A DNA stretch of 64,000 nt. Origin: Ilumatobacteraceae bacterium. Its GTDB lineage: Bacteria; Actinomycetota; Acidimicrobiia; Acidimicrobiales; Ilumatobacteraceae. Numbering within the stretch: position 1 is the stretch's first letter; every line of letters begins with the position of its first letter. The notes beneath the pieces are model-generated. The model did no database searches, was not told the DNA's origin, and was given only the letters and a program-made list of their open reading frames with translations. The position numbers and the translations under genes are program-made. The stretch covers positions 3,559,595 to 3,623,594 of the forward strand of contig JAWPMO010000001.1 of assembly GCA_033344875.1 (NCBI GenBank), written 5' to 3'. Of the stretch, positions 1 through 64,000 are shown one piece after another.

Positions 1-86
1 CGCGCGGCGCACGAACCGCACGTCATTCCCTCGACACCGACGTCGAGCTCGGACACCTCGGACGGGGTGGCGTCGGTCGTGGTCAT
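1..86 (-). CDS. Heavy-metal-associated domain protein, N-terminal fragment (copper ATPase or copper chaperone; runs off left edge)
   Basis: Only the first 28 codons lie inside the window. They start with ATG and reach GMTCGSCAAR, a heavy-metal-associated motif whose two cysteines bind Cu(I) in CopA ATPases and CopZ chaperones. The CAAR ending is more usual in CopA than CopZ, but the fragment is too short to decide. Its ATG overlaps the TGA of the CsoR-type repressor gene (ATGA, 83-86), so the two are co-transcribed and the repressor presumably senses the metal this protein handles. The HMA domain is clear; the ATPase reading is an inference. Confidence 0.75.
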   Translation of the reverse strand, partial: MTTTDATPSEVSELDVGVEGMTCGSCAA

Positions 87-400
87 ACCGACACCTCCTC
101 GACGGTCGGCGCTGGTTCCAGCCCGACGGAGGGCGGGCCCGGGTCGAAGCGCAACGCCTCCATCAGTTCGTCGACGATCTCGCCGGTACGACCAGCCTGC
201 ATCGCAGCCGCGACGCACGTCTCGAGGTGGTTCCGGAGCATCAGCCGGTTCGCTCCTTGGACGGCGCCCTGCACGGCCGAGAGTTGCTTCATCACGTCGG
301 GGCAGTACGTGTCGTCCTCGACCATGCGGATCACCCCGTCGAGATGACCGCGAGCGTTCTTCAGTCGGCGCAGTACAGCGCTTTGATGTTCAGCTTTCAT
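83..400 (-). CDS. csoR: CsoR-family copper-sensing repressor
   Basis: A 105-residue all-helical DUF156/CsoR protein. The Cu(I) triad of this family is visible: Cys33 (TYCPDVM), His58 and Cys62 (NHLETC). In known CsoR proteins, Cu(I) binding to this C-H-C set releases DNA and derepresses copper export. The ATG at 400 (MKAEHQS) is chosen because family members begin close to this point, and an upstream in-frame extension would run through the likely operator. The stop overlaps the start of the HMA protein at 86-84, giving a CsoR-copper exporter operon. It is not part of the CCTACA-n3-TGTAGG set. Family assignment is certain; copper rather than another thiophilic metal follows from the triad. 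Confidence 0.93.
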   Translation of the reverse strand: MKAEHQSAVLRRLKNARGHLDGVIRMVEDDTYCPDVMKQLSAVQGAVQGANRLMLRNHLETCVAAAMQAGRTGEIVDELMEALRFDPGPPSVGLEPAPTVEEVSV

Positions 401-404
401 GACG

Positions 405-431
405 CATACCCTACCCACCCGGGGGGGGGTT
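405..431. promoter_or_regulatory. Candidate CsoR operator (C-tract/G-tract inverted repeat)
   Basis: Immediately upstream of the csoR ATG lies a C-rich block followed directly by a run of nine G, forming an ACCC...GGGT inverted repeat. CsoR operators are typically short C-tract/G-tract palindromes next to or inside their own promoter. Position and composition both fit autoregulation. No footprint-level detail can be read from sequence alone. Confidence 0.45.
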
Positions 432-559
432 TGCCACTCCACGTGCTGCCACCACCTGTCCGGTGCCCTCGCCCTCTCGGGTCTGCTCCGCGACATCGTG
501 CCCGATTCTGCGAGGCGTCGAAGCCGACGATTCTCGGAACTCCGGGAGCATGACTCGCC

Positions 560-574
560 CCTACACTGGGTAGG
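560..574. promoter_or_regulatory. CCTACA-n3-TGTAGG operator, copy 1
   Basis: CCTACACTGGGTAGG: 11 of 12 palindrome positions match. It lies 51 nt upstream of the small membrane SHOCT-like gene at 626. The TAGG of the right arm is followed by AGTTGTTATCT, which can supply a promoter -10. Same palindrome as copies at 1060, 2426, 5474, 10638, 15082, 18393, 18543, 21636 and 24481. Confidence 0.7.
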
Positions 575-625
575 AGTTGTTATCTCTGCCCCGCAGAGCG
601 AGCAAGGATCGGAGTTGTAGGAATA

Positions 626-1015
626 ATGAATGGAGACGACATGATGAGCGGCTGGATGGGTGGTTGGATGCTCCTGTGGACGTTGATCGGATTTGCCGTC
701 CTCGTCCTCGTGATCGTGGGGACGATCTGGCTGGTCCGAAACATGGATCGCGGCAGATCGGCCGAGAATGCTCGCCAGGAACTCGACCTACGCTTCGCGC
801 GCGGACAGATGACCGCCGAAGAATACGACCAGAGCCGGGAGCGCCTCCGTTCGAGTTGGCAGCTCGACTTCGCACGAGGTCACCCGCAACGAGGCCAACG
901 CGCTCACCCAGGGCCTCGTCGTTGCGGCGGCATCGTGATCGGCAACCGTTCACGCCACAGACGGGAATCGAACCGGGATGCCATGGGTTCCTCGCAGGAC
1001 ATCGACAGGCGATGA
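626..1015 (+). CDS. Small membrane protein with SHOCT-like domain
   Basis: The 129-residue product has one N-terminal membrane helix (about residues 12-40, rich in Leu, Val and Trp). A SHOCT-like segment follows (RQELDLRFARGQMTAEEYDQ, about residues 51-70), the short oligomerisation-type domain often found after a single helix. From about residue 85 the sequence turns Arg/Gly/His-rich without family resemblance, so the natural protein may end earlier and the tail may be frameshifted read-through. The ATG at 626 follows an AGGA; the ATG pair at 641 after GGAG is an alternative. The gene sits under palindrome copy 1 and is probably induced with the other copper and redox genes. Biochemical function unknown. 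Confidence 0.7.
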   Translation: MNGDDMMSGWMGGWMLLWTLIGFAVLVLVIVGTIWLVRNMDRGRSAENARQELDLRFARGQMTAEEYDQSRERLRSSWQLDFARGHPQRGQRAHPGPRRCGGIVIGNRSRHRRESNRDAMGSSQDIDRR

Positions 1016-1059
1016 CCTGCTCACGGTTCCGGACACCCGCCGCCGGTGCCCGTTCGCCC

Positions 1060-1074
1060 ACTACGCCATGTAGG
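1060..1074. promoter_or_regulatory. CCTACA-n3-TGTAGG operator, copy 2
   Basis: ACTACGCCATGTAGG: 10 of 12 positions match, with a perfect right arm. It is followed by TTGAAATC, the same downstream sequence as at the copy in front of the Met-rich gene (18393-18407, minus strand), which strengthens it as a real promoter-operator. It lies 37 nt before the first ATG of the L,D-transpeptidase gene. Confidence 0.6.
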
Positions 1075-1111
1075 TTGAAATCTCAAGAGAGCGAGGCACT
1101 GCGCACCCGAC

Positions 1112-2254
1112 ATGAAACGACACCGACGACATCGCGAACACGACCCCGAACTGCAGGCGATGTACACGCGCCGCCGATTCCTGGTCGCGAGCGCAGCCGC
1201 CGCGGTCCCGCTCGGGGCGTGGTGGAGCCTCGGGAGCGCGACCGGGACGACCGGTGCCGAGAATGAGCCCGCCATCCCGACACCGGATGCGACGGGCGCG
1301 ACGACGTCGGCACCGCCGACGCCAACTCCGGAGTCCACGGCCGTCGAGCCGGCACCGACGCCACCCACGTCGACCGTGCCAGTGCTCGACCACGAGTTGG
1401 TCGAAGGGATGGTGGAACCCGAAGTCGAGATCCTGCAGCAACGGTTGACCGACCTCGCGTTCGATCCAGGCCCGATCGACGGGTACTTCGGGGCGTCGAC
1501 GCTTCGTTCCGTCTGGGCCTTCCAGAAGCTCGTGATGGGGATTCCACGAGAGGATGCAGACGGCATCGTGACGCCCGAGGCATGGGCACGACTGCACGAC
1601 GAGGTGGTGACCGACCCGCGACGCACCCCGGGCGGGACGCACCTCGAGATCTACCTACCCGAACAGGTCGCGGTGCTGTTCATCGACGGCCGTGCTCGCG
1701 TGATCTCCCACGTCTCGAGCGGCGAGGGTGTCGAGTGGTGCGACGAAGTGACCGTCGACCTCGACGACGGCACCACCGAGACAAAGGGCATCTGCGGACG
1801 ATCGGTCACCCCCGGCGGCGTGTACCACTTCGAACGCAAGGTCGAAGGATGGCGCAACGCCAAGCTCGGACGGCTCTACAAGCCCGTCTACTTCAACTAC
1901 GGGATCGCCATCCACGGTGCGTCGAACGTCCCGAGCTACCCCGCCTCGCGCGGGTGCGTTCGGTACCCGATGCACATCGCCGACTACATCCAGGACCTCG
2001 TCGAGATCGACGACATGGTGTACGTCTTCGACGGCGTCGAAGAACCCGAGCACTACGGCGCCCAACCGATGATCTTCGACTGGCCCGACCCCGACTACAC
2101 GACGACCACCACGTCGACGACGACCACGACGACTACGACAGTGCCGGAATCCACCACGACGACGTCACCCCCGACCACGACCACATCAACGCCAACCACG
2201 ACGACAGTCAGCCCTCCGGCCACGACGCCGCCCACGACTCAACCCGGGTCGTAG
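1112..2254 (+). CDS. Exported L,D-transpeptidase (YkuD) with peptidoglycan-binding domain
   Basis: A 380-residue protein that cross-links or modifies peptidoglycan outside the membrane. An N-terminal twin-arginine-like export signal (YTRRRFLVASAAAAVPLGAW) is followed by a Thr/Pro-rich spacer. A PG_binding_1 domain (about residues 95-155) precedes a YkuD catalytic domain, whose signature AIHGA...SRGCVRYP at about 266-287 contains the nucleophile Cys. The C-terminal 45 residues are almost pure Thr/Ser/Pro, a likely wall-spanning or glycosylated tail. Start may be ATG 1112 or ATG 1160 (MYTRRR). It follows palindrome copy 2 and is the one clear cell-wall enzyme in that regulon, which is notable because BlaI-family regulators respond to cell-wall stress in other bacteria. 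Confidence 0.9.
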   Translation: MKRHRRHREHDPELQAMYTRRRFLVASAAAAVPLGAWWSLGSATGTTGAENEPAIPTPDATGATTSAPPTPTPESTAVEPAPTPPTSTVPVLDHELVEGMVEPEVEILQQRLTDLAFDPGPIDGYFGASTLRSVWAFQKLVMGIPREDADGIVTPEAWARLHDEVVTDPRRTPGGTHLEIYLPEQVAVLFIDGRARVISHVSSGEGVEWCDEVTVDLDDGTTETKGICGRSVTPGGVYHFERKVEGWRNAKLGRLYKPVYFNYGIAIHGASNVPSYPASRGCVRYPMHIADYIQDLVEIDDMVYVFDGVEEPEHYGAQPMIFDWPDPDYTTTTTSTTTTTTTTVPESTTTTSPPTTTTSTPTTTTVSPPATTPPTTQPGS

Positions 2255-2425
2255 GGCCGCGCGCTGATCGGTCCGTACCGGCCGGGCGGTCGCTCACGGA
2301 CATCGGCGTCCCTTCCATCGACGAAACGCCAAGACGGTTCTCCGATGGCATTCCGGCGCCGAACCTCTCGTTGGAGCGGACCGTTTTCTACCGGGTTGCA
2401 GACTTCCGATCGGGAGTTAGTATGG

Positions 2426-2440
2426 CCTACATCGTGTAGG
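2426..2440. promoter_or_regulatory. CCTACA-n3-TGTAGG operator, copy 3 (perfect)
   Basis: CCTACATCGTGTAGG matches all 12 palindrome positions. It lies 35 nt upstream of the ATG of the small DUF2933-like gene at 2476, in a 221-nt spacer that otherwise holds no gene. Confidence 0.8.
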
Positions 2441-2475
2441 TGTGAGGCGAAGCGATTCGCGGAAGGGATCGAGCG

Positions 2476-2823
2476 ATGAGGATGTGCATCGACAAACGGG
2501 TCGTGATCGGTTTGGCAGCCGTCGCCATCGGCATCTTGGTGGTCGCGCCTCGGGCTCTCGGCGCTGCGCTGCCGCTGCTGATCGTGCTGATCTGTCCACT
2601 GTCGATGCTGTTCATGATGCGAGGAATGAGCCGCGGTCAAAGCTGCGCCGCCGGCGACTCGCAGGCGGCATCTGGGGACGGTCGGCAAGCAAGCAGCCCG
2701 TCGGACGCAGGCGAAGCGGAGTTGATCCAACTGCGAGCCGAAGTCGATCAACTGAGGGCGGACATTCGAGACCGCGAGGCCGCACAGACCGTTCAGCACG
2801 AGCACGACGGCCCCAGATCATGA
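2476..2823 (+). CDS. Small membrane protein, DUF2933-like
   Basis: The 115-residue protein has two N-terminal hydrophobic segments (about residues 9-28 and 31-48) ending in CPLSMLFMMRGM, a pattern like DUF2933 proteins (hydrophobic stretch, CPL, then Met-rich MRGM). A short heptad-like helix (ELIQLRAEVDQLRADIRD, about 79-96) and a His-containing tail follow. DUF2933 proteins often sit with copper genes. The gene at 14796 is a shorter relative with the same CP...MMRG motif and coiled coil, also near a palindrome copy. Role unknown; a membrane metal-related partner is likely. Confidence 0.72.
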   Translation: MRMCIDKRVVIGLAAVAIGILVVAPRALGAALPLLIVLICPLSMLFMMRGMSRGQSCAAGDSQAASGDGRQASSPSDAGEAELIQLRAEVDQLRADIRDREAAQTVQHEHDGPRS

Positions 2824-2836
2824 TCTCCTGAGTGCC

Positions 2837-2853
2837 CCGGCGCCGCGCGCCGG
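2837..2853. terminator. Bidirectional hairpin between convergent genes
   Basis: A perfect 7-bp GC stem (CCGGCGC/GCGCCGG) with a 3-nt loop lies in the 52-nt gap between two convergent genes. There is no U-tract, so it may slow RNA polymerase or act with Rho. Confidence 0.55.
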
Positions 2854-2875
2854 TGTCACAGCGGCCGTTCTCACC

Positions 2876-3502
2876 TCATCGAGGTTGATCTGCCAGCATC
2901 GCGTCGATGCGTGCACGGAGACCGTGTGCATCGATCTCGCCGGTCTGGTCGACGATGATGCCGTCGGGTGTGACGAAGAGGGTCATCGGGTAGCTGATCG
3001 GGTCAATCTGTTCGATGAAGCGGAGCTCGTCGTCGCGGTACAAGTCGTAGCCGATCCCGGCCTCGGCGGCGAGCGCGAGCATCGTGTCGACGTCGTCGAC
3101 CGGATTGATGCCGACGAAGCGCACGAGGTCGCGGAGCTCGGCATGGACCGTGGCGACGTCGGCCAGCGCCCGAACGCACCGTCGACAGCTGGAGTACCAC
3201 AGGTTCACGACGAGTATGGGCCCGACGAGCGAACCCGTGCGCACCGTGCGCCCGTCGACACCGCTCACCTCGACGTCCGGCAACCGCTCACCCACTCGAG
3301 AGAGACGCTCAGGTGCCGGCACGGCGTACTCGCCCGGTTGATCAAGCCGTACGTCGATGTCGTCGCCGCTGTACAGGACGTGCGCGCCCAGCCCGCCACC
3401 GATACCGACCACGAGCGCGGCGGCGAGTGAGATCGCAACCATCCGCGCCCGGCGCAGGCGTCGGCTCGGCGTCCCCGGGTCGCGGCCCGCGCTCTGCTTC
3501 AA
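2876..3502 (-). CDS. TlpA/ResA-like membrane-anchored thioredoxin-fold protein
   Basis: A 208-residue protein with an N-terminal membrane anchor (about residues 20-44) and an extracytoplasmic thioredoxin fold carrying a CxxC active site (SSCRRC, about residues 105-110). A cis-proline segment (ISYPMTLFV) is also present. TlpA/ResA proteins reduce disulfides in apocytochromes or copper proteins outside the membrane. It is the last gene of a four-gene minus-strand operon (CcdA-like, AhpC/TSA-like, glutaredoxin-like, this gene) whose promoter lies at the shared palindrome 5474-5488. The CcdA-like membrane protein would supply its electrons. Confidence 0.85.
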   Translation of the reverse strand: MKQSAGRDPGTPSRRLRRARMVAISLAAALVVGIGGGLGAHVLYSGDDIDVRLDQPGEYAVPAPERLSRVGERLPDVEVSGVDGRTVRTGSLVGPILVVNLWYSSCRRCVRALADVATVHAELRDLVRFVGINPVDDVDTMLALAAEAGIGYDLYRDDELRFIEQIDPISYPMTLFVTPDGIIVDQTGEIDAHGLRARIDAMLADQPR

Positions 3503-3503
3503 C

Positions 3504-3758
3504 TCACCGGTCTCGGGTCAGTTCGCGGCGGAGTCGGCGTTCGGAGAGCCGCCCGAACGCGAACGGCTGGCCGTCGACCAGCACGGCCGGCGGGAACGCC
3601 ATCCCGGAGGCAACGGCAAGGCGCTGACCTTCTGGTGTGGCCAGGGCGAGTTCCCGGACACTGATGTCGAACTCGCCGCTGAGCCGGTCGAGTATCTCTT
3701 TGGCGTGATCGCACAGCGCGCAGCTGGGCTGGGTGAGCACGGTGATCTGCACGGTCAC
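3504..3758 (-). CDS. Glutaredoxin-like thiol protein
   Basis: An 84-residue single-domain thioredoxin fold with a CxxC near the N-terminus (PSCALCDHAK, Cys12 and Cys15) and a cis-Pro region (FPPAVLVDG). No signal peptide or membrane helix is seen, so it is probably cytosolic. It starts with GTG overlapping the TGA of the preceding AhpC/TSA-like gene (GTGA, 3758-3755), which ties it to the CcdA operon. It may pass electrons toward the membrane CcdA-like protein; that is inference from context. Confidence 0.8.
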   Translation of the reverse strand: MTVQITVLTQPSCALCDHAKEILDRLSGEFDISVRELALATPEGQRLAVASGMAFPPAVLVDGQPFAFGRLSERRLRRELTRDR

Positions 3759-4471
3759 GTCGCGGGTGAGTCGCCGAGCCCGGCGCTCAGGTCGGCCAGC
3801 AGGTGCTCGTTCGTGACGTACATCGTGTAGTCCGTCTCGGCGCCGCCGTAGTCACCGCGCCACAGAATCTGGCCGTCTGGGCCGACCACGATGAAGGTGT
3901 GCCCGTACATGCCGGTGCCCATCATCCCGTACTGGTTCGCGGTGTACGACGGCCCGAGCGACACATCGGGGTCCGACAGCACGACGCTTTCGAGGCCTTC
4001 GTCGTCGACCTTCCGGCGCAACAGGTCGATCGGGTCGACGGTGATGCCGACCATCTCGTCGATGCCGAGTTCACGGTATGCCGCGAAGTTGTCTTCGATG
4101 GTGCGCATCTGGTCCCAGCACGGCTGACACATGATTCCTTCCTGGAAGTACAGCATCACTGTCTTGTCGGCGCCGTCACGGCCAAGATCCCAAGTCCCAC
4201 CGTCGACGGACGCGAGGTTGATGGGTGGCGCCGCTTGGCCGGGGCCGGGTCCGCCGACGACGAAGGCGGGCCCGCCGTCTACGCCGGCTGTCGAGTCGTC
4301 CTGCGATCGGGCGACGAAGAACAACACGGCGGCGGCAACCGCGAGCACGATGCCGATCCGGGTCCACAGGCGCCGAGCGGCGCGGCGCCGCTCCGCCCCC
4401 TGAGTTTGGGCGCGGCCCGACGGTTGCGGGGCCGTCGAGGGTCGGTCGTTGGTCGAGGTGCGGGTACTCAT
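3755..4471 (-). CDS. Membrane-anchored AhpC/TSA-family thiol protein
   Basis: The 238-residue protein has a polar N-terminus, one membrane helix (about residues 39-56) and a peroxiredoxin-like fold outside. Its active-site region reads YFQEGIMCQPCWDQM, a CxxC where most peroxiredoxins have one peroxidatic Cys. This points to a disulfide-exchange role rather than plain peroxide reduction. The ATG at 4471 is chosen for its strong ribosome binding site (AAGGAGAGATAC before ATG). It starts 14 nt after the CcdA-like gene and overlaps the glutaredoxin-like gene. An internal TACATCGTGTA near 3819 looks like an operator core but lies in codons for YTMYVT. Confidence 0.82.
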   Translation of the reverse strand: MSTRTSTNDRPSTAPQPSGRAQTQGAERRRAARRLWTRIGIVLAVAAAVLFFVARSQDDSTAGVDGGPAFVVGGPGPGQAAPPINLASVDGGTWDLGRDGADKTVMLYFQEGIMCQPCWDQMRTIEDNFAAYRELGIDEMVGITVDPIDLLRRKVDDEGLESVVLSDPDVSLGPSYTANQYGMMGTGMYGHTFIVVGPDGQILWRGDYGGAETDYTMYVTNEHLLADLSAGLGDSPAT

Positions 4472-4485
4472 GTATCTCTCCTTGT

Positions 4486-5406
4486 TCACGATCTCTGGTC
4501 GGCAGCCGATGGCTCGTCGGCCGTGTCGCCATCGATGCTCCGAGGTTGGGCGTCGTCGAGGGATTCGCGTACGGCGCGGCGGGCGAGGGAGACGATGGCT
4601 GCGAGAAGCACGGCCACCACGAACCAACCGGGGACGTTGTCGATCCACGACAGCGCGACGCTGGCGTAGTGCTGAAGACGGGCTCCCGTGCGCGCCTGCC
4701 ATCCGCCTGGTGTCATCGTCGTCCCGGTGAACGCTAGCGCGATGACGAGCGCTCCCATGCCGAGCAGCAGGACTCCGCTGATCAGGGTGGTGACCTGCAC
4801 GGACCGTCCGCGAGCCAACCAGCCGAGCGACACCGATCTCCCTCCCAACAAGGCGCCGTTGCCCCAATCGTAGCGCTCCCACAACAGCGCGATCACGAAC
4901 AACGGCGCCACCATGCCGAACACATACCCCACCCCGATCGCCAGCGCTGCTGTGAACGTCGCAGTGGCGCCCGACAGTGCGACGACACCGGCCAGCACGG
5001 GTGCGCAACAGGCGCTGGCGACGCCCGAGAACGCGCCCAGCGCGAACACCGATCTGGGACCGCGATCGGTGCTGGCGCGCATGCCTGGCATCGGCAATGA
5101 CGGCTTCCAGCCGACGATCATCGCCGCGCCCATCGCGAGCATCAGCGTCCCGCCCACGAGGAAGATCGGCGTGTGGTAGTCGATGACGAGCCGCGTCACC
5201 GCCGAGGCGCCGAATGCGATCGGGAGGATGACCGCCGCGACGCCCGCGGCGAACACGAAGGTCATCGCCACCAGCGCGCGACGTTGCCGGAAGGACGTGG
5301 CGAAGTAGGCGGGCAGCATCACCGAAATGCAGCACGGGGCGAACAACGCGACCATGCCGCCCAAGACGGCAGCGGCAATCGATGTTCCCGTCAGGATGTC
5401 ACCCAT
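4486..5406 (-). CDS. CcdA/DsbD-type membrane thiol transporter
   Basis: A 306-residue polytopic protein. CcdA-type signatures are visible: FAPCCISVMLPAYFA near residue 22 and GVASACCAPVLAG in the middle, whose paired cysteines carry electrons across the membrane. Such proteins pass reducing power from cytoplasmic thioredoxin to extracytoplasmic CxxC proteins, here the AhpC/TSA-like and TlpA-like partners encoded downstream. ATG 5406 is chosen because longer in-frame extensions run through the shared operator at 5474-5488. It is divergent from a second, shorter CcdA gene at 5492. Confidence 0.85.
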   Translation of the reverse strand: MGDILTGTSIAAAVLGGMVALFAPCCISVMLPAYFATSFRQRRALVAMTFVFAAGVAAVILPIAFGASAVTRLVIDYHTPIFLVGGTLMLAMGAAMIVGWKPSLPMPGMRASTDRGPRSVFALGAFSGVASACCAPVLAGVVALSGATATFTAALAIGVGYVFGMVAPLFVIALLWERYDWGNGALLGGRSVSLGWLARGRSVQVTTLISGVLLLGMGALVIALAFTGTTMTPGGWQARTGARLQHYASVALSWIDNVPGWFVVAVLLAAIVSLARRAVRESLDDAQPRSIDGDTADEPSAADQRS

Positions 5407-5473
5407 GTGACACCCGTCGGGCGGAACGGCGCACGACTGCGAACTCTTGGCTGGGCATGCCCGCACGCTATCA

Positions 5474-5488
5474 CCTACACTCCGTAGG
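5474..5488. promoter_or_regulatory. CCTACA-n3-TGTAGG operator, copy 4 (shared by divergent CcdA genes)
   Basis: CCTACACTCCGTAGG: 11 of 12 positions, extended to A...T on both sides. It lies 67 nt from the minus-strand CcdA-like start and 3 nt before ATG 5492 on the plus strand. Its right arm runs into AGGTAT, which would be a -10 placed 6 nt before GTG 5498. This argues for a leaderless plus-strand transcript with the operator over the promoter. Confidence 0.75.
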
Positions 5489-5491
5489 TAT

Positions 5492-6220
5492 ATGGAGGTG
5501 TTGCTGCTACCGATCGCCGCCGTCGTGGCCGGCTTCATCTCGTTCAGTTCGCCGTGCTGCCTGCCTTTGATCCCCGGCTACTTGTCGTACATGTCGTCGC
5601 TGCCGGTTTCGGAGTTGGGTCGGCGTGAGGCGCGAGGCGTGGCGTTGCGCGCATCAGTGTTGTTCGTGGCGGGCTTCACGACGGTCTTCACTGCATTGGG
5701 GGTGTCGGCGGCGCTGGTCGGGTCGGTGCTGCTGCGTAACCTGCCGGTGATCGTGCGGGTGTCCGGCGTGATCATCATCGTGATGGGGTTGTCGATGCTC
5801 GGGATCTTCCGGATCCCGTTGTTGTATCGAGAGCGGCGACTCGATCTCGCCCGGATCCCGGCCGGCCCGAGATCTGCGTTCCCTTTGGGGATGGCGTTCG
5901 CGTTCGGATGGGCGCCGTGCATCGGGCCGGTGCTGGCGACGATCCTGGCGACCGCGGCGGCCAGCCAAACCGTGGCCTGGGGCGGGGCGCTGCTGATGCT
6001 CTATTCGCTGGGGCTCGGTCTCCCGTTCATCGCCCTCGCACTCGGCTTTCACCGGGCCCGAGGTTCGCTGAGCTGGTTGCGCCATTACGGGCGCACGATC
6101 GAGGCAATCGGAGGCGTGATGCTCGTCGTCGTCGGCATCATGTTCGTGACGGGTGTCTGGCGGGCCATCTTCATCCCGCTGCAACGCATGTTCGCCGAGT
6201 TCGGGTGGCCGCCCATCTGA
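5492..6220 (+). CDS. ccdA: CcdA cytochrome c biogenesis/thiol-disulfide membrane protein
   Basis: The 242-residue protein has six predicted membrane helices and both CcdA cysteine motifs: SFSSPCCLPLIPGYLSY near residue 18 and FGWAPCIGPVL near residue 145. It moves electrons from cytoplasmic thioredoxin to periplasmic-side thiols needed for heme attachment. Start is ATG 5492 or, from promoter geometry, GTG 5498; no ribosome binding site precedes either. Further upstream in-frame codons lie across the operator. It complements the CcmF/H/I/G proteins encoded later in the same regulon. Confidence 0.9.
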   Translation: MEVLLLPIAAVVAGFISFSSPCCLPLIPGYLSYMSSLPVSELGRREARGVALRASVLFVAGFTTVFTALGVSAALVGSVLLRNLPVIVRVSGVIIIVMGLSMLGIFRIPLLYRERRLDLARIPAGPRSAFPLGMAFAFGWAPCIGPVLATILATAAASQTVAWGGALLMLYSLGLGLPFIALALGFHRARGSLSWLRHYGRTIEAIGGVMLVVVGIMFVTGVWRAIFIPLQRMFAEFGWPPI

Positions 6221-6229
6221 AAAGGCGAC

Positions 6230-6247
6230 ATGACACCGTGGTGTCAT
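6230..6247. repeat. Perfect 8-bp-arm palindrome after ccdA
   Basis: ATGACACCGTGGTGTCAT has two perfect 8-nt arms around GT, 9 nt after the ccdA stop and 116 nt before the ArsR-type gene. The 2-nt centre is too short for an RNA hairpin loop unless inner pairs open, so it is better read as a protein-binding site. It does not resemble the CCTACA palindrome. It could be the operator of the downstream CmtR-like repressor. Confidence 0.4.
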
Positions 6248-6363
6248 ACGACGGGCCCGTGCCATTGCAATGTTGCCGATCGTCGCGAAATGTGCACGCT
6301 CGGCGCAGACGTCGCACGTTTCGCGCGCGATCGCTCAAGAGCGTTACATCGCCCAGCACCGAT

Positions 6364-6726
6364 ATGATTCAGGCGGTGGAGTCACCACTAGAGCCTCCGT
6401 ACACGATCGCCACCGCAACGAAGCTCTTCTGCAGCTTCGCCGATCAGACCCGCCTCGCCATCATCACTGTTCTTGCTGGCGGCGAGCAACGGGTCACCGA
6501 CATCGTCGAAGCGCTCGGCGCGTCGCAGGCCAACATCTCCGGGCACCTCAAATGCCTCAAGGAGTGCGGCGTCGTCATCGACCGACGCAGCGGCCGTGAA
6601 GCCTTCTATCGAATCGCGCACCCCGAGGTAATCGACGTGCTGCGCTCAGCGGAACGGCTCCTCGAGATCACGGGCACCCGGATCGAGCTGTGTCCCAACT
6701 ACCTGCCCCAATCGAGCGCGTCATGA
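6364..6726 (+). CDS. ArsR/SmtB-family metal repressor, CmtR-like
   Basis: A 120-residue winged-helix repressor (recognition helix region ...ASQANISGHLKCLKECGVV). It has Cys-x3-Cys in the recognition helix (CLKEC) and a further Cys near the C-terminus (ELCPNY). This is the arrangement of the Cd(II)/Pb(II) site in mycobacterial CmtR (Cys57, Cys61, Cys102), so it probably senses Cd/Pb. Its TGA overlaps the ATG of the cation efflux gene (ATGA, 6723-6726). The repressors at 29371 and 35073 share the same cysteine pattern. Confidence 0.88.
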   Translation: MIQAVESPLEPPYTIATATKLFCSFADQTRLAIITVLAGGEQRVTDIVEALGASQANISGHLKCLKECGVVIDRRSGREAFYRIAHPEVIDVLRSAERLLEITGTRIELCPNYLPQSSAS

Positions 6727-7511
6727 CCGTCAGCCGGTTCCATGTGCCGGCGATGGACTGTGCCGCCGAAGAGCAGCTCGTGCGCATGGCCCTCGCCGAC
6801 ATCGACCTGATCGACCAAATCGAGTTCGACGGTGACCGACGCGATGTGCTCGTCGCTCACCAGTCCAGCGCTGACGCCATCGGCGCCGCACTAGAACCGT
6901 TGGGACTCGGTGCTCGTCACGTCGACGACAACAGCGACATCGGAACCGCCGACCGGTCCGGACGAGAACGAAACGCGCTGATCATCGCGCTGGTCATCAA
7001 CGCCGGGTTCTTCGTCGGCGAACTCACCGTCGGGCTGATCAGCCGCTCGATGGGGCTCATCGCCGATGCACTCGACATGGGCGCGGATGCCAGCGTCTAC
7101 GCGCTCAGCCTCGCCGCGGTGGGCACCGCAGCCGCTCGCAAGAAGCGACTCGCGCGCATGAGCGGTTACCTCCAGCTCGGACTCGCCTCCGTCGGACTGA
7201 TCGAGGTGATCCGTCGGTTCATCGTCGACACCGAACTCCCGGACCCCACCTCGATGATCGTGCTGTCCGCACTGGCCCTCGCCGGCAACATCGTCACGCT
7301 GGTCGTCCTGCACCGGGTCCGTTCGGGCGAGGTGCACCTGCAGGCGAGCTGGATCTTCACCGCCAACGACATCAAGGTCAACGCGCTCGTGATCGCCGCC
7401 GCGATCGGCGTCATCGTGTTCGACTCCGCCATCCCCGACCTCGTCGCCGGCGCGTTCATCTTCGGTGTCGTCGCGAACGGCGCCCGCCGCATCCTCGGCC
7501 TCAGCCGATGA
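6723..7511 (+). CDS. Cation diffusion facilitator-type efflux protein with N-terminal metal-binding-like domain
   Basis: A 262-residue protein. The first 70 residues form an HMA-like domain with a single Cys (VPAMDCAAEEQLVRMAL) in place of CxxC. A membrane CDF core follows, with LIADALDMGADASVYALS in the helix that supplies metal-binding aspartates and TANDIKVNALVI in the second metal helix. CDF proteins expel divalent metals using the proton gradient. The usual long cytoplasmic C-terminal domain is missing. It overlaps the upstream CmtR-like gene and its TGA overlaps an out-of-frame ATG leading toward the PAP2 gene, so repressor, efflux pump and phosphatase form one operon. Confidence 0.82.
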   Translation: MTVSRFHVPAMDCAAEEQLVRMALADIDLIDQIEFDGDRRDVLVAHQSSADAIGAALEPLGLGARHVDDNSDIGTADRSGRERNALIIALVINAGFFVGELTVGLISRSMGLIADALDMGADASVYALSLAAVGTAAARKKRLARMSGYLQLGLASVGLIEVIRRFIVDTELPDPTSMIVLSALALAGNIVTLVVLHRVRSGEVHLQASWIFTANDIKVNALVIAAAIGVIVFDSAIPDLVAGAFIFGVVANGARRILGLSR

Positions 7512-7557
7512 ACACGACGCCGCCTCCGACATCGATGAGTCGCTCGCGGGACCACGG

Positions 7558-8415
7558 ATGATCCCGGTCGTCGTCCTCGTCGTCGGCGGCGTCGTCGCGT
7601 TTCTGCTGGCCGCCGGCCGCCGGATGATTGGAGCGAGCGAGCCGCTCGACACCGAACGACACGAGCGCTGGATCGTCCGTCACGCTCCCAGGTGGCTGCA
7701 ACGAAGCATCGTCGGGCTCGACAACCGCGTGGTCGGAGGCGCGGTCGTGGGCGTCACGTTCGTGGCGATCTTCATGTGCGCGTTGGTCGTCGGCTGGATC
7801 TTCTCGACGATCGAAGACGAACGAGGTTTCGCCCGATGGGACATGTCGGCCGCGGAGTACGGCGCGGAGCAAGCCTCCGCGGCTTCGACCCGCGTCCTCG
7901 ACGCGTTCACACAACTCGGCGGGACCGGGTACTTGTTGGCCGTGATGGCACTGCTCGGCGTCTACCACGGCGTCCGCCGCCGGGACTGGGGACCAGCGGC
8001 ATACATGGCCGTCGTCGGAATAGGCGTCTCTGCACTGAACAATGGACTCAAGCTGCTGATCGACCGTGACCGACCCGACATCGCACAACTCAGCGGATAT
8101 TCGAGTTCATCGTTCCCGTCCGGCCACACCGCCGCCGCGGCCGCATGCTGGGCCGCCATCGCACTCGTCGCGGCCAGAGATCGCTCGCGCACCACGCGCA
8201 CCCTGTGGTCGTTCGCTGCCATCGCAATCGCCGTCGTCGTCGCCGCCACACGAGTGCTCCTCGGAGTGCACTGGGTGTCCGACGTGATCGCGGGCATCTT
8301 CGTCGGCTGGACCTGGTTCTTCGTGACAACCATCGTGTTCGGCGGACGCATCCTGCGCTTCGCCGAACCCGTCGACCGCATCGAACGCGACCAGGCCAAA
8401 CAACACCGGCCGTGA
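7558..8415 (+). CDS. PAP2-family membrane phosphatase
   Basis: A 285-residue polytopic membrane protein with all three PAP2 motifs: KLLIDRDRP, SSFPSGHTA and RVLLGVHWVSD. PAP2 enzymes remove phosphate from lipid pyrophosphates such as undecaprenyl pyrophosphate on the outer face of the membrane. The third gene of the CmtR-CDF operon, it parallels PbrB of lead resistance, a PAP2-type phosphatase whose released phosphate helps precipitate exported Pb(II). The ATG at 7558 is chosen as the start next to the first helix; an upstream non-ATG start is possible. Phosphatase identity is solid; the lead role is inferred from context. Confidence 0.85.
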   Translation: MIPVVVLVVGGVVAFLLAAGRRMIGASEPLDTERHERWIVRHAPRWLQRSIVGLDNRVVGGAVVGVTFVAIFMCALVVGWIFSTIEDERGFARWDMSAAEYGAEQASAASTRVLDAFTQLGGTGYLLAVMALLGVYHGVRRRDWGPAAYMAVVGIGVSALNNGLKLLIDRDRPDIAQLSGYSSSSFPSGHTAAAAACWAAIALVAARDRSRTTRTLWSFAAIAIAVVVAATRVLLGVHWVSDVIAGIFVGWTWFFVTTIVFGGRILRFAEPVDRIERDQAKQHRP

Positions 8416-8715
8416 CCAAAGCGCGGGGCCGAGGCGCGGCGTCGTGGAGAGCAAGGTTCCGTCGGATGCCCTGGCGATGAGGACGTGCGACGAGCCATCG
8501 ACCTGAGGGCGCTTGAGCGGAACGCCATCGCCATCCTCCATCGTCATGGCGGCCGCCTGACCCTGGCTCCGTGCGGCAGCGGCCGGGACTTTGGCGCTCG
8601 CCGTTCCAGCAATGCGAGCTTGGGGGCGTCATCGCTTCGCGGGCCGTCTCGAGCTTGCTCGGATGGAGATGTGGCCGAGGTCTCACGCTGCGCGCCACTT
8701 TTCGCCACCATTCCG
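8416..8715. other. Intergenic, no gene seen
   Basis: About 300 nt between the PAP2 gene and the M23 promoter. Open frames here are short and Arg-rich in every direction and match no family I recognise. No clear hairpin or palindrome was seen. Confidence 0.5.
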
Positions 8716-8743
8716 TTGCGTGACCGCAACATAACCGTAACAT
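8716..8743 (+). promoter_or_regulatory. Promoter of M23 gene, leaderless type
   Basis: TTGCGT, 16 nt, then TAACAT, with 6 nt between the -10 and ATG 8750. The promoter of the second M23 gene (32204-32231, minus strand) has the same -35, 16-nt spacer, -10 and 6-nt gap, and the surrounding ATTCCGTTGCG...AACCGTAACAT is also shared. A repeated (C/T)AACAT unit (8727-8732 and 8738-8743) could be a response-regulator site of MtrA type. Confidence 0.6.
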
Positions 8744-8749
8744 TGTGGA

Positions 8750-9310
8750 ATGTTGTCGCCCTGGAGACTCTCCGCCGCCACGCTCATCGCACTATGTGTT
8801 GCGTGGCTTGGTCCGCCGGTGGCGAGCGCACACGAACAGACAGTTCCTTCGCGACGCGACACCATCGCGTCCCTCAATGCGTGCCCGGTCGCCGGCTCGA
8901 GCACGTTCGACGACAGCTGGGGCGACGCTCGGTCTGCGGGACGACGACACGAAGGCGTGGACATGGAGGCCGATCACAACACACCAGTGGTCGCAGTACG
9001 CGATGGATCGGCAGAGTTCAAGCGCAGCAACCTCGGCGGCAATGCGATCTGGCTGACCACTGACGCTGGCGAACGGTTCTACTACGCGCATCTCGACGAC
9101 TGGGAGGGCGACAGCCGTGAGGTTCGAGCCGGCGAGGTGATCGGCTACGTGGGACAGACCGGCAACGCTCGCGGCGACCACCTCCATTTCGAGACGCGGG
9201 CCGGACAGGATGCGATCAACCCGTTCCCGTTCGTCGAGCGGCTGTGTGGGCCAACGACCCCTCCTGCGCTGACGCTCCTCCCGATCGGTCCGCTGCTCCG
9301 CTGGGTATAG
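8750..9310 (+). CDS. Secreted M23 (lysostaphin-like) peptidoglycan endopeptidase
   Basis: The 186-residue protein has a Sec signal peptide (about residues 1-27, ending ASAHEQ) and an M23 catalytic domain. The zinc ligands are visible as RRHEGVDM (HxxxD, about residue 73) and DHLHFE (HxH, about residue 145). It cuts peptide cross-links in the cell wall. It is a close paralogue of the protein at 31643 and shares its promoter. No RBS is present and the -10 lies 6 nt before ATG, so the mRNA is probably leaderless. It does not carry the CCTACA palindrome. Confidence 0.9.
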   Translation: MLSPWRLSAATLIALCVAWLGPPVASAHEQTVPSRRDTIASLNACPVAGSSTFDDSWGDARSAGRRHEGVDMEADHNTPVVAVRDGSAEFKRSNLGGNAIWLTTDAGERFYYAHLDDWEGDSREVRAGEVIGYVGQTGNARGDHLHFETRAGQDAINPFPFVERLCGPTTPPALTLLPIGPLLRWV

Positions 9311-9325
9311 AACCGGAACCGGCGG

Positions 9326-10417
9326 GTGAAGGCCACCCGCACACGACCTGCCGTGATCTACATCGTCTGGATACCCGTCCTGCTCGCCTCCGTGTGGGCC
9401 GCCCATTGGGGCGCCGAGCACCTCGCGTCCCCGCTCGAGAAGCTCCGCTCGAAATGGGGGATCTCCGTCGCTGCCGGCGGCGCTCTGATCGGGCTCGCCG
9501 CCGCAAGCCCCGAAGTGGGTATCGCAACGACCTCAGCCCTTCGTGGCGTCTCCGACATCGGCCTCGGCAGCTCGATCGGGGCGAACGTGTTCGCCATCCC
9601 GATCATGGTGACGACGGCATTCATCGTCACCCGTCGGCGCAACCTCGGCAATGGCGACGGCGGCGAGGGAGATCAAGGCGAAGCGGGCAACGGCACCGGC
9701 CAAGAAGACAGCGAGGGCGGCGAGCACGCCAACCATGAGCGGCATGTGGCCGACCGTGTCCTGGTCATCGATCGTCAGGCCGTCACGGTGCAGGCTCTGC
9801 CCTACCTCGGTTTGGTCGCCGGGTTCGCAGCGGTCACGCTGCCGGCGCCGTGGCGCGGCCTGCAACCCATCGATGCCGTCCTGCTGGCGGCGGGCTATCT
9901 GGTGTACGCGGCGCAGGCGCTCGTTCGGGACCGCAGCGATGGTGAAGACGTCGAATGGTCGACGCGAGAGATCGGCCTCGCCGTCGGCGGTGTGGGCGCC
10001 CTCGTGGTCGGAGCCTTCTTCACGGTCTTGTCGACCGAGAACATCGTGTCCGGCTTGGGGATCGAGCCCGTCGTCGGCGGCCTCTTGATCACGGCACCGA
10101 TGGCGGCGTTGCCGGAAGTGTTCGCGACGCGCAGTGTCGTGCGAAGCGGCCAGGTAACACCTGGAACGACCAGTGTGATCTCGGACCACGCGGTGACCGT
10201 CACGCTGTCGTTCGTGCCACTCGCGCTCACGACGCTGCAGATCGGGAACCTTCGGCTCTTCGTCATCAACCTCATCGGTGTCGCCCTCGTCGGCGTGCTC
10301 TATGCCGCGTTCGGTTGGTGGGGTGGAAGCGAGGTTGGGTTCCGGAGGTGGCAGATCGCCGGCCTCGTTGCGGTGATCCCGTGTTGGATTGTCGCCGTCG
10401 TGATCTGGGGGATCTGA
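9326..10417 (+). CDS. CaCA-family cation exchanger (sodium/calcium exchanger type)
   Basis: A 363-residue polytopic membrane protein. The first alpha-repeat is clear (AAASPEVGIATTSALRGVSD then GLGSSIGANVF) and the second is recognisable (TAPMAALPEVFATRSVVRSG). These repeats form the ion site in Ca2+/cation antiporters. Between them lies an Asp/Glu/His-containing loop (about residues 110-150). It starts with GTG 9326, 15 nt after the M23 stop, so it may be co-transcribed. The transported ion cannot be deduced. Confidence 0.78.
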   Translation: MKATRTRPAVIYIVWIPVLLASVWAAHWGAEHLASPLEKLRSKWGISVAAGGALIGLAAASPEVGIATTSALRGVSDIGLGSSIGANVFAIPIMVTTAFIVTRRRNLGNGDGGEGDQGEAGNGTGQEDSEGGEHANHERHVADRVLVIDRQAVTVQALPYLGLVAGFAAVTLPAPWRGLQPIDAVLLAAGYLVYAAQALVRDRSDGEDVEWSTREIGLAVGGVGALVVGAFFTVLSTENIVSGLGIEPVVGGLLITAPMAALPEVFATRSVVRSGQVTPGTTSVISDHAVTVTLSFVPLALTTLQIGNLRLFVINLIGVALVGVLYAAFGWWGGSEVGFRRWQIAGLVAVIPCWIVAVVIWGI

Positions 10418-10637
10418 CTGCTCTCGATCAGTCGCCAGGGCTCCCGTGACCCATATGAGTAGTTGCCACCAAACGACGAGCCGGCAGTACGGGCGACTGG
10501 CCACGCCAGAGGATGCTCGATTGCCCGAATCGTGCGCCGGCTCGTCCACTCGTGAGGCGAGTCCCGCGCCGGCGAGTGCTTGAACGGGGATGATCGTTCT
10601 GGCGCTGGTAGAGAGAACACGTTCGACCGCCTACACT

Positions 10638-10652
10638 CCTACACCGTGTCGG
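10638..10652. promoter_or_regulatory. CCTACA-n3-TGTAGG operator, copy 5
   Basis: CCTACACCGTGTCGG: 11 of 12 positions. A second CCTACA half-site begins 8 nt upstream (10630-10635), so two left arms are stacked. The site is 43 nt before the ccmF GTG within a 278-nt spacer that has no other visible gene. Confidence 0.68.
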
Positions 10653-10695
10653 TGCCCAGTCTGAATCGAGTCGCGTCGCGCTGCGAGGTCGTCCG

Positions 10696-12762
10696 GTGAA
10701 TCTGCGGGCGTTCCTCGGGTTGGCCGGCCTCCTGCTGGGTCTCTTGGCGTCGGGGATCGGCATCGTGTTGCTGGCGGCTGGTTTGCGTCGTCGTGACCGG
10801 ATGTTGCTGCTCGCCGGCCGGCGCATGGTGTTCTGGGTTCTGGCCGGCGCGATCGTTGCGGCTGGGGCGATGGAATGGGCGCTGATCTCGCACGACTTCG
10901 AGCTCGCGTACGTTGCGTCGAACGGTTCGCGTTCGACGCCGCTGCTGTACACGGTGGCGTCGATGTGGGGCGCGTTGGAGGGCTCGATCCTGCTGTGGGC
11001 GCTCGTGCTGGCCGGGTACCTGACCGCCATGGTGTACCGGTTCCGGCACCGTGCGGACGATCCGCTGGTCGCGTGGGCCACGCTGGTCGGTCTCGGAGTC
11101 GCGACGTTCTTCTTCGGACTGACGCTCGGTCCGGCGAATCCCTTTCGCCTCGTCGAGGGTGTGGTGCCAAGCGACGGGCCCGGCCCGAATCCGTTGTTGC
11201 AAAACCACCCGTTGATGGCGTTCCATCCGCCGGTCCTGTATCTCGGCTACGTCGGGTTCACCATTCCGTTCGCGTTCGCGTTGGCGGCGCTGATCACCGG
11301 ACGTGTGGACGAGAGCTGGCTGGTCCAGACGCGGCGAGCGACCCTGGTCGCTTGGGGGGCGCTCACGGCGGGGATCGTGCTCGGGGGCTGGTGGAGCTAC
11401 GAGGTGTTGGGCTGGGGTGGCTACTGGGCGTGGGATCCGGTCGAGAACGCGTCGTTGCTGCCGTGGCTCACCGCGACCGCGTTTCTCCACTCGGTGGTGG
11501 TGCAGGAGCGACGGGGGATGCTGCGCGTGTGGAACCTGTCGCTGGTCGTGGCGACGTTCTGCCTCACGATCTTCGGGACCTTCCTCACCCGTTCCGGTGT
11601 CATCAACTCGGTCCACTCCTTCACCCAGTCACCAATCGGCCCTGCACTGCTCGGCTTCCTCGGTGTGGTGACCCTCACCTCGGTGGCGCTCATCGGATGG
11701 CGAGCCGAACGATTGCGCTCACCGGGCCAGATCGACTCGCCGTGGTCGCGCGAGGCGGCGTTCCTCGGCAACAACTTGCTGTTCGCGGCGTTCGCAGCGG
11801 TCGTGTTGATCGGCACGGCATTCCCGTTGCTGGCCGAGACGTATGACGGCCGACAGATCTCGGTGGGTGAGCCGTACTTCGATGCCATGACGATGCCGAT
11901 CGGTTTCGCGCTGTTGTTCTTGATGGCGGTCGCGCCGGCGCTTCCGTGGCGTGCCGCGAGCGCTGAGGTGCTGCACCGTCGATTGGCGACACCGGCCTGG
12001 GCGGCGGCGGGGACGATGGCGATCGTCGTGGTGCTCGGATTGCGCGGCCTCGCGCCGGTGCTCGCCGTCGGGCTCGGCGCATTCGCCGTCGCTGGGGTGG
12101 TCCGCCAGTTCGCGGTCGGCGCCCGTAGCCACCGACGGTCCGGGGCAGCGTGGCCGCGGGCGCTCGCCGCGACAGTCGCGGGTCACCGACGGCTCTACGG
12201 AGGGCTGGTCGTCCACGTCGGCGTCGTCGTGTTCGCCCTTGCATTCACCATGTCGTCCACATTCGCGACCGGCACCGACGTCGCACTCGCGCGAGGAGAA
12301 TCGACGACATTCGAGGGCTACCGGTTCACCTACGTCGGCAGCGAGACGACGACATCGGATCAGAAAGTGTCGCAGGTGGCCTCGATTCGGATCGAGCGGG
12401 GCGAGCGAAGTCTTGGTGTGTACGAACCTGCCGTCACCGAGTACCCGAATCGTGTCCAGCTGATCGGAACGCCATCGGTGCGGACGGGTGTGAGAGAGGA
12501 CGTCTACCTCACGCTGGTGCCGTCGTCGTCGGCCGCCGACGACACGATCCAGCTCGGGATCGGAGTCAATCCGCTCGTGGTGTGGTTGTGGGTGGGCACC
12601 GGCGTCATGCTCGCCGGCACTGCCCTCGCCGCCTGGCCGCGACGCCGCCGACCCCGACCCGCCACTGACGACGCTCGCGGTACCGGGCCTGCCGAGCCCG
12701 TCGAGACGCCAACGGGCATCGAGCCCGACCACGAGCACCAACCGGTCGAGGCCGGGCGATGA
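10696..12762 (+). CDS. ccmF: Cytochrome c heme lyase subunit CcmF
   Basis: A 688-residue polytopic membrane protein of the CcmF/NrfE family. The heme-handling WWD signature WGGYWAWDPVENA is present (about residues 239-251), and conserved histidines and an extracytoplasmic beta-rich C-terminal region follow. CcmF joins heme to apocytochrome c thiols with CcmH and CcmI, which are encoded next by ATGA-overlapping genes. It starts with GTG 10696 downstream of palindrome copy 5. CcmA, B, C, D and E are not in the window, so the genome must carry them elsewhere or use a reduced system. Confidence 0.95.
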   Translation: MNLRAFLGLAGLLLGLLASGIGIVLLAAGLRRRDRMLLLAGRRMVFWVLAGAIVAAGAMEWALISHDFELAYVASNGSRSTPLLYTVASMWGALEGSILLWALVLAGYLTAMVYRFRHRADDPLVAWATLVGLGVATFFFGLTLGPANPFRLVEGVVPSDGPGPNPLLQNHPLMAFHPPVLYLGYVGFTIPFAFALAALITGRVDESWLVQTRRATLVAWGALTAGIVLGGWWSYEVLGWGGYWAWDPVENASLLPWLTATAFLHSVVVQERRGMLRVWNLSLVVATFCLTIFGTFLTRSGVINSVHSFTQSPIGPALLGFLGVVTLTSVALIGWRAERLRSPGQIDSPWSREAAFLGNNLLFAAFAAVVLIGTAFPLLAETYDGRQISVGEPYFDAMTMPIGFALLFLMAVAPALPWRAASAEVLHRRLATPAWAAAGTMAIVVVLGLRGLAPVLAVGLGAFAVAGVVRQFAVGARSHRRSGAAWPRALAATVAGHRRLYGGLVVHVGVVVFALAFTMSSTFATGTDVALARGESTTFEGYRFTYVGSETTTSDQKVSQVASIRIERGERSLGVYEPAVTEYPNRVQLIGTPSVRTGVREDVYLTLVPSSSAADDTIQLGIGVNPLVVWLWVGTGVMLAGTALAAWPRRRRPRPATDDARGTGPAEPVETPTGIEPDHEHQPVEAGR

Positions 12763-13235
12763 GTCCCCGGGCGCGGCGACGGCTCTCATGGCTCGGGATC
12801 ATGCTGGTTGCTGTCGGCGCACTCGTCGTGGCCACACGGTCCGCCGGCGGGCCCGCGTCCGACGAGCAGCGACTGGACGGCATCGCCGCAGAGTTGCGGT
12901 GTCCCGTCTGCCAGGGGTTGTCGGTGCTCGACAGCGACTCGTCAACGGCACAGTCGATCCGCGACGACATCGAACGCCGCATCACCGACGGCGAGAGCGA
13001 CGCCGAGATCCGCCGAGCCTACGTCGACCGCTACGGCGAATGGGTTCTCCTCAAACCGTCCCGATCGGGCTTCGGAGCGATCGTCTGGTGGGCGCCGGTA
13101 CTGGCCGCGGCCGGCGGCTTCGTCGGTGTCGTCGTCGCGCTGGTGCGGGGGCGACGCCGGATCGGTAACCAGCCCACCGCGGACGATCGCGCCGTCGTCG
13201 CACGTGCGATGCAACGACCGACGCCCGAGAAATGA
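12759..13235 (+). CDS. ccmH: Cytochrome c maturation protein CcmH (CycL/NrfF type)
   Basis: The 158-residue protein has an N-terminal hydrophobic segment (about residues 8-26) and the diagnostic LRCPVCQ motif near residue 46. A three-helix domain and a second membrane helix (about 105-127) follow. CcmH holds reduced apocytochrome at its CxxC before heme ligation by CcmF. Its ATG overlaps the ccmF stop (ATGA) and its own stop overlaps the next gene, so it is translationally coupled on both sides. Confidence 0.93.
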   Translation: MSPRARRRLSWLGIMLVAVGALVVATRSAGGPASDEQRLDGIAAELRCPVCQGLSVLDSDSSTAQSIRDDIERRITDGESDAEIRRAYVDRYGEWVLLKPSRSGFGAIVWWAPVLAAAGGFVGVVVALVRGRRRIGNQPTADDRAVVARAMQRPTPEK

Positions 13236-14089
13236 TCGACGTGGACGCTGCCACCACCAATGCGTCCACCGACACGGTGGACTGCTCCGCGCACGCGAAA
13301 GGGGCTGTGTCGCTCAACTCTCGGCAACGGCGTGCGCTCGAAACCGAGCGCGACTTCCTGCTCGGCTCGATCCGAGATCTCGACGAACAACACGAGTCGG
13401 GCGAACTCACCGACGACCGATACGAGTCACTGCTCGCCGGCTACACCTACCGGTCGGCCCGCGTCCTACGGATCCTCGAGTCCGCGCCGAACGATTCATC
13501 GCACGACCCGCCACAACGTCCCCGTGCGTCCCGCAGGTGGCGGAGCCGTCTCGCCGTCATTTCCCCACTCATCGCGGTCGTCGTTCTGATTGCCGTCCTG
13601 CTGCCCTCGGCCGTGAGGGATCGCGGCGACGGCGACACCATCACGGGCAACGCCCAGAGCCGAGATACCGGGACAGGACTTGCGAACGCCGTGGAGGAGC
13701 GCCCGGACGATCCGACGGCACGGCGTCTCTACGCCGGCTATCTCCTCGAGCGCGGACAACTCGTCGACGCGCTCACCCAGTACGACACAGCCGCATCGCT
13801 CGACCCGTCCGACGCAGAATCACGCGCGTACGGCGGATGGATCATTTTCCTCGCCGGGATCACCGACGACGCACTCACTCGCATCGACGACGCGATCGAA
13901 GCCGACCCGACGTACCCCGACGCGCATGCCTTCCGGGGCCTGATCCTCGCTCGCGAAGGTTCGAAACCTGCCGAGGCGATCAAGGAGCTGACACGGTTCC
14001 TCGATCTTGCGCCGCCGAACGCGCCGATGCGCTCACAGGTCGAAGCGCTGATCGCCCGACTTCAGACGGAAACCGGCACCGGCGAGTGA
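13232..14089 (+). CDS. CcmI/CycH-like TPR protein of the heme lyase complex
   Basis: A 285-residue protein. The N-terminal region carries a short helical segment resembling SHOCT or CcmI N-termini (ERDFLLGSIRDLDEQHESGELTD split over about residues 35-58). One membrane helix lies at about residues 108-126, and tetratricopeptide-like repeats follow (AVEERPDDPTARRLYAGYLL, ALTQYDTAASLDPSDAESRA, AIEADPTYPDAHAFRGLILA). CcmI chaperones apocytochrome c to CcmF/CcmH. Third gene of the ccmF-ccmH operon by ATGA overlap. Confidence 0.87.
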   Translation: MIDVDAATTNASTDTVDCSAHAKGAVSLNSRQRRALETERDFLLGSIRDLDEQHESGELTDDRYESLLAGYTYRSARVLRILESAPNDSSHDPPQRPRASRRWRSRLAVISPLIAVVVLIAVLLPSAVRDRGDGDTITGNAQSRDTGTGLANAVEERPDDPTARRLYAGYLLERGQLVDALTQYDTAASLDPSDAESRAYGGWIIFLAGITDDALTRIDDAIEADPTYPDAHAFRGLILAREGSKPAEAIKELTRFLDLAPPNAPMRSQVEALIARLQTETGTGE

Positions 14090-14118
14090 GGTCAAGGTAC
14101 GTGGTGAGTCGGGCGTGA

Positions 14119-14757
14119 TCACGTGTCGTCCGGGCTGGTGCGGTAGTCGTCATTCCGTTCGATGAACGTGTCGCCCGCCACCACCTCGGCCAACACGTCA
14201 TCGAGCGTCGTCGCCCCGACAGCACCGATCAGCTTCGCCTTCACGACGCCACGTGCATCGATCACGTAGGTCTCCGGGATACCGAACACGCCGAAGTCGA
14301 TCGCCGCCACACCATCGGCATCCAGCGCTTGGGGGAACGTCAAGCCGAACTCTTCGCGGAACGCGCGCGCGTCGGACTCGTTGTCCTGATACACGATGCC
14401 GACCATGCCCACCTGGGGGGACCAACGCTGAAAGAACGCCTCCAGATGCGGCGCTTCGGCGCGACACGGCACACACCATGACGCCCAGAAGTTCACCACA
14501 TAGATACGTCCGTCGTAGTCGGAACTCGACACCGTGCCTCCGTCCAATCCGGGTAATTCGAACTCCGGCGCAGGCCGCTCGATCAACGGCGAGTCGACCA
14601 CGCTCGCATCGGTACCGAACCGGCCCCAGGCCACGATCGTGAAACCGATCACGGCAACAATGACCGCGCTCGCGGCCAACCAACGCCACGGTCGCGGACT
14701 CGTCGCGGCGAGCTCGGGGACGGCGACGTCGTCGTCGGTCTCGCGCTCTGATCGCAT
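14119..14757 (-). CDS. CcmG/DsbE-like thiol-disulfide reductase
   Basis: A 212-residue protein with a short acidic cytoplasmic N-terminus, one membrane anchor (about residues 26-45) and a thioredoxin fold with NFWASWCVPCRAEAPHL (about 88-104). A GIPETYVID cis-Pro segment follows. CcmG reduces the apocytochrome CxxCH before heme attachment. ATG 14757 is preceded by AGGA. It lies 38 nt after the DUF2933-like gene and shares its promoter at palindrome 15082-15096. It is convergent with ccmF-H-I, so both arms of the maturation pathway are under the same operator type. Confidence 0.9.
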   Translation of the reverse strand: MRSERETDDDVAVPELAATSPRPWRWLAASAVIVAVIGFTIVAWGRFGTDASVVDSPLIERPAPEFELPGLDGGTVSSSDYDGRIYVVNFWASWCVPCRAEAPHLEAFFQRWSPQVGMVGIVYQDNESDARAFREEFGLTFPQALDADGVAAIDFGVFGIPETYVIDARGVVKAKLIGAVGATTLDDVLAEVVAGDTFIERNDDYRTSPDDT

Positions 14758-14795
14758 CACGACGTTCCTACGCGACGTCGGTTCGAGTGCGCGAG

Positions 14796-14996
14796 TCAGT
14801 GAGTTGTTTGCGAGGCCGGCGGGGTGCTGTCGCTTCGTTGTCTCAGCGCCGCGATCTCCGCGCGCAACGAGTTGATCTCCTGGTCCCGGCCGGGTGTCTC
14901 GGCACTGTCGCTCTTGCTGCCGCGCATCATGAACCACATCATCAGGCCCATCCCGACGGGGCAAGCCAGCAAAGCCAGCGGGTACAGCAACTCCAT
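14796..14996 (-). CDS. Small membrane protein, DUF2933-like
   Basis: The 66-residue protein has one membrane segment, a CPVGMGLMMWFMMRG motif (Met-rich) and a short coiled coil (EINSLRAEIAALRQR). It is a shorter relative of the product at 2476. A good RBS (AGAGGACGAACACC before ATG) supports the start. It is the first gene of the unit that also encodes CcmG, 85 nt from palindrome copy 6. Function unknown; the Met cluster near the membrane is compatible with Cu(I) contact. Confidence 0.75.
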   Translation of the reverse strand: MELLYPLALLACPVGMGLMMWFMMRGSKSDSAETPGRDQEINSLRAEIAALRQRSDSTPPASQTTH

Positions 14997-15081
14997 GGTG
15001 TTCGTCCTCTTTCTTGGTCGACGAGACCGTGGTCGGCTGTTTACCTCCCGCCTCGCTCGAACGGATAGGGCGAGTGTAGCA

Positions 15082-15096
15082 CCTACACCATTTAGG
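15082..15096. promoter_or_regulatory. CCTACA-n3-TGTAGG operator, copy 6 (divergent promoters)
   Basis: CCTACACCATTTAGG: 11 of 12 positions. It lies between the minus-strand DUF2933-ccmG unit and the plus-strand SPW-repeat gene. An overlapping second dyad, TGTAG-CAC-CTACA (15075-15087), shares the left arm, so two dimers might bind. Confidence 0.65.
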
Positions 15097-15248
15097 AGCT
15101 ACGTCATCTCCTGATGTTCGCTGATCTTGCCGTTCGACCGATTATGCAACGGCGAAAGAGGGTAGACCACCCGTATGGGCGTGTCGATCGGCAGGCCCGT
15201 CTCGACCCGTCGGCGGTTCGCAGCGACCGGCAGCTTGGAGGACCGAAC

Positions 15249-16751
15249 ATGGCAACGAGAGGCGTCACCCGACCGATGGCCATTCGCGATGTGTCGGCAA
15301 GCGAGTCCGACGAAGAGTCACCGGGAACCGTGGAGCTGCTCGAGACCCACCACCGGGCCACGTTGTGGATCCCGTGGACGTTGATCCTGGTCGGGTTCTG
15401 GCTGGTGCTGGCGCCGTTCAGCTTCGGGTACCTTAACGAGACGCTGTGGGTGCAGCCCAGCGGCGGTCGCGGGGTGTGGTTCTTCGACACCGCCACCCAC
15501 GACGCTCTGCGCGCGAACCTCATGACCGTCTCCGACGTCGCATCGGGCGTGCTGTTGGTCGTGCTGGGTTGGCGAGCACTCAAGCCGGATCGTCCGGTCA
15601 GCCTGTGGGCGGCCTGCTTCGTCGGGATCTGGCTGGTGTTCGCCCCGGTGGTGCTGTGGTCGCCGACGGCTTCGGGCTTCCTCAACGACTCGATCGTCGG
15701 GTTGCTGGTGATCGCTCTGACCATCTTGATCCCGGGCATGCCGAACATGATCAAGTTCATGCAGATGGGGCCACCGGTGCCTCCCGGCTGGTCGTACAAC
15801 CCGTCCAGTTGGTCGCAACGCTCGATTTTGATCGCGCTCGGCTTTGCCGGCCTGGTGGTCTCCCGCTACCTGGCGGCTTACCAGTTGGGATACATCGATC
15901 ACGTCTGGGACCCCTTCTTCGGTTTCGAGTCGGGCTCCCAACCGGTTCTCGATTCGGAGATGTCTCACTTTTGGCCGATTTCCGACGCTGGTCTGGGCAC
16001 GGTTGCCTACTCGTTCGAGTTCCTCATGGGCTTCATGGGTGGCAGAGGGCGCTGGAGGACCATGCCGTGGATGGTCTCTCTGTTCGGCATCCTCGTCATA
16101 CCCCTGGGGCTGTCGCACATTGCTCTCGTCATGTCGCAGCCGGTGGTCGTGCATCACTGGTCGACGTTCGCGCTCCTCGCGGCGATGGTCATGTTGCCGA
16201 TGATCACGCTCACCGTCGACGAGGTCGTCGCAATGGGCCAACACGTCCGCGACGCCGCTCGGAGAGGTGACCGCGACGGCTCGACGTGGAAGGTGTTCTG
16301 GATGGGCGGCGATGCGAGCGACTCCACCCCCGACGAACGCACGCCGACGATCGCAGCCACACACGACAAGCCAGGCGATGTCTTTCGAGCATCGCTGTGG
16401 GGTGCGAGCGCACCGTGGAATCTCGTCGGCGTCGCCGTGCTCGGCCTGTGGCTGCTCGCTGCACCTGCCGTCTTCGGCATCGACATTCGCAGCGGCGCCG
16501 CCGACGTCGCCCACATCGGCGGTGCGTTCGTGGTCGTCGCGGCGGTCATCGCTCTCGCCGAACCGGTCCGGGCGATTCGGCTCATCAACGTGCCCGCGGG
16601 TGTCGTCGTCGCCGGGCTCGTGTTCTTCACCAACCCCGGCGCCGCCTATGCAGCTGCCGTCGCCATCACGGGTGTTGGCGTCGCCCTCCTGTCCGTGCGA
16701 CGGGGCCACATCGGGGAGTCCTACGGGAACTGGACCTCGCTGACGCGGTGA
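15249..16751 (+). CDS. Polytopic SPW-repeat membrane protein
   Basis: A 500-residue protein with about twelve hydrophobic helices. Two segments match the SPW repeat (a Trp-Pro-Trp-type start, then GxWLxxAPxxFG): LWIPWTLILVGFWLVLAPFS near residue 32 and SAPWNLVGVAVLGLWLLAAP near residue 396. SPW repeats occur in small membrane proteins and vitamin-K-epoxide-reductase-like proteins. No redox CxxC is visible here. ATG 15249 is preceded by TTGGAGGACCGAAC, a strong RBS. It lies downstream of palindrome copy 6. Role unknown. Confidence 0.75.
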   Translation: MATRGVTRPMAIRDVSASESDEESPGTVELLETHHRATLWIPWTLILVGFWLVLAPFSFGYLNETLWVQPSGGRGVWFFDTATHDALRANLMTVSDVASGVLLVVLGWRALKPDRPVSLWAACFVGIWLVFAPVVLWSPTASGFLNDSIVGLLVIALTILIPGMPNMIKFMQMGPPVPPGWSYNPSSWSQRSILIALGFAGLVVSRYLAAYQLGYIDHVWDPFFGFESGSQPVLDSEMSHFWPISDAGLGTVAYSFEFLMGFMGGRGRWRTMPWMVSLFGILVIPLGLSHIALVMSQPVVVHHWSTFALLAAMVMLPMITLTVDEVVAMGQHVRDAARRGDRDGSTWKVFWMGGDASDSTPDERTPTIAATHDKPGDVFRASLWGASAPWNLVGVAVLGLWLLAAPAVFGIDIRSGAADVAHIGGAFVVVAAVIALAEPVRAIRLINVPAGVVVAGLVFFTNPGAAYAAAVAITGVGVALLSVRRGHIGESYGNWTSLTR

Positions 16752-16758
16752 TGGGCCC

Positions 16759-16821
16759 CACCACCGTGGTGGATCACCGGGGCGCCCCCGGGACCTGAGA
16801 CGCCGGTATCGATTCCGGCGT
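16759..16821. terminator. Cluster of hairpins between convergent genes
   Basis: Three dyads follow one another: CCACCAC-C-GTGGTGG, CCGGGG-CGC-CCCCGG, and ACGCCGG with an 8-nt loop to CCGGCGT (16800-16821). They lie between the SPW-repeat gene and a convergent epimerase gene and probably end transcription from both sides. Confidence 0.55.
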
Positions 16822-16887
16822 GCTCCAGGTCGCCTGTTCAGTGTCGGACTCGATTGCAGTTCGTCATCCCGACGACCGTGACCCGCC

Positions 16888-17934
16888 TCACGGTGGCTCA
16901 CCGAAGCCGTTGACGTCATACCATCGGGCCGGATCGTCCTGTAGCGCTGCGGCCATTGCCGGGAGCGTTTCCCGAAGAGTGTGCTGCGGTCGCCAGCCGA
17001 GCAACGCCCGCGCTCGACTGGTGTCGAGGGCGTAGTGGTCGTCGGACCGTTCGACCATCCACGGCTGCACGAACGGATCCTCGCCGGGGAGACGATCTTG
17101 CAGCCAGGCGCCGACCTTGGCCGCCAGCTTGGGTACCGGGTACGTGCGCCCTGGCTCACCGTGCAGCAGCCGACCCAATCCGCGCTGCAGCTCGCCGAAA
17201 CTCATGGTGTCCTCTTCGCCGATGAGCAGCGGGGTTTCCGATGGCAGCTCGCTGCGATGCTCGACCGTCGCCACGATGGCGGCGACGACGTCGTCGAGAT
17301 GAACGAAGGCCGAGCCTCGCTCGAGGCTGCCCGGGTAAAAGCGGCCGGTGATGCGCTTTTCGTAGATCCGGCGCATCTGGTCAGCCAGTGGCGGCGAGTG
17401 CCCCATCTCGTCGTAGGCGCCGGCGATGCGCAGCAGCACCGCTGGGATCTCGCCGCGCCGCGCCGCGATCACCCGCTCGGTCGCCGCCTTGGAAGCCGGA
17501 TAGGCCCACGTCGGAGCCAGCGGAGACTCCTCGGAAATGCGTTGCCCCGGTACGACGGGGGCGTGGACCAGCATCGTGCTCGAAAACACGAACTGCTCGA
17601 CGTCGAACGACCGGAGCCCGTCGAGCAGGCGGGCCGTACCTTCGATCGTCACATCCCGATAACGCGAGCTCGGAGCCCCGGAGAAGTCGTAGTAGGCGGC
17701 AAGGTGCACGACCGACGCAAGGCGATCGCCGTACGCGTACGCGACGCGCGCCAAACCTGTCTCGACGCTCGCGTCCGACGTGACATCGACGCACACGCAT
17801 TCGGCCTCCACCGGTGGGTGAGGATCGCCCGCCCGGTCGAACCCGACGACTTGGAAGCGCTCGGCAAGTGCGCGGACGACGCGCGAGCCGATCAGACCAC
17901 TGCTCCCCGTCACCACGACGACATCTCCGGGCAT
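16888..17934 (-). CDS. NAD-dependent epimerase/dehydratase (extended SDR)
   Basis: A 348-residue Rossmann protein. It has the NAD motif TGSSGLIGS at the N-terminus, a VHLAAY segment and the catalytic YPASK (Tyr-x3-Lys, about residue 155). A substrate-binding C-terminal half follows, with GRFYPGSLERGSAFVHLDDV. Extended SDRs of this type change sugar nucleotides or related substrates; this substrate cannot be told. ATG 17934 is preceded by GGGGAAGG at 9 nt. No metal link is apparent and no CCTACA palindrome precedes it, so it may be a bystander. Confidence 0.85.
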   Translation of the reverse strand: MPGDVVVVTGSSGLIGSRVVRALAERFQVVGFDRAGDPHPPVEAECVCVDVTSDASVETGLARVAYAYGDRLASVVHLAAYYDFSGAPSSRYRDVTIEGTARLLDGLRSFDVEQFVFSSTMLVHAPVVPGQRISEESPLAPTWAYPASKAATERVIAARRGEIPAVLLRIAGAYDEMGHSPPLADQMRRIYEKRITGRFYPGSLERGSAFVHLDDVVAAIVATVEHRSELPSETPLLIGEEDTMSFGELQRGLGRLLHGEPGRTYPVPKLAAKVGAWLQDRLPGEDPFVQPWMVERSDDHYALDTSRARALLGWRPQHTLRETLPAMAAALQDDPARWYDVNGFGEPP

Positions 17935-18066
17935 GGTCGTCAACCTTCCCCATATGACCGTGTCGCAAACCGTTCCACCGGATCACGTCTCCGATGCTGA
18001 CTCCCTCCACAGCGCGAGAGCGCCGCGCCGGGTTTGCGTTGCGTCGCCAGGCGATCCTTCACCGCA

Positions 18067-18384
18067 TCAACGACCCGAGACCATCTCGGCGTGCATCTTC
18101 CTCATCTCCGGATGTCGGGACATCATGTGCGCGTGCATCCGGCGCATCTCGGCCGAACCCGACATCATCTGGCCGTGCATGCGCCCCATCGGGCCGGCAT
18201 CCAACATCTCCATGTCGTCCATCATCGACCCGTGGCTGAGTGTGTCGTCGCCTTCCGATTCGGCGATGGCACCGGCGATCGAGCCGACACCGACGACACC
18301 GGCCACGACCGCAGCCGCAGCCGCAGCCGCAGTGGCGCCGATACGTCGAAACGGACGGGGAGTGTTTCGGAAAATGAGCTTCAT
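18067..18384 (-). CDS. Exported Met/His-rich protein, probable envelope copper-binding protein
   Basis: The 105-residue protein has an Ala-rich signal or anchor (about residues 16-41). The rest is dominated by Met and His: HGSMMDDMEMLDAG, then repeated M-R-R-M-H-A-H-M-M and M-R-K-M-H-A-E-M units. MxxM and HMM clusters bind Cu(I) and Ag(I) in CusF-, PcoE- and SilE-like proteins, though there is no sequence family match. The gene is directly behind palindrome copy 7: the arm supplies TAGGTT as -10, and 6 nt later comes ATG, so the mRNA is probably leaderless. A metal sponge outside the membrane is the best reading. Confidence 0.78.
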   Translation of the reverse strand: MKLIFRNTPRPFRRIGATAAAAAAAVVAGVVGVGSIAGAIAESEGDDTLSHGSMMDDMEMLDAGPMGRMHGQMMSGSAEMRRMHAHMMSRHPEMRKMHAEMVSGR

Positions 18385-18392
18385 GATTTCAA

Positions 18393-18407
18393 CCTACACG
18401 TTGTGGG
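18393..18407. promoter_or_regulatory. CCTACA-n3-TGTAGG operator, copy 7
   Basis: CCTACACGTTGTGGG: 11 of 12 positions. It ends 8 nt before the ATG of the Met-rich gene on the minus strand. The minus-strand reading of the left arm, TGTAGGTTGAAATC then ATG, matches the sequence after copy 2 (1069-1082). Confidence 0.7.
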
Positions 18408-18542
18408 TTCTCTTTCACCGCGGTCTCGCGTTCGGACGGCAGCCTGCGACGTCCGAGCATCAGGTGAACCGAACCAATGTCCCCAGCCAGCGGGCCCCAA
18501 GGCACTCACCGACAAAGACGTCATCGGCGGAGTGGAATTAAT

Positions 18543-18557
18543 CCTACAGAGTGTAGG
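18543..18557. promoter_or_regulatory. CCTACA-n3-TGTAGG operator, copy 8 (perfect)
   Basis: CCTACAGAGTGTAGG matches all 12 palindrome positions and ends 8 nt before the lgt GTG. TAGGTT (18554-18559) would be the -10, followed by 6 nt and then the start codon. Confidence 0.82.
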
Positions 18558-18565
18558 TTGCAAGT

Positions 18566-19414
18566 GTGTTGGCTTCGATTCCCAGTCCGTCGTTCAACCA
18601 GTTCGACCTGGGGCCGCTCTCGGTGAGCCTCTACGGGCTGATGATCGCGCTCGGAGTGATCGCTGCCGCGCGACTCGCTGAGCGACGGTGGGCCGCACGA
18701 GGTGGAGACCCTGACGACATGGGCTCCATCGCGATCTGGGCCGTCGCCGCTGGTGTCGTGGGGGCGCGTCTCTACCATGTGATCACCGACTGGAGACGTT
18801 TCGAAGGGCGATGGCTCGAGATCTTCGCGATCTGGGAAGGCGGTCTCGGTATTCCGGGCGGCTTGGTCGCCGGCACGGCGGTCGGAGCCTGGATCGCGCA
18901 CCGCCGCAACATCCCGGTGCTTCGGCTCCTCGATGCGGCCGCTCCTGCGATCCCGATCGCCCAGGCCATCGGCCGGCTCGGCAACTGGTTCAACCAGGAG
19001 TTGTTCGGTGAGCCGACCGACCTTCCGTGGGCGCTTCGCATCGATCCGATGCATCGCCCGGCCGGTCTGGCCGCGGTCGAGACCTATCATCCAACCTTCC
19101 TCTACGAAGCGCTCGGCAACCTCATCCTCGCGATGCTTCTCGTGTTCGCAGTCGAACGACGCTTCCGGCTGCGGCCCGGTCAACTCTTCACCATCTACGT
19201 GGGCGGCTACGCGCTTCTGCGTTTCGGCGTGGAATCGATCCGCATCGACACCGCGAGCGAGATCCTCGGCTGGCGGGTCAACCTGTGGACGAGTGCGATC
19301 ACGATCGCCGTCGCGGCAGCTATCGTCGTCGCCCGGCGCCGGCCCGCCGAGCGGGAGCCCAGCCCTGGTCGTGTCGACGACCTCGACGAGTCTGAACCGG
19401 CGCCTCGAACCTGA
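18566..19414 (+). CDS. lgt: Prolipoprotein diacylglyceryl transferase
   Basis: A 282-residue polytopic membrane enzyme with the Lgt signature GRLGNWFNQELFG (about residues 136-148). It attaches diacylglycerol to the lipobox Cys of prelipoproteins. It starts at GTG 18566 right behind a perfect operator, without an RBS, suggesting a leaderless transcript. The island also encodes LspA (26973), the next enzyme of the pathway, and several lipoproteins related to metals or redox chemistry (21660, 31130, 46306, 49587, 50677, 57415). It is probably a second copy next to a chromosomal lgt. Confidence 0.95.
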   Translation: MLASIPSPSFNQFDLGPLSVSLYGLMIALGVIAAARLAERRWAARGGDPDDMGSIAIWAVAAGVVGARLYHVITDWRRFEGRWLEIFAIWEGGLGIPGGLVAGTAVGAWIAHRRNIPVLRLLDAAAPAIPIAQAIGRLGNWFNQELFGEPTDLPWALRIDPMHRPAGLAAVETYHPTFLYEALGNLILAMLLVFAVERRFRLRPGQLFTIYVGGYALLRFGVESIRIDTASEILGWRVNLWTSAITIAVAAAIVVARRRPAEREPSPGRVDDLDESEPAPRT

Positions 19415-19425
19415 TCGGAGTGGCC

Positions 19426-20058
19426 ATGTCGTCGGTCAAGCGTCCAATCTTCGCCCGCATCTACACCCGGTTCTCGCAGGCCGCCGAGAAGGCCGGCACG
19501 GCTGCCCATCGAGACGAGCTGCTCGGCGGCGTCGCCGGTCGCGTGATCGAAGTCGGAGCGGGGAACGGACTGAACTTCACCCACTACCCGTCATCGGTCG
19601 TCGAAGTCGTCGCCGTCGAACCGGAGCCGTACCTGAGGGATCGAGCATCCGAGGAGGCTGAGCGCGCTTCGGTGCCGATCACGGTGATGCCGGGGACAGC
19701 GGAAGACCTTCCGGCTGACGACGAGTCGTTCGACATCGCTGTCACATCCTTGGTCCTCTGCTCCGTCCTCGACCCGTCACGTGCCCTTCAAGAGATCAAG
19801 CGGGTGCTGCGGCCGGGCGGCGAGCTTCGCTTCTTCGAACACGTTCGATCACACGATCATCGGCTGGCTCGCGTCCAGACCGTCGCCGACAAGACGATCT
19901 GGCCACGCGTCGCGGGCGGGTGTCACGCAGCCCGCGACACTCGCCAGGCGATCGCCGATGCGGGGTTCGAGATCGACGACGAGCGACGCTTCGACTTCAG
20001 ACCGTGCTCGCTCGCGTTCCTCACTGCCCCACACATCATCGGACGTGCACGCCGATGA
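19426..20058 (+). CDS. Class I SAM-dependent methyltransferase
   Basis: A 210-residue protein with Rossmann-type methyltransferase motifs: VIEVGAGNGLNF (SAM loop, about residues 40-51), VVAVEPEPYL (acidic residue after beta2), DIAVTSLVLCSV and VLRPGGELRFFEHV. It resembles UbiE- or METTL7-like enzymes acting on small molecules or lipids. The ATG at 19426 is chosen because GGAG lies 5 nt upstream. It is 11 nt after lgt and so in the lgt unit under palindrome copy 8. Substrate unknown. Confidence 0.83.
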   Translation: MSSVKRPIFARIYTRFSQAAEKAGTAAHRDELLGGVAGRVIEVGAGNGLNFTHYPSSVVEVVAVEPEPYLRDRASEEAERASVPITVMPGTAEDLPADDESFDIAVTSLVLCSVLDPSRALQEIKRVLRPGGELRFFEHVRSHDHRLARVQTVADKTIWPRVAGGCHAARDTRQAIADAGFEIDDERRFDFRPCSLAFLTAPHIIGRARR

Positions 20059-20108
20059 CGCTCCCCGCGACGACGGATCATGTGACGCTGGTGTCGGCGG
20101 GGCGTCAT
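20055..20108. terminator. Inverted repeat over the methyltransferase stop codon
   Basis: The arms ATGACGC(t)CCCCGC (20055-20068) and GCGGGGCGTCAT (20097-20108) pair with one bulged T and a 28-nt loop. It could end the lgt-methyltransferase transcript or be a regulatory structure ahead of the BlaI-like gene. Confidence 0.4.
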
Positions 20109-20191
20109 AGCCGCCCACTCAGCCCGCCTGGAGAGCATCCCAGATGTATCGTCCGCCGGCAGGGCAGGTTGCGGAGTGTTGGCCGCGACTC

Positions 20192-20206
20192 ACTACGCTG
20201 TGTGGG
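20192..20206. promoter_or_regulatory. Degenerate copy of the CCTACA palindrome before the BlaI-like gene
   Basis: ACTACGCTGTGTGGG keeps 9 of 12 palindrome positions and ends 24 nt before GTG 20231. It would allow weak autoregulation, as BlaI-type repressors usually control their own operon. On sequence alone it is only suggestive. Confidence 0.35.
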
Positions 20207-20230
20207 ACCAACGAGTCGAGAGGTGTGTGC

Positions 20231-20614
20231 GTGCCGGAGAGCAAACGGAGGCGAAGGCAACGTGGCGGTGGCGAGCTCGAGTCGGCCGTCATGGACGTAC
20301 TCTGGGATCACGGCGGCTGGATGACGCCGGGCGAAGTGCACGAGGCGATCGGTGACGACCTCGCCTACAACACGGTGTTGACGATCATCTCGAGACTCGC
20401 GGACAAGTGTCGGTTGGAGCGGCAACGCGACGGCCGCTCGTACGCGTACCGACCGCTGCAGACCCGCGACGAGTACGTCGCGGCGAGGATGAGCACCGTG
20501 TTCGGCGAAGCGAAGGACCGATCGGTCGCGATGGTCGGCTTCCTCGAAACGCTCGGTGACGACGACCGCACGCAGCTGCGACGAATGCTCGACGGACGTC
20601 GTCGGGACCGCTGA
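20231..20614 (+). CDS. BlaI/MecI/CopY-family transcriptional repressor
   Basis: A 127-residue winged-helix protein of the penicillinase-repressor family: ELESAVMDVLWDHGGWMTPGEV is split across helix 1 and 2, and YNTVLTIISRLADKCRLERQRDG forms the recognition helix and wing. A short dimerisation region follows. The C-terminal CxC cysteines that bind copper in CopY are absent; only Cys57 or so, in the wing region, is present. The GTG at 20231 has AGAGG at 7 nt. It overlaps the M56 gene by one base (TGATG). BlaI-type proteins bind TACA/TGTA half-sites, so it is the best candidate to bind the ten palindromes in this region. Regulation of copper genes by it is inference. Confidence 0.88.
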   Translation: MPESKRRRRQRGGGELESAVMDVLWDHGGWMTPGEVHEAIGDDLAYNTVLTIISRLADKCRLERQRDGRSYAYRPLQTRDEYVAARMSTVFGEAKDRSVAMVGFLETLGDDDRTQLRRMLDGRRRDR

Positions 20615-21555
20615 TGATGTTCGCCATCATTGCCGTCGCGGCGGTCGTGCTCGCCTCACTTCCGGTACTGTTTCGCCGCGCCGGGCGACGGCTCCCACCG
20701 GCAGAGTGGACCATCCTCTGCGTCGTCGCGTTGGCCGGCGCCGTCGTGCTCGTCGAGTTGGCGTTGCTCCTGGTGGCCGCACCGGTCGCGTTGTCGATCG
20801 TGGGTCTCCACTCCTTTGCGGCCGTGTGCGACGAAATGCTCGGCTCCCTTGCCGCCATCGGCCACTGGCTCGGCCCGGTCGCCGCAGCAGCAGCGTTGGT
20901 CCTCCCCGCCGCCGTCGTCCATCAATGGCGACGCATCTCTGGTCGATCCGCCGAGCTGTGGATCGAGCCCGGACTCGGTCGGCACGAGTACAGCGACGAG
21001 CTCGAACTCGTCGTTCTGCCAACAGTCGCCGCAATCGCCTATTGCGTTGCCCGTCCTCGGGCCCAGGTCGTGGTGTCGGAAGGTCTCGTCCGCCAACTCC
21101 CACCCGATCAACTCGATGCGGTCCTGGCTCACGAGCGGGCTCACCTCGCGTGCCGGCACCCCGCGATTCTTCGTCTCGTCGCGACCGCCGCGACGGTGCT
21201 GGCGTGGTGGCCGCCGGCACGAGCCTCGGACCGGGTGGCGCGCGCCGCTATCGAGCAGTGGGCCGACGACGTCGCCATCAACGGCGACCATCGCCGCCGG
21301 GGTGCCCTGCGATCGGCGCTGTTGGGTCTCGCGCTGGTCGAAGCACCCAGCGGTGTGCCTGCATTCTCGCCTGCCGAGGCCACTGCAGGCCGCGTCGAGG
21401 CCCTCGCCGGCCACGGGGCGGCAGGGGCCACGAGAAGGCTGGGCATGTACCTGCCGGGTGCGCTGCTCGGCACGACCGTTGCCGCAACGCTGTTCTCGTG
21501 CGTTGCGGCCATCCCGCCGGCACTGGCCTTCATCCGAGAGTGCTGCTCATTCTGA
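20614..21555 (+). CDS. M56-family membrane metalloprotease (BlaR-like partner)
   Basis: A 313-residue membrane protein with several N-terminal helices and the zinc-protease motif LAHERAHL (HExxH, about residue 173), then EQWADDVA (distal Glu). Further hydrophobic segments follow. M56 proteases are encoded next to BlaI repressors and cut them on a signal. BlaR1 has a large extracellular penicillin sensor; this protein has none and ends with ECCSF, so the signal is unknown and might involve thiols or metal. The overlapping gene order is the actinobacterial BlaI-BlaR arrangement. Confidence 0.87.
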   Translation: MMFAIIAVAAVVLASLPVLFRRAGRRLPPAEWTILCVVALAGAVVLVELALLLVAAPVALSIVGLHSFAAVCDEMLGSLAAIGHWLGPVAAAAALVLPAAVVHQWRRISGRSAELWIEPGLGRHEYSDELELVVLPTVAAIAYCVARPRAQVVVSEGLVRQLPPDQLDAVLAHERAHLACRHPAILRLVATAATVLAWWPPARASDRVARAAIEQWADDVAINGDHRRRGALRSALLGLALVEAPSGVPAFSPAEATAGRVEALAGHGAAGATRRLGMYLPGALLGTTVAATLFSCVAAIPPALAFIRECCSF

Positions 21556-21635
21556 GCACGCACACGATCGGTGGATTCCCCCTACGGATCTCATGACTTC
21601 GAGGGCAGCCGACTCGCCAGCGCGAGCCAGTTGTA

Positions 21636-21650
21636 CTTACGACCTGTAGG
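21636..21650. promoter_or_regulatory. CCTACA-n3-TGTAGG operator, copy 9
   Basis: CTTACGACCTGTAGG: 10 of 12 positions with a perfect right arm, ending 9 nt before ATG 21660. TAGGAT (21647-21652) is a good -10 and is 7 nt from the ATG. Confidence 0.62.
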
Positions 21651-21659
21651 ATTTCGCCG

Positions 21660-22544
21660 ATGTGCACGACGACGAGACCTGTCCGGAGACGACTCGCCGC
21701 GGCGACAGGAGTCTTGACGCTCTTGGCACTGGCGAGTGGGTGCGGGTCGGACGACCAGCCCAGTTCTGTCGTCGGCGATGTCGAAGTTGCGCATGTTCAC
21801 GGACTCGGCATCAACCCCGCCGATGGTGCGCTCATCGTCGCCACCCACAACGGCGCGTTCCGCATCGCGACTGATGCCGACGAGGCACGACCGATCGGGC
21901 AGGACCGGCAGGACACGATGGGGTTCACGGTCGCCGGGGCCGACCACTTCCTCGGCTCGGGCCATCCCGACGCCGCGGGACGTGCGGCAGGGCAGCCCGC
22001 ACTCCTCGGTCTCATCGAATCGACCGATGCAGGCGCGACGTGGACGCCGATCTCGCTCAGCGGTGAGGTCGACTTCCATGCGCTCGCCGCCCGACACGAC
22101 CAGGTCTACGGCTGGGACTCGGGCACCAGCCGGTTCATGGTCTCGACCGATGGCATCGAGTGGGACATTCGCTCGACAGTCGCAATATTCGACTTCGCCG
22201 TCGACCCAGGCGACGCCAACCACATCATCGCATCCGGACCCGACGGCCTCCTCGAGTCGTCCGACGGCGGTACGACGTGGGAAACGATCGATGGCCCACT
22301 GGTCGTCACGTTGAGCTGGGATGACTCAGCCGGTCTCTGGGGCGTCGCACCCGACGGCGGCACACACCGCCTCGAGACGTCCGGCTGGGTCTCGGGCGGC
22401 ACACTGCCCGGCCAGCCACAAGCTCTGCTGGCCACCGCTGACTCCCTGTACGCGGCAGCGTTCGACGATGAGGAACGGACCGGGATCTACCGTTCGACCA
22501 ACGATGGCGAGACGTGGGATCTGTACTACCGCGACGACTCGTGA
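21660..22544 (+). CDS. Sialidase-fold lipoprotein (F510_1955-like)
   Basis: A 294-residue protein. The N-terminal signal ends in a lipobox-like LASGC (about residues 25-29), predicting a lipoprotein. The rest is a beta-propeller of BNR/Asp-box type (STDAGATWTPI, SSDGGTTWETI, STNDGETWDLY). It begins with VAHVHGLGINPADGALIVAT, typical of the F510_1955 glycosylhydrolase-like group, often seen beside metal genes. The HVHG stretch could bind metal. It is behind palindrome copy 9 and probably leaderless. Enzymatic activity is doubtful; no sialidase arginine triad can be assigned. Confidence 0.8.
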   Translation: MCTTTRPVRRRLAAATGVLTLLALASGCGSDDQPSSVVGDVEVAHVHGLGINPADGALIVATHNGAFRIATDADEARPIGQDRQDTMGFTVAGADHFLGSGHPDAAGRAAGQPALLGLIESTDAGATWTPISLSGEVDFHALAARHDQVYGWDSGTSRFMVSTDGIEWDIRSTVAIFDFAVDPGDANHIIASGPDGLLESSDGGTTWETIDGPLVVTLSWDDSAGLWGVAPDGGTHRLETSGWVSGGTLPGQPQALLATADSLYAAAFDDEERTGIYRSTNDGETWDLYYRDDS

Positions 22545-22566
22545 TCGGTGCCACAGCAGCCGGGAA

Positions 22567-24447
22567 TCATCTCGATTGATAGGCGAACGTGCGGGTGATC
22601 TCGTGCGATGGGGTGACGAGACGTGCCGCAACGAGGCGGCGTTGATCGTCGATGTCGAGTTCGGCGAAGATCTGCGAGCCAGGCAGATAGAGGACCAGTC
22701 GGTCGGGAGCGCCAGGGTAGAACCGCACGTCGTCCACGTTTCCCGCCGCGTATGGCTCCTGTTGGATGAACGCCGCGCCGTCGAGGCTCACGGTACCTGC
22801 GGGCGAACTCGCTCCCGGACCACTCGAGACCGTCTCGGTCACCGTCACGGTGTCGATCGAACGCATCTGCGCGATGACGTCGACCAACACCTCCGGCGCC
22901 AGTCGTCCAGGCGGCCGATCGAGCTCAGCGACGTAGGTCCCACCGATCCAGTCGCTCGCCGACGCCGACACGCGCAGTGCGGTCGTGCCATCAATCAGCG
23001 GAACACCCTGGGTGAAACAGCCTGGGCCGCATGGCCGTGGAGCCAGGTCGACCTCGATTCCGTCCGGCCCCGCCGTGACGATTGACACCGACGTGTCGCG
23101 CTCTGGCCCCGACGGCGTGACGACCAGCACGTCGAGTCGGTCACCGTCGGCGCCGACATACACCGTGAGTTGGCCGGCGAGGCCTGCCTCACGAGTGACC
23201 GCCCCCTCCAAGGGCGGCGGCCCGAGGAGCTCCTCGGCTGCGCTGACCGGCTGCGGGGGTGGACCGTTGACCAGGATCGCCGCGACGCCCAGCGCCGCAA
23301 CGACGACGATCGACTCGACCGTCAGCACCCGGCGCAATGAATGCACACGATCGCTGGACAGCAACCCGACGCGTGCGGTGACGGCCAGAGCGACGGCGAC
23401 GAGCAACAATGCCGCCTTCGTAGACACCAGACGCCCGTAGCCACCCGACGCCAGGTCACTCCATGACGGCACGAGTCCCCAACCGGCTGCAACCCCGGTC
23501 ACGCCTGTCACTACGACGAGTGCGACCACCCGCGTTGCGTAGTGGCGCACCATCGGCAGGACGGGTTCGTCGCGACGCCGACGGATCCACGCCATGACCA
23601 CGACGAACGCCAGCGCTCCCGCCCACGCTGCCGCCGACACGAGATGCAACACGTCGATCGACCAGCCCAGCCATCCGTTCGTCGACGAACCATGCCCCCG
23701 TGCCGCCCACGAACCGGCAGCAACGACAAGCGCGACCGCCGCCCAGACCGCCCCGCGCCGAAAACCGATCAGCACCAGTGCAACCGCGAGCGCGTTCAGA
23801 CACCCCAACAACCAACCGCTGCCCGATGACGCCCGCGCAAGTGACAATCCGACAGCAGCCATCGCCACGATGACCCCGACGGCCACCGTCCGCCGGCGGC
23901 CCGGCCGCACCGCGCCGGGTGTGCCGATGGTCAACAGCAGCGTGCCCGCTGCCACTGCTAAGCCGACGAAGAACGCCCACGTCGTGACGATGTCGACGAC
24001 ATCCGTGTCCGTCGCAGAGATTGCCGACGGCAACACTCCAGCCACGTCGCCAATCGCGAACGCGAACTCGCCCGAAGAGCCATGGCCGTCGAGGGCCGAG
24101 AACGCCGACCACTCGACCACGAATATCCCGTCCAACCACTCATCGACGGCGACCCGCGCGTCAAGCCCATCGTCGCTGACCTCCGGTGCGATCGTTTCGA
24201 CACGATCACCCTCGCTCGTAAGGACCGCCACCGCAACGGTCGATGGATCCACCCGCTCGCTGAACTCGAGCACAATGCGATCGGGCCCAGCATCCAACCG
24301 CTGCCCTTGCGCTGGCGCCGTTGCGACCAAGAACGAGTGCGCAACTGCACTGTCGGTCCGAAGTGCCAGATTCAGCACCGCAACCCCAAGCAGAATCGTG
24401 ACAAGACCGACAGCCCGACGCCCGAGTCCACAGCTCATACGCTTCAA
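22567..24447 (-). CDS. CopC-CopD fusion copper protein
   Basis: A 626-residue protein. A signal peptide (about residues 1-36) ends before AHSFLVATAPAQGQ, and an N-terminal CopC domain follows with the mature His, FSERVDPS and ALDGHGSSGEFAFAIGD (about 37-140). The CopD membrane domain has about eight helices with conserved His/Trp positions, and a C-terminal extracytoplasmic domain follows (about 410-626). CopC binds copper outside the membrane and CopD is thought to move it inward. The gene is 33 nt behind the perfect palindrome 24481-24495. A second fusion lies at 35561. Confidence 0.88.
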   Translation of the reverse strand: MKRMSCGLGRRAVGLVTILLGVAVLNLALRTDSAVAHSFLVATAPAQGQRLDAGPDRIVLEFSERVDPSTVAVAVLTSEGDRVETIAPEVSDDGLDARVAVDEWLDGIFVVEWSAFSALDGHGSSGEFAFAIGDVAGVLPSAISATDTDVVDIVTTWAFFVGLAVAAGTLLLTIGTPGAVRPGRRRTVAVGVIVAMAAVGLSLARASSGSGWLLGCLNALAVALVLIGFRRGAVWAAVALVVAAGSWAARGHGSSTNGWLGWSIDVLHLVSAAAWAGALAFVVVMAWIRRRRDEPVLPMVRHYATRVVALVVVTGVTGVAAGWGLVPSWSDLASGGYGRLVSTKAALLLVAVALAVTARVGLLSSDRVHSLRRVLTVESIVVVAALGVAAILVNGPPPQPVSAAEELLGPPPLEGAVTREAGLAGQLTVYVGADGDRLDVLVVTPSGPERDTSVSIVTAGPDGIEVDLAPRPCGPGCFTQGVPLIDGTTALRVSASASDWIGGTYVAELDRPPGRLAPEVLVDVIAQMRSIDTVTVTETVSSGPGASSPAGTVSLDGAAFIQQEPYAAGNVDDVRFYPGAPDRLVLYLPGSQIFAELDIDDQRRLVAARLVTPSHEITRTFAYQSR

Positions 24448-24480
24448 CGGTCACCCGCCGGACCCACGGCACCATTCACC

Positions 24481-24495
24481 CCTACATTCTGTAGG
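24481..24495. promoter_or_regulatory. CCTACA-n3-TGTAGG operator, copy 10 (perfect)
   Basis: CCTACATTCTGTAGG matches all 12 palindrome positions, extended to C...G on both sides. It is 33 nt before the CopC-CopD ATG. It is the last copy seen; none of this quality was found in the remaining 39 kb. Confidence 0.82.
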
Positions 24496-24934
24496 GAACT
24501 GGGTTGCTCGCCCAAACGGTGGGGCACCGCCATTCCGAAGCTTCGAGCCGAATGTCCCGAGCACCAGGTCGGGGACCGGGTGCTGGGACCCGAACTCTCA
24601 GGGCCGATGGACGAGCCGGCGGCAGGTCCATGCGGCCGAGGGCGTCGCCGTCCGGTCTGTTCTCGCAGGCAGCGTGGGGACCTGCAAGTGCGTCGAGCGC
24701 TCCCGGATCGCATATCGCGCCACCCGTTCGCTCGACGACATGGATGTCCAGGCGCGGATCTGACAGTCCCGGCGGACGTGCTGTTCGTGTCGGCGACTGG
24801 CGGACATGGCGATCGTGTCGATGCAGCGCACCGAAGAGGTTGAACTCCATCTCGCGGAGCTGATGAAAGGGCATCGACAAGTTCCGATCGGATCGCAGTC
24901 GACGTCGAGCAGCCTTGACGGTGGGTTGGCTCAT
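24482..24934 (-). CDS. Possible hypothetical protein coupled to the P450 gene
   Basis: An open frame of 150 codons whose ATG overlaps the P450 stop (ATGA, 24934-24931). Its own TAG falls inside the operator at 24481. The start overlap argues for translation. The product (MSQPTVKAARRRLRSDRN... then Pro/Arg-rich) matches nothing I recognise, and its second half reads like non-coding GC-rich sequence. It could be the decayed remains of a gene. Without this frame, the 435 nt between the operator and the P450 gene hold nothing visible. Confidence 0.3.
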   Translation of the reverse strand: MSQPTVKAARRRLRSDRNLSMPFHQLREMEFNLFGALHRHDRHVRQSPTRTARPPGLSDPRLDIHVVERTGGAICDPGALDALAGPHAACENRPDGDALGRMDLPPARPSALRVRVPAPGPRPGARDIRLEASEWRCPTVWASNPVPYRM

Positions 24935-26166
24935 CGGCGGCGCACGCTGTTGAGGACGAAGCGGCTGTTGGGGAGAGTGGGGAGGTTGCGGTGGCTGATT
25001 CGGAGATCTTGGGGTGGCACCGTGTAGTCGATGGTACGGGTCAAGATTTCCACGGCGACCTTCATGGTTTCGATGGTGATCCATTCGCCGGGGCAACGGT
25101 GGCCGTGTGCGTGGTCTCCGCCGCCCTGGGGGACCAAGCTGAACGGGTCTTCGTCCCAGTGACGGAACCGCTCGGGTTCGAAGGTGTCTGGTTTGGGCCA
25201 GAGTTCGTCGTGGTGATTGGTGCCGTAGAGGTCGTAAAGAACGAGGCGTCCTCGGGGAAAGTGAACGCCGCGCCAGTCGAACGGTTGGCGCACGCGGGCG
25301 GCGGTGAACGGGAAGAACGAGAACGTTCGGCGGACTTCTTGTACGAACCATTCGACGGTGTCGTCGTCGGTCCGTAGACGTTCTCGCCACGCGGGGTGCG
25401 AGTGGAGAGCAACGGCGGCGAACACGATGAACCGATCGATCGCCACGGTGGGTCGAAGGATGTTGATCAGTTCGACGGCGGCGACGTGTCGGTCGAGCAG
25501 CCTGCCGTCGCTGTCGCGGTGGGTGGCGATGGTGTGCAGGGCCCGTTCAGGAGAGCTGTGGAGGGTTCCGTTGCGGACGGCGCCGATGAGTCCTTCGGCC
25601 CACCGATCGATCTGGGTTCGGGCGCGCCGTCCGCGCCAGTGCGATGGCCCGATGCGGGCGGCGCTGTCGATCAGGTGGTGGAGCTGGTCTGTGCGATGCG
25701 GGACCTCGTCGTCGTCGATCGGTACCCCGGCCCAGTCGAACACAGCGCGGCACAGGAGTTGGCCTGCCTCGTCGTACAGGACGACCGGCGCTTCGCTTCG
25801 CTCCCATCGCGTGGTGGCTTCGTTCCAGCCGATCCGGGTTCGTTCGGCCAAGTCGGCGACGGCAGCAGTCGACATGAGGGACAAGAACATGGACTTGCGG
25901 TGATGGTGGGCGTGGTCGTCGAGTCCTTGGACGCCGCCTTCGCCGAACAACGTGCGTCGGGCACGGCGTGGGGCGACTCCGGCACGCTCGAAATGGTTCT
26001 GGTCGTAAAAGACTCGGCCGGCTTCGGCGCCGCGCATGCATGTCACGGGAACACCGAGCAGACGGGTTCGGAACGCGTCGGCGTCGCGGCGGTTGCACTC
26101 GCGGCCGATGTAGTCGTAGCCGTGGAGCAAGAAGCCGAGGGTTCCCTGTGGAGATGGTGAGTGCAT
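24931..26166 (-). CDS. Cytochrome P450, CYP152-type fatty-acid peroxygenase
   Basis: A 411-residue P450. Hallmarks of CYP152 (P450-BSbeta, SPalpha) are present: TLFGEGGVQGLDDHAHHHRKSM in pieces near residue 70, an I-helix Arg-Pro pair (ILRPTVAIDRF) that binds the substrate carboxylate, and heme loop GGGDHAHGHRCPGEW with the proximal Cys. Such enzymes use hydrogen peroxide directly, without a reductase, to hydroxylate or decarboxylate fatty acids. None of the usual ferredoxin partners is nearby, as expected. It follows the ZIP gene by 97 nt on the same strand and may belong to the CmtR-ATPase operon. Confidence 0.93.
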   Translation of the reverse strand: MHSPSPQGTLGFLLHGYDYIGRECNRRDADAFRTRLLGVPVTCMRGAEAGRVFYDQNHFERAGVAPRRARRTLFGEGGVQGLDDHAHHHRKSMFLSLMSTAAVADLAERTRIGWNEATTRWERSEAPVVLYDEAGQLLCRAVFDWAGVPIDDDEVPHRTDQLHHLIDSAARIGPSHWRGRRARTQIDRWAEGLIGAVRNGTLHSSPERALHTIATHRDSDGRLLDRHVAAVELINILRPTVAIDRFIVFAAVALHSHPAWRERLRTDDDTVEWFVQEVRRTFSFFPFTAARVRQPFDWRGVHFPRGRLVLYDLYGTNHHDELWPKPDTFEPERFRHWDEDPFSLVPQGGGDHAHGHRCPGEWITIETMKVAVEILTRTIDYTVPPQDLRISHRNLPTLPNSRFVLNSVRRR

Positions 26167-26263
26167 GTTAAAGGTGCCTGCTGTTGTCTCGGGTTTCGTG
26201 GGCAGAGGGCATGTGCGACGGCAGCACCGTTCACGATGCCCAGTTGGGACGTGGCGCAGTCAC

Positions 26264-26980
26264 TCAGCTCAGGACTGCCGAGGTGAAGACGTATAGGACG
26301 AACCCGGCGATCAGCGCGAGGGTCGAGCGGTGACTGTCATCGGTCTTTTCGTGGGCCTCGTGAATGACGTCCTCGAACGCGGCGACGGTATACAGGCCGG
26401 CGGCGACGGTGAGTGCACTGTACTGCCACGCTTCAGGGCGGCCCCGAAGGACGAGGAAGCCGACCAATGCAGCAGCAACGGCGGGGATGATGAACGCGGC
26501 GGTGAGCCAGAGCCGGGTGGTCCGCGGGGTGTCGTTGGCTCGAAAGGTGGTCAACGATGCGAAACCTTCGGGGATGTTGGCCATGATTTGACCGATCGCG
26601 AGGGTGATACCGAGATCGGCGGAGACGGCGGTGCCGGCACCGATGAGCAAGCCGTCACCGAACAGGTCGGTGGCTGCGGCCAGATAGATCATCCATACCC
26701 GGCCGGATCCTTCGGTGCGCTTGTCGATCAACAGCTGTGCCGCGACGTAGCCAAGCCCACCGATGGCGAACGCGATGCCGACCATCCAGCGGGACACGCT
26801 GTCGAGCGCTTCGGGGAACACTTCGATGGCTGCGATCGCGATGACGATTCCGGCGGCGGCATGAAGCGACCAGTTCAGCCATCTCTCGGAACTCGGTGAG
26901 AGTTCGGCGATGAGACCTCCGGCGGCGACACCGACGCCGGGAAGCAGGGCCAACAGCAGGACGGTCAACAGATCAGACAC
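26264..26980 (-). CDS. ZIP-family divalent metal transporter
   Basis: A 238-residue protein with about eight helices and ZIP metal-site motifs: HAAAGIVIAIAAIEVFPEAL (helix 2-3), DLFGDGLLIGAG (helix 4) and IMANIPEGFASL (helix 5, where the family has HxxPEG or NxPEG). An EDVIHEAHE loop lies near the C-terminus. ZIP proteins usually bring Zn, Fe or other divalent cations into the cytoplasm, an odd partner for an exporter; it may restore Zn during Cd/Pb stress. It overlaps LspA by 8 nt. The product at 39449 is a clear paralogue. Confidence 0.88.
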   Translation of the reverse strand: MSDLLTVLLLALLPGVGVAAGGLIAELSPSSERWLNWSLHAAAGIVIAIAAIEVFPEALDSVSRWMVGIAFAIGGLGYVAAQLLIDKRTEGSGRVWMIYLAAATDLFGDGLLIGAGTAVSADLGITLAIGQIMANIPEGFASLTTFRANDTPRTTRLWLTAAFIIPAVAAALVGFLVLRGRPEAWQYSALTVAAGLYTVAAFEDVIHEAHEKTDDSHRSTLALIAGFVLYVFTSAVLS

Positions 26981-27443
26981 GTTCGTTCTCCTCGGCTGAC
27001 TCGACTGTGATTGTGGAGTCGTCGCGAAGCGAAGTGAACACGATGAGAGCCACGCCGACGGTCAGGGCGACGTCGGCGAAGTTGAAAACCGGCCACCAGC
27101 CCAGATCGAAAAGATCCACCACACTGCCGCCGACCAGGCGGTCGGTGAGGTTGGCGATACCGCCACCGACGAGCAGTCCGGCCCCGACCGGTCCGCCCAT
27201 ATAACCGCGCCAGGCCGCGACAGCGATCGCGACGACGGCCACGCCGGTGAGTGCGGCGACAATGGCGAAAGGTTGGTCGGCACCGATGCCGAACGCCACG
27301 CCGGAGTTCTGGGTCGCCCGCACGGTGATGACGCCGAGATCGACCGGATCGGTCAGCCACCGCACCGCCGCCGCCTTGGCCGCCAGATCGGCGATGATCG
27401 TCGCGGCAGCGACAATGAGGAGTTGGCGGTGCAGAAAGTTCAT
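26973..27443 (-). CDS. lspA: Lipoprotein signal peptidase LspA
   Basis: A 156-residue membrane aspartyl protease with four helices and the catalytic motifs QNSGVAFG, GGGIANLTDRL (first Asp) and FNFADVALTVG (second Asp). It removes signal peptides from diacylated lipoproteins. The ATG overlaps the stop of the P1B ATPase (ATGA, 27443-27440). An LspA gene within a heavy-metal ATPase operon recalls pbrC of lead resistance. Together with lgt at 18566 it gives the island both steps of lipoprotein processing. Confidence 0.94.
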   Translation of the reverse strand: MNFLHRQLLIVAAATIIADLAAKAAAVRWLTDPVDLGVITVRATQNSGVAFGIGADQPFAIVAALTGVAVVAIAVAAWRGYMGGPVGAGLLVGGGIANLTDRLVGGSVVDLFDLGWWPVFNFADVALTVGVALIVFTSLRDDSTITVESAEENERV

Positions 27444-29374
27444 CGGGCCATGCGGGTGCCGTTGAGGATGACCGCAAGCTCAGATATTTCGTGAGCGAGC
27501 ACGGCGACGGGCAAGGCGATGATCCCGAACAACGCCGTGGGGACCAGCACTGCGAGGATCACCAACGACAAAGCCAGGTTCTGGGTGACGACACGGCGCG
27601 TGCGGCGCCCGGTGCTGATCGCGGTGGTGAGCTTGGCGAGGTCGTCGGCCATGAGTGCAACGTCTGCAGTCTCGAGAGCGATGTCGCTGCCGGCGGTGCC
27701 CATCGCGATGCCGACCGACGCAGCCGCCAGCGGCGGGGCGTCGTTGATGCCGTCGCCGACCATCGCAACATGCTCGTAGCGGTCGACCAGGTCTCTGACG
27801 CGAACAGCCTTGTCCTCGGGGCTGAGGCCAGCGCCGATCTCGTCGATGCCTGCCTCGGAACCGATGGCGGCAGCGGTGCGTGGGTTGTCGCCGGTCAGCA
27901 TGACGATGTGTTCGATGCCGAGATCGCGCAGTTCGGTGATCGTCGCTGTGGCCCGGGGACGAAGTGTGTCGGCGACACCCAAAACACCGAGAACTCCGTC
28001 AGGTTCGGCGAGCACCACGGTGGTGTTGCCGGCCGCCTCGAGGCGCTCGATGAGGTCACTGATCGTGTTGAGATCGTGGCCTTGGCCGGTGACATAGGCA
28101 GGGCTGCCGATAGTGAGTTCGGTGCCATCGACGCTGGCGTGGACGCCGCCGCCGACGGCCGCGGTAAAGCTGTCGGGTTCGGGCACCATGAGGTCGCGCT
28201 GGTCGGCGGCAGACACGATGGCCCGGGCGATCGGGTGCTCGGAGCGCCGTTCAGCAGCGGCCGCCAAGACGAGCAGCTCGTTGTCGGTGAGGGTGCCCGT
28301 CGGATGGAGCTCGGTGAGCTCCGGCTTGCCACGGGTGAGGGTGCCGGTCTTGTCGAGGGCTATGGCGCGGAGGCGGCCGAGCTCTTCGAGGTAAACGCCG
28401 CCCTTGATGAGCACACCAGAGCGGCTGGAGCGGCCCATCGCGGCGACGTAGGTGACCGGGATCGAGATGACGAGAGCGCAGGGTGCAGCGGCGACCAACA
28501 CCGTTGCTGCGCGCAGCGCCCACTCACCCCACTCGCCGCTCACGGCGCCCCCGACGATCAGGATCAGGACTCCGGCGGCGAGCACGGCGGGTGAGTACAC
28601 GCCGGTGAAACGCTCCATGAACCGCTGGCCCTGCCCTTTACTCTCTTGGGCTTCGGTGACCAGCTCGACCACCCGAGCAAGCGTGTTCGTTGCCGACGTG
28701 GCCGTTGCTTCGACGACGAGCGCACCGTGGCTGTTGGCGGTACCGGCAAACACCTTGTCGCCGGCCGTCTTGTCGACCGGAATCGATTCACCCGTGACCG
28801 CAGCCTCGTCGATCGCCGAGGCACCCTCCGCCACGACGCCGTCGGTGGCGACGTTCTGACCCGGACGGACCAAGAACCGGTCGCCGACTGCCACCTCATC
28901 GACATCGACGTCACGCTCGTTGCCACCGGCATCGACAACGGTCACCCGGCGTGGAGCGAGATCCAACAGCTTGGCGATCGCATCGCGAGTGCGATCCTCA
29001 GTGAACTCCTCCAGGGACTCCGAGATCGAATACAAGAACGCGAGGGCAGCCGCCTCGGACCACGCGCCGAGAGCACCAGCGACGACCGCAGCAACCGTCA
29101 TCAGCAACTCGATGCCGATCTCGCGCTCGCTGATCAGCTCCTCGATCGCCTCGGCAGCAAAGAACCGCGCACCCACGAGCGCGGCGACGATGAACAGCAC
29201 CGTCGACACCGCACCCGGGGCACCGACCGGCCCGGCCAAATAGCCGGCCGCAATCAGCAGACCGCTGCCCGCCGACCATCGCACCTCCCGAGACCGCCAC
29301 AGCGCCGGCAACAACGCATCAGCGCCAGACGGGACCTCACCGGGAGCGAGATCCGCTGCCACATCGGAACTCAT
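27440..29374 (-). CDS. Heavy-metal P1B-type ATPase (Cd/Pb/Zn type, APC motif variant)
   Basis: A 644-residue metal pump. Visible: TGES (about 193-197), DKTGTLT phosphorylation site (341-347), EHP (about 380) and GDGINDAP (540-547). The membrane metal motif reads AAPCALVIS (297-299 APC) where most Cd/Zn pumps have CPC, and helix 8 has AHEISEL. There is no N-terminal HMA domain. ATG 29374 overlaps the stop of the CmtR-like repressor (ATGA), and its own stop overlaps lspA. Cd/Pb/Zn specificity is inferred from the repressor; the APC variant leaves only one core cysteine. Confidence 0.9.
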   Translation of the reverse strand: MSSDVAADLAPGEVPSGADALLPALWRSREVRWSAGSGLLIAAGYLAGPVGAPGAVSTVLFIVAALVGARFFAAEAIEELISEREIGIELLMTVAAVVAGALGAWSEAAALAFLYSISESLEEFTEDRTRDAIAKLLDLAPRRVTVVDAGGNERDVDVDEVAVGDRFLVRPGQNVATDGVVAEGASAIDEAAVTGESIPVDKTAGDKVFAGTANSHGALVVEATATSATNTLARVVELVTEAQESKGQGQRFMERFTGVYSPAVLAAGVLILIVGGAVSGEWGEWALRAATVLVAAAPCALVISIPVTYVAAMGRSSRSGVLIKGGVYLEELGRLRAIALDKTGTLTRGKPELTELHPTGTLTDNELLVLAAAAERRSEHPIARAIVSAADQRDLMVPEPDSFTAAVGGGVHASVDGTELTIGSPAYVTGQGHDLNTISDLIERLEAAGNTTVVLAEPDGVLGVLGVADTLRPRATATITELRDLGIEHIVMLTGDNPRTAAAIGSEAGIDEIGAGLSPEDKAVRVRDLVDRYEHVAMVGDGINDAPPLAAASVGIAMGTAGSDIALETADVALMADDLAKLTTAISTGRRTRRVVTQNLALSLVILAVLVPTALFGIIALPVAVLAHEISELAVILNGTRMAR

Positions 29375-29712
29375 CGATCGTCTCCCGTGCGGTAGTTGCG
29401 ACACAGCGCCACGTGCTGACCCACCTCAGTGAGCAATACCTCTGCGTGCCGAAGCAAATCGATCACGGCCGGGGTAGCGATCCGATAATGCACCGATCGG
29501 CCCTCGGGCCGGTCGAGAACCAACCCGCATTCCTTCAAACAGGCCAGATGCCCCGACACATTCGACTGCGAGCACCCGAGTGTCTCGACAAGGTCCACGA
29601 CCCGCCGTTCACCGCCCAGGAGCTCGCCCAAGATCGCCAGCCGTGTCGGATCGCCAAGCCCACGAAAGAGCTGCGCCGCTACTCCAATATCGGAACTCGA
29701 GTCGATTGCCAT
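29371..29712 (-). CDS. ArsR/SmtB-family metal repressor, CmtR-like
   Basis: A 113-residue winged-helix repressor with QSNVSGHLACLKECGLV (recognition helix carrying Cys-x3-Cys) and HVALCRNY near the C-terminus, the CmtR Cd/Pb ligand set. It is the first gene of the repressor-ATPase-LspA-ZIP operon, joined by ATGA. ATG 29712 is preceded by GGGAAGG. Upstream, CATCGG-n6-CCGATG (29724-29741) is an inverted repeat that could be its operator or a hairpin. Confidence 0.9.
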   Translation of the reverse strand: MAIDSSSDIGVAAQLFRGLGDPTRLAILGELLGGERRVVDLVETLGCSQSNVSGHLACLKECGLVLDRPEGRSVHYRIATPAVIDLLRHAEVLLTEVGQHVALCRNYRTGDDR

Positions 29713-30011
29713 TCATGCCTTCCCATCGGTGTGTGCCGATGATACCGCCATCTGGCCATACATTAAACTGTCGCCACGGGAGTGCGCAGACGGCCGTCGA
29801 CAGTACTGTGGCCGCGGTCTCCTGCGCAGCAGCGAGCAAGCAGTCGCCGTGACATGAAAGTCGGCATGTGCCCGGTAGTGAAGCAAAGACCACGTTGACG
29901 AACGCACGCCACACACCACACGTGGCACGTCCCACCGTTGCGGGCCGCGGCCACCAGCGCTCAGAGAGTTTGACCGCACGTTGGGTCAATCAGCGCGAGG
30001 TCGTCGGGGCG
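29713..30011. other. Upstream region of the CmtR-type operon, no gene seen
   Basis: About 300 nt between the repressor start and a degenerate HTH gene. It contains the inverted repeat 29724-29741 and a relatively AT-rich patch (CATACATTAAACTG, 29758-29771) that could hold promoter elements. Open frames here show no family resemblance. Confidence 0.45.
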
Positions 30012-30274
30012 GTCGCCCGACGCGTTGGCGCGGGTGACCGAGGATGCTGCCGACCCCGGCGGGGTGATCTTCGCGGCCTCGGCGATCGCTCCGATCGCGA
30101 AAACCCTCGGCGAACGCCTGGCGGATTGCGTCGTCGCGGGCTACAAGGACGTGATCGAGCGCAGCCCGCCGCTGTTCGATGTCGTTCACCGCGGAGGCGA
30201 CGTCGTCCAAGCCCACGATCGCGACTTACTGACCACTTCACGGCCGAAATGCAACCAACCTTGTATTGGAATCG
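30012..30274 (-). pseudogene. Degenerate small HTH DNA-binding protein gene, copy A
   Basis: On the minus strand a GTG near 30213 opens VGLDDVASAVNDIEQRRAALD followed by HVLVARDDAIRQAFAEG. The reading frame then shifts to IGAIAEAAKITP and shifts again to GVGSILGHPRQRVG. Read together these make a small helix-turn-helix protein (AIAEAAKITPxxVGSILG). A second degenerate copy lies at 61151-61405 in the same orientation, including about 50 nt upstream of the start (CCAATACAAG...). It is a decayed gene, not a functional one. Confidence 0.6.
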
Positions 30275-30391
30275 TTCGGGCCCTAGGTGGCGGGACCGAC
30301 GACGCAGCTAGGTGCTGCAGGCGAATCGACCTCGACCGAGGTCCTATGACGTGTCGAGTAGATGATCGGTGTCTCGGGTAGGAGTGCGGTC

Positions 30392-31048
30392 ATGGACGAG
30401 ACTCGATCAATACGCGACAGCGAAGCACCTGACGAACTGGAAGTGGAGCGGACCCACGTCAGTCCGGACAGAGAAACGGGCGACGAGAACGCCGAGGACC
30501 ATTCGGCTGCCGGAGGTGTTCACATGAGCTACCTCCGGTTCGGGGCGATGATTGCCACTTCCACGATCGTGATGTTCGGGCTGATGTACCTCAACACGTA
30601 CGCGTGGGACCACGTCAGGTGGAGTGAGACGCGCGCCTACATGGCAGTAGTGATGGGCGCGACGATGGCCGTCATCATGCTTGGTTTCATGCTCAGCATG
30701 TACAAGAGCACCATGGTCAACGTCGGGATCGTGGCCGCTGCCGTCCTGCTGTTCGCAGGATCGCTCTGGTTGGTCCGCAGCCAGACGACGGTTCAGGATC
30801 GGTCCTACATGCGGGCGATGATCCCGCACCACTCGATCGCCATCTTGACCAGCGAGCGCTCGGAGCTGGCCGACTACCGAGTGTGTGAACTCGCTGTCGA
30901 GATCATCGAGGCCCAGCGCCGCGAGATCGCAGAGATGGACTGGCTGATCGAGGACATCGGGGAGAAGGGGGCCGTCGCGACCGCGGCCGAAGCCGAGGAG
31001 CGCCCCGTCCCCGACTTCACCGGTACCAGCATTCGAACGTGCGGTTGA
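30392..31048 (+). CDS. DUF305-family membrane protein
   Basis: The 218-residue protein has an acidic N-terminus (about 1-45) and three membrane helices. A DUF305 helical region follows, with RAMIPHHSIAILTSERSEL (about 148-166) and IIEAQRREIAEMDWLIEDI. DUF305 proteins have a ferritin-like four-helix fold with conserved His and often accompany copper or silver resistance genes. ATG 30392 has TAGGAG at 7 nt. It is convergent with the rhodanese gene. Function unproven; metal binding outside the membrane is the usual guess. Confidence 0.82.
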   Translation: MDETRSIRDSEAPDELEVERTHVSPDRETGDENAEDHSAAGGVHMSYLRFGAMIATSTIVMFGLMYLNTYAWDHVRWSETRAYMAVVMGATMAVIMLGFMLSMYKSTMVNVGIVAAAVLLFAGSLWLVRSQTTVQDRSYMRAMIPHHSIAILTSERSELADYRVCELAVEIIEAQRREIAEMDWLIEDIGEKGAVATAAEAEERPVPDFTGTSIRTCG

Positions 31049-31068
31049 CCGGCCATGGCTTGAGACGG

Positions 31069-31111
31069 CGGGCCGGCCGCGCGGTGCCAAGCGCGGGCCC
31101 CGTCCGGCCCG
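31069..31111. terminator. Nested strong hairpin between convergent genes
   Basis: An outer 8-bp stem CGGGCCGG/CCGGCCCG encloses a 6-bp inner stem CCGCGC/GCGCGG with an 8-nt loop. It lies in the 81-nt gap between two convergent genes, as expected for a shared terminator. Confidence 0.6.
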
Positions 31112-31129
31112 ACGACCGCATGTTGGTCG

Positions 31130-31582
31130 TCAGCGGCTCGTCTGCAGCTGATTGCCGGCCGCCGTCCAGGCGTTCATGCCGCCCTCGAGGTCGACGATGT
31201 TCGTATAGCCGAGATCGACGAGGGTGTCGGTTGCTTGCGCCGACATGTTGCCCGATCGGCAGTAGAGCGCGATCGGTGCGTCGAGATCGGCCGGCAAGTC
31301 GTCCCACTCGCCGATCTCGTCGAACGGAACGAAGGCGTCCGTGCCGCCGATGTGTCCCTCGTACGGGATGTGCACGTTCACCAGCACAGGGGAGGGCTCG
31401 GAGTCGACGGAGTCGACGAAGTCGTCGACGTCGAGGAGTCGGCTTGGCGAGGCGGTCACCACGGTGTCAACAGCCGTGTCCACGCTGCCCTGGTCGGTGT
31501 CGTCACCGCCGCATGCGACTGCACCCAGTGAGAGCGAGGCGCCCAGGGCCGCGAGCCGCCAGCGAGAGATCACGTACGACAT
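31130..31582 (-). CDS. Rhodanese-domain lipoprotein
   Basis: The 150-residue protein has a signal peptide ending in a lipobox (GAVACGG, Cys24). A rhodanese domain follows with the active-site loop LYCRSGNMSAQA (Cys about 109) and LVNVHIPYEGHI near the start. Rhodaneses carry sulfur on the active Cys; an exported lipidated one may handle thiosulfate or sulfide or buffer soft metals. No clear operon partner; the M23 gene lies 60 nt upstream on the same strand. Confidence 0.87.
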   Translation of the reverse strand: MSYVISRWRLAALGASLSLGAVACGGDDTDQGSVDTAVDTVVTASPSRLLDVDDFVDSVDSEPSPVLVNVHIPYEGHIGGTDAFVPFDEIGEWDDLPADLDAPIALYCRSGNMSAQATDTLVDLGYTNIVDLEGGMNAWTAAGNQLQTSR

Positions 31583-31642
31583 GGCGTCTCAGGATACTGC
31601 GGTCGGTGCTTGCGGGCCGGTCGTAGACATGCCGCTCGGGGT

Positions 31643-32197
31643 TCAGCGGAGGAGTGGGCGGAACGGGATTGGGGTGAGACCGAGTCGGGCTGACGGCCCG
31701 CATGCGATGTCGACTAGTGGGTATGCGTTCACTGCGGTGTCGCCGGGCCGCGCCTCGAAGTGAAGATGGTCACCGCGAGCGTTGCCGGTTTGGCCCACGT
31801 AGCCGATCACCTCGCCGGCTTGCACCACACGGCTTTCGCCTGCCCAATCGTCGAGGTGTGCGTAGTAGAACCGCTCACCGGTCGGGGCCGTCAGCCAGAT
31901 GGCGTTGCCGCCGAGGTTGCTGCGTTTGAACTCGGCAGATCCGTCGCGCACCGCGACCACCGGGGTCGCGTGATCGGCCTCCATGTCGACGCCTTCGTGT
32001 CGGCGTCCCGACGAGCGGGCGTCGCCCCAGCTGTCGATGAAGCTGTTCGGGCCGGCGACCGGGCATGCGTCGAGCGGCGCGACCGTGGCTGATTCCGATG
32101 ACGATGGTCGTTCGTGCGCGTTCGCAACGTGGGGTCCGAGCAACGAGATGACCAGTCCGGTGAGAGCGGCGATGTAGTGCTTCCGTGTCGAAGGCAT
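31643..32197 (-). CDS. Secreted M23 (lysostaphin-like) peptidoglycan endopeptidase, second copy
   Basis: A 184-residue protein with signal peptide and M23 zinc motifs RRHEGVDM and DHLHFE. It is nearly identical to the product at 8750 through the catalytic domain (for example SAEFKRSNLGGNAIWLT in both). Its promoter is also conserved, so the duplication included the control region. The two copies are in opposite orientation about 22 kb apart. Cell-wall remodelling enzyme. Confidence 0.9.
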   Translation of the reverse strand: MPSTRKHYIAALTGLVISLLGPHVANAHERPSSSESATVAPLDACPVAGPNSFIDSWGDARSSGRRHEGVDMEADHATPVVAVRDGSAEFKRSNLGGNAIWLTAPTGERFYYAHLDDWAGESRVVQAGEVIGYVGQTGNARGDHLHFEARPGDTAVNAYPLVDIACGPSARLGLTPIPFRPLLR

Positions 32198-32203
32198 CCG
32201 GGT

Positions 32204-32231
32204 ATGTTACGGTTGGATGTCGGTTGCGCAA
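32204..32231 (-). promoter_or_regulatory. Promoter of second M23 gene, leaderless type
   Basis: On the minus strand: TTGCGC, 16 nt, TAACAT, 6 nt, ATG. The geometry is identical to 8716-8743, and the blocks ATTCCGTTGCG and AACCGTAACAT are shared. Confidence 0.6.
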
Positions 32232-32448
32232 CGGAATTATGACGACCACTGGGGTGTCGCGTGGAATCTCTGCCGCCAGGGTGTCGAGATGCGATGCCGC
32301 CGCCCGCCAGTTCGGGCAGTCGTCGAAGTAAGCAGCATCACGTCCACACCCACCAAGCGCAGCGGTCCCACTCAGAACCAGTCCTACTTCTAGACACCTG
32401 CGCGCAGCCCCACCATCTCTCGGGGTCCATCATGTGGTCGACAACTCC

Positions 32449-33144
32449 TCATGGCGCGGTCTGGTGCCGGTGCTGGGCGGTGGTCAGCTGTTGATGGCAC
32501 GTCGGCGAGCAGAACCAGAGCTGTCTCGTGTCGATGACTATGGTCGGCGTGGTGGGTCCGGGGGTGATCCGCATGCCGCAGACCGGGTCGACGACGCAGA
32601 CGTCGGGTTCACAGAGCATGACCTTGTGGACGCTCACCGGTTCGCGAAGGCCGCGGACGGGAGTGGGACCGAGGGGTTCGACAGCCCAGCCGGCCATTGA
32701 CGCCGCCCGTGCGGGCGGGTCGGTCATCCGCAGCTCGCCGGCCGTGGCGAGGGCGGCGAGTCGGGATGCAAGGTTGACGGTGGCGCCGAGCACGTCGCCG
32801 TCTCGTTCGACAACCGGTCCGGTGGTGGCACCGCCGGTCAGCTCCGGTGTGCGGTCGTAGTCGTGGAGCCGAACGCTCACGGCGTGCGCGACCTCAACTG
32901 CATCCTCGGGGCTGGACATTCGGAGGAGCACGCCGTCTCCGAGGGTTTTGACGATCCGGCCGCGTCCGGCGACTGCATGTTCGACGGCGTCGACGAACAG
33001 GTCGACGATGGCGACGGCGGTGTCATCACCGTGGGTGTCGTTCAGCGCGGTGAACGACGTGAGATCGAGGAACATGATCGTGGGGACGTTCGGCCCGGTG
33101 TCGTGTGCGCCATCGCGACCGGTCCGGCTCGGCGGGTCAGGCAT
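32449..33144 (-). CDS. Class III adenylate/guanylate cyclase fused to a YHS metal domain
   Basis: A 231-residue soluble protein. The cyclase core occupies about residues 20-160: FLDLTSF (first metal Asp), VKTLGDG (second Asp, with the adenine-type Lys) and GATVNLASRLA (transition-state Asn and Arg), so the catalytic set looks complete. About residues 185-222 form a YHS domain (DPVCGMRI...LWFCSPTCHQQL), a cysteine domain found in metal ATPases and mercury or copper proteins. It overlaps the P1B ATPase gene by 8 nt as third gene of a CmtR-like operon. A metal-gated cyclic-nucleotide signal is an attractive inference. Confidence 0.85.
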   Translation of the reverse strand: MPDPPSRTGRDGAHDTGPNVPTIMFLDLTSFTALNDTHGDDTAVAIVDLFVDAVEHAVAGRGRIVKTLGDGVLLRMSSPEDAVEVAHAVSVRLHDYDRTPELTGGATTGPVVERDGDVLGATVNLASRLAALATAGELRMTDPPARAASMAGWAVEPLGPTPVRGLREPVSVHKVMLCEPDVCVVDPVCGMRITPGPTTPTIVIDTRQLWFCSPTCHQQLTTAQHRHQTAP

Positions 33145-35080
33145 GGACGACCTCGAACGTCGAAGTTGCCTCGGTGTCGGCGGTGTCGCTCCGAAGGCGG
33201 CGGCGGACTCGGAGACCGTTGGCGATGACGACGATCTCGGCGAGCTCGTGCGTGGCGACCACGGCGCCGAGCCCGAGCCATCCGAGCCCGGCGACCGGGA
33301 TCAGCACGGCCACGATGAGCCCGGACAGCACCAGGTTCTGGATCATGATCCGACGGGTACGGACGGCGTGGTCGATGACGTCCGGGAGGTGGGTGAGCCG
33401 GTCGCCCATGATCGCGATATCGGCGGCTTCGATTGCGATATCGGTGCCTGCTGCGCCCATGGCGATGCCGACGCGGGCGGTGGCGAGGGCGGGAGCGTCG
33501 TTAATGCCGTCGCCGACCATCGCGACGGCCCCGTGTTTGCTGAGCTGTTCGATGGCCGTCGTCTTGTCGGCCGGGAGCAAATCGGCGCGCACATCGTCGA
33601 TGCCGCCCTGGGAGGCGAGCGCGGCGGCGGTGGCAGCGTTGTCGCCGGTCAGCATCACAACTCGCAAACCACGCAGGTGCAGTCCTTCGATCACGTCAGC
33701 GGCTTCTGAGCGCAGCTCGTCGCGCACGGCGATCGCCGCAGCCGTGTCACCGTCGATCTCGACCAGGACGACCGTCGCACCGTCGCGTTGCAACCGGGCG
33801 ACGTCGCCGGCGAGCCCGCCTGGGTCAACGAACCCAGGCTTGCCGACTCGCACGGTCTGACCGGCGACGGTGCCGGTGATGCCGTACCCGGCGACGGTGT
33901 GCACTTGCGACGCCGGCAGCAGTCCGGGTGTGGCGTTCACGATCGCAGTGGCGAGGGGATGGTCGCTCGACGACTCCACCGCGGCGGCGACCGCCAACGC
34001 ACGGTCGCGATCGATACCGGGCTTGGTGACGACGTCGACCACGGTCGGCCGGTTGCGGGTCAATGTGCCGGTCTTGTCCAGTGCGATCACCCGGACCGTG
34101 CCGAGCGCTTCGAGCGCGGCGCCGCCCTTGATCACGACGCCCGCCTGCGTGGCGGCGCCGATCGCCGCGAACACCGTGACCGGCACCGAGATCGCGAACG
34201 CACACGGCGACGCCGCTACCAGTACGACGAGCGCCCGCTCGATCCACAAGCTCGGCTCGCCGGCGAGCGAGCCGACGATTGCGATCGATGCGGCGACGAC
34301 CAAGATGCCGGGCACCATCGGTCGGGCGATCCGATCCGCGAGCCGCTGGGCTTTGCCCTTGCGATCTTGGGCTTCTTCGACGGCCCGCACTATCCGCGCC
34401 AGGGTGCTCTCGCCGGCCGGTGCGGTCGCTTCGATCTCGAGCACCCCACCGCCGTTGATGCTTCCCGCCAGCACCCGGCTGTCGATCTCGACGTCGACCG
34501 GCATCGACTCGCCCGTCACGGCCGACACATCGAGGGACGAACGGCCCTCGATCACGATGCCGTCGGTCACGAGCCGTTCTCCGGCCCACACCACGATCCG
34601 ATCCCCGACCTCGACCTCCGATGACGGGACCTCCACGGTATCGGTGCCGCGACGCAGCCGGGTGGTTTCGGGTACCAGCGAGAGCACCGCCCGCAAACCC
34701 TGCCGCGAGCGGGTTACGGCCCAGTCCTCCAACGCCTCGGAGATCGAGAACAAGAACGCCAACGACGCCGCCTCGCCCCACTGCTCCAGCATGACCGCCC
34801 CGACGAGCGCGATAGACATGAGCAGCCCGACACCCAACCTGCCATGCCTCAGATTGCGGACCGCACCGGGCAAGAAGGTGGTACCGCCGGCCGCGATCGC
34901 GACCACGAACGCCGCCCACCCTGCCGTCTCGAAGTCGGAGAGCTCGAGACCGACCCCGAGCAGCCACGCCACCGCAGCGATCGTCGCCGCCCACACTCGC
35001 CAGCGGCCCTCATCTGCGCACAATTCCGTGTTCGTCGGACCTTTCGGGGACGGAGCGGTACCGCAGCACGCATCAGCCAT
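33137..35080 (-). CDS. Heavy-metal P1B-type ATPase (SPC motif)
   Basis: A 647-residue pump starting MADACC, with Cys5, Cys6 and Cys21 near the N-terminus but no HMA domain. TGES (about 189), SPC in the membrane motif (291-293), DKTGTLT (335-341) and GDGINDAP (about 535) are present. Helix 8 carries ATHELAEIVV. SPC with a helix-8 His-Glu resembles P1B-4 pumps (Co, Fe, Cd, Zn types), though HEGGT is not preserved. ATG 35080 gives an 8-nt overlap with the CmtR-like repressor; ATG 35095 is the alternative. A soft divalent metal export role is inferred. Confidence 0.9.
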   Translation of the reverse strand: MADACCGTAPSPKGPTNTELCADEGRWRVWAATIAAVAWLLGVGLELSDFETAGWAAFVVAIAAGGTTFLPGAVRNLRHGRLGVGLLMSIALVGAVMLEQWGEAASLAFLFSISEALEDWAVTRSRQGLRAVLSLVPETTRLRRGTDTVEVPSSEVEVGDRIVVWAGERLVTDGIVIEGRSSLDVSAVTGESMPVDVEIDSRVLAGSINGGGVLEIEATAPAGESTLARIVRAVEEAQDRKGKAQRLADRIARPMVPGILVVAASIAIVGSLAGEPSLWIERALVVLVAASPCAFAISVPVTVFAAIGAATQAGVVIKGGAALEALGTVRVIALDKTGTLTRNRPTVVDVVTKPGIDRDRALAVAAAVESSSDHPLATAIVNATPGLLPASQVHTVAGYGITGTVAGQTVRVGKPGFVDPGGLAGDVARLQRDGATVVLVEIDGDTAAAIAVRDELRSEAADVIEGLHLRGLRVVMLTGDNAATAAALASQGGIDDVRADLLPADKTTAIEQLSKHGAVAMVGDGINDAPALATARVGIAMGAAGTDIAIEAADIAIMGDRLTHLPDVIDHAVRTRRIMIQNLVLSGLIVAVLIPVAGLGWLGLGAVVATHELAEIVVIANGLRVRRRLRSDTADTEATSTFEVVHA

Positions 35081-35468
35081 CGGAACGGTCCCCATGGCGC
35101 CCGTCCATCAGCGGGTTCGTGCACAAGCGGACGTCATGGCCGGTCTCGGCCAGCAGACGCTCCGATGCCAGCAGTACCTCGCGGAGCTCGGGCCGGGCGA
35201 TCGAGTAGAACACCTGGCGGCGCTCGGCCGGCCGGTCGATCACCAGGCCACAGTCACGTAGACATGCGAGGTGGTTCGACACATTCGGCTGCGACGTCCC
35301 CACCGCCGCCACCAGATCTGTGACCCGTCGTTCACCCCCGAGCAACTCCAGCAAGATCGACAAACGGACCGGGTCGCTCAGTCCATGGAACAGGCGGGCG
35401 GCTACTGCGATCTCCAGACGGTCCGACGCGATCTCCATATCCTCAGTATTGCCCGCGACTGATGACAT
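35073..35468 (-). CDS. ArsR/SmtB-family metal repressor, CmtR-like
   Basis: A 131-residue winged-helix repressor with QPNVSNHLACLRDCGLV (Cys-x3-Cys in the recognition helix) and VRLCTNPL near the C-terminus, the CmtR ligand set for Cd/Pb. Starts at 35468 or 35438 (MEIASD) are both possible; neither has an ideal RBS. It heads the operon repressor, P1B ATPase, cyclase-YHS, each overlapping the next. Third such repressor in the window. Confidence 0.88.
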   Translation of the reverse strand: MSSVAGNTEDMEIASDRLEIAVAARLFHGLSDPVRLSILLELLGGERRVTDLVAAVGTSQPNVSNHLACLRDCGLVIDRPAERRQVFYSIARPELREVLLASERLLAETGHDVRLCTNPLMDGRHGDRSDG

Positions 35469-35560
35469 CTGCAACCGGTGATGTCCCTCAGGTTTGAGTC
35501 TGGAAGATCACACGCTCCGCCGGGTCCGGCGATACCCGCAAGCACGGCATTGTCGCCGGT

Positions 35561-37228
35561 TCATGGCGCCGTGACATCGACCTCGGCAACGAACACCACT
35601 TGGTCGAACTCGCCGAAGCGGGCCGTAACGATCAACGTCCATTTGCCAGGGAGCGGGAAGTTCGCTTCGTTCGTCGTGACATGGTTCGGTCCGGCGGGCA
35701 CGGTCGGGATCTCGATCGGGCCGACCTGTTGATCGGCCAACTCTGCGGTCACGGTGATCTCGTCGGCCGGCTCACCGACGCCATCTGCAGAGAAAATGGT
35801 GACGTGCATCGTCGTGCCACCGGTGACCGACGGCAGCAGGTCGATCTGGACGCTGAGGTCGTCGCGCACGGCGGTGACCGTGACGTCGACAGCATCGACG
35901 GCCGTCGCTTGCCTCGGTGGGGTGGCTCCTGTGAGGCCTGCCGTCGCGATCAGGACCAGGACCATGCCAGCAACTTCGACCGAGACCGTGCGTCGTACCA
36001 CCGACCCGATCGGTACCGGCGCGGCGGCGCCGACGCTTTCGAGTGTGGCTGGCGCAGGCTCCGATAGGGCAGCGGGGTGGCGGACGAGACGTCGGGCGAC
36101 CACCGCGGCGGTCACGACGATCGTGACCACGACGAGCTTGACGATGAGCCAGCGTCCGTAGCTCGACTCGGTGATCGCGCCGATGTCGCCGACTTGGCGC
36201 CAACCGTTGAAGGCGCCGGTGATGGCGAGTGCAACGACGGCGCCCAGCGCGAACGGAGAGAAGCGCACGGCGGTCGACACGGTCTGGTTGCGTTCGACGC
36301 CAAAAACAACCAGGCAGAGACCGCCGATCCACAGCGCCATCGCGCCGAGGTGGCCGACCGTCGCCGCCAACGCGACGGCGACGTAGCGACTCGACATCGA
36401 ATGGCCGCCGGCGGCGACAACCCCGAACAGTCCGGTGACCGCCACGACGGCGACCGCCCGTGTCGCACGCCGCACCAGGGTGTGCCGCCACGGAACCAAG
36501 ATCGTCAGCGCCGCAACCAGCATGAGACGCAACACCCACCAGCGGCCCGACCTGGTGTCGGCCACCGCTGCCCAGTCAGCGAACGACGAACCGATGACGT
36601 GAGCTTGTGCGCCGATCATCACGACCGTGCCTGCCATCGCGATGTAGGCGCCGATGAACGCGACGTTGCCGACTCGGCGCGACGGCAAGCAGCCCGGAGC
36701 CAGCAACGCCGACGCGCCAAGCACCCCGACAAGCACCGCCATGCCGGCGTAGCTCGCGAATCGGCCTGCGCCAAGCCATGTTCCGCTGCTCACTGCGCCG
36801 GTGGCATCGGCGTCGCTGAGATCGACGATCAGTTCGTCGACCTCTCCGCTCGTCGCCCCGACGCTGAACACGAATGCGCCATTGATCGGGTGCGAGTCGG
36901 CAGAGACGGCCGACCAGACGACCACATAGCTGCCGTCCGCGAGCGACTCGGTGATCGGCGCACTGATCGTGTCCGCACCAAGATCCTGCGTGATCGGCCC
37001 GAGCGGGACGGCCGTCCCTTCGGCATCGACAACCCGGAGCGCGTCTTCGGTGGGATCGACAGCCTCGGTGAAGGTGAGCACGATCTCGGTCGGTGCGACA
37101 TCGAACACGCTCTCGGCGGGTGGGTCCGACGTTGCCAAGTCGGCGTGAGCGCTCACCGCGCCAGGTGCCGCCAGCACCACGAACCCGGCAACGAGCCCAG
37201 CGAAAGCCAGACGGCCCCAACGCCTCAT
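35561..37228 (-). CDS. CopC-CopD fusion copper protein, second copy
   Basis: A 555-residue protein. A signal peptide ends at AVSAHADLATSDPP, so His is the first mature residue, as in CopC. The CopC domain (about 28-125) shows FTEAVDPTED and VSADSHPINGAFVFSVG. A CopD membrane domain of about eight helices follows, then a YtkA-like C-terminal beta domain (about 450-555). Probably takes copper from outside and passes it through the membrane. ATG 37228 is chosen because it starts the signal peptide. YcnI is encoded 179 nt upstream on the same strand. No CCTACA palindrome is near. Confidence 0.88.
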   Translation of the reverse strand: MRRWGRLAFAGLVAGFVVLAAPGAVSAHADLATSDPPAESVFDVAPTEIVLTFTEAVDPTEDALRVVDAEGTAVPLGPITQDLGADTISAPITESLADGSYVVVWSAVSADSHPINGAFVFSVGATSGEVDELIVDLSDADATGAVSSGTWLGAGRFASYAGMAVLVGVLGASALLAPGCLPSRRVGNVAFIGAYIAMAGTVVMIGAQAHVIGSSFADWAAVADTRSGRWWVLRLMLVAALTILVPWRHTLVRRATRAVAVVAVTGLFGVVAAGGHSMSSRYVAVALAATVGHLGAMALWIGGLCLVVFGVERNQTVSTAVRFSPFALGAVVALAITGAFNGWRQVGDIGAITESSYGRWLIVKLVVVTIVVTAAVVARRLVRHPAALSEPAPATLESVGAAAPVPIGSVVRRTVSVEVAGMVLVLIATAGLTGATPPRQATAVDAVDVTVTAVRDDLSVQIDLLPSVTGGTTMHVTIFSADGVGEPADEITVTAELADQQVGPIEIPTVPAGPNHVTTNEANFPLPGKWTLIVTARFGEFDQVVFVAEVDVTAP

Positions 37229-37407
37229 CGATCGACTCTGCCGCTCGAGGCGCGTACGAGGCTCCGAACTCCGCCCGGGACACTCCGGGAATCCTTCACG
37301 TGGGCGACGTCCATGCCACAGGGCGTAGCGTTGCACGACCAGCGGGTTGCCGTGGTTCGCTCAAGCGGATTGTCGCCCGTAGGAGGCGCCGACCATCGCA
37401 TCCGATG

Positions 37408-38217
37408 TCATTGTTTGGCGCGTCTGATCTGCCATGTGGCAATGCCGCCGATCACGAGCAAACCGGCGACGACCAACGCAAACACCACGGAACCGGCGGC
37501 GGAGTCCGAGGACTCTTCGGAAGCCAGAGTGAGATCGGTGGTGGGCGATTCGATCGGGGCCGCGTCGGATCGGTCGGGCGTGCTCACCTGTGCCGCCGTG
37601 GTCGCGGGTCCGGCGGCGACCCCAACGGTGGTAGTCGGAGGCGATGTGGTCGTGATTGTCGTCGTCGGTGCGGTGTGAGGCTGGTCGGTGATCGACGGTG
37701 GGTTCGTCCCGGGCGGGCTCGTGGTCGGGGACGTTGTTGCGACCGGTCCGACCAGCCGCATTGCGGGTGCCGGCTCGTCGAGATCGTCGCCCGAGCCGTC
37801 GGTCGGAATGTCGATCCAGCGGATCTCGCCGGTCTCGCATCGTTGCACGAACGGGAAGTAGACCGTCGTATCGGGGGTGTGTGGGAGGGTCATCCGGACA
37901 CGGAACGTGAGTGGTCGATCGTCGGGAAGTGGGCCGCCTTCGAACGTGACGACGCGCTCGCTGACGTCAGCGGTCCAGCCGTCGGGCGGCTCGGGGACGA
38001 TCGCCCTTGCGCCGTCGGGAACGCGCATGTCGAGGCTCACCGTTGCGGAGCCGTCGCAGCCATGCTCGACGGTGAAGCCCACCGAGACGGTGCTGCCCGC
38101 TTGGGCCTCGGTCGGGTCGGGATCGATGTGGGCAGCTGCGACGCTCGAGACGGAGGTGACCGCTGCGATGACGCCGAGCGAAGTGAGGAGGAGTCGACGG
38201 ATGTAAGAAGGGTTCAC
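37408..38217 (-). CDS. YcnI-family (DUF1775) copper-binding protein
   Basis: The 269-residue protein has a signal peptide ending before AHIDPDPTEAQAG, giving the N-terminal His that forms the copper brace in YcnI. The beta-sandwich domain (about 30-155) contains EPPDGWTADV and RCETGEIRWIDIP. A long Thr/Pro/Ser linker follows, then a C-terminal membrane helix (about 240-258) with an Arg/Lys tail. YcnI with CopC/CopD is a standard copper-acquisition set. Starts with GTG 38217. Confidence 0.88.
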   Translation of the reverse strand: MNPSYIRRLLLTSLGVIAAVTSVSSVAAAHIDPDPTEAQAGSTVSVGFTVEHGCDGSATVSLDMRVPDGARAIVPEPPDGWTADVSERVVTFEGGPLPDDRPLTFRVRMTLPHTPDTTVYFPFVQRCETGEIRWIDIPTDGSGDDLDEPAPAMRLVGPVATTSPTTSPPGTNPPSITDQPHTAPTTTITTTSPPTTTVGVAAGPATTAAQVSTPDRSDAAPIESPTTDLTLASEESSDSAAGSVVFALVVAGLLVIGGIATWQIRRAKQ

Positions 38218-38697
38218 GTCTAGGTGCTCGCTGTCGAAGTTGTCGGGGGCGATACGAGGGATAGGGGAAGAAGCGATGAGCCGGACAAGCGGCTCGTCGG
38301 CTGGCCGGCGTCCGCGTCAGGATCGGGCCCGCATGTCGACGCCACCATGTTCGCTTGATTGCAGTTCATGAACGTACTGGTGTCGCGCTGCCCGGTCGGA
38401 GTTCCCTGCGCCACCAGAACGCCACCGAACCGCAGGGGGGTGCAACCCTCATGATCCGCTGGGTCGTGGACCGAGGTGACAAGGCGAGGCACCCGAGTAG
38501 TCGGCGTCATCCCGGCGCGGCACACTGGTCAATGTGATCGAGGTCGCCAGCGTTGCATCAGTCACCCACGTCCTGGGTCCCCGGAACACGGACGCCGCCG
38601 GCGTTGTCGGTCCGATTGGCGCCATCCGTCGGTGGCTCGCCCGAGCGCTGACTGCCTGCGCTGCACAAGCGCACAGCGGCGTCAGGCAGGTAGCAGG
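38218..38697. other. Intergenic, no supported gene
   Basis: About 480 nt between divergent ycnI-like and DUF305 genes. One short minus-strand frame (38220-38525) shows no family resemblance. The region presumably holds both promoters. I see no CCTACA palindrome and no strong hairpin. Confidence 0.45.
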
Positions 38698-39375
38698 ATG
38701 AACCGTACGGCGACGCGTCCGTCGGATTCGGTGGACCACGATGTGGAACTCGACGAGCAGACCCTCTCCGATGAGGCCCTTCGTCGGATTCTGACCGGCA
38801 TGGCCGTCGCTGTGGTCGCGATCATGGCCGCCGTCGTGTTTATCGCCGGGGCACGATGGGCTGCCGCCGACACGAGCGAGGAGCCGTACGGCAACGCCGA
38901 CATTGGGTTCCTCCAGGACATGGTCGACCATCACGAGCAGGCACTGCAGATCTCCGAGATCTACCTCGACAACAACCCCGACGGTGACGCCGCGCCGTAC
39001 GCCCGAGAGGTGATCCTGTTCCAAGAACGCGACATCGAACGAATGGATGCATGGCTCGACGAGGCCGGTGTCGAACGCGGCGCCCCCGGCCGCACCGCGA
39101 TGGCATGGATGGGCATGCCCGTCGCCCTGGAACAGATGCCCGGCATGCAAACGTCGGCTCGGCTCGCCGCACTCGAGGCGAGCACCGGACCGCAGGCGGA
39201 CCGGCTCTTCTTCGACATCATGTCGGACCACCACCTCGGTGGAGTCCACATGGCCGACAGTGCCGCATCTCGCGCCAGACGATCCGAAATCAGGGAGTTC
39301 GCATCGAAGATGGCCGACAACCAACGCATCGAGGTCGTCGAATACGACCAGGCGATCCGGCGCCTGGGACTGTGA
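38698..39375 (+). CDS. DUF305-family exported protein
   Basis: The 225-residue protein has one N-terminal membrane helix (about residues 31-55) followed by two DUF305 halves: FLQDMVDHHEQALQISEIYL and FFDIMSDHHLGGVHMADSAA, each with the paired His of the family. Met-rich segments (MAWMGMPVALEQMPGMQ) lie between them. The fold is ferritin-like; members are frequent near copper and silver genes. ATG 38698 follows CAGG closely. It is convergent with a ZIP gene. Confidence 0.87.
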   Translation: MNRTATRPSDSVDHDVELDEQTLSDEALRRILTGMAVAVVAIMAAVVFIAGARWAAADTSEEPYGNADIGFLQDMVDHHEQALQISEIYLDNNPDGDAAPYAREVILFQERDIERMDAWLDEAGVERGAPGRTAMAWMGMPVALEQMPGMQTSARLAALEASTGPQADRLFFDIMSDHHLGGVHMADSAASRARRSEIREFASKMADNQRIEVVEYDQAIRRLGL

Positions 39376-39448
39376 CGGACGCAGTACGCCGACATTCTCC
39401 GCTGTTCGACCGTCCGGTCAGACACGGAACCTGATCGTGATCGCGATG

Positions 39449-40156
39449 TCATAGCGCGCCGGAGAGCACGGCGAATGCGACGAAGCCCGCCAGCACGGCC
39501 CAGACCGAGGCCCGCGACTCGTCGTCGCCCTCGTGGGCCTCTTCGACCAGGTCCTCGACCACCGCGACGACGAACAACCCGGCGGTGATCACAAGCGCAG
39601 CGAACTGCCAACTATCCGGACCTCCCCGAAGTGCCAGGTATGCCACCGTCGCGCCGGCCAGTGCCGGCAAGGCGAACGACATGCTGATCAGCATCCGCCG
39701 CGAACGGCTCACGCCATTGGATCGGAACGTCAGCACCGACGCAGCGCCTTCGGGCACATCGGCGAGCACTTGCCCCAAAGCGAGTGTCAAGCCGACAGAG
39801 GTGCCGACCGACGCTCCCGCGCCGATCATCAGTCCGTCGCCGAACAGATCGGCGCCGACCGCTACGTAGATCATCCACATCCGACTCTTCCCGGCCGGCA
39901 CCAATCGGGCCACGCCGGCACGGATCAGCACGTACAGCGCACCGCCGACGGTGAAGGCAGCTGCGATCTGCCAGCGATCGAGGACGCCGACTGCTTCGGG
40001 CATGATCTCCAGCGCCACCACGGCGATGACGACGCCGATCGCCATGTGCAACATCAGGTTGCGCCACCGAGCGGCCTGCGGCACGACCTCGACGAGGAGG
40101 CCGCCCGCGACATTGCCGGCCGCCGGGAGCAATGCCAGCAGCATGACCGTGATCAT
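39449..40156 (-). CDS. ZIP-family divalent metal transporter, second copy
   Basis: A 235-residue protein with the same motif set as the product at 26264: HMAIGVVIAVVALEIMPEAV, DLFGDGLMIGAG, VLADVPEGAAS and VEDLVEEAHEG. The Asn/His of helix 5 is Asp here (DVPEG). ATG 40156 is chosen by alignment with the paralogue; longer starts at 40174 or TTG 40249 are possible. Transport direction is normally inward. Not in a visible operon. Confidence 0.85.
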   Translation of the reverse strand: MITVMLLALLPAAGNVAGGLLVEVVPQAARWRNLMLHMAIGVVIAVVALEIMPEAVGVLDRWQIAAAFTVGGALYVLIRAGVARLVPAGKSRMWMIYVAVGADLFGDGLMIGAGASVGTSVGLTLALGQVLADVPEGAASVLTFRSNGVSRSRRMLISMSFALPALAGATVAYLALRGGPDSWQFAALVITAGLFVVAVVEDLVEEAHEGDDESRASVWAVLAGFVAFAVLSGAL

Positions 40157-40310
40157 TCGAGCGTCCGCCCGCATCCGGTGCTCGAAGCTGGTTCTCGGCA
40201 GGTGCGCCGTCGAGGCCTCGCTGGCACGACTCGCATCGGACTCCGACAAGTATGTCGGTCACAGTGGAGTCGTGTTGCACCGTCCAGATTGCGACACGAC
40301 AAGCTCCGGA

Positions 40311-41219
40311 TCACAACGCCGGCTCCGGTCGCGACGGGTAGCGGCTGCCCGTCAGGAGGCCGTCGGCACGCTCACTGCGGCGAGCGGCTCGCAGGAACAA
40401 CCAGATGGCAGTCGCGAGATAGACGGGACCGGCGGTCAGCATCACCGCCCCACCGAAGTTCAGGTCGCCGACCGGTGTCAGCCCCCACGGCTCGGTGGTG
40501 TCGAGATATGCGTCGTACAGCGGGACGCGGCTGAAGATGAACAGTGCACCGCCCCATGCGCCGGTCAAGAACGCCGGGGCGACGAGACCCGCTCCGATGA
40601 AGCCGTTGCGTCGGACCCGTCGACCGAAGATCGTCGCCCAGAACAGCAGCGCTCCACCCAGGAATGTCGCATGCTGCAGGCTGTGGATCAGATCGGAACG
40701 GACCGCTGCGTCGTAGAGCCGCGGTGCATGCCACACCCAGAACGACGCGAGGAACACGAGGAGCACCACCGTCGTCAGCGTGACGTCACTCGACGGCTGC
40801 GATCGAACCACGGCCCGCCGCATCGTCCGACTGACCGGAGACCACCATCGGCGTGGCAGACCGCGCACGATCACGACCGATGGGCGGCCCAGAACGAGCA
40901 ACGGCGCCGCGACCACGGCGAGCAACTCGTGCTGGACCATGTGACCCGAGAACAGGGCGGAACCCAATGCATCGACGGGGGATTCGAGCGCCAACCAACA
41001 GACCAGCAAACCAGCGTAGAACGCTCCTGCGCGCCCCACAGTGGCGACCCGAACGCCCCGCGGAACCGATCTCCAGCGGCGGAACCCACGCCCGTACAGC
41101 CAGCCGGACAGAATCAAGGCGTTGTACACGACGGGATCGAGTCCCCACGACGACCACAGGTCGTGGGGCACGATCGGCTGACCGGTGTGCGCCAACAGGG
41201 GTCCCATGCCGGTGGGCAT
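40311..41219 (-). CDS. CtaG-type cytochrome c oxidase assembly protein
   Basis: A 302-residue protein with about seven helices and the CtaG (caa3_CtaG) signature ESPVDALGSALFSGHMVQHELL with its conserved His. A second region, HAPRLYDAAVRSDLIHSLQHATF, carries further His. Members of this family help put copper into cytochrome oxidase. The starting MPTGMGPLLAHTG is extracytoplasmic-looking with His. A second family member is at 51188. Confidence 0.87.
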   Translation of the reverse strand: MPTGMGPLLAHTGQPIVPHDLWSSWGLDPVVYNALILSGWLYGRGFRRWRSVPRGVRVATVGRAGAFYAGLLVCWLALESPVDALGSALFSGHMVQHELLAVVAAPLLVLGRPSVVIVRGLPRRWWSPVSRTMRRAVVRSQPSSDVTLTTVVLLVFLASFWVWHAPRLYDAAVRSDLIHSLQHATFLGGALLFWATIFGRRVRRNGFIGAGLVAPAFLTGAWGGALFIFSRVPLYDAYLDTTEPWGLTPVGDLNFGGAVMLTAGPVYLATAIWLFLRAARRSERADGLLTGSRYPSRPEPAL

Positions 41220-41602
41220 ACCCGGCGGGGCATCTTCTCAATACCCCTGAGCGTCGCGGCGCCACGCGGGCTGAGACGTCATGACGTACGCGTCGCCGAT
41301 GATGTATCGAACAACTGTGGCGATCGCTGTCACCCGCGATGTACTTCGGCACGCGCCGCGGCGTGTCGCGGCGCCCGGTGTCGCTCGTCATGACCCGGGA
41401 GCCCGCCAACCGCCTCGAGATCACTGAGGCTGCGTTCCAAAGAGTCGTTGCAGTGCGACGAATGCCTGCGGCGCGTTCGGTCGGGGGTCGCCGGACAGGG
41501 AGCGATGTGATCTCCGTACCGCTGGGCTTGACCGACGTATCGGCCGCTCGACGAGGTGGCGGTGCTCGGATGGCGCGACGACACTCTGATCAGCCGCTGA
41601 GG
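41220..41602. other. Intergenic, no supported gene
   Basis: About 380 nt on the 5' side of the CtaG gene and the 3' side of the broken methyltransferase. Frames here are Arg-rich and resemble nothing. It must contain the promoter of the CtaG gene. Confidence 0.45.
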
Positions 41603-42394
41603 TCATGGCCGGATCTGACCGGTGGTCGACGTCGGTTCGGGTCGGGTTCCAACGACGAGGTAGGTCGCCCCAGCGAGGCGTTCGACGTAGATGGCCTCGT
41701 CGGTGTTGGCTTGGACCGCCTCCCACGGACGGTGGTTCCGGTAGTCGTCGGACACGCCGAAGACCCGGTTCATTGCTGACCCGACCCGGATGAGCCACTC
41801 GGGCCAACGGTCCGGGTTGCGAAGGCCGGTCGTGGCGATCCGCCCTGCCGGGGCGAGCGTCTTGATGTATCGGCCGATGACCTGGTGGTAGTCGGGGAGC
41901 ATCTCGATGGCGAACGTCGAGATCACAGCGTCGGGTTCGCGCAGTGGTTGATAGGTGGCGATGTCGTGTTCGATGAGTTCGACGTTGCTGATTCGATGCC
42001 GCTCGAGGTGGCGTCGGGCTCGAGCGAGCATGCCTGGGGAGATGTCGACTCCGATCACGTGGCCGGTCGGACCGACAGCGGCGGAGAGGTGGGGGAGATT
42101 CCAGCCGGTGCCGGTCCCGAGGTCGATGACGGTGTCGCCGGCGTCCAGGTGGAGCTCCTCGACGGCGCGGCGGGCGAGGCGGCGACCGCCGATCAGAACG
42201 TATGGTGCGGCGGCGATGTCCTAGAAGGGGGCGACGCGGTCGTATAACCTGCGCACGCCGACAGGGTCGAGCACGCCGGTCTCGGACTGATCGTCGTTGG
42301 CGCGCTTGACGGTCGCGACGATGGCAGCTGTTCCCGCTGCGACGGTGGCTGCGACTGCGATCGGTTTCGCCAATCGCCAGATGGAGATCACCAC
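41603..42394 (-). pseudogene. Membrane-anchored SAM methyltransferase gene with an in-frame amber codon
   Basis: Reading from GTG 42394, the frame gives a membrane anchor (VVISIWRLAKPIAVAATVAA), then GVRRLYDRVAPF, TAG at 42223-42221, DIAAAPYVLIGGRRLARR and the SAM motif VIDLGTGTGWN. It then runs through GVDISPGMLARAR and the rest of a class I methyltransferase to the stop at 41603. Relatives usually read PFYD at this point, so TAG replaces a Tyr codon. The frame is otherwise intact over 264 codons. Either a recent nonsense mutation or a suppressed stop; a GTG at 42058 would yield only a part without the SAM motif. Confidence 0.75.
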
Positions 42395-42452
42395 ATGGTC
42401 TCGTGGCAGCGCTTGTAGATATCGGAGCGTGCCTGGAATGCCCTCGGAGCGA

Positions 42453-42833
42453 TCACCTCGGGCCGCCTTTCAGCGTGGAGGCGATGTGGGGGGCAAGGGT
42501 TGTGGCGATGTCGTCGGGGAGTGTGGCGGTTTCGGTGAGGCCCATGGTGGTTCGGCCGGTGTTGCCGGCGGGGTATTTCCCGGCAAGTGATCCAGGGCCG
42601 GCGACCGCGAGGCGCAAGACTTGCCCGATGAACTCTCGGCGGTCGCGTTGGGTGATCGCAATACGGAGCATGGCGAGATGCACGCGGACGTGTGGCCACG
42701 CCCACGGCTGGGAGAGCAGGTGGGCTCGTTCGAGCGGTGGCCACGGGTCGTCGCTCGTTCGTGCGTTGGCCAGCTCGTTGTCGAGGAGGACGCCGATCTC
42801 GGCGGGGATCCGCCAGCGGGAGTGGTCAGCCAT
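42453..42833 (-). CDS. DUF3703-family protein
   Basis: The 126-residue soluble protein shows the DUF3703 pattern: LLDNELANAR near the N-terminus, then LERAHLLSQPWAWPHVRVHLAMLRIA (read in two parts) and GKYPAGNTGRTTM. It is a helical family of unknown function often near copper or mercury genes. ATG 42833 has GGAG at 8 nt. It is divergent from the truncated anti-sigma gene. No metal motif is visible beyond the His residues in the central helix. Confidence 0.82.
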   Translation of the reverse strand: MADHSRWRIPAEIGVLLDNELANARTSDDPWPPLERAHLLSQPWAWPHVRVHLAMLRIAITQRDRREFIGQVLRLAVAGPGSLAGKYPAGNTGRTTMGLTETATLPDDIATTLAPHIASTLKGGPR

Positions 42834-42984
42834 CGTTGGTGCTCCGAATTCAGAGTGAGAGGGTGCTCGCATGAGGTGTTCGTCGGGATGGGGTCATCGG
42901 CTGATGGTGAGGATGCGGCGGGACAGTCTGCCGGGCCGGACAACGGAATGGAACTCGGCGGGCCGATCGGGTCACTCCTACAAC

Positions 42985-43383
42985 ATGGTCTGCCGCGTTG
43001 CAAGCGAATTGCTGTCGGCGACCCTCGACCAGGAGGCGAGCCTGGAGGAGGGTCGACGGGCGAACACCCATCTCGGCTCGTGTGCCGCGTGTCGTTCGTG
43101 GTGGGCCGAGATCGGCATCGTGAACCGCCACCTGAGAGCGCGGCCTGCGGAGACGGCGCCGGTCCTCTCGACCAAGGTGTTGGCACGCGTCTCGCCGCCC
43201 CGACCCGGTCGGGATGACTGGATTCGATACGCATTGGGAGCGGTAGCCGCGACCGAGTTGGCACTGGCACTGCCCGGCGTGCTGCTCTGGCAAGGTTGGG
43301 CCTCGATTCATGGCGGTCGACACATCCGACCCGATCCGCCACGGCCCCGGTTGACGTTGCCCAGGAGGCGAGTTTCGCCGTGA
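42985..43383 (+). pseudogene. Truncated zinc-finger anti-sigma-like protein
   Basis: A 132-residue frame beginning MVCRVASELLSATLDQEAS. It has the zf-HC2 zinc site of anti-sigma factors (Cys3, then HLGSCAACRSWW, His-x3-Cys-x2-Cys) and one membrane helix (about residues 80-98). It aligns with the intact product at 56494 up to HI, after which the homologue continues GAFGAAVAGALL while this one runs into RPDPPRPRLTLPRR. The C-terminal membrane part is therefore lost by deletion. No RBS is visible. It may still bind a sigma factor. Confidence 0.6.
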
Positions 43384-43525
43384 GTCCGACCATTTCCGAT
43401 GAAGACCGACAGCAGAATGATTGTGAGAACCAGATGACCACCTCCACCCAACTGACGTGTCGCGTCGTTCTGCGCGACCGCGAGCCGGCCGGCGACGCCA
43501 CCCCGCACGTTCGGGGGTTCTCATC

Positions 43526-44164
43526 GTGAGCAAGAACCTTCGAGTGACGTTGGGCCTGGTCGTCTTGGCCGGCATTACGCTCCTGGTCGCGGCGTCGGTG
43601 GGCGGTGACGCCGACACCGCACCGATCGACGACACAAACGATGCGCTCGTCAGGCCCGACAGTCAACGTCTGTCGGTCGCGGACGACGACCGGGTCACGT
43701 TCGTTGAGTTCTTGGACTTTGAGTGCGAGGCATGTCGCGCGGCGTACCCAGCCGTCGAGGAACTCCGAAGTATGTACGACGGTCGCGTGACGTTCGTCGT
43801 TCGCTACTTCCCGCTGCACAGGAACTCGGAGGCTGCTTCACGCGCTGCCGAAGCGGCCGCGGCGCAGGACCGCTTCGAGGACATGTACCGCAAGCTCTTC
43901 GAAACCCAAGCCACGTGGGGCGAGCAGAGCACCTCGCAGGAGGACGTGTTCTTCGGCTTCGCCGAAGAGTTGGGGCTCGACATGGACGAGTTCCGCGCTG
44001 TGTACGACGACGAGGCCACGATCGACAAGATCCAGCGTGACCAGGCCGACGGCGAGGCACTCGGCGTGACCGGTACCCCAACGTTTTTCTTGAACGGCGA
44101 CAAGGTCGAGGCCGGCAGCTTCCAGGACTTGATCGACCTCATCGACACAGCACTCGACCAGTGA
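43526..44164 (+). CDS. DsbA-like membrane-anchored thiol oxidase
   Basis: The 212-residue protein has an N-terminal anchor (about residues 5-24) and a DsbA-type thioredoxin fold: FLDFECEACRAAYP (CxxC as CEAC) and the cis-Pro GVTGTPTFFLNG. It introduces disulfides into exported proteins. GTG 43526 is chosen because the anchor starts here and a G-run lies at 9 nt. The VKOR gene 103 nt downstream would reoxidise it, forming a DsbA-VKOR pair. Confidence 0.88.
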   Translation: MSKNLRVTLGLVVLAGITLLVAASVGGDADTAPIDDTNDALVRPDSQRLSVADDDRVTFVEFLDFECEACRAAYPAVEELRSMYDGRVTFVVRYFPLHRNSEAASRAAEAAAAQDRFEDMYRKLFETQATWGEQSTSQEDVFFGFAEELGLDMDEFRAVYDDEATIDKIQRDQADGEALGVTGTPTFFLNGDKVEAGSFQDLIDLIDTALDQ

Positions 44165-44267
44165 CGCATGTCGGTCGCTTCTCGCCCACTCACGTAGTCA
44201 CCGGCAACGGCGCGTGGCGTTGGCCGAGCGCTCGGCGCTCGGCGCGAATGGTGCCCGGATCTCAGCG

Positions 44268-44948
44268 ATGATTCAGATGCGATCGCCCAGGATTGGTCGA
44301 AACACCAACGGTCCAGGCGACCCTGTCGCGACGGCCCAGCCTTCGCATGAGGAGCGCTCCTCGACTGCGATACAGAGGCGTCTGGTCGCGGTGTATCTGG
44401 TCGCAGGCGGCGTCGGCTTCGTTGCTGCCTTCGTGCTCTTGCTTGAGCGGATCGCACTCCTCAAGGATCCGAGCTACGTCCCGTCCTGCAGTATCAATCC
44501 GATTCTCAGCTGCGGGTCGGTGATGAAGACCAGCCAGGCCGAGGTGTTCGGCTTCCCGAACCCGATCATCGGGATCGTCGGATTCGCGATCGTCGTGACG
44601 GTCGGAGCGGTCATCGCGGCTGGCGCGCAACTGGCGAGGTGGTTCTGGTGGTCGCTGTGGGTCGGTGCCGCTGGCGCAGTCGTGTTCGTGCATTGGTTGA
44701 TCTTCCAAAGCCTGTACCGAATCGGGGCCCTCTGTCCCTACTGCATGATCGTGTGGGTCGTCACGATCCCGGTCTTCTGGTACACGACGTTGTATCTCAC
44801 ACGAATCTGCACTCTCCGAGAACAGGCTGATCGGATCGCACGCCACGCGAGCGACTATCACACTGTGGTCGTCACCGTGTGGTATCTGACCCTCACAGCG
44901 CTCATCGCCGAGCGATTCTGGGACTACTGGATTACCGTTCTGCCATGA
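44268..44948 (+). CDS. Vitamin K epoxide reductase (VKOR)-family protein
   Basis: A 226-residue membrane protein with four or five helices and VKOR cysteines: CSINPILSCGSVM (loop cysteines) and ALCPYCMI (active CxxC). It passes electrons from DsbA-like proteins to quinone, replacing DsbB in actinobacteria. The start is uncertain: ATG 44268, ATG 44277 or an upstream GTG at 44214. It follows the DsbA-like gene, with which it forms the disulfide-forming pathway, opposite in sense to the reducing CcdA pathway of the left part. Confidence 0.9.
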   Translation: MIQMRSPRIGRNTNGPGDPVATAQPSHEERSSTAIQRRLVAVYLVAGGVGFVAAFVLLLERIALLKDPSYVPSCSINPILSCGSVMKTSQAEVFGFPNPIIGIVGFAIVVTVGAVIAAGAQLARWFWWSLWVGAAGAVVFVHWLIFQSLYRIGALCPYCMIVWVVTIPVFWYTTLYLTRICTLREQADRIARHASDYHTVVVTVWYLTLTALIAERFWDYWITVLP

Positions 44949-45170
44949 CGGCGCAAATGACGCATCCGGATCGAAATCGCGAGTCGCCTGTTGGTCGAAT
45001 CGGTTCGAACCGGCACGCGTGCCCGGTTCGAGCAGTCACACCGCCAGCCCGCCGGCTCGGCCGAGCGGACGGCGAGGCTCGGATCCCACGAGTGTGCAGA
45101 CGCCCGCTGCCGACGGCAATGGCACATCCTCGGATCGGGCCGCGACTTGGAGGCCGGTGAACGCTCCGAC

Positions 45171-46097
45171 ATGGAACTCCGCTCACCTGTACGATCCAGC
45201 GACACGGCCGACGCTGTCGGCGAAACTCGGACAAGGCGACGAGTGCGCAACGTCGCCTTCGTCGCGCTCGCCGGACTGCTGCTCGCAGTCCTCTGGAGCG
45301 TGACCGCCGGTCTGCGCTCGCCGTCGCCGATCGATGATCTCCGGGTACGACTGCAGCGCAGCGACGTCGCATCATCCACACAGTTCTCCTACATCAGCGG
45401 CGGAACCCGAGTGGTGGATTGCACCATGCGCAATCTCCGATATGGCGGCATCACCGACCCCAGCGCCGGGCGAGTAGTCGCCTGGCTCGACGAGCAGCCC
45501 GATCTTGCTGGCGTCGTTGCGACGGCCGACAGCCGAGCGGTCCTGCTTCACCGCACACTCTTCGAGAATCCGGCGTTCGTCAGCGACTGGGTTTCGTTCC
45601 CCCGACCGCTCAGCGACGCCGACAGAGCCACGATCACCGAGATCGCCGGTCAGCCGCTAGGAGCTGATTTGATCGCACCGACGCCGCCCCCGGTTGCCCC
45701 GGACCTCGTCATCGCAGCTCTCGACGTTGCTGCAAGCGTGCAGTATCTCGGCTCCAGCGAGTTCGATGGACGACCCCTCGATGGCTACCGCATCGAGATC
45801 GACGCGGACCAACTCGATGAGATCGACGGGACCAGCGCGGCCTCGGAGCAACCTGGACCTCGACTCGTACCGCAGCTCGGGGTCTGGCTGACCGACGGCG
45901 ACGTGGTCGCTCGGATCGAAGTGCGATCACAGAACCTCGACGGCACACTCGGCGCTGCCGAGAACGGATGGATTGTCGAGTATGAGTCGACCGATGCCAA
46001 ACTTCGATCGCCCAACCCCGCCGATGTTCGCAACGTCGCAGCAGTCGACCGTTCGCAGCTTCGACCCTCCGCGTTGGAATGCGCGGTCCAGATGTGA
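45171..46097 (+). CDS. Membrane-anchored protein of unknown function
   Basis: A 308-residue protein. A short polar N-terminus with Arg cluster precedes one membrane helix (about residues 28-46). The remaining 260 residues form an extracytoplasmic domain with no recognised family; two Cys (VVDCTMRNL and ALECAVQM) could pair. ATG 45171 is chosen because upstream frame looks non-coding; the RBS is weak. Good codon use supports a real gene. No operon partner is clear. Confidence 0.6.
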   Translation: MELRSPVRSSDTADAVGETRTRRRVRNVAFVALAGLLLAVLWSVTAGLRSPSPIDDLRVRLQRSDVASSTQFSYISGGTRVVDCTMRNLRYGGITDPSAGRVVAWLDEQPDLAGVVATADSRAVLLHRTLFENPAFVSDWVSFPRPLSDADRATITEIAGQPLGADLIAPTPPPVAPDLVIAALDVAASVQYLGSSEFDGRPLDGYRIEIDADQLDEIDGTSAASEQPGPRLVPQLGVWLTDGDVVARIEVRSQNLDGTLGAAENGWIVEYESTDAKLRSPNPADVRNVAAVDRSQLRPSALECAVQM

Positions 46098-46305
46098 CAG
46101 AGCGGCTGCTGGACATGCAGCCGACCCGGCCCGTGTGCGCATCTCAGTGTTCTGTCGACATCACGAGCCGGCGGTTGCGAGGGTCATGGCCCCACCGGTG
46201 TCGACCCGTCACGCTGCACCGGATGCACGCGCGGTAGCGACCTTGATTCCTGTCGGCCACCGGAAGTCGATGCCGGACGTTCATCGTTCCTCGAGTGCCG
46301 GTCGG

Positions 46306-46947
46306 TCAGTCCTGACGATCCTCGAGCAGCAGCCGGAGATCGTGTTCCAGATCGTCGCTGGTCATGTCGGCGGTCCACGTGACGATGACGTCGCCGTTGT
46401 CATCGACGAGGTAGGTCTGGTCGGTGTGGCCGACGTCGGTGGTGGCGCCGGTGTGGTCGTGCTGGGTGTCGTAGGTGGCGCCGAACGCGTTGGTGAGTCG
46501 GCGAAGCTCTGATGAGTCTTCGGTTCGTAGCCCGATGCCGCGATCGACGAAGCCTCGGACGAAGGCGGTGAGCGTGTCGGGTGTGTCGCGGGTCGGGTCG
46601 ACGGTGACCATCGCGACATCGACTGGTGCCGCTTGCTCGCCGAGTCGTTCGATGGCGTAGCGGACCTCAGCGAGGGCGGTTGGGCAGGCATCGGGGCAGT
46701 TCGTGAATCCGATGAACACGATCAGGAGGCCGCCGGGGCCGGCGCGCATCACAAATGGTTCACCGGAGGACGCGTTGTCGACGGTGAAGGTCCCGACGTG
46801 GGGGACCGGTTCGACCTGATAGCCGACCAGGGTCTCATCGTCATCACCACCACACGCAGCGAGTCCGGCCACGACGAGTACCACGGCGGTCAGGGTGCGG
46901 CTGATTCCGCTCCTGGAGTTGTTGGTTCGATTGATTGCTGTCGGCAT
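46306..46947 (-). CDS. SCO1/SenC-family copper chaperone lipoprotein
   Basis: The 213-residue protein has a signal peptide and lipobox (LAACGG, about Cys32). A thioredoxin-like fold follows with the SCO copper site: GFTNCPDACPTAL (CxxxC) and the distal His in DVGHTDQTYLVD. SCO proteins carry copper or keep the CuA-site cysteines reduced in cytochrome oxidase subunit II. A second SCO gene lies at 49985. Not in an obvious operon. Confidence 0.92.
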   Translation of the reverse strand: MPTAINRTNNSRSGISRTLTAVVLVVAGLAACGGDDDETLVGYQVEPVPHVGTFTVDNASSGEPFVMRAGPGGLLIVFIGFTNCPDACPTALAEVRYAIERLGEQAAPVDVAMVTVDPTRDTPDTLTAFVRGFVDRGIGLRTEDSSELRRLTNAFGATYDTQHDHTGATTDVGHTDQTYLVDDNGDVIVTWTADMTSDDLEHDLRLLLEDRQD

Positions 46948-47008
46948 GGCGGAACTCTGGGTCTGGTAGCGGTTGTCACTTCGTCTTGGGTTAGCTGTTG
47001 GGACGGAG

Positions 47009-47857
47009 CTACCAAAGAGCGAGCGTCAGGCCTGCGGCGTTGAAGCCGACGTGGATCGCAATTGGGAGGCCGAGCCGCCGGGTTCTCATTGCCGCGGCGC
47101 CGACGATGAGCGCGAAGACGGCGAGCCCAGGATACTCGACGGGTCGGAAGTGTACGATCGTGAACACGGCGGCGACGGTGATCCATCCCGCTACACGCGT
47201 TGTACTGGTCGTGACGGAGCGTTGGAGCAGCCCGCGATAGACGATCTCTTCGACGAGCGGAGCTCCGACGACGACGAGTAGCACCAGGACGACGATCGAG
47301 AATCCGCCGGCCCGGTCGACCAGGTCGGTCGCGTTGCGTTGCAGGCTGGCATCGTCGAACGCCGTCGGCCACAATGCCCGCAGCGGCACGTAGATCAGCG
47401 GGATGGCGATGAGTTGGATCGCGACACCCGTCGGGACGCCGATCAGGTCGATCGTGCGGAACGTGAGGCCAACGTCGTTGCGGATGTCGCCGGTGCCGAG
47501 CCGCCACGACGCTGCCCAGACAGCGATGCCGTACACACTCCAAGAGCCGACCATCGCGATCGCAAGGACCGGGATCGGGAGAGGATCATCGTGCCCGCTG
47601 GCGGCAATCACGACGGCGGCGACGACCTGAGCTGCCACCCACGCGGTCAGCCACGTGAGAACGCCGAGACCCCCCTTGGTCGGAAAGCGACCGGGTATTG
47701 TCGCCAGCGTCGCCCGGAGAATCGGGGCACGTCGATCTGTGCCGGCGAGACGTCCGTTGATGGTGTTGGCCGTTGCTCGTGCGATCCCCACGACGGCTGG
47801 TGTCACGATCGCGGCGAGCAAGGCGACGGCCAACACGTCTCCGGCATGCACACTCAT
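47009..47857 (-). CDS. CPBP-family intramembrane metalloprotease
   Basis: A 282-residue polytopic protein with the CAAX/CPBP motifs APLVEEIVYRGLL (EExxxR), TIVHFRPVEYPG and HVGFNAAGL. Members are intramembrane proteases of mostly unknown substrates. ATG 47857 overlaps the stop of the small membrane gene (ATGA), so the pair is one unit. Link to metals unknown. Confidence 0.87.
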   Translation of the reverse strand: MSVHAGDVLAVALLAAIVTPAVVGIARATANTINGRLAGTDRRAPILRATLATIPGRFPTKGGLGVLTWLTAWVAAQVVAAVVIAASGHDDPLPIPVLAIAMVGSWSVYGIAVWAASWRLGTGDIRNDVGLTFRTIDLIGVPTGVAIQLIAIPLIYVPLRALWPTAFDDASLQRNATDLVDRAGGFSIVVLVLLVVVGAPLVEEIVYRGLLQRSVTTSTTRVAGWITVAAVFTIVHFRPVEYPGLAVFALIVGAAAMRTRRLGLPIAIHVGFNAAGLTLALW

Positions 47858-48108
47858 CGGAGCGATGTGGTCATCGGCGTGACCGGCGTGCCTGTCCGGG
47901 TCTCGGGCTCCTGGTTGGCGAGGGAGACGCCAAACACGATGGCCGCGAGGACGATCAGGACGATCACGGCCCACGTCAGGAACTGCTGCGCCGGGTCGGC
48001 ACTCTGAGTCCCTCGGCGTGTGTCGCCATCCGGCGCTATCTCGACCGGTTCATCGACGCTGCGGTCGTTGGAGTCGTCGTTGTCGGCAGGGGAGGATTCT
48101 TCTGACAT
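47854..48108 (-). CDS. Small single-helix membrane protein
   Basis: The 84-residue protein has an acidic N-terminus (SEESSPADNDDSNDRS), one membrane helix (about residues 44-65) and a short exterior tail. No family is recognised. It is translationally coupled (ATGA) to the CPBP protease downstream and is perhaps its accessory or substrate. Confidence 0.65.
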   Translation of the reverse strand: MSEESSPADNDDSNDRSVDEPVEIAPDGDTRRGTQSADPAQQFLTWAVIVLIVLAAIVFGVSLANQEPETRTGTPVTPMTTSLR

Positions 48109-48138
48109 GTGAGACGTGCCTAACCCATGTGGTGAGCG

Positions 48139-49314
48139 TCAGCAAGCGCCCCGAGCGTACGGGTACGGATTGACCGCGATCCCGCCAGCGGGGTGGACTT
48201 GGAGATGAAGGTGGTTCACCGTCGTGTTGCCAGTCATACCGACGTAGCCGATCACTTCGCCGCGCGACACCGAACGACTCGAGCCTTCCCATGAGCTGAG
48301 GTGGGCGTAGTAGTAGCGCGTGCCACTTGCTCCTTGCAACGACACCACATTTCCACCGAGTCGGTTCGTGCGAAAGGTCGCCGTTCCGGCTTCGACCGCG
48401 ACGAGTGGTGTGCCACCGGCAGCGATCATGTCGACACCTTCATGGCTGCGTCCACCGGACCGTGCGGCACCCCACGTGTCGGAGAATCCGACCGCCCCGT
48501 CAACCGGACAGGCAAGCCCAGTTGACGTCGCCGCCTGGGGTGGCGACGTCGATCCGGACGAGTCGGCCGCAGGGGCGGTGCCTCCACCGTTGCTCGTCTC
48601 GCGTTCAGCCTGTTGCTGTGCGTCGCGTTCGGCTTGTTCTCGGGCTTCGCGTTCAGCCTGTTGCTGTGCGTCGCGTTCGGCTTGTTCTCGGGCTTCGCGT
48701 TCGGCTCGCTCCCGTGCGAGCGCGTGTTGGACCTCGGCGTCGCGGACGCGGTCTGCCTCGACCTCTTGGAGCCGCACGATCTCGGCTTCTGCGTCGGATC
48801 GAAGCCGTTCGAAGTCGTCCTGAGCGGCGACTTCTTCGGCGCGACGCTGTTCGAGTTCGGCGCGGGCGGCATCGAGATCGTCGATGCGCTGTTCGAAGTC
48901 GTCGACGTCGACGATCATCCCGCCAGTGGCGACGCTCGCCAGGACGGTCGCCGCCGCGTCGGTCGTCGCATCGCTGACCGATCCGAGCAACGGGTTCGCC
49001 GACACTCCGCCAGCGGTGTAGCGACGGACCGCCATCTCGCTCAGACTACTTCGCATGGCTACGACTTCGGCTTCGAGTGCGGTTACCCGCTTTGTCGCAT
49101 CGGTGATCTCGGTGTGGAGTATGTCCAGGCGCAACTCAGCATCGAACAGGGCCTGCGCTGCAGCATCTGCACGATCGCGGGCCTCCTGAATCTCGCGGGC
49201 GGCTTCCTGAGCGGCCGGTCCGTCGTGATCAGCGTGGGCTACCCCGGCGGTCGCCGACACACCGGCGATCGCGACGAGCGCGGCAATCCGCCAGAAGTGT
49301 CGGGGTCGGGGCAC
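48139..49314 (-). CDS. Secreted coiled-coil M23 peptidoglycan endopeptidase
   Basis: A 391-residue EnvC-like protein. A signal peptide (about residues 8-30, ending VAHADH) is followed by long coiled coils (about 35-250) with a perfect 16-residue duplication rich in Glu/Arg/Gln, and a Ser/Thr/Pro linker. The C-terminal M23 domain has GRSHEGVDM and VNHLHLQ zinc motifs (about 285-391). It cuts the cell wall, the coiled coil acting as a regulatory arm. GTG 49314 is chosen by the signal peptide; CTGTAACGTACCT lies just upstream in place of an RBS. Confidence 0.87.
   Translation of the reverse strand: MPRPRHFWRIAALVAIAGVSATAGVAHADHDGPAAQEAAREIQEARDRADAAAQALFDAELRLDILHTEITDATKRVTALEAEVVAMRSSLSEMAVRRYTAGGVSANPLLGSVSDATTDAAATVLASVATGGMIVDVDDFEQRIDDLDAARAELEQRRAEEVAAQDDFERLRSDAEAEIVRLQEVEADRVRDAEVQHALARERAEREAREQAERDAQQQAEREAREQAERDAQQQAERETSNGGGTAPAADSSGSTSPPQAATSTGLACPVDGAVGFSDTWGAARSGGRSHEGVDMIAAGGTPLVAVEAGTATFRTNRLGGNVVSLQGASGTRYYYAHLSSWEGSSRSVSRGEVIGYVGMTGNTTVNHLHLQVHPAGGIAVNPYPYARGAC
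48601..48696 (-). repeat. Two perfect 48-bp tandem repeats inside the M23 coiled coil
   Basis: The 48-nt unit occurs twice without change (48601-48648 and 48649-48696) and a third partial copy follows. It encodes a 16-residue helical unit of Glu, Arg, Gln and Ala. Perfect nucleotide identity shows recent expansion and predicts copy-number variation between strains. Confidence 0.85.
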
Positions 49315-49586
49315 GAGCAGGTACGTTACAGAATGATGACGGAAATCGGGCAGCAGCTCGTCGGGCGCAGCTTGCGAGGTCCGTCTTCGGCCATCGCAGT
49401 TGCCGGGTCGACCGGACTCGTGGCGTCGCGGCGCCCATGTCGAGCCGCTGGCGGGAACTTCGGCCCGTGGTCCGGCCACCTGTATTGGACGGGCCGACCG
49501 GCGGCCCCGATCGAGGAGCAGCAATTCGTGACAAACCGACCAGTGAGATCGATCGCCGCGGCGGCGCCCGTGCCGTGCTCGACCCG

Positions 49587-49988
49587 ATGACAGTCTCTGG
49601 CTGGGTCGGCCCCACGCTGGTCGTGTTGTGGGCGCTGGGCGCAACTGTGGTCCTGGCCGGCTGTGGCGGGTCTGCAGCGTCCGACCTGCAGGGTGATGCC
49701 GCACGGGGAGCGACGCTGGCACGCGTTTTGGGCTGCGCCGCGTGTCATGGCGACGCCAACCACGACGCAGCGATCGGACCGTCGTGGGTCGGGTCGTGGG
49801 CCGACGATGTCGAACTGTCCGACGGCGACACGGTGAGGTTCGACGCCGAATATGTCGTGACGTCGGTGCGCGAGCCGGATCTGCAACGCCGAATCGGTGA
49901 CTGGCGTCGTATGCCGGCATTTGGCGCCGATCAACTGACCGACGACGAGTTGAACGACATCGTCGCCTATTTGGAGACTCTCGGATGA
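49587..49988 (+). CDS. Class I c-type cytochrome, probable lipoprotein
   Basis: The 133-residue protein has an N-terminal signal with lipobox (VVLAGCGG, about Cys26) and a mono-heme domain: GCAACHGD (CxxCH, about 48-52). Axial Met is probably in RRMPAFGADQLTDDELNDIV split near residue 112. It resembles the cytochrome domain fused to caa3 oxidase subunit II and could deliver electrons to the oxidase. Its stop overlaps the SCO gene (ATGA, 49985-49988). The Ccm proteins of the left part would mature it. Confidence 0.87.
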   Translation: MTVSGWVGPTLVVLWALGATVVLAGCGGSAASDLQGDAARGATLARVLGCAACHGDANHDAAIGPSWVGSWADDVELSDGDTVRFDAEYVVTSVREPDLQRRIGDWRRMPAFGADQLTDDELNDIVAYLETLG

Positions 49989-50680
49989 CCGAATCCGAGA
50001 CGCACACAGATGTTGTTTCGCAGACGCCCGTCGTGGAAACGGTGGGTCCTGCCGACGTGAGGTCGCCTCGGCGGCAGGTGATCGCGATTGCGGTCGTTGC
50101 ATTCCTCGTGCTCGGCGTCGGGCTGCTCGTCGGTTTCACCCGCGCGTCGTCGCAATCATCATCGGCATGGGTAAAACTCGCGACGCCGATCGAGATGCCG
50201 GAGGTCGTGCTGACCGACACCGACGGTCGGCCATATGACCTGCGCGATCAGACTGCGGGCCAGGTGACACTGCTGTACTTCGGGTATCTCAACTGTCCGG
50301 ATGCGTGCCCGATCCACATGGCAGTGCTCGGTGCGACGTTCGACCAGCTCGAGCCCGACGTGCGCGCACAACTCAACGTCGTGTTCGTCACCACCGACCC
50401 CGAGCGCGACGGACCCGACGACCTCCGCGAGTTCCTCGACCGGTTCGACCCTGACTTCGTCGGACTCACCGGCTCGCAGGCCGAGCTACGCGAAGCACAG
50501 GTCGCGGCCGGAGTGCCCGTCGCCGTGGCCGAGCCCGCCGATCCGGACGGTGACTACCTCGTCGGCCACGCCACACAGGTGCTCGTGTTCGACACCGACG
50601 GCATCGCTCGCAGCGTGTACCCGTTCGGCGTCCGCCAGTCGGACTGGGTTGCGGATCTTTCGAAACTGGTCGACACATGA
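49985..50680 (+). CDS. SCO1/SenC-family copper chaperone
   Basis: The 231-residue protein has a membrane anchor (about residues 31-52) and a SCO fold: YLNCPDACPIHM (CxxxC) and LVGHATQVLVFD (distal His). It probably inserts copper into the CuA site or keeps it reduced. It is coupled by ATGA to the cytochrome c gene before it and the PCuAC gene after it. This order, SCO-PCuAC-CtaG, is a standard oxidase copper-delivery set. Confidence 0.93.
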   Translation: MTESETHTDVVSQTPVVETVGPADVRSPRRQVIAIAVVAFLVLGVGLLVGFTRASSQSSSAWVKLATPIEMPEVVLTDTDGRPYDLRDQTAGQVTLLYFGYLNCPDACPIHMAVLGATFDQLEPDVRAQLNVVFVTTDPERDGPDDLREFLDRFDPDFVGLTGSQAELREAQVAAGVPVAVAEPADPDGDYLVGHATQVLVFDTDGIARSVYPFGVRQSDWVADLSKLVDT

Positions 50681-51132
50681 AGCCGGCTCGCACGTTCGCG
50701 TTCGTCGCTGCCAGCATGGTGTTGGCAGGCTGCGCGCAGACCGCCAACGCTCCCAGTGCTTTGACGGTCGAACGTGCCCGCATTGGCGCAACCCCGGCCG
50801 GTGCCGACGCGGCAGCGTATTTCGACATCCGGGCGGGTGGCGACGAGCGGCTGACCGGCGCCGCCACCGTCCTTTCGGCGCGCACCTCACTCCACGAGAT
50901 GCGTGAGGTCGACGGCGGCGGCATCATGACCCCGGTCGAGGCGGTGGACCTGCCCGCCGGTGTCGTCGTGCGATTCGAGCCCTTCGGTGATCATGTGATG
51001 CTCGAGGACCTCGAACGTGATCTGCTGTCCGGCGACAAGGTGACGATCACCTTGTCATTCGCCGACCATGAGTCCGTCGAGGTCGAGGCCACGGTCGTCG
51101 ACCTCATCGATCTTGCCGAGGAGAACCGTTGA
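50677..51132 (+). CDS. PCuAC-family periplasmic copper chaperone lipoprotein
   Basis: The 151-residue protein has a lipobox signal (MVLAGCAQ, Cys19). The copper motif H-x-M...M...H-x-M is visible as SLHEMREV, GIMTPV and DHVML. PCuAC takes Cu(I) and passes it to SCO or directly to CuA of oxidase subunit II. ATGA overlap with the SCO gene. It sits in the cytochrome c-SCO-PCuAC-CtaG unit. Confidence 0.92.
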   Translation: MKPARTFAFVAASMVLAGCAQTANAPSALTVERARIGATPAGADAAAYFDIRAGGDERLTGAATVLSARTSLHEMREVDGGGIMTPVEAVDLPAGVVVRFEPFGDHVMLEDLERDLLSGDKVTITLSFADHESVEVEATVVDLIDLAEENR

Positions 51133-51187
51133 TCGACACCCACGAAGGACCCAGCAGCACCGTGCGACGACTCGGAGGTCGGTGCCC

Positions 51188-52045
51188 ATGAGGTGGTGGT
51201 GTTCCCAGCTCTACGAGCCCTGGTCATGGAGCCCGCGGCCGTACCTCGGTGTGTGGATAATTCTCGCAATACTCGTCGTTGTTCGCGCCCGCACGCTGCG
51301 GCGTCGCCGGCGCCATACCGATTCGGTTGGGGTGACCTCGCGTCAACGGGTCGCGTTCTGGTTCGGACTCTTCGGGTTCTGGCTCGCCTCGGATTGGCCG
51401 GTCGGCACACTTGGTGCTGGCTACCTCGCGTCACTCCACATGACCCAGTACATGCTGTATACGTTCATGGCCGCACCCCTGCTGCTGCTAGCCGCGCCAG
51501 AATGGTGGGTTCGGCGACTCCTCGCCCGTACCAAGACTTACCAACTCGTCGCGTGGGCCTCGAAGCCGCTCCGCGCCGCGGTCATCGCCAATGCGATCCT
51601 GATTGCTACTCATGCGCCGTGGACGGTCGACAATCTTCGAGTCAGCCAAATTGGATCGTTCGTCCTCGACGTCATCTGGATTCTCGGCGGTCTTATCGTC
51701 TGGTACCCCGTCGTCGGTCCGCTCCCCGAACATCGAGTCGCGTCCCCGCCACTCCGTTGCGCCTTCCTGTTCGCCGCCGCCGGCGTCTCGTCGCTGATCC
51801 CAGCCGGCTTCCTGACGTTTGCCAACAATCCGCTCTACCGAAGCTATGAGATCGCCCCACGCGTCGGCCTCGACCCTCTCGACGACCAGCAACTCGCCGG
51901 CGCGATCATGAAGGTCGGCGCCCTTCCCGTCATCTGGGTCACGATGGCGGTCATCTGGGTCCGTTGGGCGACCGCCGAACGCACCGCCGACCAAGACGTC
52001 GCCCGCGCCGACCAGCAACCCACCAAGCCAGAGCGGAAACCTTGA
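51188..52045 (+). CDS. CtaG-type cytochrome c oxidase assembly protein
   Basis: A 285-residue membrane protein with about seven helices of the caa3_CtaG family (LASLHMTQYMLYTFMAAPLL, ATHAPWTVDNLRVSQIG and MKVGALPVIWVT). The conserved His of HMTQY and THAPW are the likely copper contacts. ATG 51188 has GGAGG upstream at about 9 nt. It is 55 nt after the PCuAC gene and completes that unit. Paralogue at 40311. Confidence 0.88.
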   Translation: MRWWCSQLYEPWSWSPRPYLGVWIILAILVVVRARTLRRRRRHTDSVGVTSRQRVAFWFGLFGFWLASDWPVGTLGAGYLASLHMTQYMLYTFMAAPLLLLAAPEWWVRRLLARTKTYQLVAWASKPLRAAVIANAILIATHAPWTVDNLRVSQIGSFVLDVIWILGGLIVWYPVVGPLPEHRVASPPLRCAFLFAAAGVSSLIPAGFLTFANNPLYRSYEIAPRVGLDPLDDQQLAGAIMKVGALPVIWVTMAVIWVRWATAERTADQDVARADQQPTKPERKP

Positions 52046-52136
52046 GTTCTCTGGGCGTTTCGTTGCCGACCTCTCTCGACATGTTTTCGTTACGCGATAG
52101 CAACATGATCGCAATGTTCGTTAGGGTGGCGAACAT

Positions 52137-53429
52137 ATGAGATTGCTTCGTCGAGGCCTGCTCGCCGTCATGGTGACAGCGGGATCGTTGTCGCCGCCGG
52201 CTTCAGTGGGTGCCACCTCTGTCGACGATCAACGCGCTGAGGTCGAGCGGATCGTGGACGAACTCGACCGGCTGCAGCGTGAGGCGGACGTCCTCGCGGA
52301 GGACTACGCCGTAGCGGTCGACGACATGCGCCGCCTCGACGGCGAGATCATCGAGGCAGAAGCTGAGGTCGCTGCGCAGCAACGAAACCTCGACGAACTA
52401 CGTGACGACCTTGCCGACGTCGCGATTCGTTCCTTCACGGGTTCCGGTGTCGACGTGCTCGGACCACTCTTCTCGGGAACCACGGCCCAGAGCGACGCCC
52501 TCCGACGTGATCAATACGCTCGGGTAGCCCTCAGCACGGGCACGGCAACCACCGACGATTTGGAACAGTCCGTCGCCGATCTCTCCGACGCCAAGGACGT
52601 ACTCGACGCGAAGCAGGCCGAGGCCGAGACCCTGGCCTTGGCCATCTCGCGGGCGCAAGGCGACGCGGTGGCGCGGACAGCCGAGTACGAGGCCGCCCGA
52701 TCTGACGCGGAGGCGAAGCTTGGAGACTTGATCGAGGCCGAGGAGGAGCGTCGCGCAGCAGCTGCGTTCGCGCAGCTGCAAGCATCGACAACTACGTCGA
52801 CAACCGCAGTGACGCCGCCGACCAGCTCCAGCGATGACGGACGCACCGGAAGTGGGTCCAACGCAACCAGCGCCGAACCGGCCCCCGCGGCAACGACCTC
52901 CGAGAACAATGGATCGGCCGGCGAACAGCAGGACCTTGGTGAAGGCGGTAATGGTGACGGCGAAACTAGCACCACCGGACCCGCGGAGAACTCTGATGCT
53001 GAGCCCTCCGGCGGCGCCGACGATGCGAGCGACAATGACAACCAAGCAGACGCGCGGCCAGCGGACCCACCGGTCTCCGGCCTGGCCGGCGTAGCGATAC
53101 AAGCGGCCTTGGATCAACTCGGGGTGCCCTACAAGTATGCGACGTCACTCCCCGGTGTCTCGTTCGATTGCTCCGGCCTGACCCACTATGCGTGGGGACA
53201 AGCCGGTGTCTATCTCCCCAGAAACTCGCGTGCACAGCAAGCGTCGGTGCCCAACGTTCCAATTGCCTCGGCGCAACCCGGCGACCTGCTGTTCTATTAT
53301 TCGCCGATCAGCCATGTTGGCATTTACCTCGGGGGCGGTCAGCTCGTGCACGCTCCGAACTCGGGAACAACCGTCAAGGTCGCGAACGTCAGTTGGGACA
53401 AAGTCACCGCGGTCGCGCGCCCTGGCTGA
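52137..53429 (+). CDS. Secreted NlpC/P60 peptidoglycan hydrolase with coiled coil
   Basis: A 430-residue RipA-like protein. Signal peptide (about 1-28), coiled coil (about 30-215), Ser/Gly/Asp-rich linker (about 220-310) and C-terminal NlpC/P60 domain (about 315-430). SFDCSGLTHYAW carries the nucleophile Cys, and ISHVGIYLGGG the catalytic His. It cleaves the stem peptide of the wall. Upstream repeats (GCAACATGATC then GCAATGTTCG) resemble elements near the M23 genes and could be a shared control site. Confidence 0.92.
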   Translation: MRLLRRGLLAVMVTAGSLSPPASVGATSVDDQRAEVERIVDELDRLQREADVLAEDYAVAVDDMRRLDGEIIEAEAEVAAQQRNLDELRDDLADVAIRSFTGSGVDVLGPLFSGTTAQSDALRRDQYARVALSTGTATTDDLEQSVADLSDAKDVLDAKQAEAETLALAISRAQGDAVARTAEYEAARSDAEAKLGDLIEAEEERRAAAAFAQLQASTTTSTTAVTPPTSSSDDGRTGSGSNATSAEPAPAATTSENNGSAGEQQDLGEGGNGDGETSTTGPAENSDAEPSGGADDASDNDNQADARPADPPVSGLAGVAIQAALDQLGVPYKYATSLPGVSFDCSGLTHYAWGQAGVYLPRNSRAQQASVPNVPIASAQPGDLLFYYSPISHVGIYLGGGQLVHAPNSGTTVKVANVSWDKVTAVARPG

Positions 53430-53593
53430 AGGGCCGCAGTGCGAGGGTCTCGAATCATCTCAGGTTCGTGTGACCCGAGGCAGCAGAGCCCGGCCCGCTG
53501 GTCGGTCACCTGCCGGCCCGGGATGCCACGGTGCACGAGACCGTTCCGATTCGGTCGACGCGGCGGGGAGCGCCCGATTGATGACTGGGCGTG

Positions 53594-56152
53594 TCAGGCG
53601 TGGTCGTCGACCCGGACTGCGGGTCGACTCGTGTCGCCGTTCTGGTCGGCACCGTCGAAGCGATAGGCGAGCAGTCGCAGGGCGTTTCCGACGACGAGGA
53701 GGGTCGACCCTTCGTGGAACACCACAGCAGGTCCGATTCCCACGAACCCGGCGAGTGTGGCTGGAATCAAGAATGCGACCATTCCGAGGCTCGCATAGAG
53801 GTTCTGTTTGATGATGCGACTTGCTGCGCGGCTCAATCCGATCACGACGGGGAGCTTGGCCAGGTCGTCACCCATCAGCGCAACATCCGCTGTTTCGAGT
53901 GCAACATCGGATCCTGCAGCACCCATTGCGATTCCGACGGTCGCGTTGGCCATGGCCGGGGCATCGTTGACGCCGTCGCCGACCATGGCGACCTTGCCCT
54001 CTTCGGATCGCAGGCGCACGATCGCGTCGACCTTGTCGTCCGGCATCAGGTCACCCCATGCGTCGGTGAGGCCGACCTGCTTTGCGATCGAGTCGGCAAC
54101 GAGCTGGTTGTCGCCCGAGATCATGATCGCACGCTCGATCCCGAGCTCGCGAAGGTCGCTGATCATTGCTTGAGCCGAGGCGCGTGGTGTGTCCATCAAC
54201 CCGAGAGTTCCGAGGAAGCGGTCGGAACGCTTCACGATCATGATCGTGCGCCCATTCTCGAGCAACTGTTCGGCGTCGGCGCGCACCGAGTCGTCGAGCC
54301 CGCCGTTCTCGTCGAACAGGGCGATATTGCCGATCAACACGTGGTCGCCGTCAACGGTCGCCTTGACCCCACGACCCGTGATCGATTCAACCCCACTCAC
54401 CGACGTTGTCCTCCTCCGTTCGTATCGAGCGGTGCCGTCACGCACGACTGCGGCGGCGAGGGGGTGGTCGCTTCGATCTTCGACGCCGACGGCAACGTCG
54501 AGGAGTTCACTCTCGTCGACGGCTGTTGCCGCGATGACGTCGGTCAACCGCGGTTTGCCCTCGGTCAGAGTGCCCGTCTTGTCGAACGCAACGGCCCGTA
54601 GCGTCCCGAGGTTCTCCAACGGGCCACCACCTTTCACGAGAACTCCGACTTGTCCGGCCCGCGCGACCGCGGCGAGCACAGCGCTGGGCGTCGCGATCGC
54701 CAACGCACACGGACTGGCGGCCACCAGTACCGCCATGGCGCGATAGAACGAGCTCGCCCACGAGGAACCGAACGCCGGACCGATGACCATCACGACGATG
54801 ACAAGAATCAACACGGTTGGAACGAAGAGGCGTTCGAACCGGTTCGTGAACTGCTGTGTCGGCGATGCCTGCGTCTCGGCTTCGCGGACCATCGTCGCCA
54901 ACTTCGACAATGTCGTGTCCTTGGCGAGGCGGGTCACGTATATATCGATCTGTCCGCTGCCGTTGAGCGTCCCTGCGAACACCCTCGATTCCTCGGACAC
55001 GCCCGCAGCATCTTGCGCCGCGGCCTCGGGATCGTCTACCGCAGACTTGTCGACCGGGATGCTCTCGCCCGTCAGCGGAGCCTGATCGACGCTGCTCGTT
55101 CCGGCGACCACGAAGCCATCTGCGGCGATCCGTTCGTTCGGTTTCACCAGGACAAGATCGCCCACCTCGAGTTGCTCAACCGGGACTTCCGAGTCGGAAC
55201 CGTCCCGTCGGACGATGGCGGTCGCAGGTGCGAGTTCACCGAGCGCTTCGATGGCGCGTCTGGCACGACCCATTGCGTACCCTTCGAGAGCGTGACCGAG
55301 GCTGAATAATGCCAGGAGAAGCGCACCCTCCTCCCACTTGCCGAGAATGAACGCGCCTGCTGCGGCGACCAGCATCAGGAAGTCGATCTCGAACCGCTTG
55401 TTGCGAATCCCGTCGATGGCCTCACGCAACGTGAAGTACCCGCCGAACAAGCCCGACGCGATGAACGTGCCGGTCAGGGCCTGTTCACCCAACGCACCGG
55501 TGACCTCGGTGAGGAAACCAACCGTCCACAAGACCGCCGACGCAATCGCGAAGTACAACTCGCTCCGTTCGCCGAATGGTCCGCCGTGGTGATGAGCCTC
55601 GTGATCGCGATCTTGGTCACGACCGTCGTCGGCGGTTTCGGCGGCCGCATCGGCGCTGTCCACGAGCGGTGCGTCACCCGCGCCACCGCCCGACGAAGGG
55701 GATGTCATTGGCGTGGCACTCACGCCGTGGCGCAACAACGTGTCGCGCACGTCGGCTTCGGTGACCACTCGTCGGTCAAATTCGACGCGGACGATACCCG
55801 GCGTCACCTCTGCCTCGGCGATGCCGTCAACACGTCTCAGGGACTCTGCGACCGATCGAGCCTTGCGAATATGGGTCACGCCTGAGACAGACCAGAGCAC
55901 GTGCCCAAACTGATCGGTGATCTCTGCCCCAGACGCCCGTGCGAGGCTGCGGATTCTGGCCACGCTCGTCGTGTCGGGATCGAAGTGCAAACAGACGCGA
56001 CTCGGATCGTCTGTGCCCGCTGCGATGACATGAACGTCGTCGACCCCGGCGCTGTTCGACAGCGTCGAGATCAGCCGATCGACACACGGATCGTGCTCGC
56101 TTGGGGCATGTGGCAGCAGGACTGGCAGATCGAGTTGAACAGTGCGGGTCAT
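53594..56152 (-). CDS. P1B-4-type metal ATPase with degenerate N-terminal metal domains
   Basis: An 852-residue pump. Two N-terminal ferredoxin-like domains (about 1-75 and 80-148) lack CxxC. A His-rich linker (DHEAHHHGG, about 183-191) follows. The core has TGES (about 361), SPC (about 480-482), DKTGTLT (524-530), GDGVNDAP and FHEGSTLLVVGN in helix 8. SPC plus HEGST defines P1B-4 pumps (CoaT, CtpD, CzcP), which export Co, Fe(II), Ni or related ions. No ArsR-type repressor is adjacent, unlike the other two ATPases. Possibly serves metallation of exported redox proteins. Confidence 0.93.
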   Translation of the reverse strand: MTRTVQLDLPVLLPHAPSEHDPCVDRLISTLSNSAGVDDVHVIAAGTDDPSRVCLHFDPDTTSVARIRSLARASGAEITDQFGHVLWSVSGVTHIRKARSVAESLRRVDGIAEAEVTPGIVRVEFDRRVVTEADVRDTLLRHGVSATPMTSPSSGGGAGDAPLVDSADAAAETADDGRDQDRDHEAHHHGGPFGERSELYFAIASAVLWTVGFLTEVTGALGEQALTGTFIASGLFGGYFTLREAIDGIRNKRFEIDFLMLVAAAGAFILGKWEEGALLLALFSLGHALEGYAMGRARRAIEALGELAPATAIVRRDGSDSEVPVEQLEVGDLVLVKPNERIAADGFVVAGTSSVDQAPLTGESIPVDKSAVDDPEAAAQDAAGVSEESRVFAGTLNGSGQIDIYVTRLAKDTTLSKLATMVREAETQASPTQQFTNRFERLFVPTVLILVIVVMVIGPAFGSSWASSFYRAMAVLVAASPCALAIATPSAVLAAVARAGQVGVLVKGGGPLENLGTLRAVAFDKTGTLTEGKPRLTDVIAATAVDESELLDVAVGVEDRSDHPLAAAVVRDGTARYERRRTTSVSGVESITGRGVKATVDGDHVLIGNIALFDENGGLDDSVRADAEQLLENGRTIMIVKRSDRFLGTLGLMDTPRASAQAMISDLRELGIERAIMISGDNQLVADSIAKQVGLTDAWGDLMPDDKVDAIVRLRSEEGKVAMVGDGVNDAPAMANATVGIAMGAAGSDVALETADVALMGDDLAKLPVVIGLSRAASRIIKQNLYASLGMVAFLIPATLAGFVGIGPAVVFHEGSTLLVVGNALRLLAYRFDGADQNGDTSRPAVRVDDHA

Positions 56153-56257
56153 CTCACATGTACCTTCCGTTGAGATCGCTAGGTGACAGCGACAAATCGC
56201 CGCCGGCCGTTCCGGACCCGCCCGCGCAGTAGCAGCTCAACCGATCGCACCGCTCGT

Positions 56258-56497
56258 TCACTGCTTTCTGGCTCGTCGAGATGTCCACACGACGATTCCA
56301 CCGATCACCATGACCGCCGCCATGCTGACGAAGAACGCCACCGATCCCGAGCCCGAACTGACGCCATTGTTGTCAGCGGATCGGTAGGCGGTCTGTCGGG
56401 GTCCAGCCGCTGCAAGCGGCGCGTCGATCGTGAGAGCCACCACGACAACGAGCACCACGATGAGGCGAGCGGCGAGGTCGTCAATCCGGTATTTCAT
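56258..56497 (-). CDS. Small exported or membrane protein coupled to the anti-sigma gene
   Basis: The 79-residue protein has a signal or first helix (about residues 12-31, ending AAAG), a short Ser/Asn-rich outer stretch, and a C-terminal membrane helix with an Arg/Lys tail (VWTSRRARKQ). Its ATG overlaps the TGA of the anti-sigma gene (ATGA, 56497-56494), which is the main support. No family recognised. Confidence 0.65.
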   Translation of the reverse strand: MKYRIDDLAARLIVVLVVVVALTIDAPLAAAGPRQTAYRSADNNGVSSGSGSVAFFVSMAAVMVIGGIVVWTSRRARKQ

Positions 56498-57147
56498 CGA
56501 TGCGTCCGCAGGCGAGCGATGCCGACGCCCGCGGAGAAGTGGATCGTAGGTCGACGCGTTCTCTTGCCAGGTCCAGCCAGTCGGCGACCGGAGAGAAACC
56601 AGACCATTGAGAGCCCGCACATCTGTACGAGATGATGAACTCCGCCTCCAATGGTCAAGTTCGAATTGATCACGTCGACGGTTGCGAACGTCGGGATCGC
56701 GAACCCGAGCGCGAACACGAGCGGCATCAAACCGCCAGCGCGACCCGGCCTCCATGCCACGAAGAGCAATGCGCCCGCAACGGCAGCCCCGAACGCGCCA
56801 ATGTGCTGTGTGTCATGAATCGGCGACGCTGAACGACCCGCAACGACTCCAGAGATCGCAAAGACCAACTCGACTGACGCGAGCAGCGCCAGACCAAGCC
56901 GGATCAATCGGAACGAGGTCCGAGGGCGATGCCTGCTTCGGGCGAGGGCCTGTGTCGCGATGTCGGGAATCTGTTCCGCCGGTCGAACCCGGAGCGCGCG
57001 TGTCACAGATCCGATCGACGTCCACCATCTGGAGCAGTCAGCGCATCGCCCGAGGTGAGCGTTTGCCACGCGTGCCTCGTCGGGCTCGGCCTCCTGATCG
57101 AGCTGAGCCGACAGAATCGTTCGCGCGGCGATGCACTCCACGAACAC
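56494..57147 (-). CDS. Zinc-finger anti-sigma-like membrane protein
   Basis: A 217-residue protein. The zf-HC2 site (VECIAARTILSAQ then HLGRCADCSRWW) lies in the first 50 residues. Five hydrophobic segments follow (about 85-105, 118-140, 145-165, 170-190), ending in an Arg-rich tail. Zinc-finger anti-sigma factors hold ECF sigma factors until a redox or envelope signal frees them. The ECF gene at 60274 is the nearest candidate partner. The start is uncertain: GTG 57147 or 57141. A truncated paralogue is at 42985. Confidence 0.75.
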   Translation of the reverse strand: MFVECIAARTILSAQLDQEAEPDEARVANAHLGRCADCSRWWTSIGSVTRALRVRPAEQIPDIATQALARSRHRPRTSFRLIRLGLALLASVELVFAISGVVAGRSASPIHDTQHIGAFGAAVAGALLFVAWRPGRAGGLMPLVFALGFAIPTFATVDVINSNLTIGGGVHHLVQMCGLSMVWFLSGRRLAGPGKRTRRPTIHFSAGVGIARLRTHR

Positions 57148-57414
57148 CAATGACCTGACCGTCCCGGTCGGTTCCCGCAGTCGTCGAGAAAGGATGAACT
57201 GATTGAGCTCGCTACGGACCTGTTGATCGACACCAGACTTGCAGGGTTCGAGCGGCCTGCCACGGCGATGTCGTTCGGGGATCCCACGAAGGGTACGTCG
57301 CACCGTCCGTCCTCGTTCATGTCCGAACATCATGCCTTCGACCTAGCGGGGCGCGTTGTGCTCGGAGCCGACCTGAGACAAGCTGTTGTCAAGATTCGTT
57401 GGAAGAGAGCATGA

Positions 57415-57963
57415 ATGCCGGTCGATGAGATGAGCCCCGACGCCAGATTGAGCCGTCGCGCGATCCTGCGAGCGCTGGTCGCGGCGCCGATCGCCGCTGC
57501 ACTCACTGCGTGCGGCACCGAGGGATTGGGAGGCGAATCGACCAGGAAGAACAACGGCACTGAGGAGAATGCGGGCCAGTCAGCGTCAGCCGGCGTGCGC
57601 GTCGAAGTGTGGCGAGATCCCGGTTGAGGATGTTGCGCCAGCTGGGTCGGGTACCTGGCAGACCATGGATTCGATGCTGACATGAGGGACGATCCTGACC
57701 GTGCGACACGTCGCGCAACGCTCGGCATCCCGAACGAAGCGGCCGGGTGCCACACCGCACTCATCGAGGGCTATGCGCTCGAGGGTCACGTTCCAGTCGG
57801 CGCGATCGATCGGCTCCTGACCGACCGGCCAGACCTGATCGGACTCGCTGTCACGGGTATGCCCAGTGACTCGCCCGGCATGGGTGGGAACGAAGCGACC
57901 TGGGAATCCCAAGCGGTTCAATCGATCGCGACGAACGGGACACTCGCACTCTACGAATACTGA
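57415..57963 (+). CDS. DUF411 metal-binding lipoprotein with in-frame UGA at a conserved cysteine (possible selenocysteine)
   Basis: The frame is open from ATG 57415 (RBS GGAAGAGAG) to the TGA at 57961-57963 except for TGA at 57625-57627, codon 71. Before it: a Tat-like lipoprotein signal (SRRAILRALVAAPIAAALTACG) and RVEVWRDPG. After it: GCCASWVGYLADHGF, CHTALIEGYALEGHVPVGAI and GLAVTGMPSDSPGM, all typical DUF411. The family motif is DPGCGCC; here the first Cys codon is UGA (DPG-UGA-GCC). A hairpin follows 9 nt later. Either selenocysteine is inserted there or the gene has a nonsense mutation at exactly that codon. DUF411 proteins are thought to bind copper or mercury outside the membrane. 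Confidence 0.75.
57637..57659 (+). promoter_or_regulatory. Candidate bacterial SECIS-like hairpin downstream of UGA
   Basis: GCCAG (57637-57641) pairs with CTGGC (57655-57659). After a C-C mismatch, U-A and G-U pairs can extend the stem to a 7-nt apical loop GGUCGGG that begins with G. The loop starts 18 nt after the UGA. Bacterial SECIS elements are stem-loops just 3' of the UGA with a short loop having a G in its first positions. The fit is fair, and hairpins of this size are common in GC-rich genes. Confidence 0.35.
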
Positions 57964-57969
57964 GAACCC

Positions 57970-58008
57970 CCACCGTCGGACATCGACGTAACCCACGAAT
58001 GACGGTGG
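57970..58008. terminator. Hairpin between convergent DUF411 and ctaD genes
   Basis: An 8-bp stem CCACCGTC/GACGGTGG with a 23-nt loop lies in the 138-nt gap between convergent genes. No U-tract. Confidence 0.45.
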
Positions 58009-58101
58009 CGACTACCGGGGCCGCGACGGGTCAAGTCACGCGCACTCACAGATTTGCGATTTGATGCTCCGGAGCGCAGCCGTTCCTCCCGGCCTCACCA
58101 C

Positions 58102-60093
58102 TCACACAGTGACGTCGAGTCCAACTCCGTCGGTGTCGAACCCGGAGTCGGAGTCGTCGTCGGGTTCGGTGTGTGGTTCGAGACTCCAACCGAAAACGGC
58201 GATCAGCAGGATCAGGGCACCGGCTGCGGCGAGGATCAGGTTGAAGATCACCCCGTAGGCGATGATTGGCAGCGCGAACGCCGTCACGATTGGCCAATAC
58301 GACGGCGACGGAAGATGGATGTGCGCGTCGGCATCGGCTTCCTGCTGGGCGATGATCTCCTCCGCCGTGGCGATCTGTTGGAAGTCGTGGTGCCCGTCCA
58401 CGCCGCGATCTTCGTACTTGCGGTGGAAGAACTCGTCGAGATTGCTCACGGTCGGGATCACGTCGAAGTTGTGTTCCTTCGGAGGGTTGGTCGTGAGCCA
58501 CTCCAGCGAGCGCGCATCCCACGGATCCAGCGGAGCAGGCCCGTGTTTGCGATGCGACACGACGATGTTCACAACGAAGAGGAACACACCGATGGCCAGC
58601 ACCAGCGAACCCAATGACGCAACAAGATTCCAGAAGCCGAGATTGAAGATTCCCTCGCCGGCACGCGCTTCGGTCCACACGTACATTCGACGTGGCTGAC
58701 CTTGGAGTCCGATCACGTGCATGGGTCCGAACGTGAGGTTGAGCCCGATCACCATCACACCGAAGTTCCAACGACCGATCCGTTCCGACAGCATCTTGCC
58801 GAAGACTTTTGGCCACCAGTAGTAGAACCCGGCGAAGAGCCCCAACACAGCACCACCGAAGAGCACGTAGTGGAAGTGTGCGACGACGTAGTAGGTGTCG
58901 GTCTGCTGAGAATCAGACGGCGCAACGGCGTGTGTGACGCCTGAGAGCCCGCCAATCGTGAACTGCACGATCAGCCCGATCGCGAACAACATTGCTGTCG
59001 TGAATCGAAGTTTGCCGCCCCAGAGGGTCATCGTCCAGTTGACAATCTTGACACCGGTGGGGATCGCGATGGCCATGGTCGAGACGGAGAAGACGGCAAC
59101 CGAGATCGGCCCGAGGCCGGAGGCGAACATGTGGTGAGCCCACACGCCCCATCCCATGAACCCGATTGCAGCGCCGGAGAAGACGACGAGCGGGTAGCCA
59201 AACAGCGGCTTCTTCGAGAACACCGGAAGCACCTCGGAGACGATGCCGAACGACGGCAGGATCAAGATGTACACCTCTGGGTGGCCAAAGATCCAGAACA
59301 GGTGCTGCCACAGCAGCGGGTCGGCACCAGCCTCGACAGAAAAGAATGTTGCGTCGAACTGGCGTTGAAACATCAACAGAAACAGCGCCACGGTGATCAC
59401 CGGGATGGCGAACAACAGTAGAAACTGGGTGACGAGCACCATCCATGTGAAGATCGGCATCTTCATCAAGGTCATGCCCGGGGCCCGCATGTTGATGACG
59501 GTGACGATCAGGTTGATGGCGCTGGTGAGCGACGCAATGCCAGTGATCTGCAATCCGAGCGTCCAGAAATCGATGCCATTCGTTGGCGAGAACGGCACCG
59601 ACGAGTTGGGCGCATACATGAACCAACCGCCGTCCGCCGCACCGCCGAGGAACCAGGACGTGTTGATGAAGATCGCGCCGGCGAGGAAGCACCAGAACCC
59701 GAACGCGTTGATTCGGGGGAAGGCCACATCGCGTGCGCCGATCTGAAGCGGCACGAGGACGTTCGCGAACGCCGCCGCCATCGGCATCACGAACAGAAAC
59801 ACCATCGTTGTCGCGTGCATCGTGAACATCTGGTTGTACATGTCAGCCGAGAGCACCGTGCCATCTGGCCCTGCGAGTTGTGCGCGAATCAGCAGCGCCT
59901 CGAGTCCGCCAATCAGAAAGAATGCGAAGGCTGCGACCCCGTACATGATGCCGAGCTTCTTGTGATCGACCGTGAACAGCCAGGACTTCCAGCCGGTCGT
60001 GTGCACGGGTCGACGGAAAACGCCGTACGTCGTGGCGGGTGTCGCGACCGTTGGAGGACGAGACGTCGGTACCGGGCGTTCGATGACCGCCAC
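58102..60093 (-). CDS. ctaD: Cytochrome c oxidase subunit I with C-terminal subunit-IV-like extension
   Basis: A 663-residue heme-copper oxidase core. FTMHATTMVFLF (low-spin heme His), WIFGHPEVYILILPSFG (CuB His and cross-linked Tyr), VWAHHMFASG (two CuB His) and VAHFHYVLFGG (heme His pair) are present. About residues 560-663 add a linker and two more helices (PSYWPIVTAFALPIIAYGV) like the small subunit fused in many actinobacteria. It is a terminal oxidase reducing oxygen. GTG 60093 is chosen from the usual VAVIERP-type N-terminus; longer starts would overlap the divergent sigma gene. Subunits II and III are not in the window. Confidence 0.93.
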   Translation of the reverse strand: MAVIERPVPTSRPPTVATPATTYGVFRRPVHTTGWKSWLFTVDHKKLGIMYGVAAFAFFLIGGLEALLIRAQLAGPDGTVLSADMYNQMFTMHATTMVFLFVMPMAAAFANVLVPLQIGARDVAFPRINAFGFWCFLAGAIFINTSWFLGGAADGGWFMYAPNSSVPFSPTNGIDFWTLGLQITGIASLTSAINLIVTVINMRAPGMTLMKMPIFTWMVLVTQFLLLFAIPVITVALFLLMFQRQFDATFFSVEAGADPLLWQHLFWIFGHPEVYILILPSFGIVSEVLPVFSKKPLFGYPLVVFSGAAIGFMGWGVWAHHMFASGLGPISVAVFSVSTMAIAIPTGVKIVNWTMTLWGGKLRFTTAMLFAIGLIVQFTIGGLSGVTHAVAPSDSQQTDTYYVVAHFHYVLFGGAVLGLFAGFYYWWPKVFGKMLSERIGRWNFGVMVIGLNLTFGPMHVIGLQGQPRRMYVWTEARAGEGIFNLGFWNLVASLGSLVLAIGVFLFVVNIVVSHRKHGPAPLDPWDARSLEWLTTNPPKEHNFDVIPTVSNLDEFFHRKYEDRGVDGHHDFQQIATAEEIIAQQEADADAHIHLPSPSYWPIVTAFALPIIAYGVIFNLILAAAGALILLIAVFGWSLEPHTEPDDDSDSGFDTDGVGLDVTV

Positions 60094-60273
60094 GGTCAGG
60101 CCGCGACCGCGTAGATGTCGGCAACCAGACGGAGCGTCGGCCGGCCGCCAGTGACACTCCTCACGCAGCGTCGTTGGTCGTTGACCAGTCTCATCTCGTA
60201 CGAGCATCTTGCATCGTGTTGTGTCACACCTCACTGATGACCGCACGCTGGGAGCGAGTTCCATCGGTATGGC

Positions 60274-60807
60274 ATGATCGTGCTTGTGCTCGACCTCGAC
60301 GCTCTCGCTCGCGACGCACAAGACGGTGATGCGGACGCCCTCGAGCGGTTCGTCCGAGCCATCCAGCCAGACGTGTGGCGATTCTGCGTGCATCTCACCC
60401 GGTTCGACGTCGCTGACGACCTCGCCCAAGAATCATTGGTCCGCGTCATCGAGTTCCTGCCACGCTGGAATCGTGGCCCGGCGCTCACGTGGGCGCTCGG
60501 AGTCGCCCGAAATGTATGCCGCGAACACATTCGCCGGGTCACCCGTAGGCGCACCGATCCGGTAGCGGAACCAACGACCGCAGCCACCGCCGATCACGGC
60601 GATGTCGTGCCCGTCATGCTCGTTCTGGCATCGCTCCCGATCGACCAACGCGAGGCGATCGTGTTGACACAACTCATCGGACTGCCGTACGCGTCGGCAG
60701 CCACCGTCATCGGCTGTCCGATCGGCACCGTCAGATCGCGCGTCGCGCGGGGTCGCGAAACACTTGCCATAGCGCTCAATCGTCGATCCGACTCCCAGTC
60801 CGGATAG
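60274..60807 (+). CDS. ECF-type RNA polymerase sigma factor
   Basis: A 177-residue sigma-70-family protein. Region 2 (about residues 25-85: FVRAIQPDVWRFCVHLTRFD, DDLAQESLVRV and PALTWALGVARNVCREHIRR) and region 4 (about 115-165: LPIDQREAIVLTQLIGLPYA and GTVRSRVARGRE) are clear. ECF sigmas redirect RNA polymerase to stress genes. It is divergent from ctaD with overlapping upstream space, so it may control ctaD. The zinc-finger anti-sigma at 56494 is the likely antagonist, separated by ctaD and DUF411. Confidence 0.9.
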   Translation: MIVLVLDLDALARDAQDGDADALERFVRAIQPDVWRFCVHLTRFDVADDLAQESLVRVIEFLPRWNRGPALTWALGVARNVCREHIRRVTRRRTDPVAEPTTAATADHGDVVPVMLVLASLPIDQREAIVLTQLIGLPYASAATVIGCPIGTVRSRVARGRETLAIALNRRSDSQSG

Positions 60808-61150
60808 TTAGTCTCCTTTGAAGAAGCAATTCCGCCGCCGGGCTCGGATCGCAGGATTGGGTTCGGAGGGATCACATGTTCTGAGTCTCGATGCGCGGGT
60901 CGGTCAGTTGGTGTCGATGAGGGTGGCAGTCTTGGACGAGGTTGTGGCTGAAGATGCCATGCCGCCGACAGGTTCGTGGACCGCCGATATCGGTGCAGAG
61001 CGTTCGGGCGAACACGCAGACGATCGGAGGCCACCCGCGCCGGTGACCGACTCGGTCTGCCTCGACAATCCCGTCGTGAGGGCGACCCCCGCCAGCGCAC
61101 CGAGCGCCTGACGGCTCGCCCGATCAGCCCGGGCATGGCGTGCTGGACGG
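60808..61150. other. Intergenic, no supported gene
   Basis: About 340 nt after the sigma gene and before a decayed HTH gene. Frames found here are short and do not resemble proteins. Nothing repeat-like beyond the flanking pseudogene. Confidence 0.45.
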
Positions 61151-61405
61151 TCGTCCGACCCGTTGGCGGGGGTGACCGAGGATGCTGCCGACTCGGGCGG
61201 GTGTGAACTTCGCGGCCTCGGCGATCGCTCCGGCCGGGGAACCTCAGTGGACGCCTGGCGGATCGCGTCGTTGCGGGCCGCACGGGCGTGGTCGAGCGCC
61301 ACTAATCGATGTCGTTCGCCGCGGAGGCGACGTCGTTCAAGCCCACGATCGCGACGTTACTGACCACTGCACCGCCGAAATGCAAGCGGGCTTGTATTGG
61401 AATCG
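61151..61405 (-). pseudogene. Degenerate small HTH DNA-binding protein gene, copy B
   Basis: On the minus strand a GTG near 61348 opens VGLNDVASAANDID and is stopped by TAG. ALDHARAARNDAIRQASTE then appears in another frame, and AGAIAEAAKFTPARVGSILG with HPRQRV in a third. The order and words match copy A at 30012-30274, and the homology extends upstream through CCAATACAAG. It is a decayed gene with a stop codon and frameshifts. Confidence 0.6.
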
Positions 61406-61641
61406 ATGTGGCCGTAGTTTGAGAGGTAGATCGAACGACGACGGTGACAAGCCGGTCCGACTTGCGTCCTGTAGGCGTGAGTGGTCGTTCCAGCCGAGCC
61501 CGTGCTGCTCCTGCGAGCCGTGGCGGGGGCGGGCGATGAGCACCCCGCCAGGTGACCAGGGAGGTCATGATGAGTCGAGGGACGATCAGGGCTTGTCGGC
61601 GCCTGAAGCGTCGGCCGGTCCCTCACGTCACGAGGTACCCC

Positions 61642-62025
61642 ATGAGCAGCTTTCCCTATTCGACGCCATCGTTGCCGAGCCGCAAGGTTCTGAGGGACAT
61701 GTTGGTGTTCTACGCGTCGCCGGCTCTGAGGGATCGTCTCGTGACGGCGTGGCCGGAGGACGCGGAACTGCTGGACGACCTGGTGGAGCAGGTGGTCGAC
61801 CTCGCCGCGACGTGGCAGCCGACGGCGGAGTGGCATCAGATGTCGGTGGTGAAGCAGCACCGGACCGTGGAGTGGATGGTCTGGCAGGTGGCGACGGCCG
61901 CCGACGACGAACTGGGGCCGATGTACCGGGAGGACACCGTGATCCCGTTCGCGATCGACCTCGACACCTTGCCCCGGTACCCGATGCTGCCGACGCTTCT
62001 GGTGCACCCCGACGACATCGACTGA
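61642..62025 (+). CDS. Hypothetical protein upstream of a methyltransferase/helicase gene
   Basis: The 127-residue soluble, acidic, Trp-rich protein has a Ser/Pro N-terminus and a C-terminal half rich in Asp/Leu/Pro (VIPFAIDLDTLPRYP). No family recognised. ATG 61642 has GAGG at 6 nt. Its TGA overlaps a CTG that opens the following large gene (CTGA, 62022-62025), so the two seem coupled. Such small genes before large plasmid-type methylase/helicase genes are common; role unknown. Confidence 0.6.
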   Translation: MSSFPYSTPSLPSRKVLRDMLVFYASPALRDRLVTAWPEDAELLDDLVEQVVDLAATWQPTAEWHQMSVVKQHRTVEWMVWQVATAADDELGPMYREDTVIPFAIDLDTLPRYPMLPTLLVHPDDID

Positions 62026-64000
62026 CAAGCAGCCACGGCGGTCAGGTCCGCGATCGGGCTCGGGCTGCGACCCAGGCCGCACGACTTGCAGCCGAGCTCG
62101 GCGGCCGCACACCGACGGCCAACGAGATCGGTGTCTTGCGGGCGTGGACGAGTCTGGCGCAATGGGTCGGCACCGAGCGGGGAATGGCGGCGATCGGACG
62201 CGTCGAGGAGCACTGGCCCGGCTACGGCGAGATCGCCGCCGGATCGATCCTCAACGCCTACTACACCGACACCGATGTCATCCTCGCGACGTGGGCGTGG
62301 CTCGAGCGCCGCGGCGTCCGCGACGGCTATGGCTTCGAGCCAGGTTGTGGCAGGGGCGACTGGATCGCCGCTGCGCCAGAACGCATCCGCTTCGATGCGG
62401 TCGACATCGATCCCGTGTCGGTCAAGGTCGCCCGCGCCTTGACGGGCGCCAACGTCACCGAATCGCGTATCGAGGAGTGGCACCTCGCCCGGAGCGACCG
62501 CGCAACCGAGAACGGTGGCTATGACGTGGTGGTCGGCAACGTTCCGTTCTCATCTCACAAGCCCGGTGTCGGCAACCCGCACCGCGACAACCTGCACAAC
62601 CTGGCAATCGCTCGATCGGTGGCGATGCTCCGACCGGGCGGTGTTGCAGCGGTGATCACATCGCGTTTCTCACTCGACTCCAGAGACCGGTCGTGGCGGC
62701 AACGCCTCGCCGTCGAGGTCGATCTGGTCGCCGCCATCAGGCTGCCGTCGCGAACCCACCGTGAGGCCGGCACCGACGTCGTCACTGACCTGATGATCCT
62801 GCGCCGCCCGCTACCCGGCGAGCAGCGACCGACCCCAGATTGGACCGAGGTCGAAGACCTGAGGCTCGACGAGAAGACCTCGACTCCGGTGAACCGGTAC
62901 TGGCGCCAACATCCGGATCATGTGCTCGGCGTCGTCGAGCCCGGCGGTGCCTACCGACGAGAAAACTTCACCGTCACCGGCGACCGGCCGGCACACGAAT
63001 CGCTCGCCGCTGTGCTCGAGCGGGTCGAACTCAAGTGGGCGCCGACCGGACACGCACCTGCCATCGACGAACCGAAACCCATAGCGGCGAGCACGACCGC
63101 TGGACGGGCGCTGCCCGCCGGATCGATCGTGACCGACCCGTCCTCATCGACCGGATTCTCTCGCGACGGGCTCGAACATCTATGCGCAGCCAAGAACCGC
63201 AACCAGCTGCGGCTGCTGGTCACGATGAGGGACCGAGCGCTCGAATACCTCGACGCACCCACAGATGAGGGCCGCATCGAACTGGCGGACCTGTACGCCA
63301 ACTACCGCGACACCTATGACCAACCGCTCAACGCCTACGACCTCGTCGCCGTCAAACCGGTCAAACGCCGCAGCGACACTGACGACGACAACGTCGACGA
63401 GGCAACTGGGGAACGGACCCAGGTTCGTCGCCGCTACCCGAAGCTCGAAGGTTTCCGGACCGACCCGTCGTGGTGGTCCGTCGCTGCGCTCGAGGACTTC
63501 GACGACGACACCGGCCAGGCAACCCCCGCCGCAATCCTGCAACGTCCGATCCTCGACCCAAGCGGTGAACACTGGCCCGCCCGGGCGGCCACCATCGAGC
63601 AGGCCGTCGCCAACTCGCTCGCGCGCTGGCATCGCATCGACACCGACTACGTCGCCACGCAACTGGACGCGGATCCAGCGGCGGCGCTCCACCAACTCGC
63701 TGAGGTCGCCTTCCACACTCCGGAAGGGGAGTGGGAGCTCGCGGCCCACTACCTGTCTGGCGATGTCGTCGCCAAGCTCGACGCCGCGATCGCAGCAGCT
63801 CCTGACGACACCACGTTCGAACGCAACGTCGCGGCGCTGCGCAACGTGCAGCCGACACCGCTGACCGCAGCGGAGATCACTCCCGAGTTCGGCGTCACCT
63901 GGCTCGAGCCCGACGACATCGCCGCGTTCATCTCCGATCACGACGGCGGCAGCATCACGGTGAAGTACCACCCACCGACGGGGCAGTGGTCGTACGACGG
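62022..64000 (+). CDS. N6-adenine methyltransferase/helicase-type large protein, 5' part (runs off right edge)
   Basis: A continuous open frame of 659 codons to the window end. It reads LTSSHGGQVRDRARAATQ, then LNAYYTDTDVILATWAWLE, the SAM motif GFEPGCGRGDWI and the NPPY-like catalytic VVVGNVPFSSHK. PGGVAAVITSRFSLDS and TDLMILRR follow. This is the N-terminal organisation of the N12-class adenine methylase/helicase giants found on actinobacterial plasmids and integrative elements; the helicase part would lie beyond 64000. No ATG/GTG/TTG was found in frame near the start of homology. CTG 62022, overlapping the upstream TGA, is the best candidate; ATG near 62183 would cut off part of the domain. 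Confidence 0.75.
   Translation, partial: MTSSHGGQVRDRARAATQAARLAAELGGRTPTANEIGVLRAWTSLAQWVGTERGMAAIGRVEEHWPGYGEIAAGSILNAYYTDTDVILATWAWLERRGVRDGYGFEPGCGRGDWIAAAPERIRFDAVDIDPVSVKVARALTGANVTESRIEEWHLARSDRATENGGYDVVVGNVPFSSHKPGVGNPHRDNLHNLAIARSVAMLRPGGVAAVITSRFSLDSRDRSWRQRLAVEVDLVAAIRLPSRTHREAGTDVVTDLMILRRPLPGEQRPTPDWTEVEDLRLDEKTSTPVNRYWRQHPDHVLGVVEPGGAYRRENFTVTGDRPAHESLAAVLERVELKWAPTGHAPAIDEPKPIAASTTAGRALPAGSIVTDPSSSTGFSRDGLEHLCAAKNRNQLRLLVTMRDRALEYLDAPTDEGRIELADLYANYRDTYDQPLNAYDLVAVKPVKRRSDTDDDNVDEATGERTQVRRRYPKLEGFRTDPSWWSVAALEDFDDDTGQATPAAILQRPILDPSGEHWPARAATIEQAVANSLARWHRIDTDYVATQLDADPAAALHQLAEVAFHTPEGEWELAAHYLSGDVVAKLDAAIAAAPDDTTFERNVAALRNVQPTPLTAAEITPEFGVTWLEPDDIAAFISDHDGGSITVKYHPPTGQWSYD

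Follow-up and report, generated by a model that had tools for sequence, protein, structure and literature searches.

Introduction

The closest described protein to the gene analysed here is the copper resistance protein CopG (PDB 6wis, 6wje). In the available part of PMC7558416, CopG is described as binding a tetranuclear copper cluster through a CxCC motif and a pair of methionines; its proposed function is oxidation of Cu(I) and onward transfer of copper. Several metal-related selenoproteins are also known from bacteria; Table 1 of PMC13188914 contains the SO_0444 Cu/Zn efflux transporter (UxC motif), an E1-E2 cation ATPase (UxxC), CopZ-family 2Fe-2S proteins and a putative MerT. The published model of the bacterial SECIS element, in the part of PMC13188914 available, has a loop of 3-9 nt, a stem of 4-16 bp, a distance of 16-37 nt from the UGA, a G in the first two loop positions and a folding energy of -7.5 kcal/mol or lower.

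Neither DUF411 nor CopG appears in the selenoprotein Table 1 of PMC9312934 or among the 119 families in Table 1 of PMC13188914 (2026), and neither was found in the portion available of the deep-Sep paper (PMC12013277). Among open-licence papers none joined DUF411 to selenoprotein or selenocysteine (Sec), so that a report elsewhere remains possible. An earlier note on the DNA studied here knew of no selenocysteine DUF411 protein, and the two published tables list none.

We analysed a stretch of 64,000 nucleotides from an Ilumatobacteraceae bacterium (the window), in which a DUF411 gene carries an in-frame UGA at a motif cysteine. Our best reading is that this gene belongs to a new selenoprotein family, a UxCC-type CopG that is the Sec variant of CopG; selenium incorporation has not been shown.

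Results

A CopG-like reading frame with one in-frame UGA

The gene occupies 57415..57963 on the + strand and comprises 182 codons and a stop, an assignment that draws on translation, Pfam, profile and fold comparisons. Translated from the ATG at 57415, it has a single in-frame TGA at codon 71 (57625..57627, + strand), after which 111 sense codons run to a TGA stop at 57961-57963. The context of codon 71 is DPG[TGA]GCC, so the TGA takes the place of the first Cys in the CxCC motif of DUF411, and comparison of the Cys/Sec column marks it as the proposed selenocysteine codon, the first position of a UxCC motif. Translation thus confirmed the earlier description of a 182-codon DUF411 frame intact except for this codon. 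The read-through product matched Pfam DUF411 with E 4.9e-22, and an NCBIfam scan of five proteins returned no model above its own cut-off. Under the standard code the longest frame at the locus has 93 amino acids, starts at 57682 and lacks the motif; annotation by that code would split such genes in two.

The family profile matched CopG (6wis/6wje) with E 7.7e-30. An AlphaFold2 model (mean pLDDT 82.7, with the first 60 residues poor) matched the same structures with a Foldseek E of 1e-11, and its alignment to CopG reached Z 18.8 over 121 residues at 35% identity. Across 70 aligned rows, residues 71, 73, 74, 112, 113 and 156 were invariant, position 71 being always Cys or Sec, and residue 149 was nearly so. 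The ligand set of CopG is therefore present as C73, C74, M156, the nearly invariant M149 and Sec/Cys at 71, with the reservation that the copper-binding Met of CopG was not assigned from the structure. Judged by eye, the N-terminus of the product resembles a lipoprotein signal, its first residues being twin-arginine-like.

A thioredoxin-like fold with a CxCC motif would also suit a selenoprotein that acts mainly as a thiol/selenol oxidoreductase of the thioredoxin type, for example by keeping the copper-site Cys of SCO1 or of the oxidase CuA site reduced, instead of holding a copper cluster, and the available part of PMC13188914 describes most characterised selenoproteins as having a thioredoxin-like fold and a redox motif. 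However, no other fold comes near CopG as a match, the next reaching only Z 6.4, and the invariant and near-invariant residues exceed what a redoxin needs. We consider a predominantly oxidoreductase role unlikely and retain the CopG-like copper protein as the preferred reading.

Recurrence of UGA at codon 71

Within the family, a search of 221 genomes gave 15 matches in 13 genomes. Each had exactly one internal stop, a TGA at the same codon followed by 111 sense codons, and none of the 15 had TGC or TGT there. Two of them lie in the source genome, namely the window gene and a paralogue (L032; G000:C1:3903700-3904203), and a genome placed in the same genus (G107) has a DUF411 gene identical to the window gene. 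The TGA-containing paralogue adjoins a P-type ATPase match. Sampling 397 genomes at the order level yielded one more TGA form, from another family (G393), as well as two Cys forms. In a phylum sample of 396 genomes, seven besides the source had a match and none of these contained TGA; six carried a Cys codon (TGC or TGT) at this position, and the seventh match (L130) stops short of it. A GTDB scan, from which the best 80 of 426 confirmed relatives were kept (79 loci), returned Acidimicrobiia and other Actinomycetota drafts first and then mostly Alphaproteobacteria. No relative was found in the viral contigs searched, and 3423 plasmid records matched, all below 60% identity (matches only, with the codon state not read).

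Removal of exact duplicates downstream of the codon reduced 97 loci to 76 distinct genes. Dropped before this count were the weak order-level matches L037-L043 (E 1.3e-5 to 8.4e-4), whose aligned stretch we judged not to be DUF411, and L064, whose contig starts after the codon. Codon 71 was TGA in 35 of the 76 genes, TGC in 35 and TGT in 6; because the GTDB part holds only the best 80 of 426 relatives, the 35:41 ratio of TGA to Cys does not give the share among all DUF411 genes. None of the 35 TGA genes had a stop between the UGA and the final stop, which was itself TGA in 31. After the UGA, third-position differences outnumbered those at the other two positions together in all nine gene pairs compared, an excess that was clear in eight (for example, 47 v 15) and marginal for the window gene against L020 (55 v 54). 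These sequence comparisons indicate purifying selection after the UGA in TGA genes.

The earlier note had left room for a one-base nonsense mutation, and TGA is indeed one base from TGC or TGT. A decaying DUF411 gene with a nonsense mutation or a sequencing error would not, however, be expected to show the same codon in 35 distinct genes without another stop before the final one, purifying selection after it, a conserved hairpin and Sec machinery in the genome (both described below). Neither a sequencing error nor an isolated nonsense mutation accounts for a TGA that recurs in many separate genomes and in two copies in the source genome; recurrence at 15 of 15 family matches and 35 of 76 distinct genes in effect refutes this rival, and we give it almost no weight. 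Barely more credible is the reading of UGA as some other amino acid, through read-through or a changed genetic code. Conservation of the frame on both sides of the UGA would allow it, but UGA still functions as a stop, since it terminates 31 of the 35 genes; moreover, a tRNA-Sec with anticodon tca is present and the codon aligns with Cys. Nonsense mutation, sequencing error and a changed code were thus rejected on recurrence, the absence of further stops and the TGA final stops, leaving Sec as the preferred reading of codon 71.

Sec machinery in the source genome

The source genome is a single contig of 4,968,626 bases and 99.65% complete. The earlier note had proposed looking for selA, selB, selC and selD, and all four are there: selB (275.9 bits, cut-off 242.25), the adjoining selA (396.6 bits, cut-off 267.9), tRNA-Sec, the selC product, with the tca anticodon (66.6 bits, gathering score 47) and selD (367.2 bits, cut-off 125). 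The SelD gene has one in-frame TGA of its own. A formate dehydrogenase alpha (FdhA-like) match (648.4 bits, under its cut-off of 666.25) also has one in-frame TGA, which by eye falls where the active-site residue is expected and has a stem-loop after it. Near this longer FdhA match (L143) there is a short match to the FdhA N-terminus with a TGA inside (L148; G000:C1:4444603-4444851, - strand).

A conserved hairpin downstream of the UGA

The proposed SECIS hairpin lies at 57641..57659 (+ strand), with a stem of 57641-57647 paired with 57653-57659 and a loop at 57648-57652 (CGGGU), 20 nt from the UGA to the loop. The earlier note had described a stem-loop with a G-starting 7-nt loop at a SECIS-compatible distance; the stem-loop is present and the 20-nt spacing of its loop fits, but in the register supported by comparison the loop has 5 nt. 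With 6-7 bp, a 5-nt CG[G/U]GU loop and this spacing, the geometry agrees with the published model.

The core 6-bp stem (57642-57647 paired with 57653-57658, + strand, or +15..+20 with +26..+31 around CG[G/U]GU) forms in 33 of the 35 TGA genes and in 0 of the 41 Cys genes. The latter are a poor hairpin control, being mostly distant; in the one close Cys control (L061) the loop sequence is retained and pair +15/+31 is broken. Most Sec genes read UGGGUCG[G/U]GUACCU after the UGA, and synonymous choice in this stretch is almost invariant. At codon +7, GTC was used for 32 of 33 Val. The Gly at codon +8 was GGG in 17 of 17 cases, v 21% elsewhere in the same genes, and the Val there GTG in 16 of 17, v 34% elsewhere in the same genes; the Leu at codon +10 was CTA in 8 of 33, v 1.9% of Leu codons elsewhere. 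Pair +15/+31, which connects two variable amino-acid positions, was GC in 28 of the 35 TGA genes, CG in 4 and UG in 2, with one exception; by itself it is also possible in 27 of the 41 Cys genes.

Covariation was assessed in an alignment of 33 rows (32 distinct) with a 7-pair structure derived from these same sequences. Two TGA genes, L066 and L075, were omitted since their downstream sequence differs; both are counted in the 35 elsewhere. There were 9 two-sided changes v 2.5 +/- 1.2 in shuffled alignments and the covariation score was 0.155 v 0.070, and none of 500 shuffles reached either value. Only 2 pairs show a two-sided change, which is unexceptional (264 of 500 shuffles), and in 19 of 32 rows the outermost pair does not form. 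Kinship among the sequences can beat shuffles without any structure. A longer lower stem was considered and rejected, pair +14/+32 being kept in 14 of 35 genes. The recurrence of UGA at this codon together with a conserved hairpin, for which the earlier note had suggested searching DUF411 relatives, is nevertheless borne out.

Folding energy did not discriminate. The window hairpin reached -8.8 kcal/mol as an isolated 20-mer (fold tool) but -7.1 as a bare stem-loop (our own script), on either side of the -7.5 limit, and the 48 nt starting at the UGA were no more stable than shuffled sequences (z +1.54), so that energy is not evidence by itself. By our script, 7 of the 35 TGA genes reached -7.5 kcal/mol or lower, as did 1 of the 41 Cys genes; at other codons of the TGA genes the mean fraction was 0.17, up to 0.60. 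With no discrimination in any of these comparisons, energy was discarded as SECIS proof.

The two genes left out of the alignment both lack the hairpin of the other TGA genes, and they differ from one another. L066, a divergent TGA form, has a perfect 10-bp hairpin after the UGA (6187-6234; -23.1 kcal/mol, z -3.76) with a UAUAU loop lacking G, possibly a different SECIS class. L075 has no notable hairpin of its own (z 0.10).

Phylogeny and machinery in relatives

In a quick tree of 76 proteins, with the residue of the trait masked and many forks unresolved, all 35 Sec genes fell into a single group with support 97, which also holds L061, a Cys gene. Two Sec/Cys state changes suffice on this tree, v about 25 for shuffled labels. 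As far as these sequences can tell, the simplest account would be a single gain of Sec and a single return to Cys. Close relatives with TGC or TGT were to have refuted the selenoprotein reading; there is none among the 15 family matches, and the wider set has one nearby, L061 (TGT), which lies inside the Sec clade. After the codon, L061 and the Sec form closest to it share 79% identity; the L061 genome still has tRNA-Sec and SelB, and the gene may be a recent Sec-to-Cys change. Its SECIS region (around 6034) keeps the loop sequence and has lost one stem pair. Another gene (L070, TGA), from a draft titled Gemmatimonadetes, shares 94% identity with an Acidimicrobiaceae gene over 112 residues; mis-binning and transfer are not distinguishable here.

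tRNA-Sec is present in every one of the 13 family genomes that carry the gene, but it also occurs in 147 of the 221 family genomes overall, so its presence in gene carriers is weak evidence alone. Among 12 further Sec-form genomes, tRNA-Sec was found in 7 and not in 5, three of which had SelB above cut-off. In G393, where tRNA-Sec was not found, SelB is partial at a contig end (220.6 bits), and in G971, also a Sec form, neither was found. Three of five Cys-form genomes had tRNA-Sec. Of the 35 Sec genes, 8 come from genomes outside this survey.

Genomic context

The gene is surrounded by genes for copper handling and cytochrome oxidase. On one side are a SCO1/SenC copper chaperone (49985..50680, + strand; Pfam E 5.3e-31), a PCu(A)C copper chaperone (50677..51132, + strand; E 9e-24), the cytochrome oxidase assembly protein CtaG (51068..52045, + strand; E 4.8e-35) and a P-type ATPase, probably of the heavy-metal type (53594..56152, - strand; Pfam E1-E2_ATPase E 1.1e-53). 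On the other side is a cytochrome oxidase subunit I frame (58102..60429, - strand; Pfam COX1 E 1.6e-152), the true start of which is probably further in. Immediately upstream of the DUF411 gene a zf-HC2 (anti-sigma-like) protein is encoded (56497-57333, - strand), with a factor of the sigma-70 family nearby (60274-60804, + strand); both are possible regulators of the copper/oxidase cluster.

Among 32 relatives' loci searched, many of them short, 11 had a match to the window ATPase and one (L048) to SCO1, PCuAC and CtaG. The 108 neighbour frames of 35 loci (34 TGA, 1 TGT) included Pfam E1-E2 ATPase (8), Cu-oxidase_2 (multicopper oxidase; 4), HMA (4), CopC (3), CopD (3) and MerR (3), counted without random control loci.

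Discussion

The earlier note regarded UGA at a metal- or redox-active Cys as the mark of a selenoprotein candidate. UGA recurrence, the Sec machinery and a conserved hairpin with a covarying pair, all read from sequence, support that candidacy. Our main reading is an exported CopG-like lipoprotein in which UGA 71 is translated as Sec by SelA, SelB, SelC and SelD with a downstream SECIS, turning CxCC into UxCC, and which has a copper role by CopG homology; we put its probability at roughly 0.75. Most likely, SelB and Sec-tRNA would bind the hairpin and Sec would be inserted at the UGA. Such insertion at codon 71 is inferred, without protein evidence, and we hold it with high confidence. The lipoprotein would then be exported, an inference too, and, by homology to CopG, the selenolate of Sec, the thiolates of two Cys and two Met may hold a copper cluster on the thioredoxin-like fold.

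How far this copper chemistry applies is less certain. A copper role is likely on our analysis, given CopG homology and the copper-gene context, with copper binding, including that of a tetranuclear cluster, inferred by homology only. Selenium itself as a copper ligand is an inference that we rate as close to an even bet. The physiological role, equally inferred, could be to detoxify copper or to provide it to cuproenzymes, for instance the cytochrome oxidase encoded next to it. We also entertain, tentatively and with slightly more doubt than belief, the broader idea that Acidimicrobiia evolved a CopG in which an encoded selenolate replaces one bridging Cys of a multi-copper cluster. The result would be a naturally occurring copper-selenolate cluster outside the cytoplasm, tuning affinity for copper or Cu(I)/Cu(II) redox chemistry to serve detoxification or the assembly of cytochrome oxidase.

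If correct, these results add a selenoprotein family missing from two published tables and place selenium where a copper ligand is proposed, in a protein whose structure has been solved for the Cys form. The Sec forms and close Cys forms (L061; many in Alphaproteobacteria) make selenium's gain at a copper site testable.

The SO_0444, E1-E2 ATPase, CopZ-family and MerT selenoproteins resemble the window protein in having Sec at a metal-site Cys, but they consist of other domains, none of them DUF411. The DUF1573 and UGC-containing TlpA-like selenoproteins share a Sec motif given as UGC (PMC9312934, PMC13188914), and again have other domains, a comparison made without sequences. FdhA and SelD of the same genome likewise have an in-frame TGA, presumably decoded by the same machinery, whereas they belong to known selenoprotein families unrelated to CopG. 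CopG itself is alike in sequence and fold, with the CGCC motif and the SCHT and GMPxxSPGM segments aligned. Unlike CopG, the window protein has an N-terminus that by eye resembles a lipoprotein signal, and CopG has Cys where the window family has the in-frame UGA.
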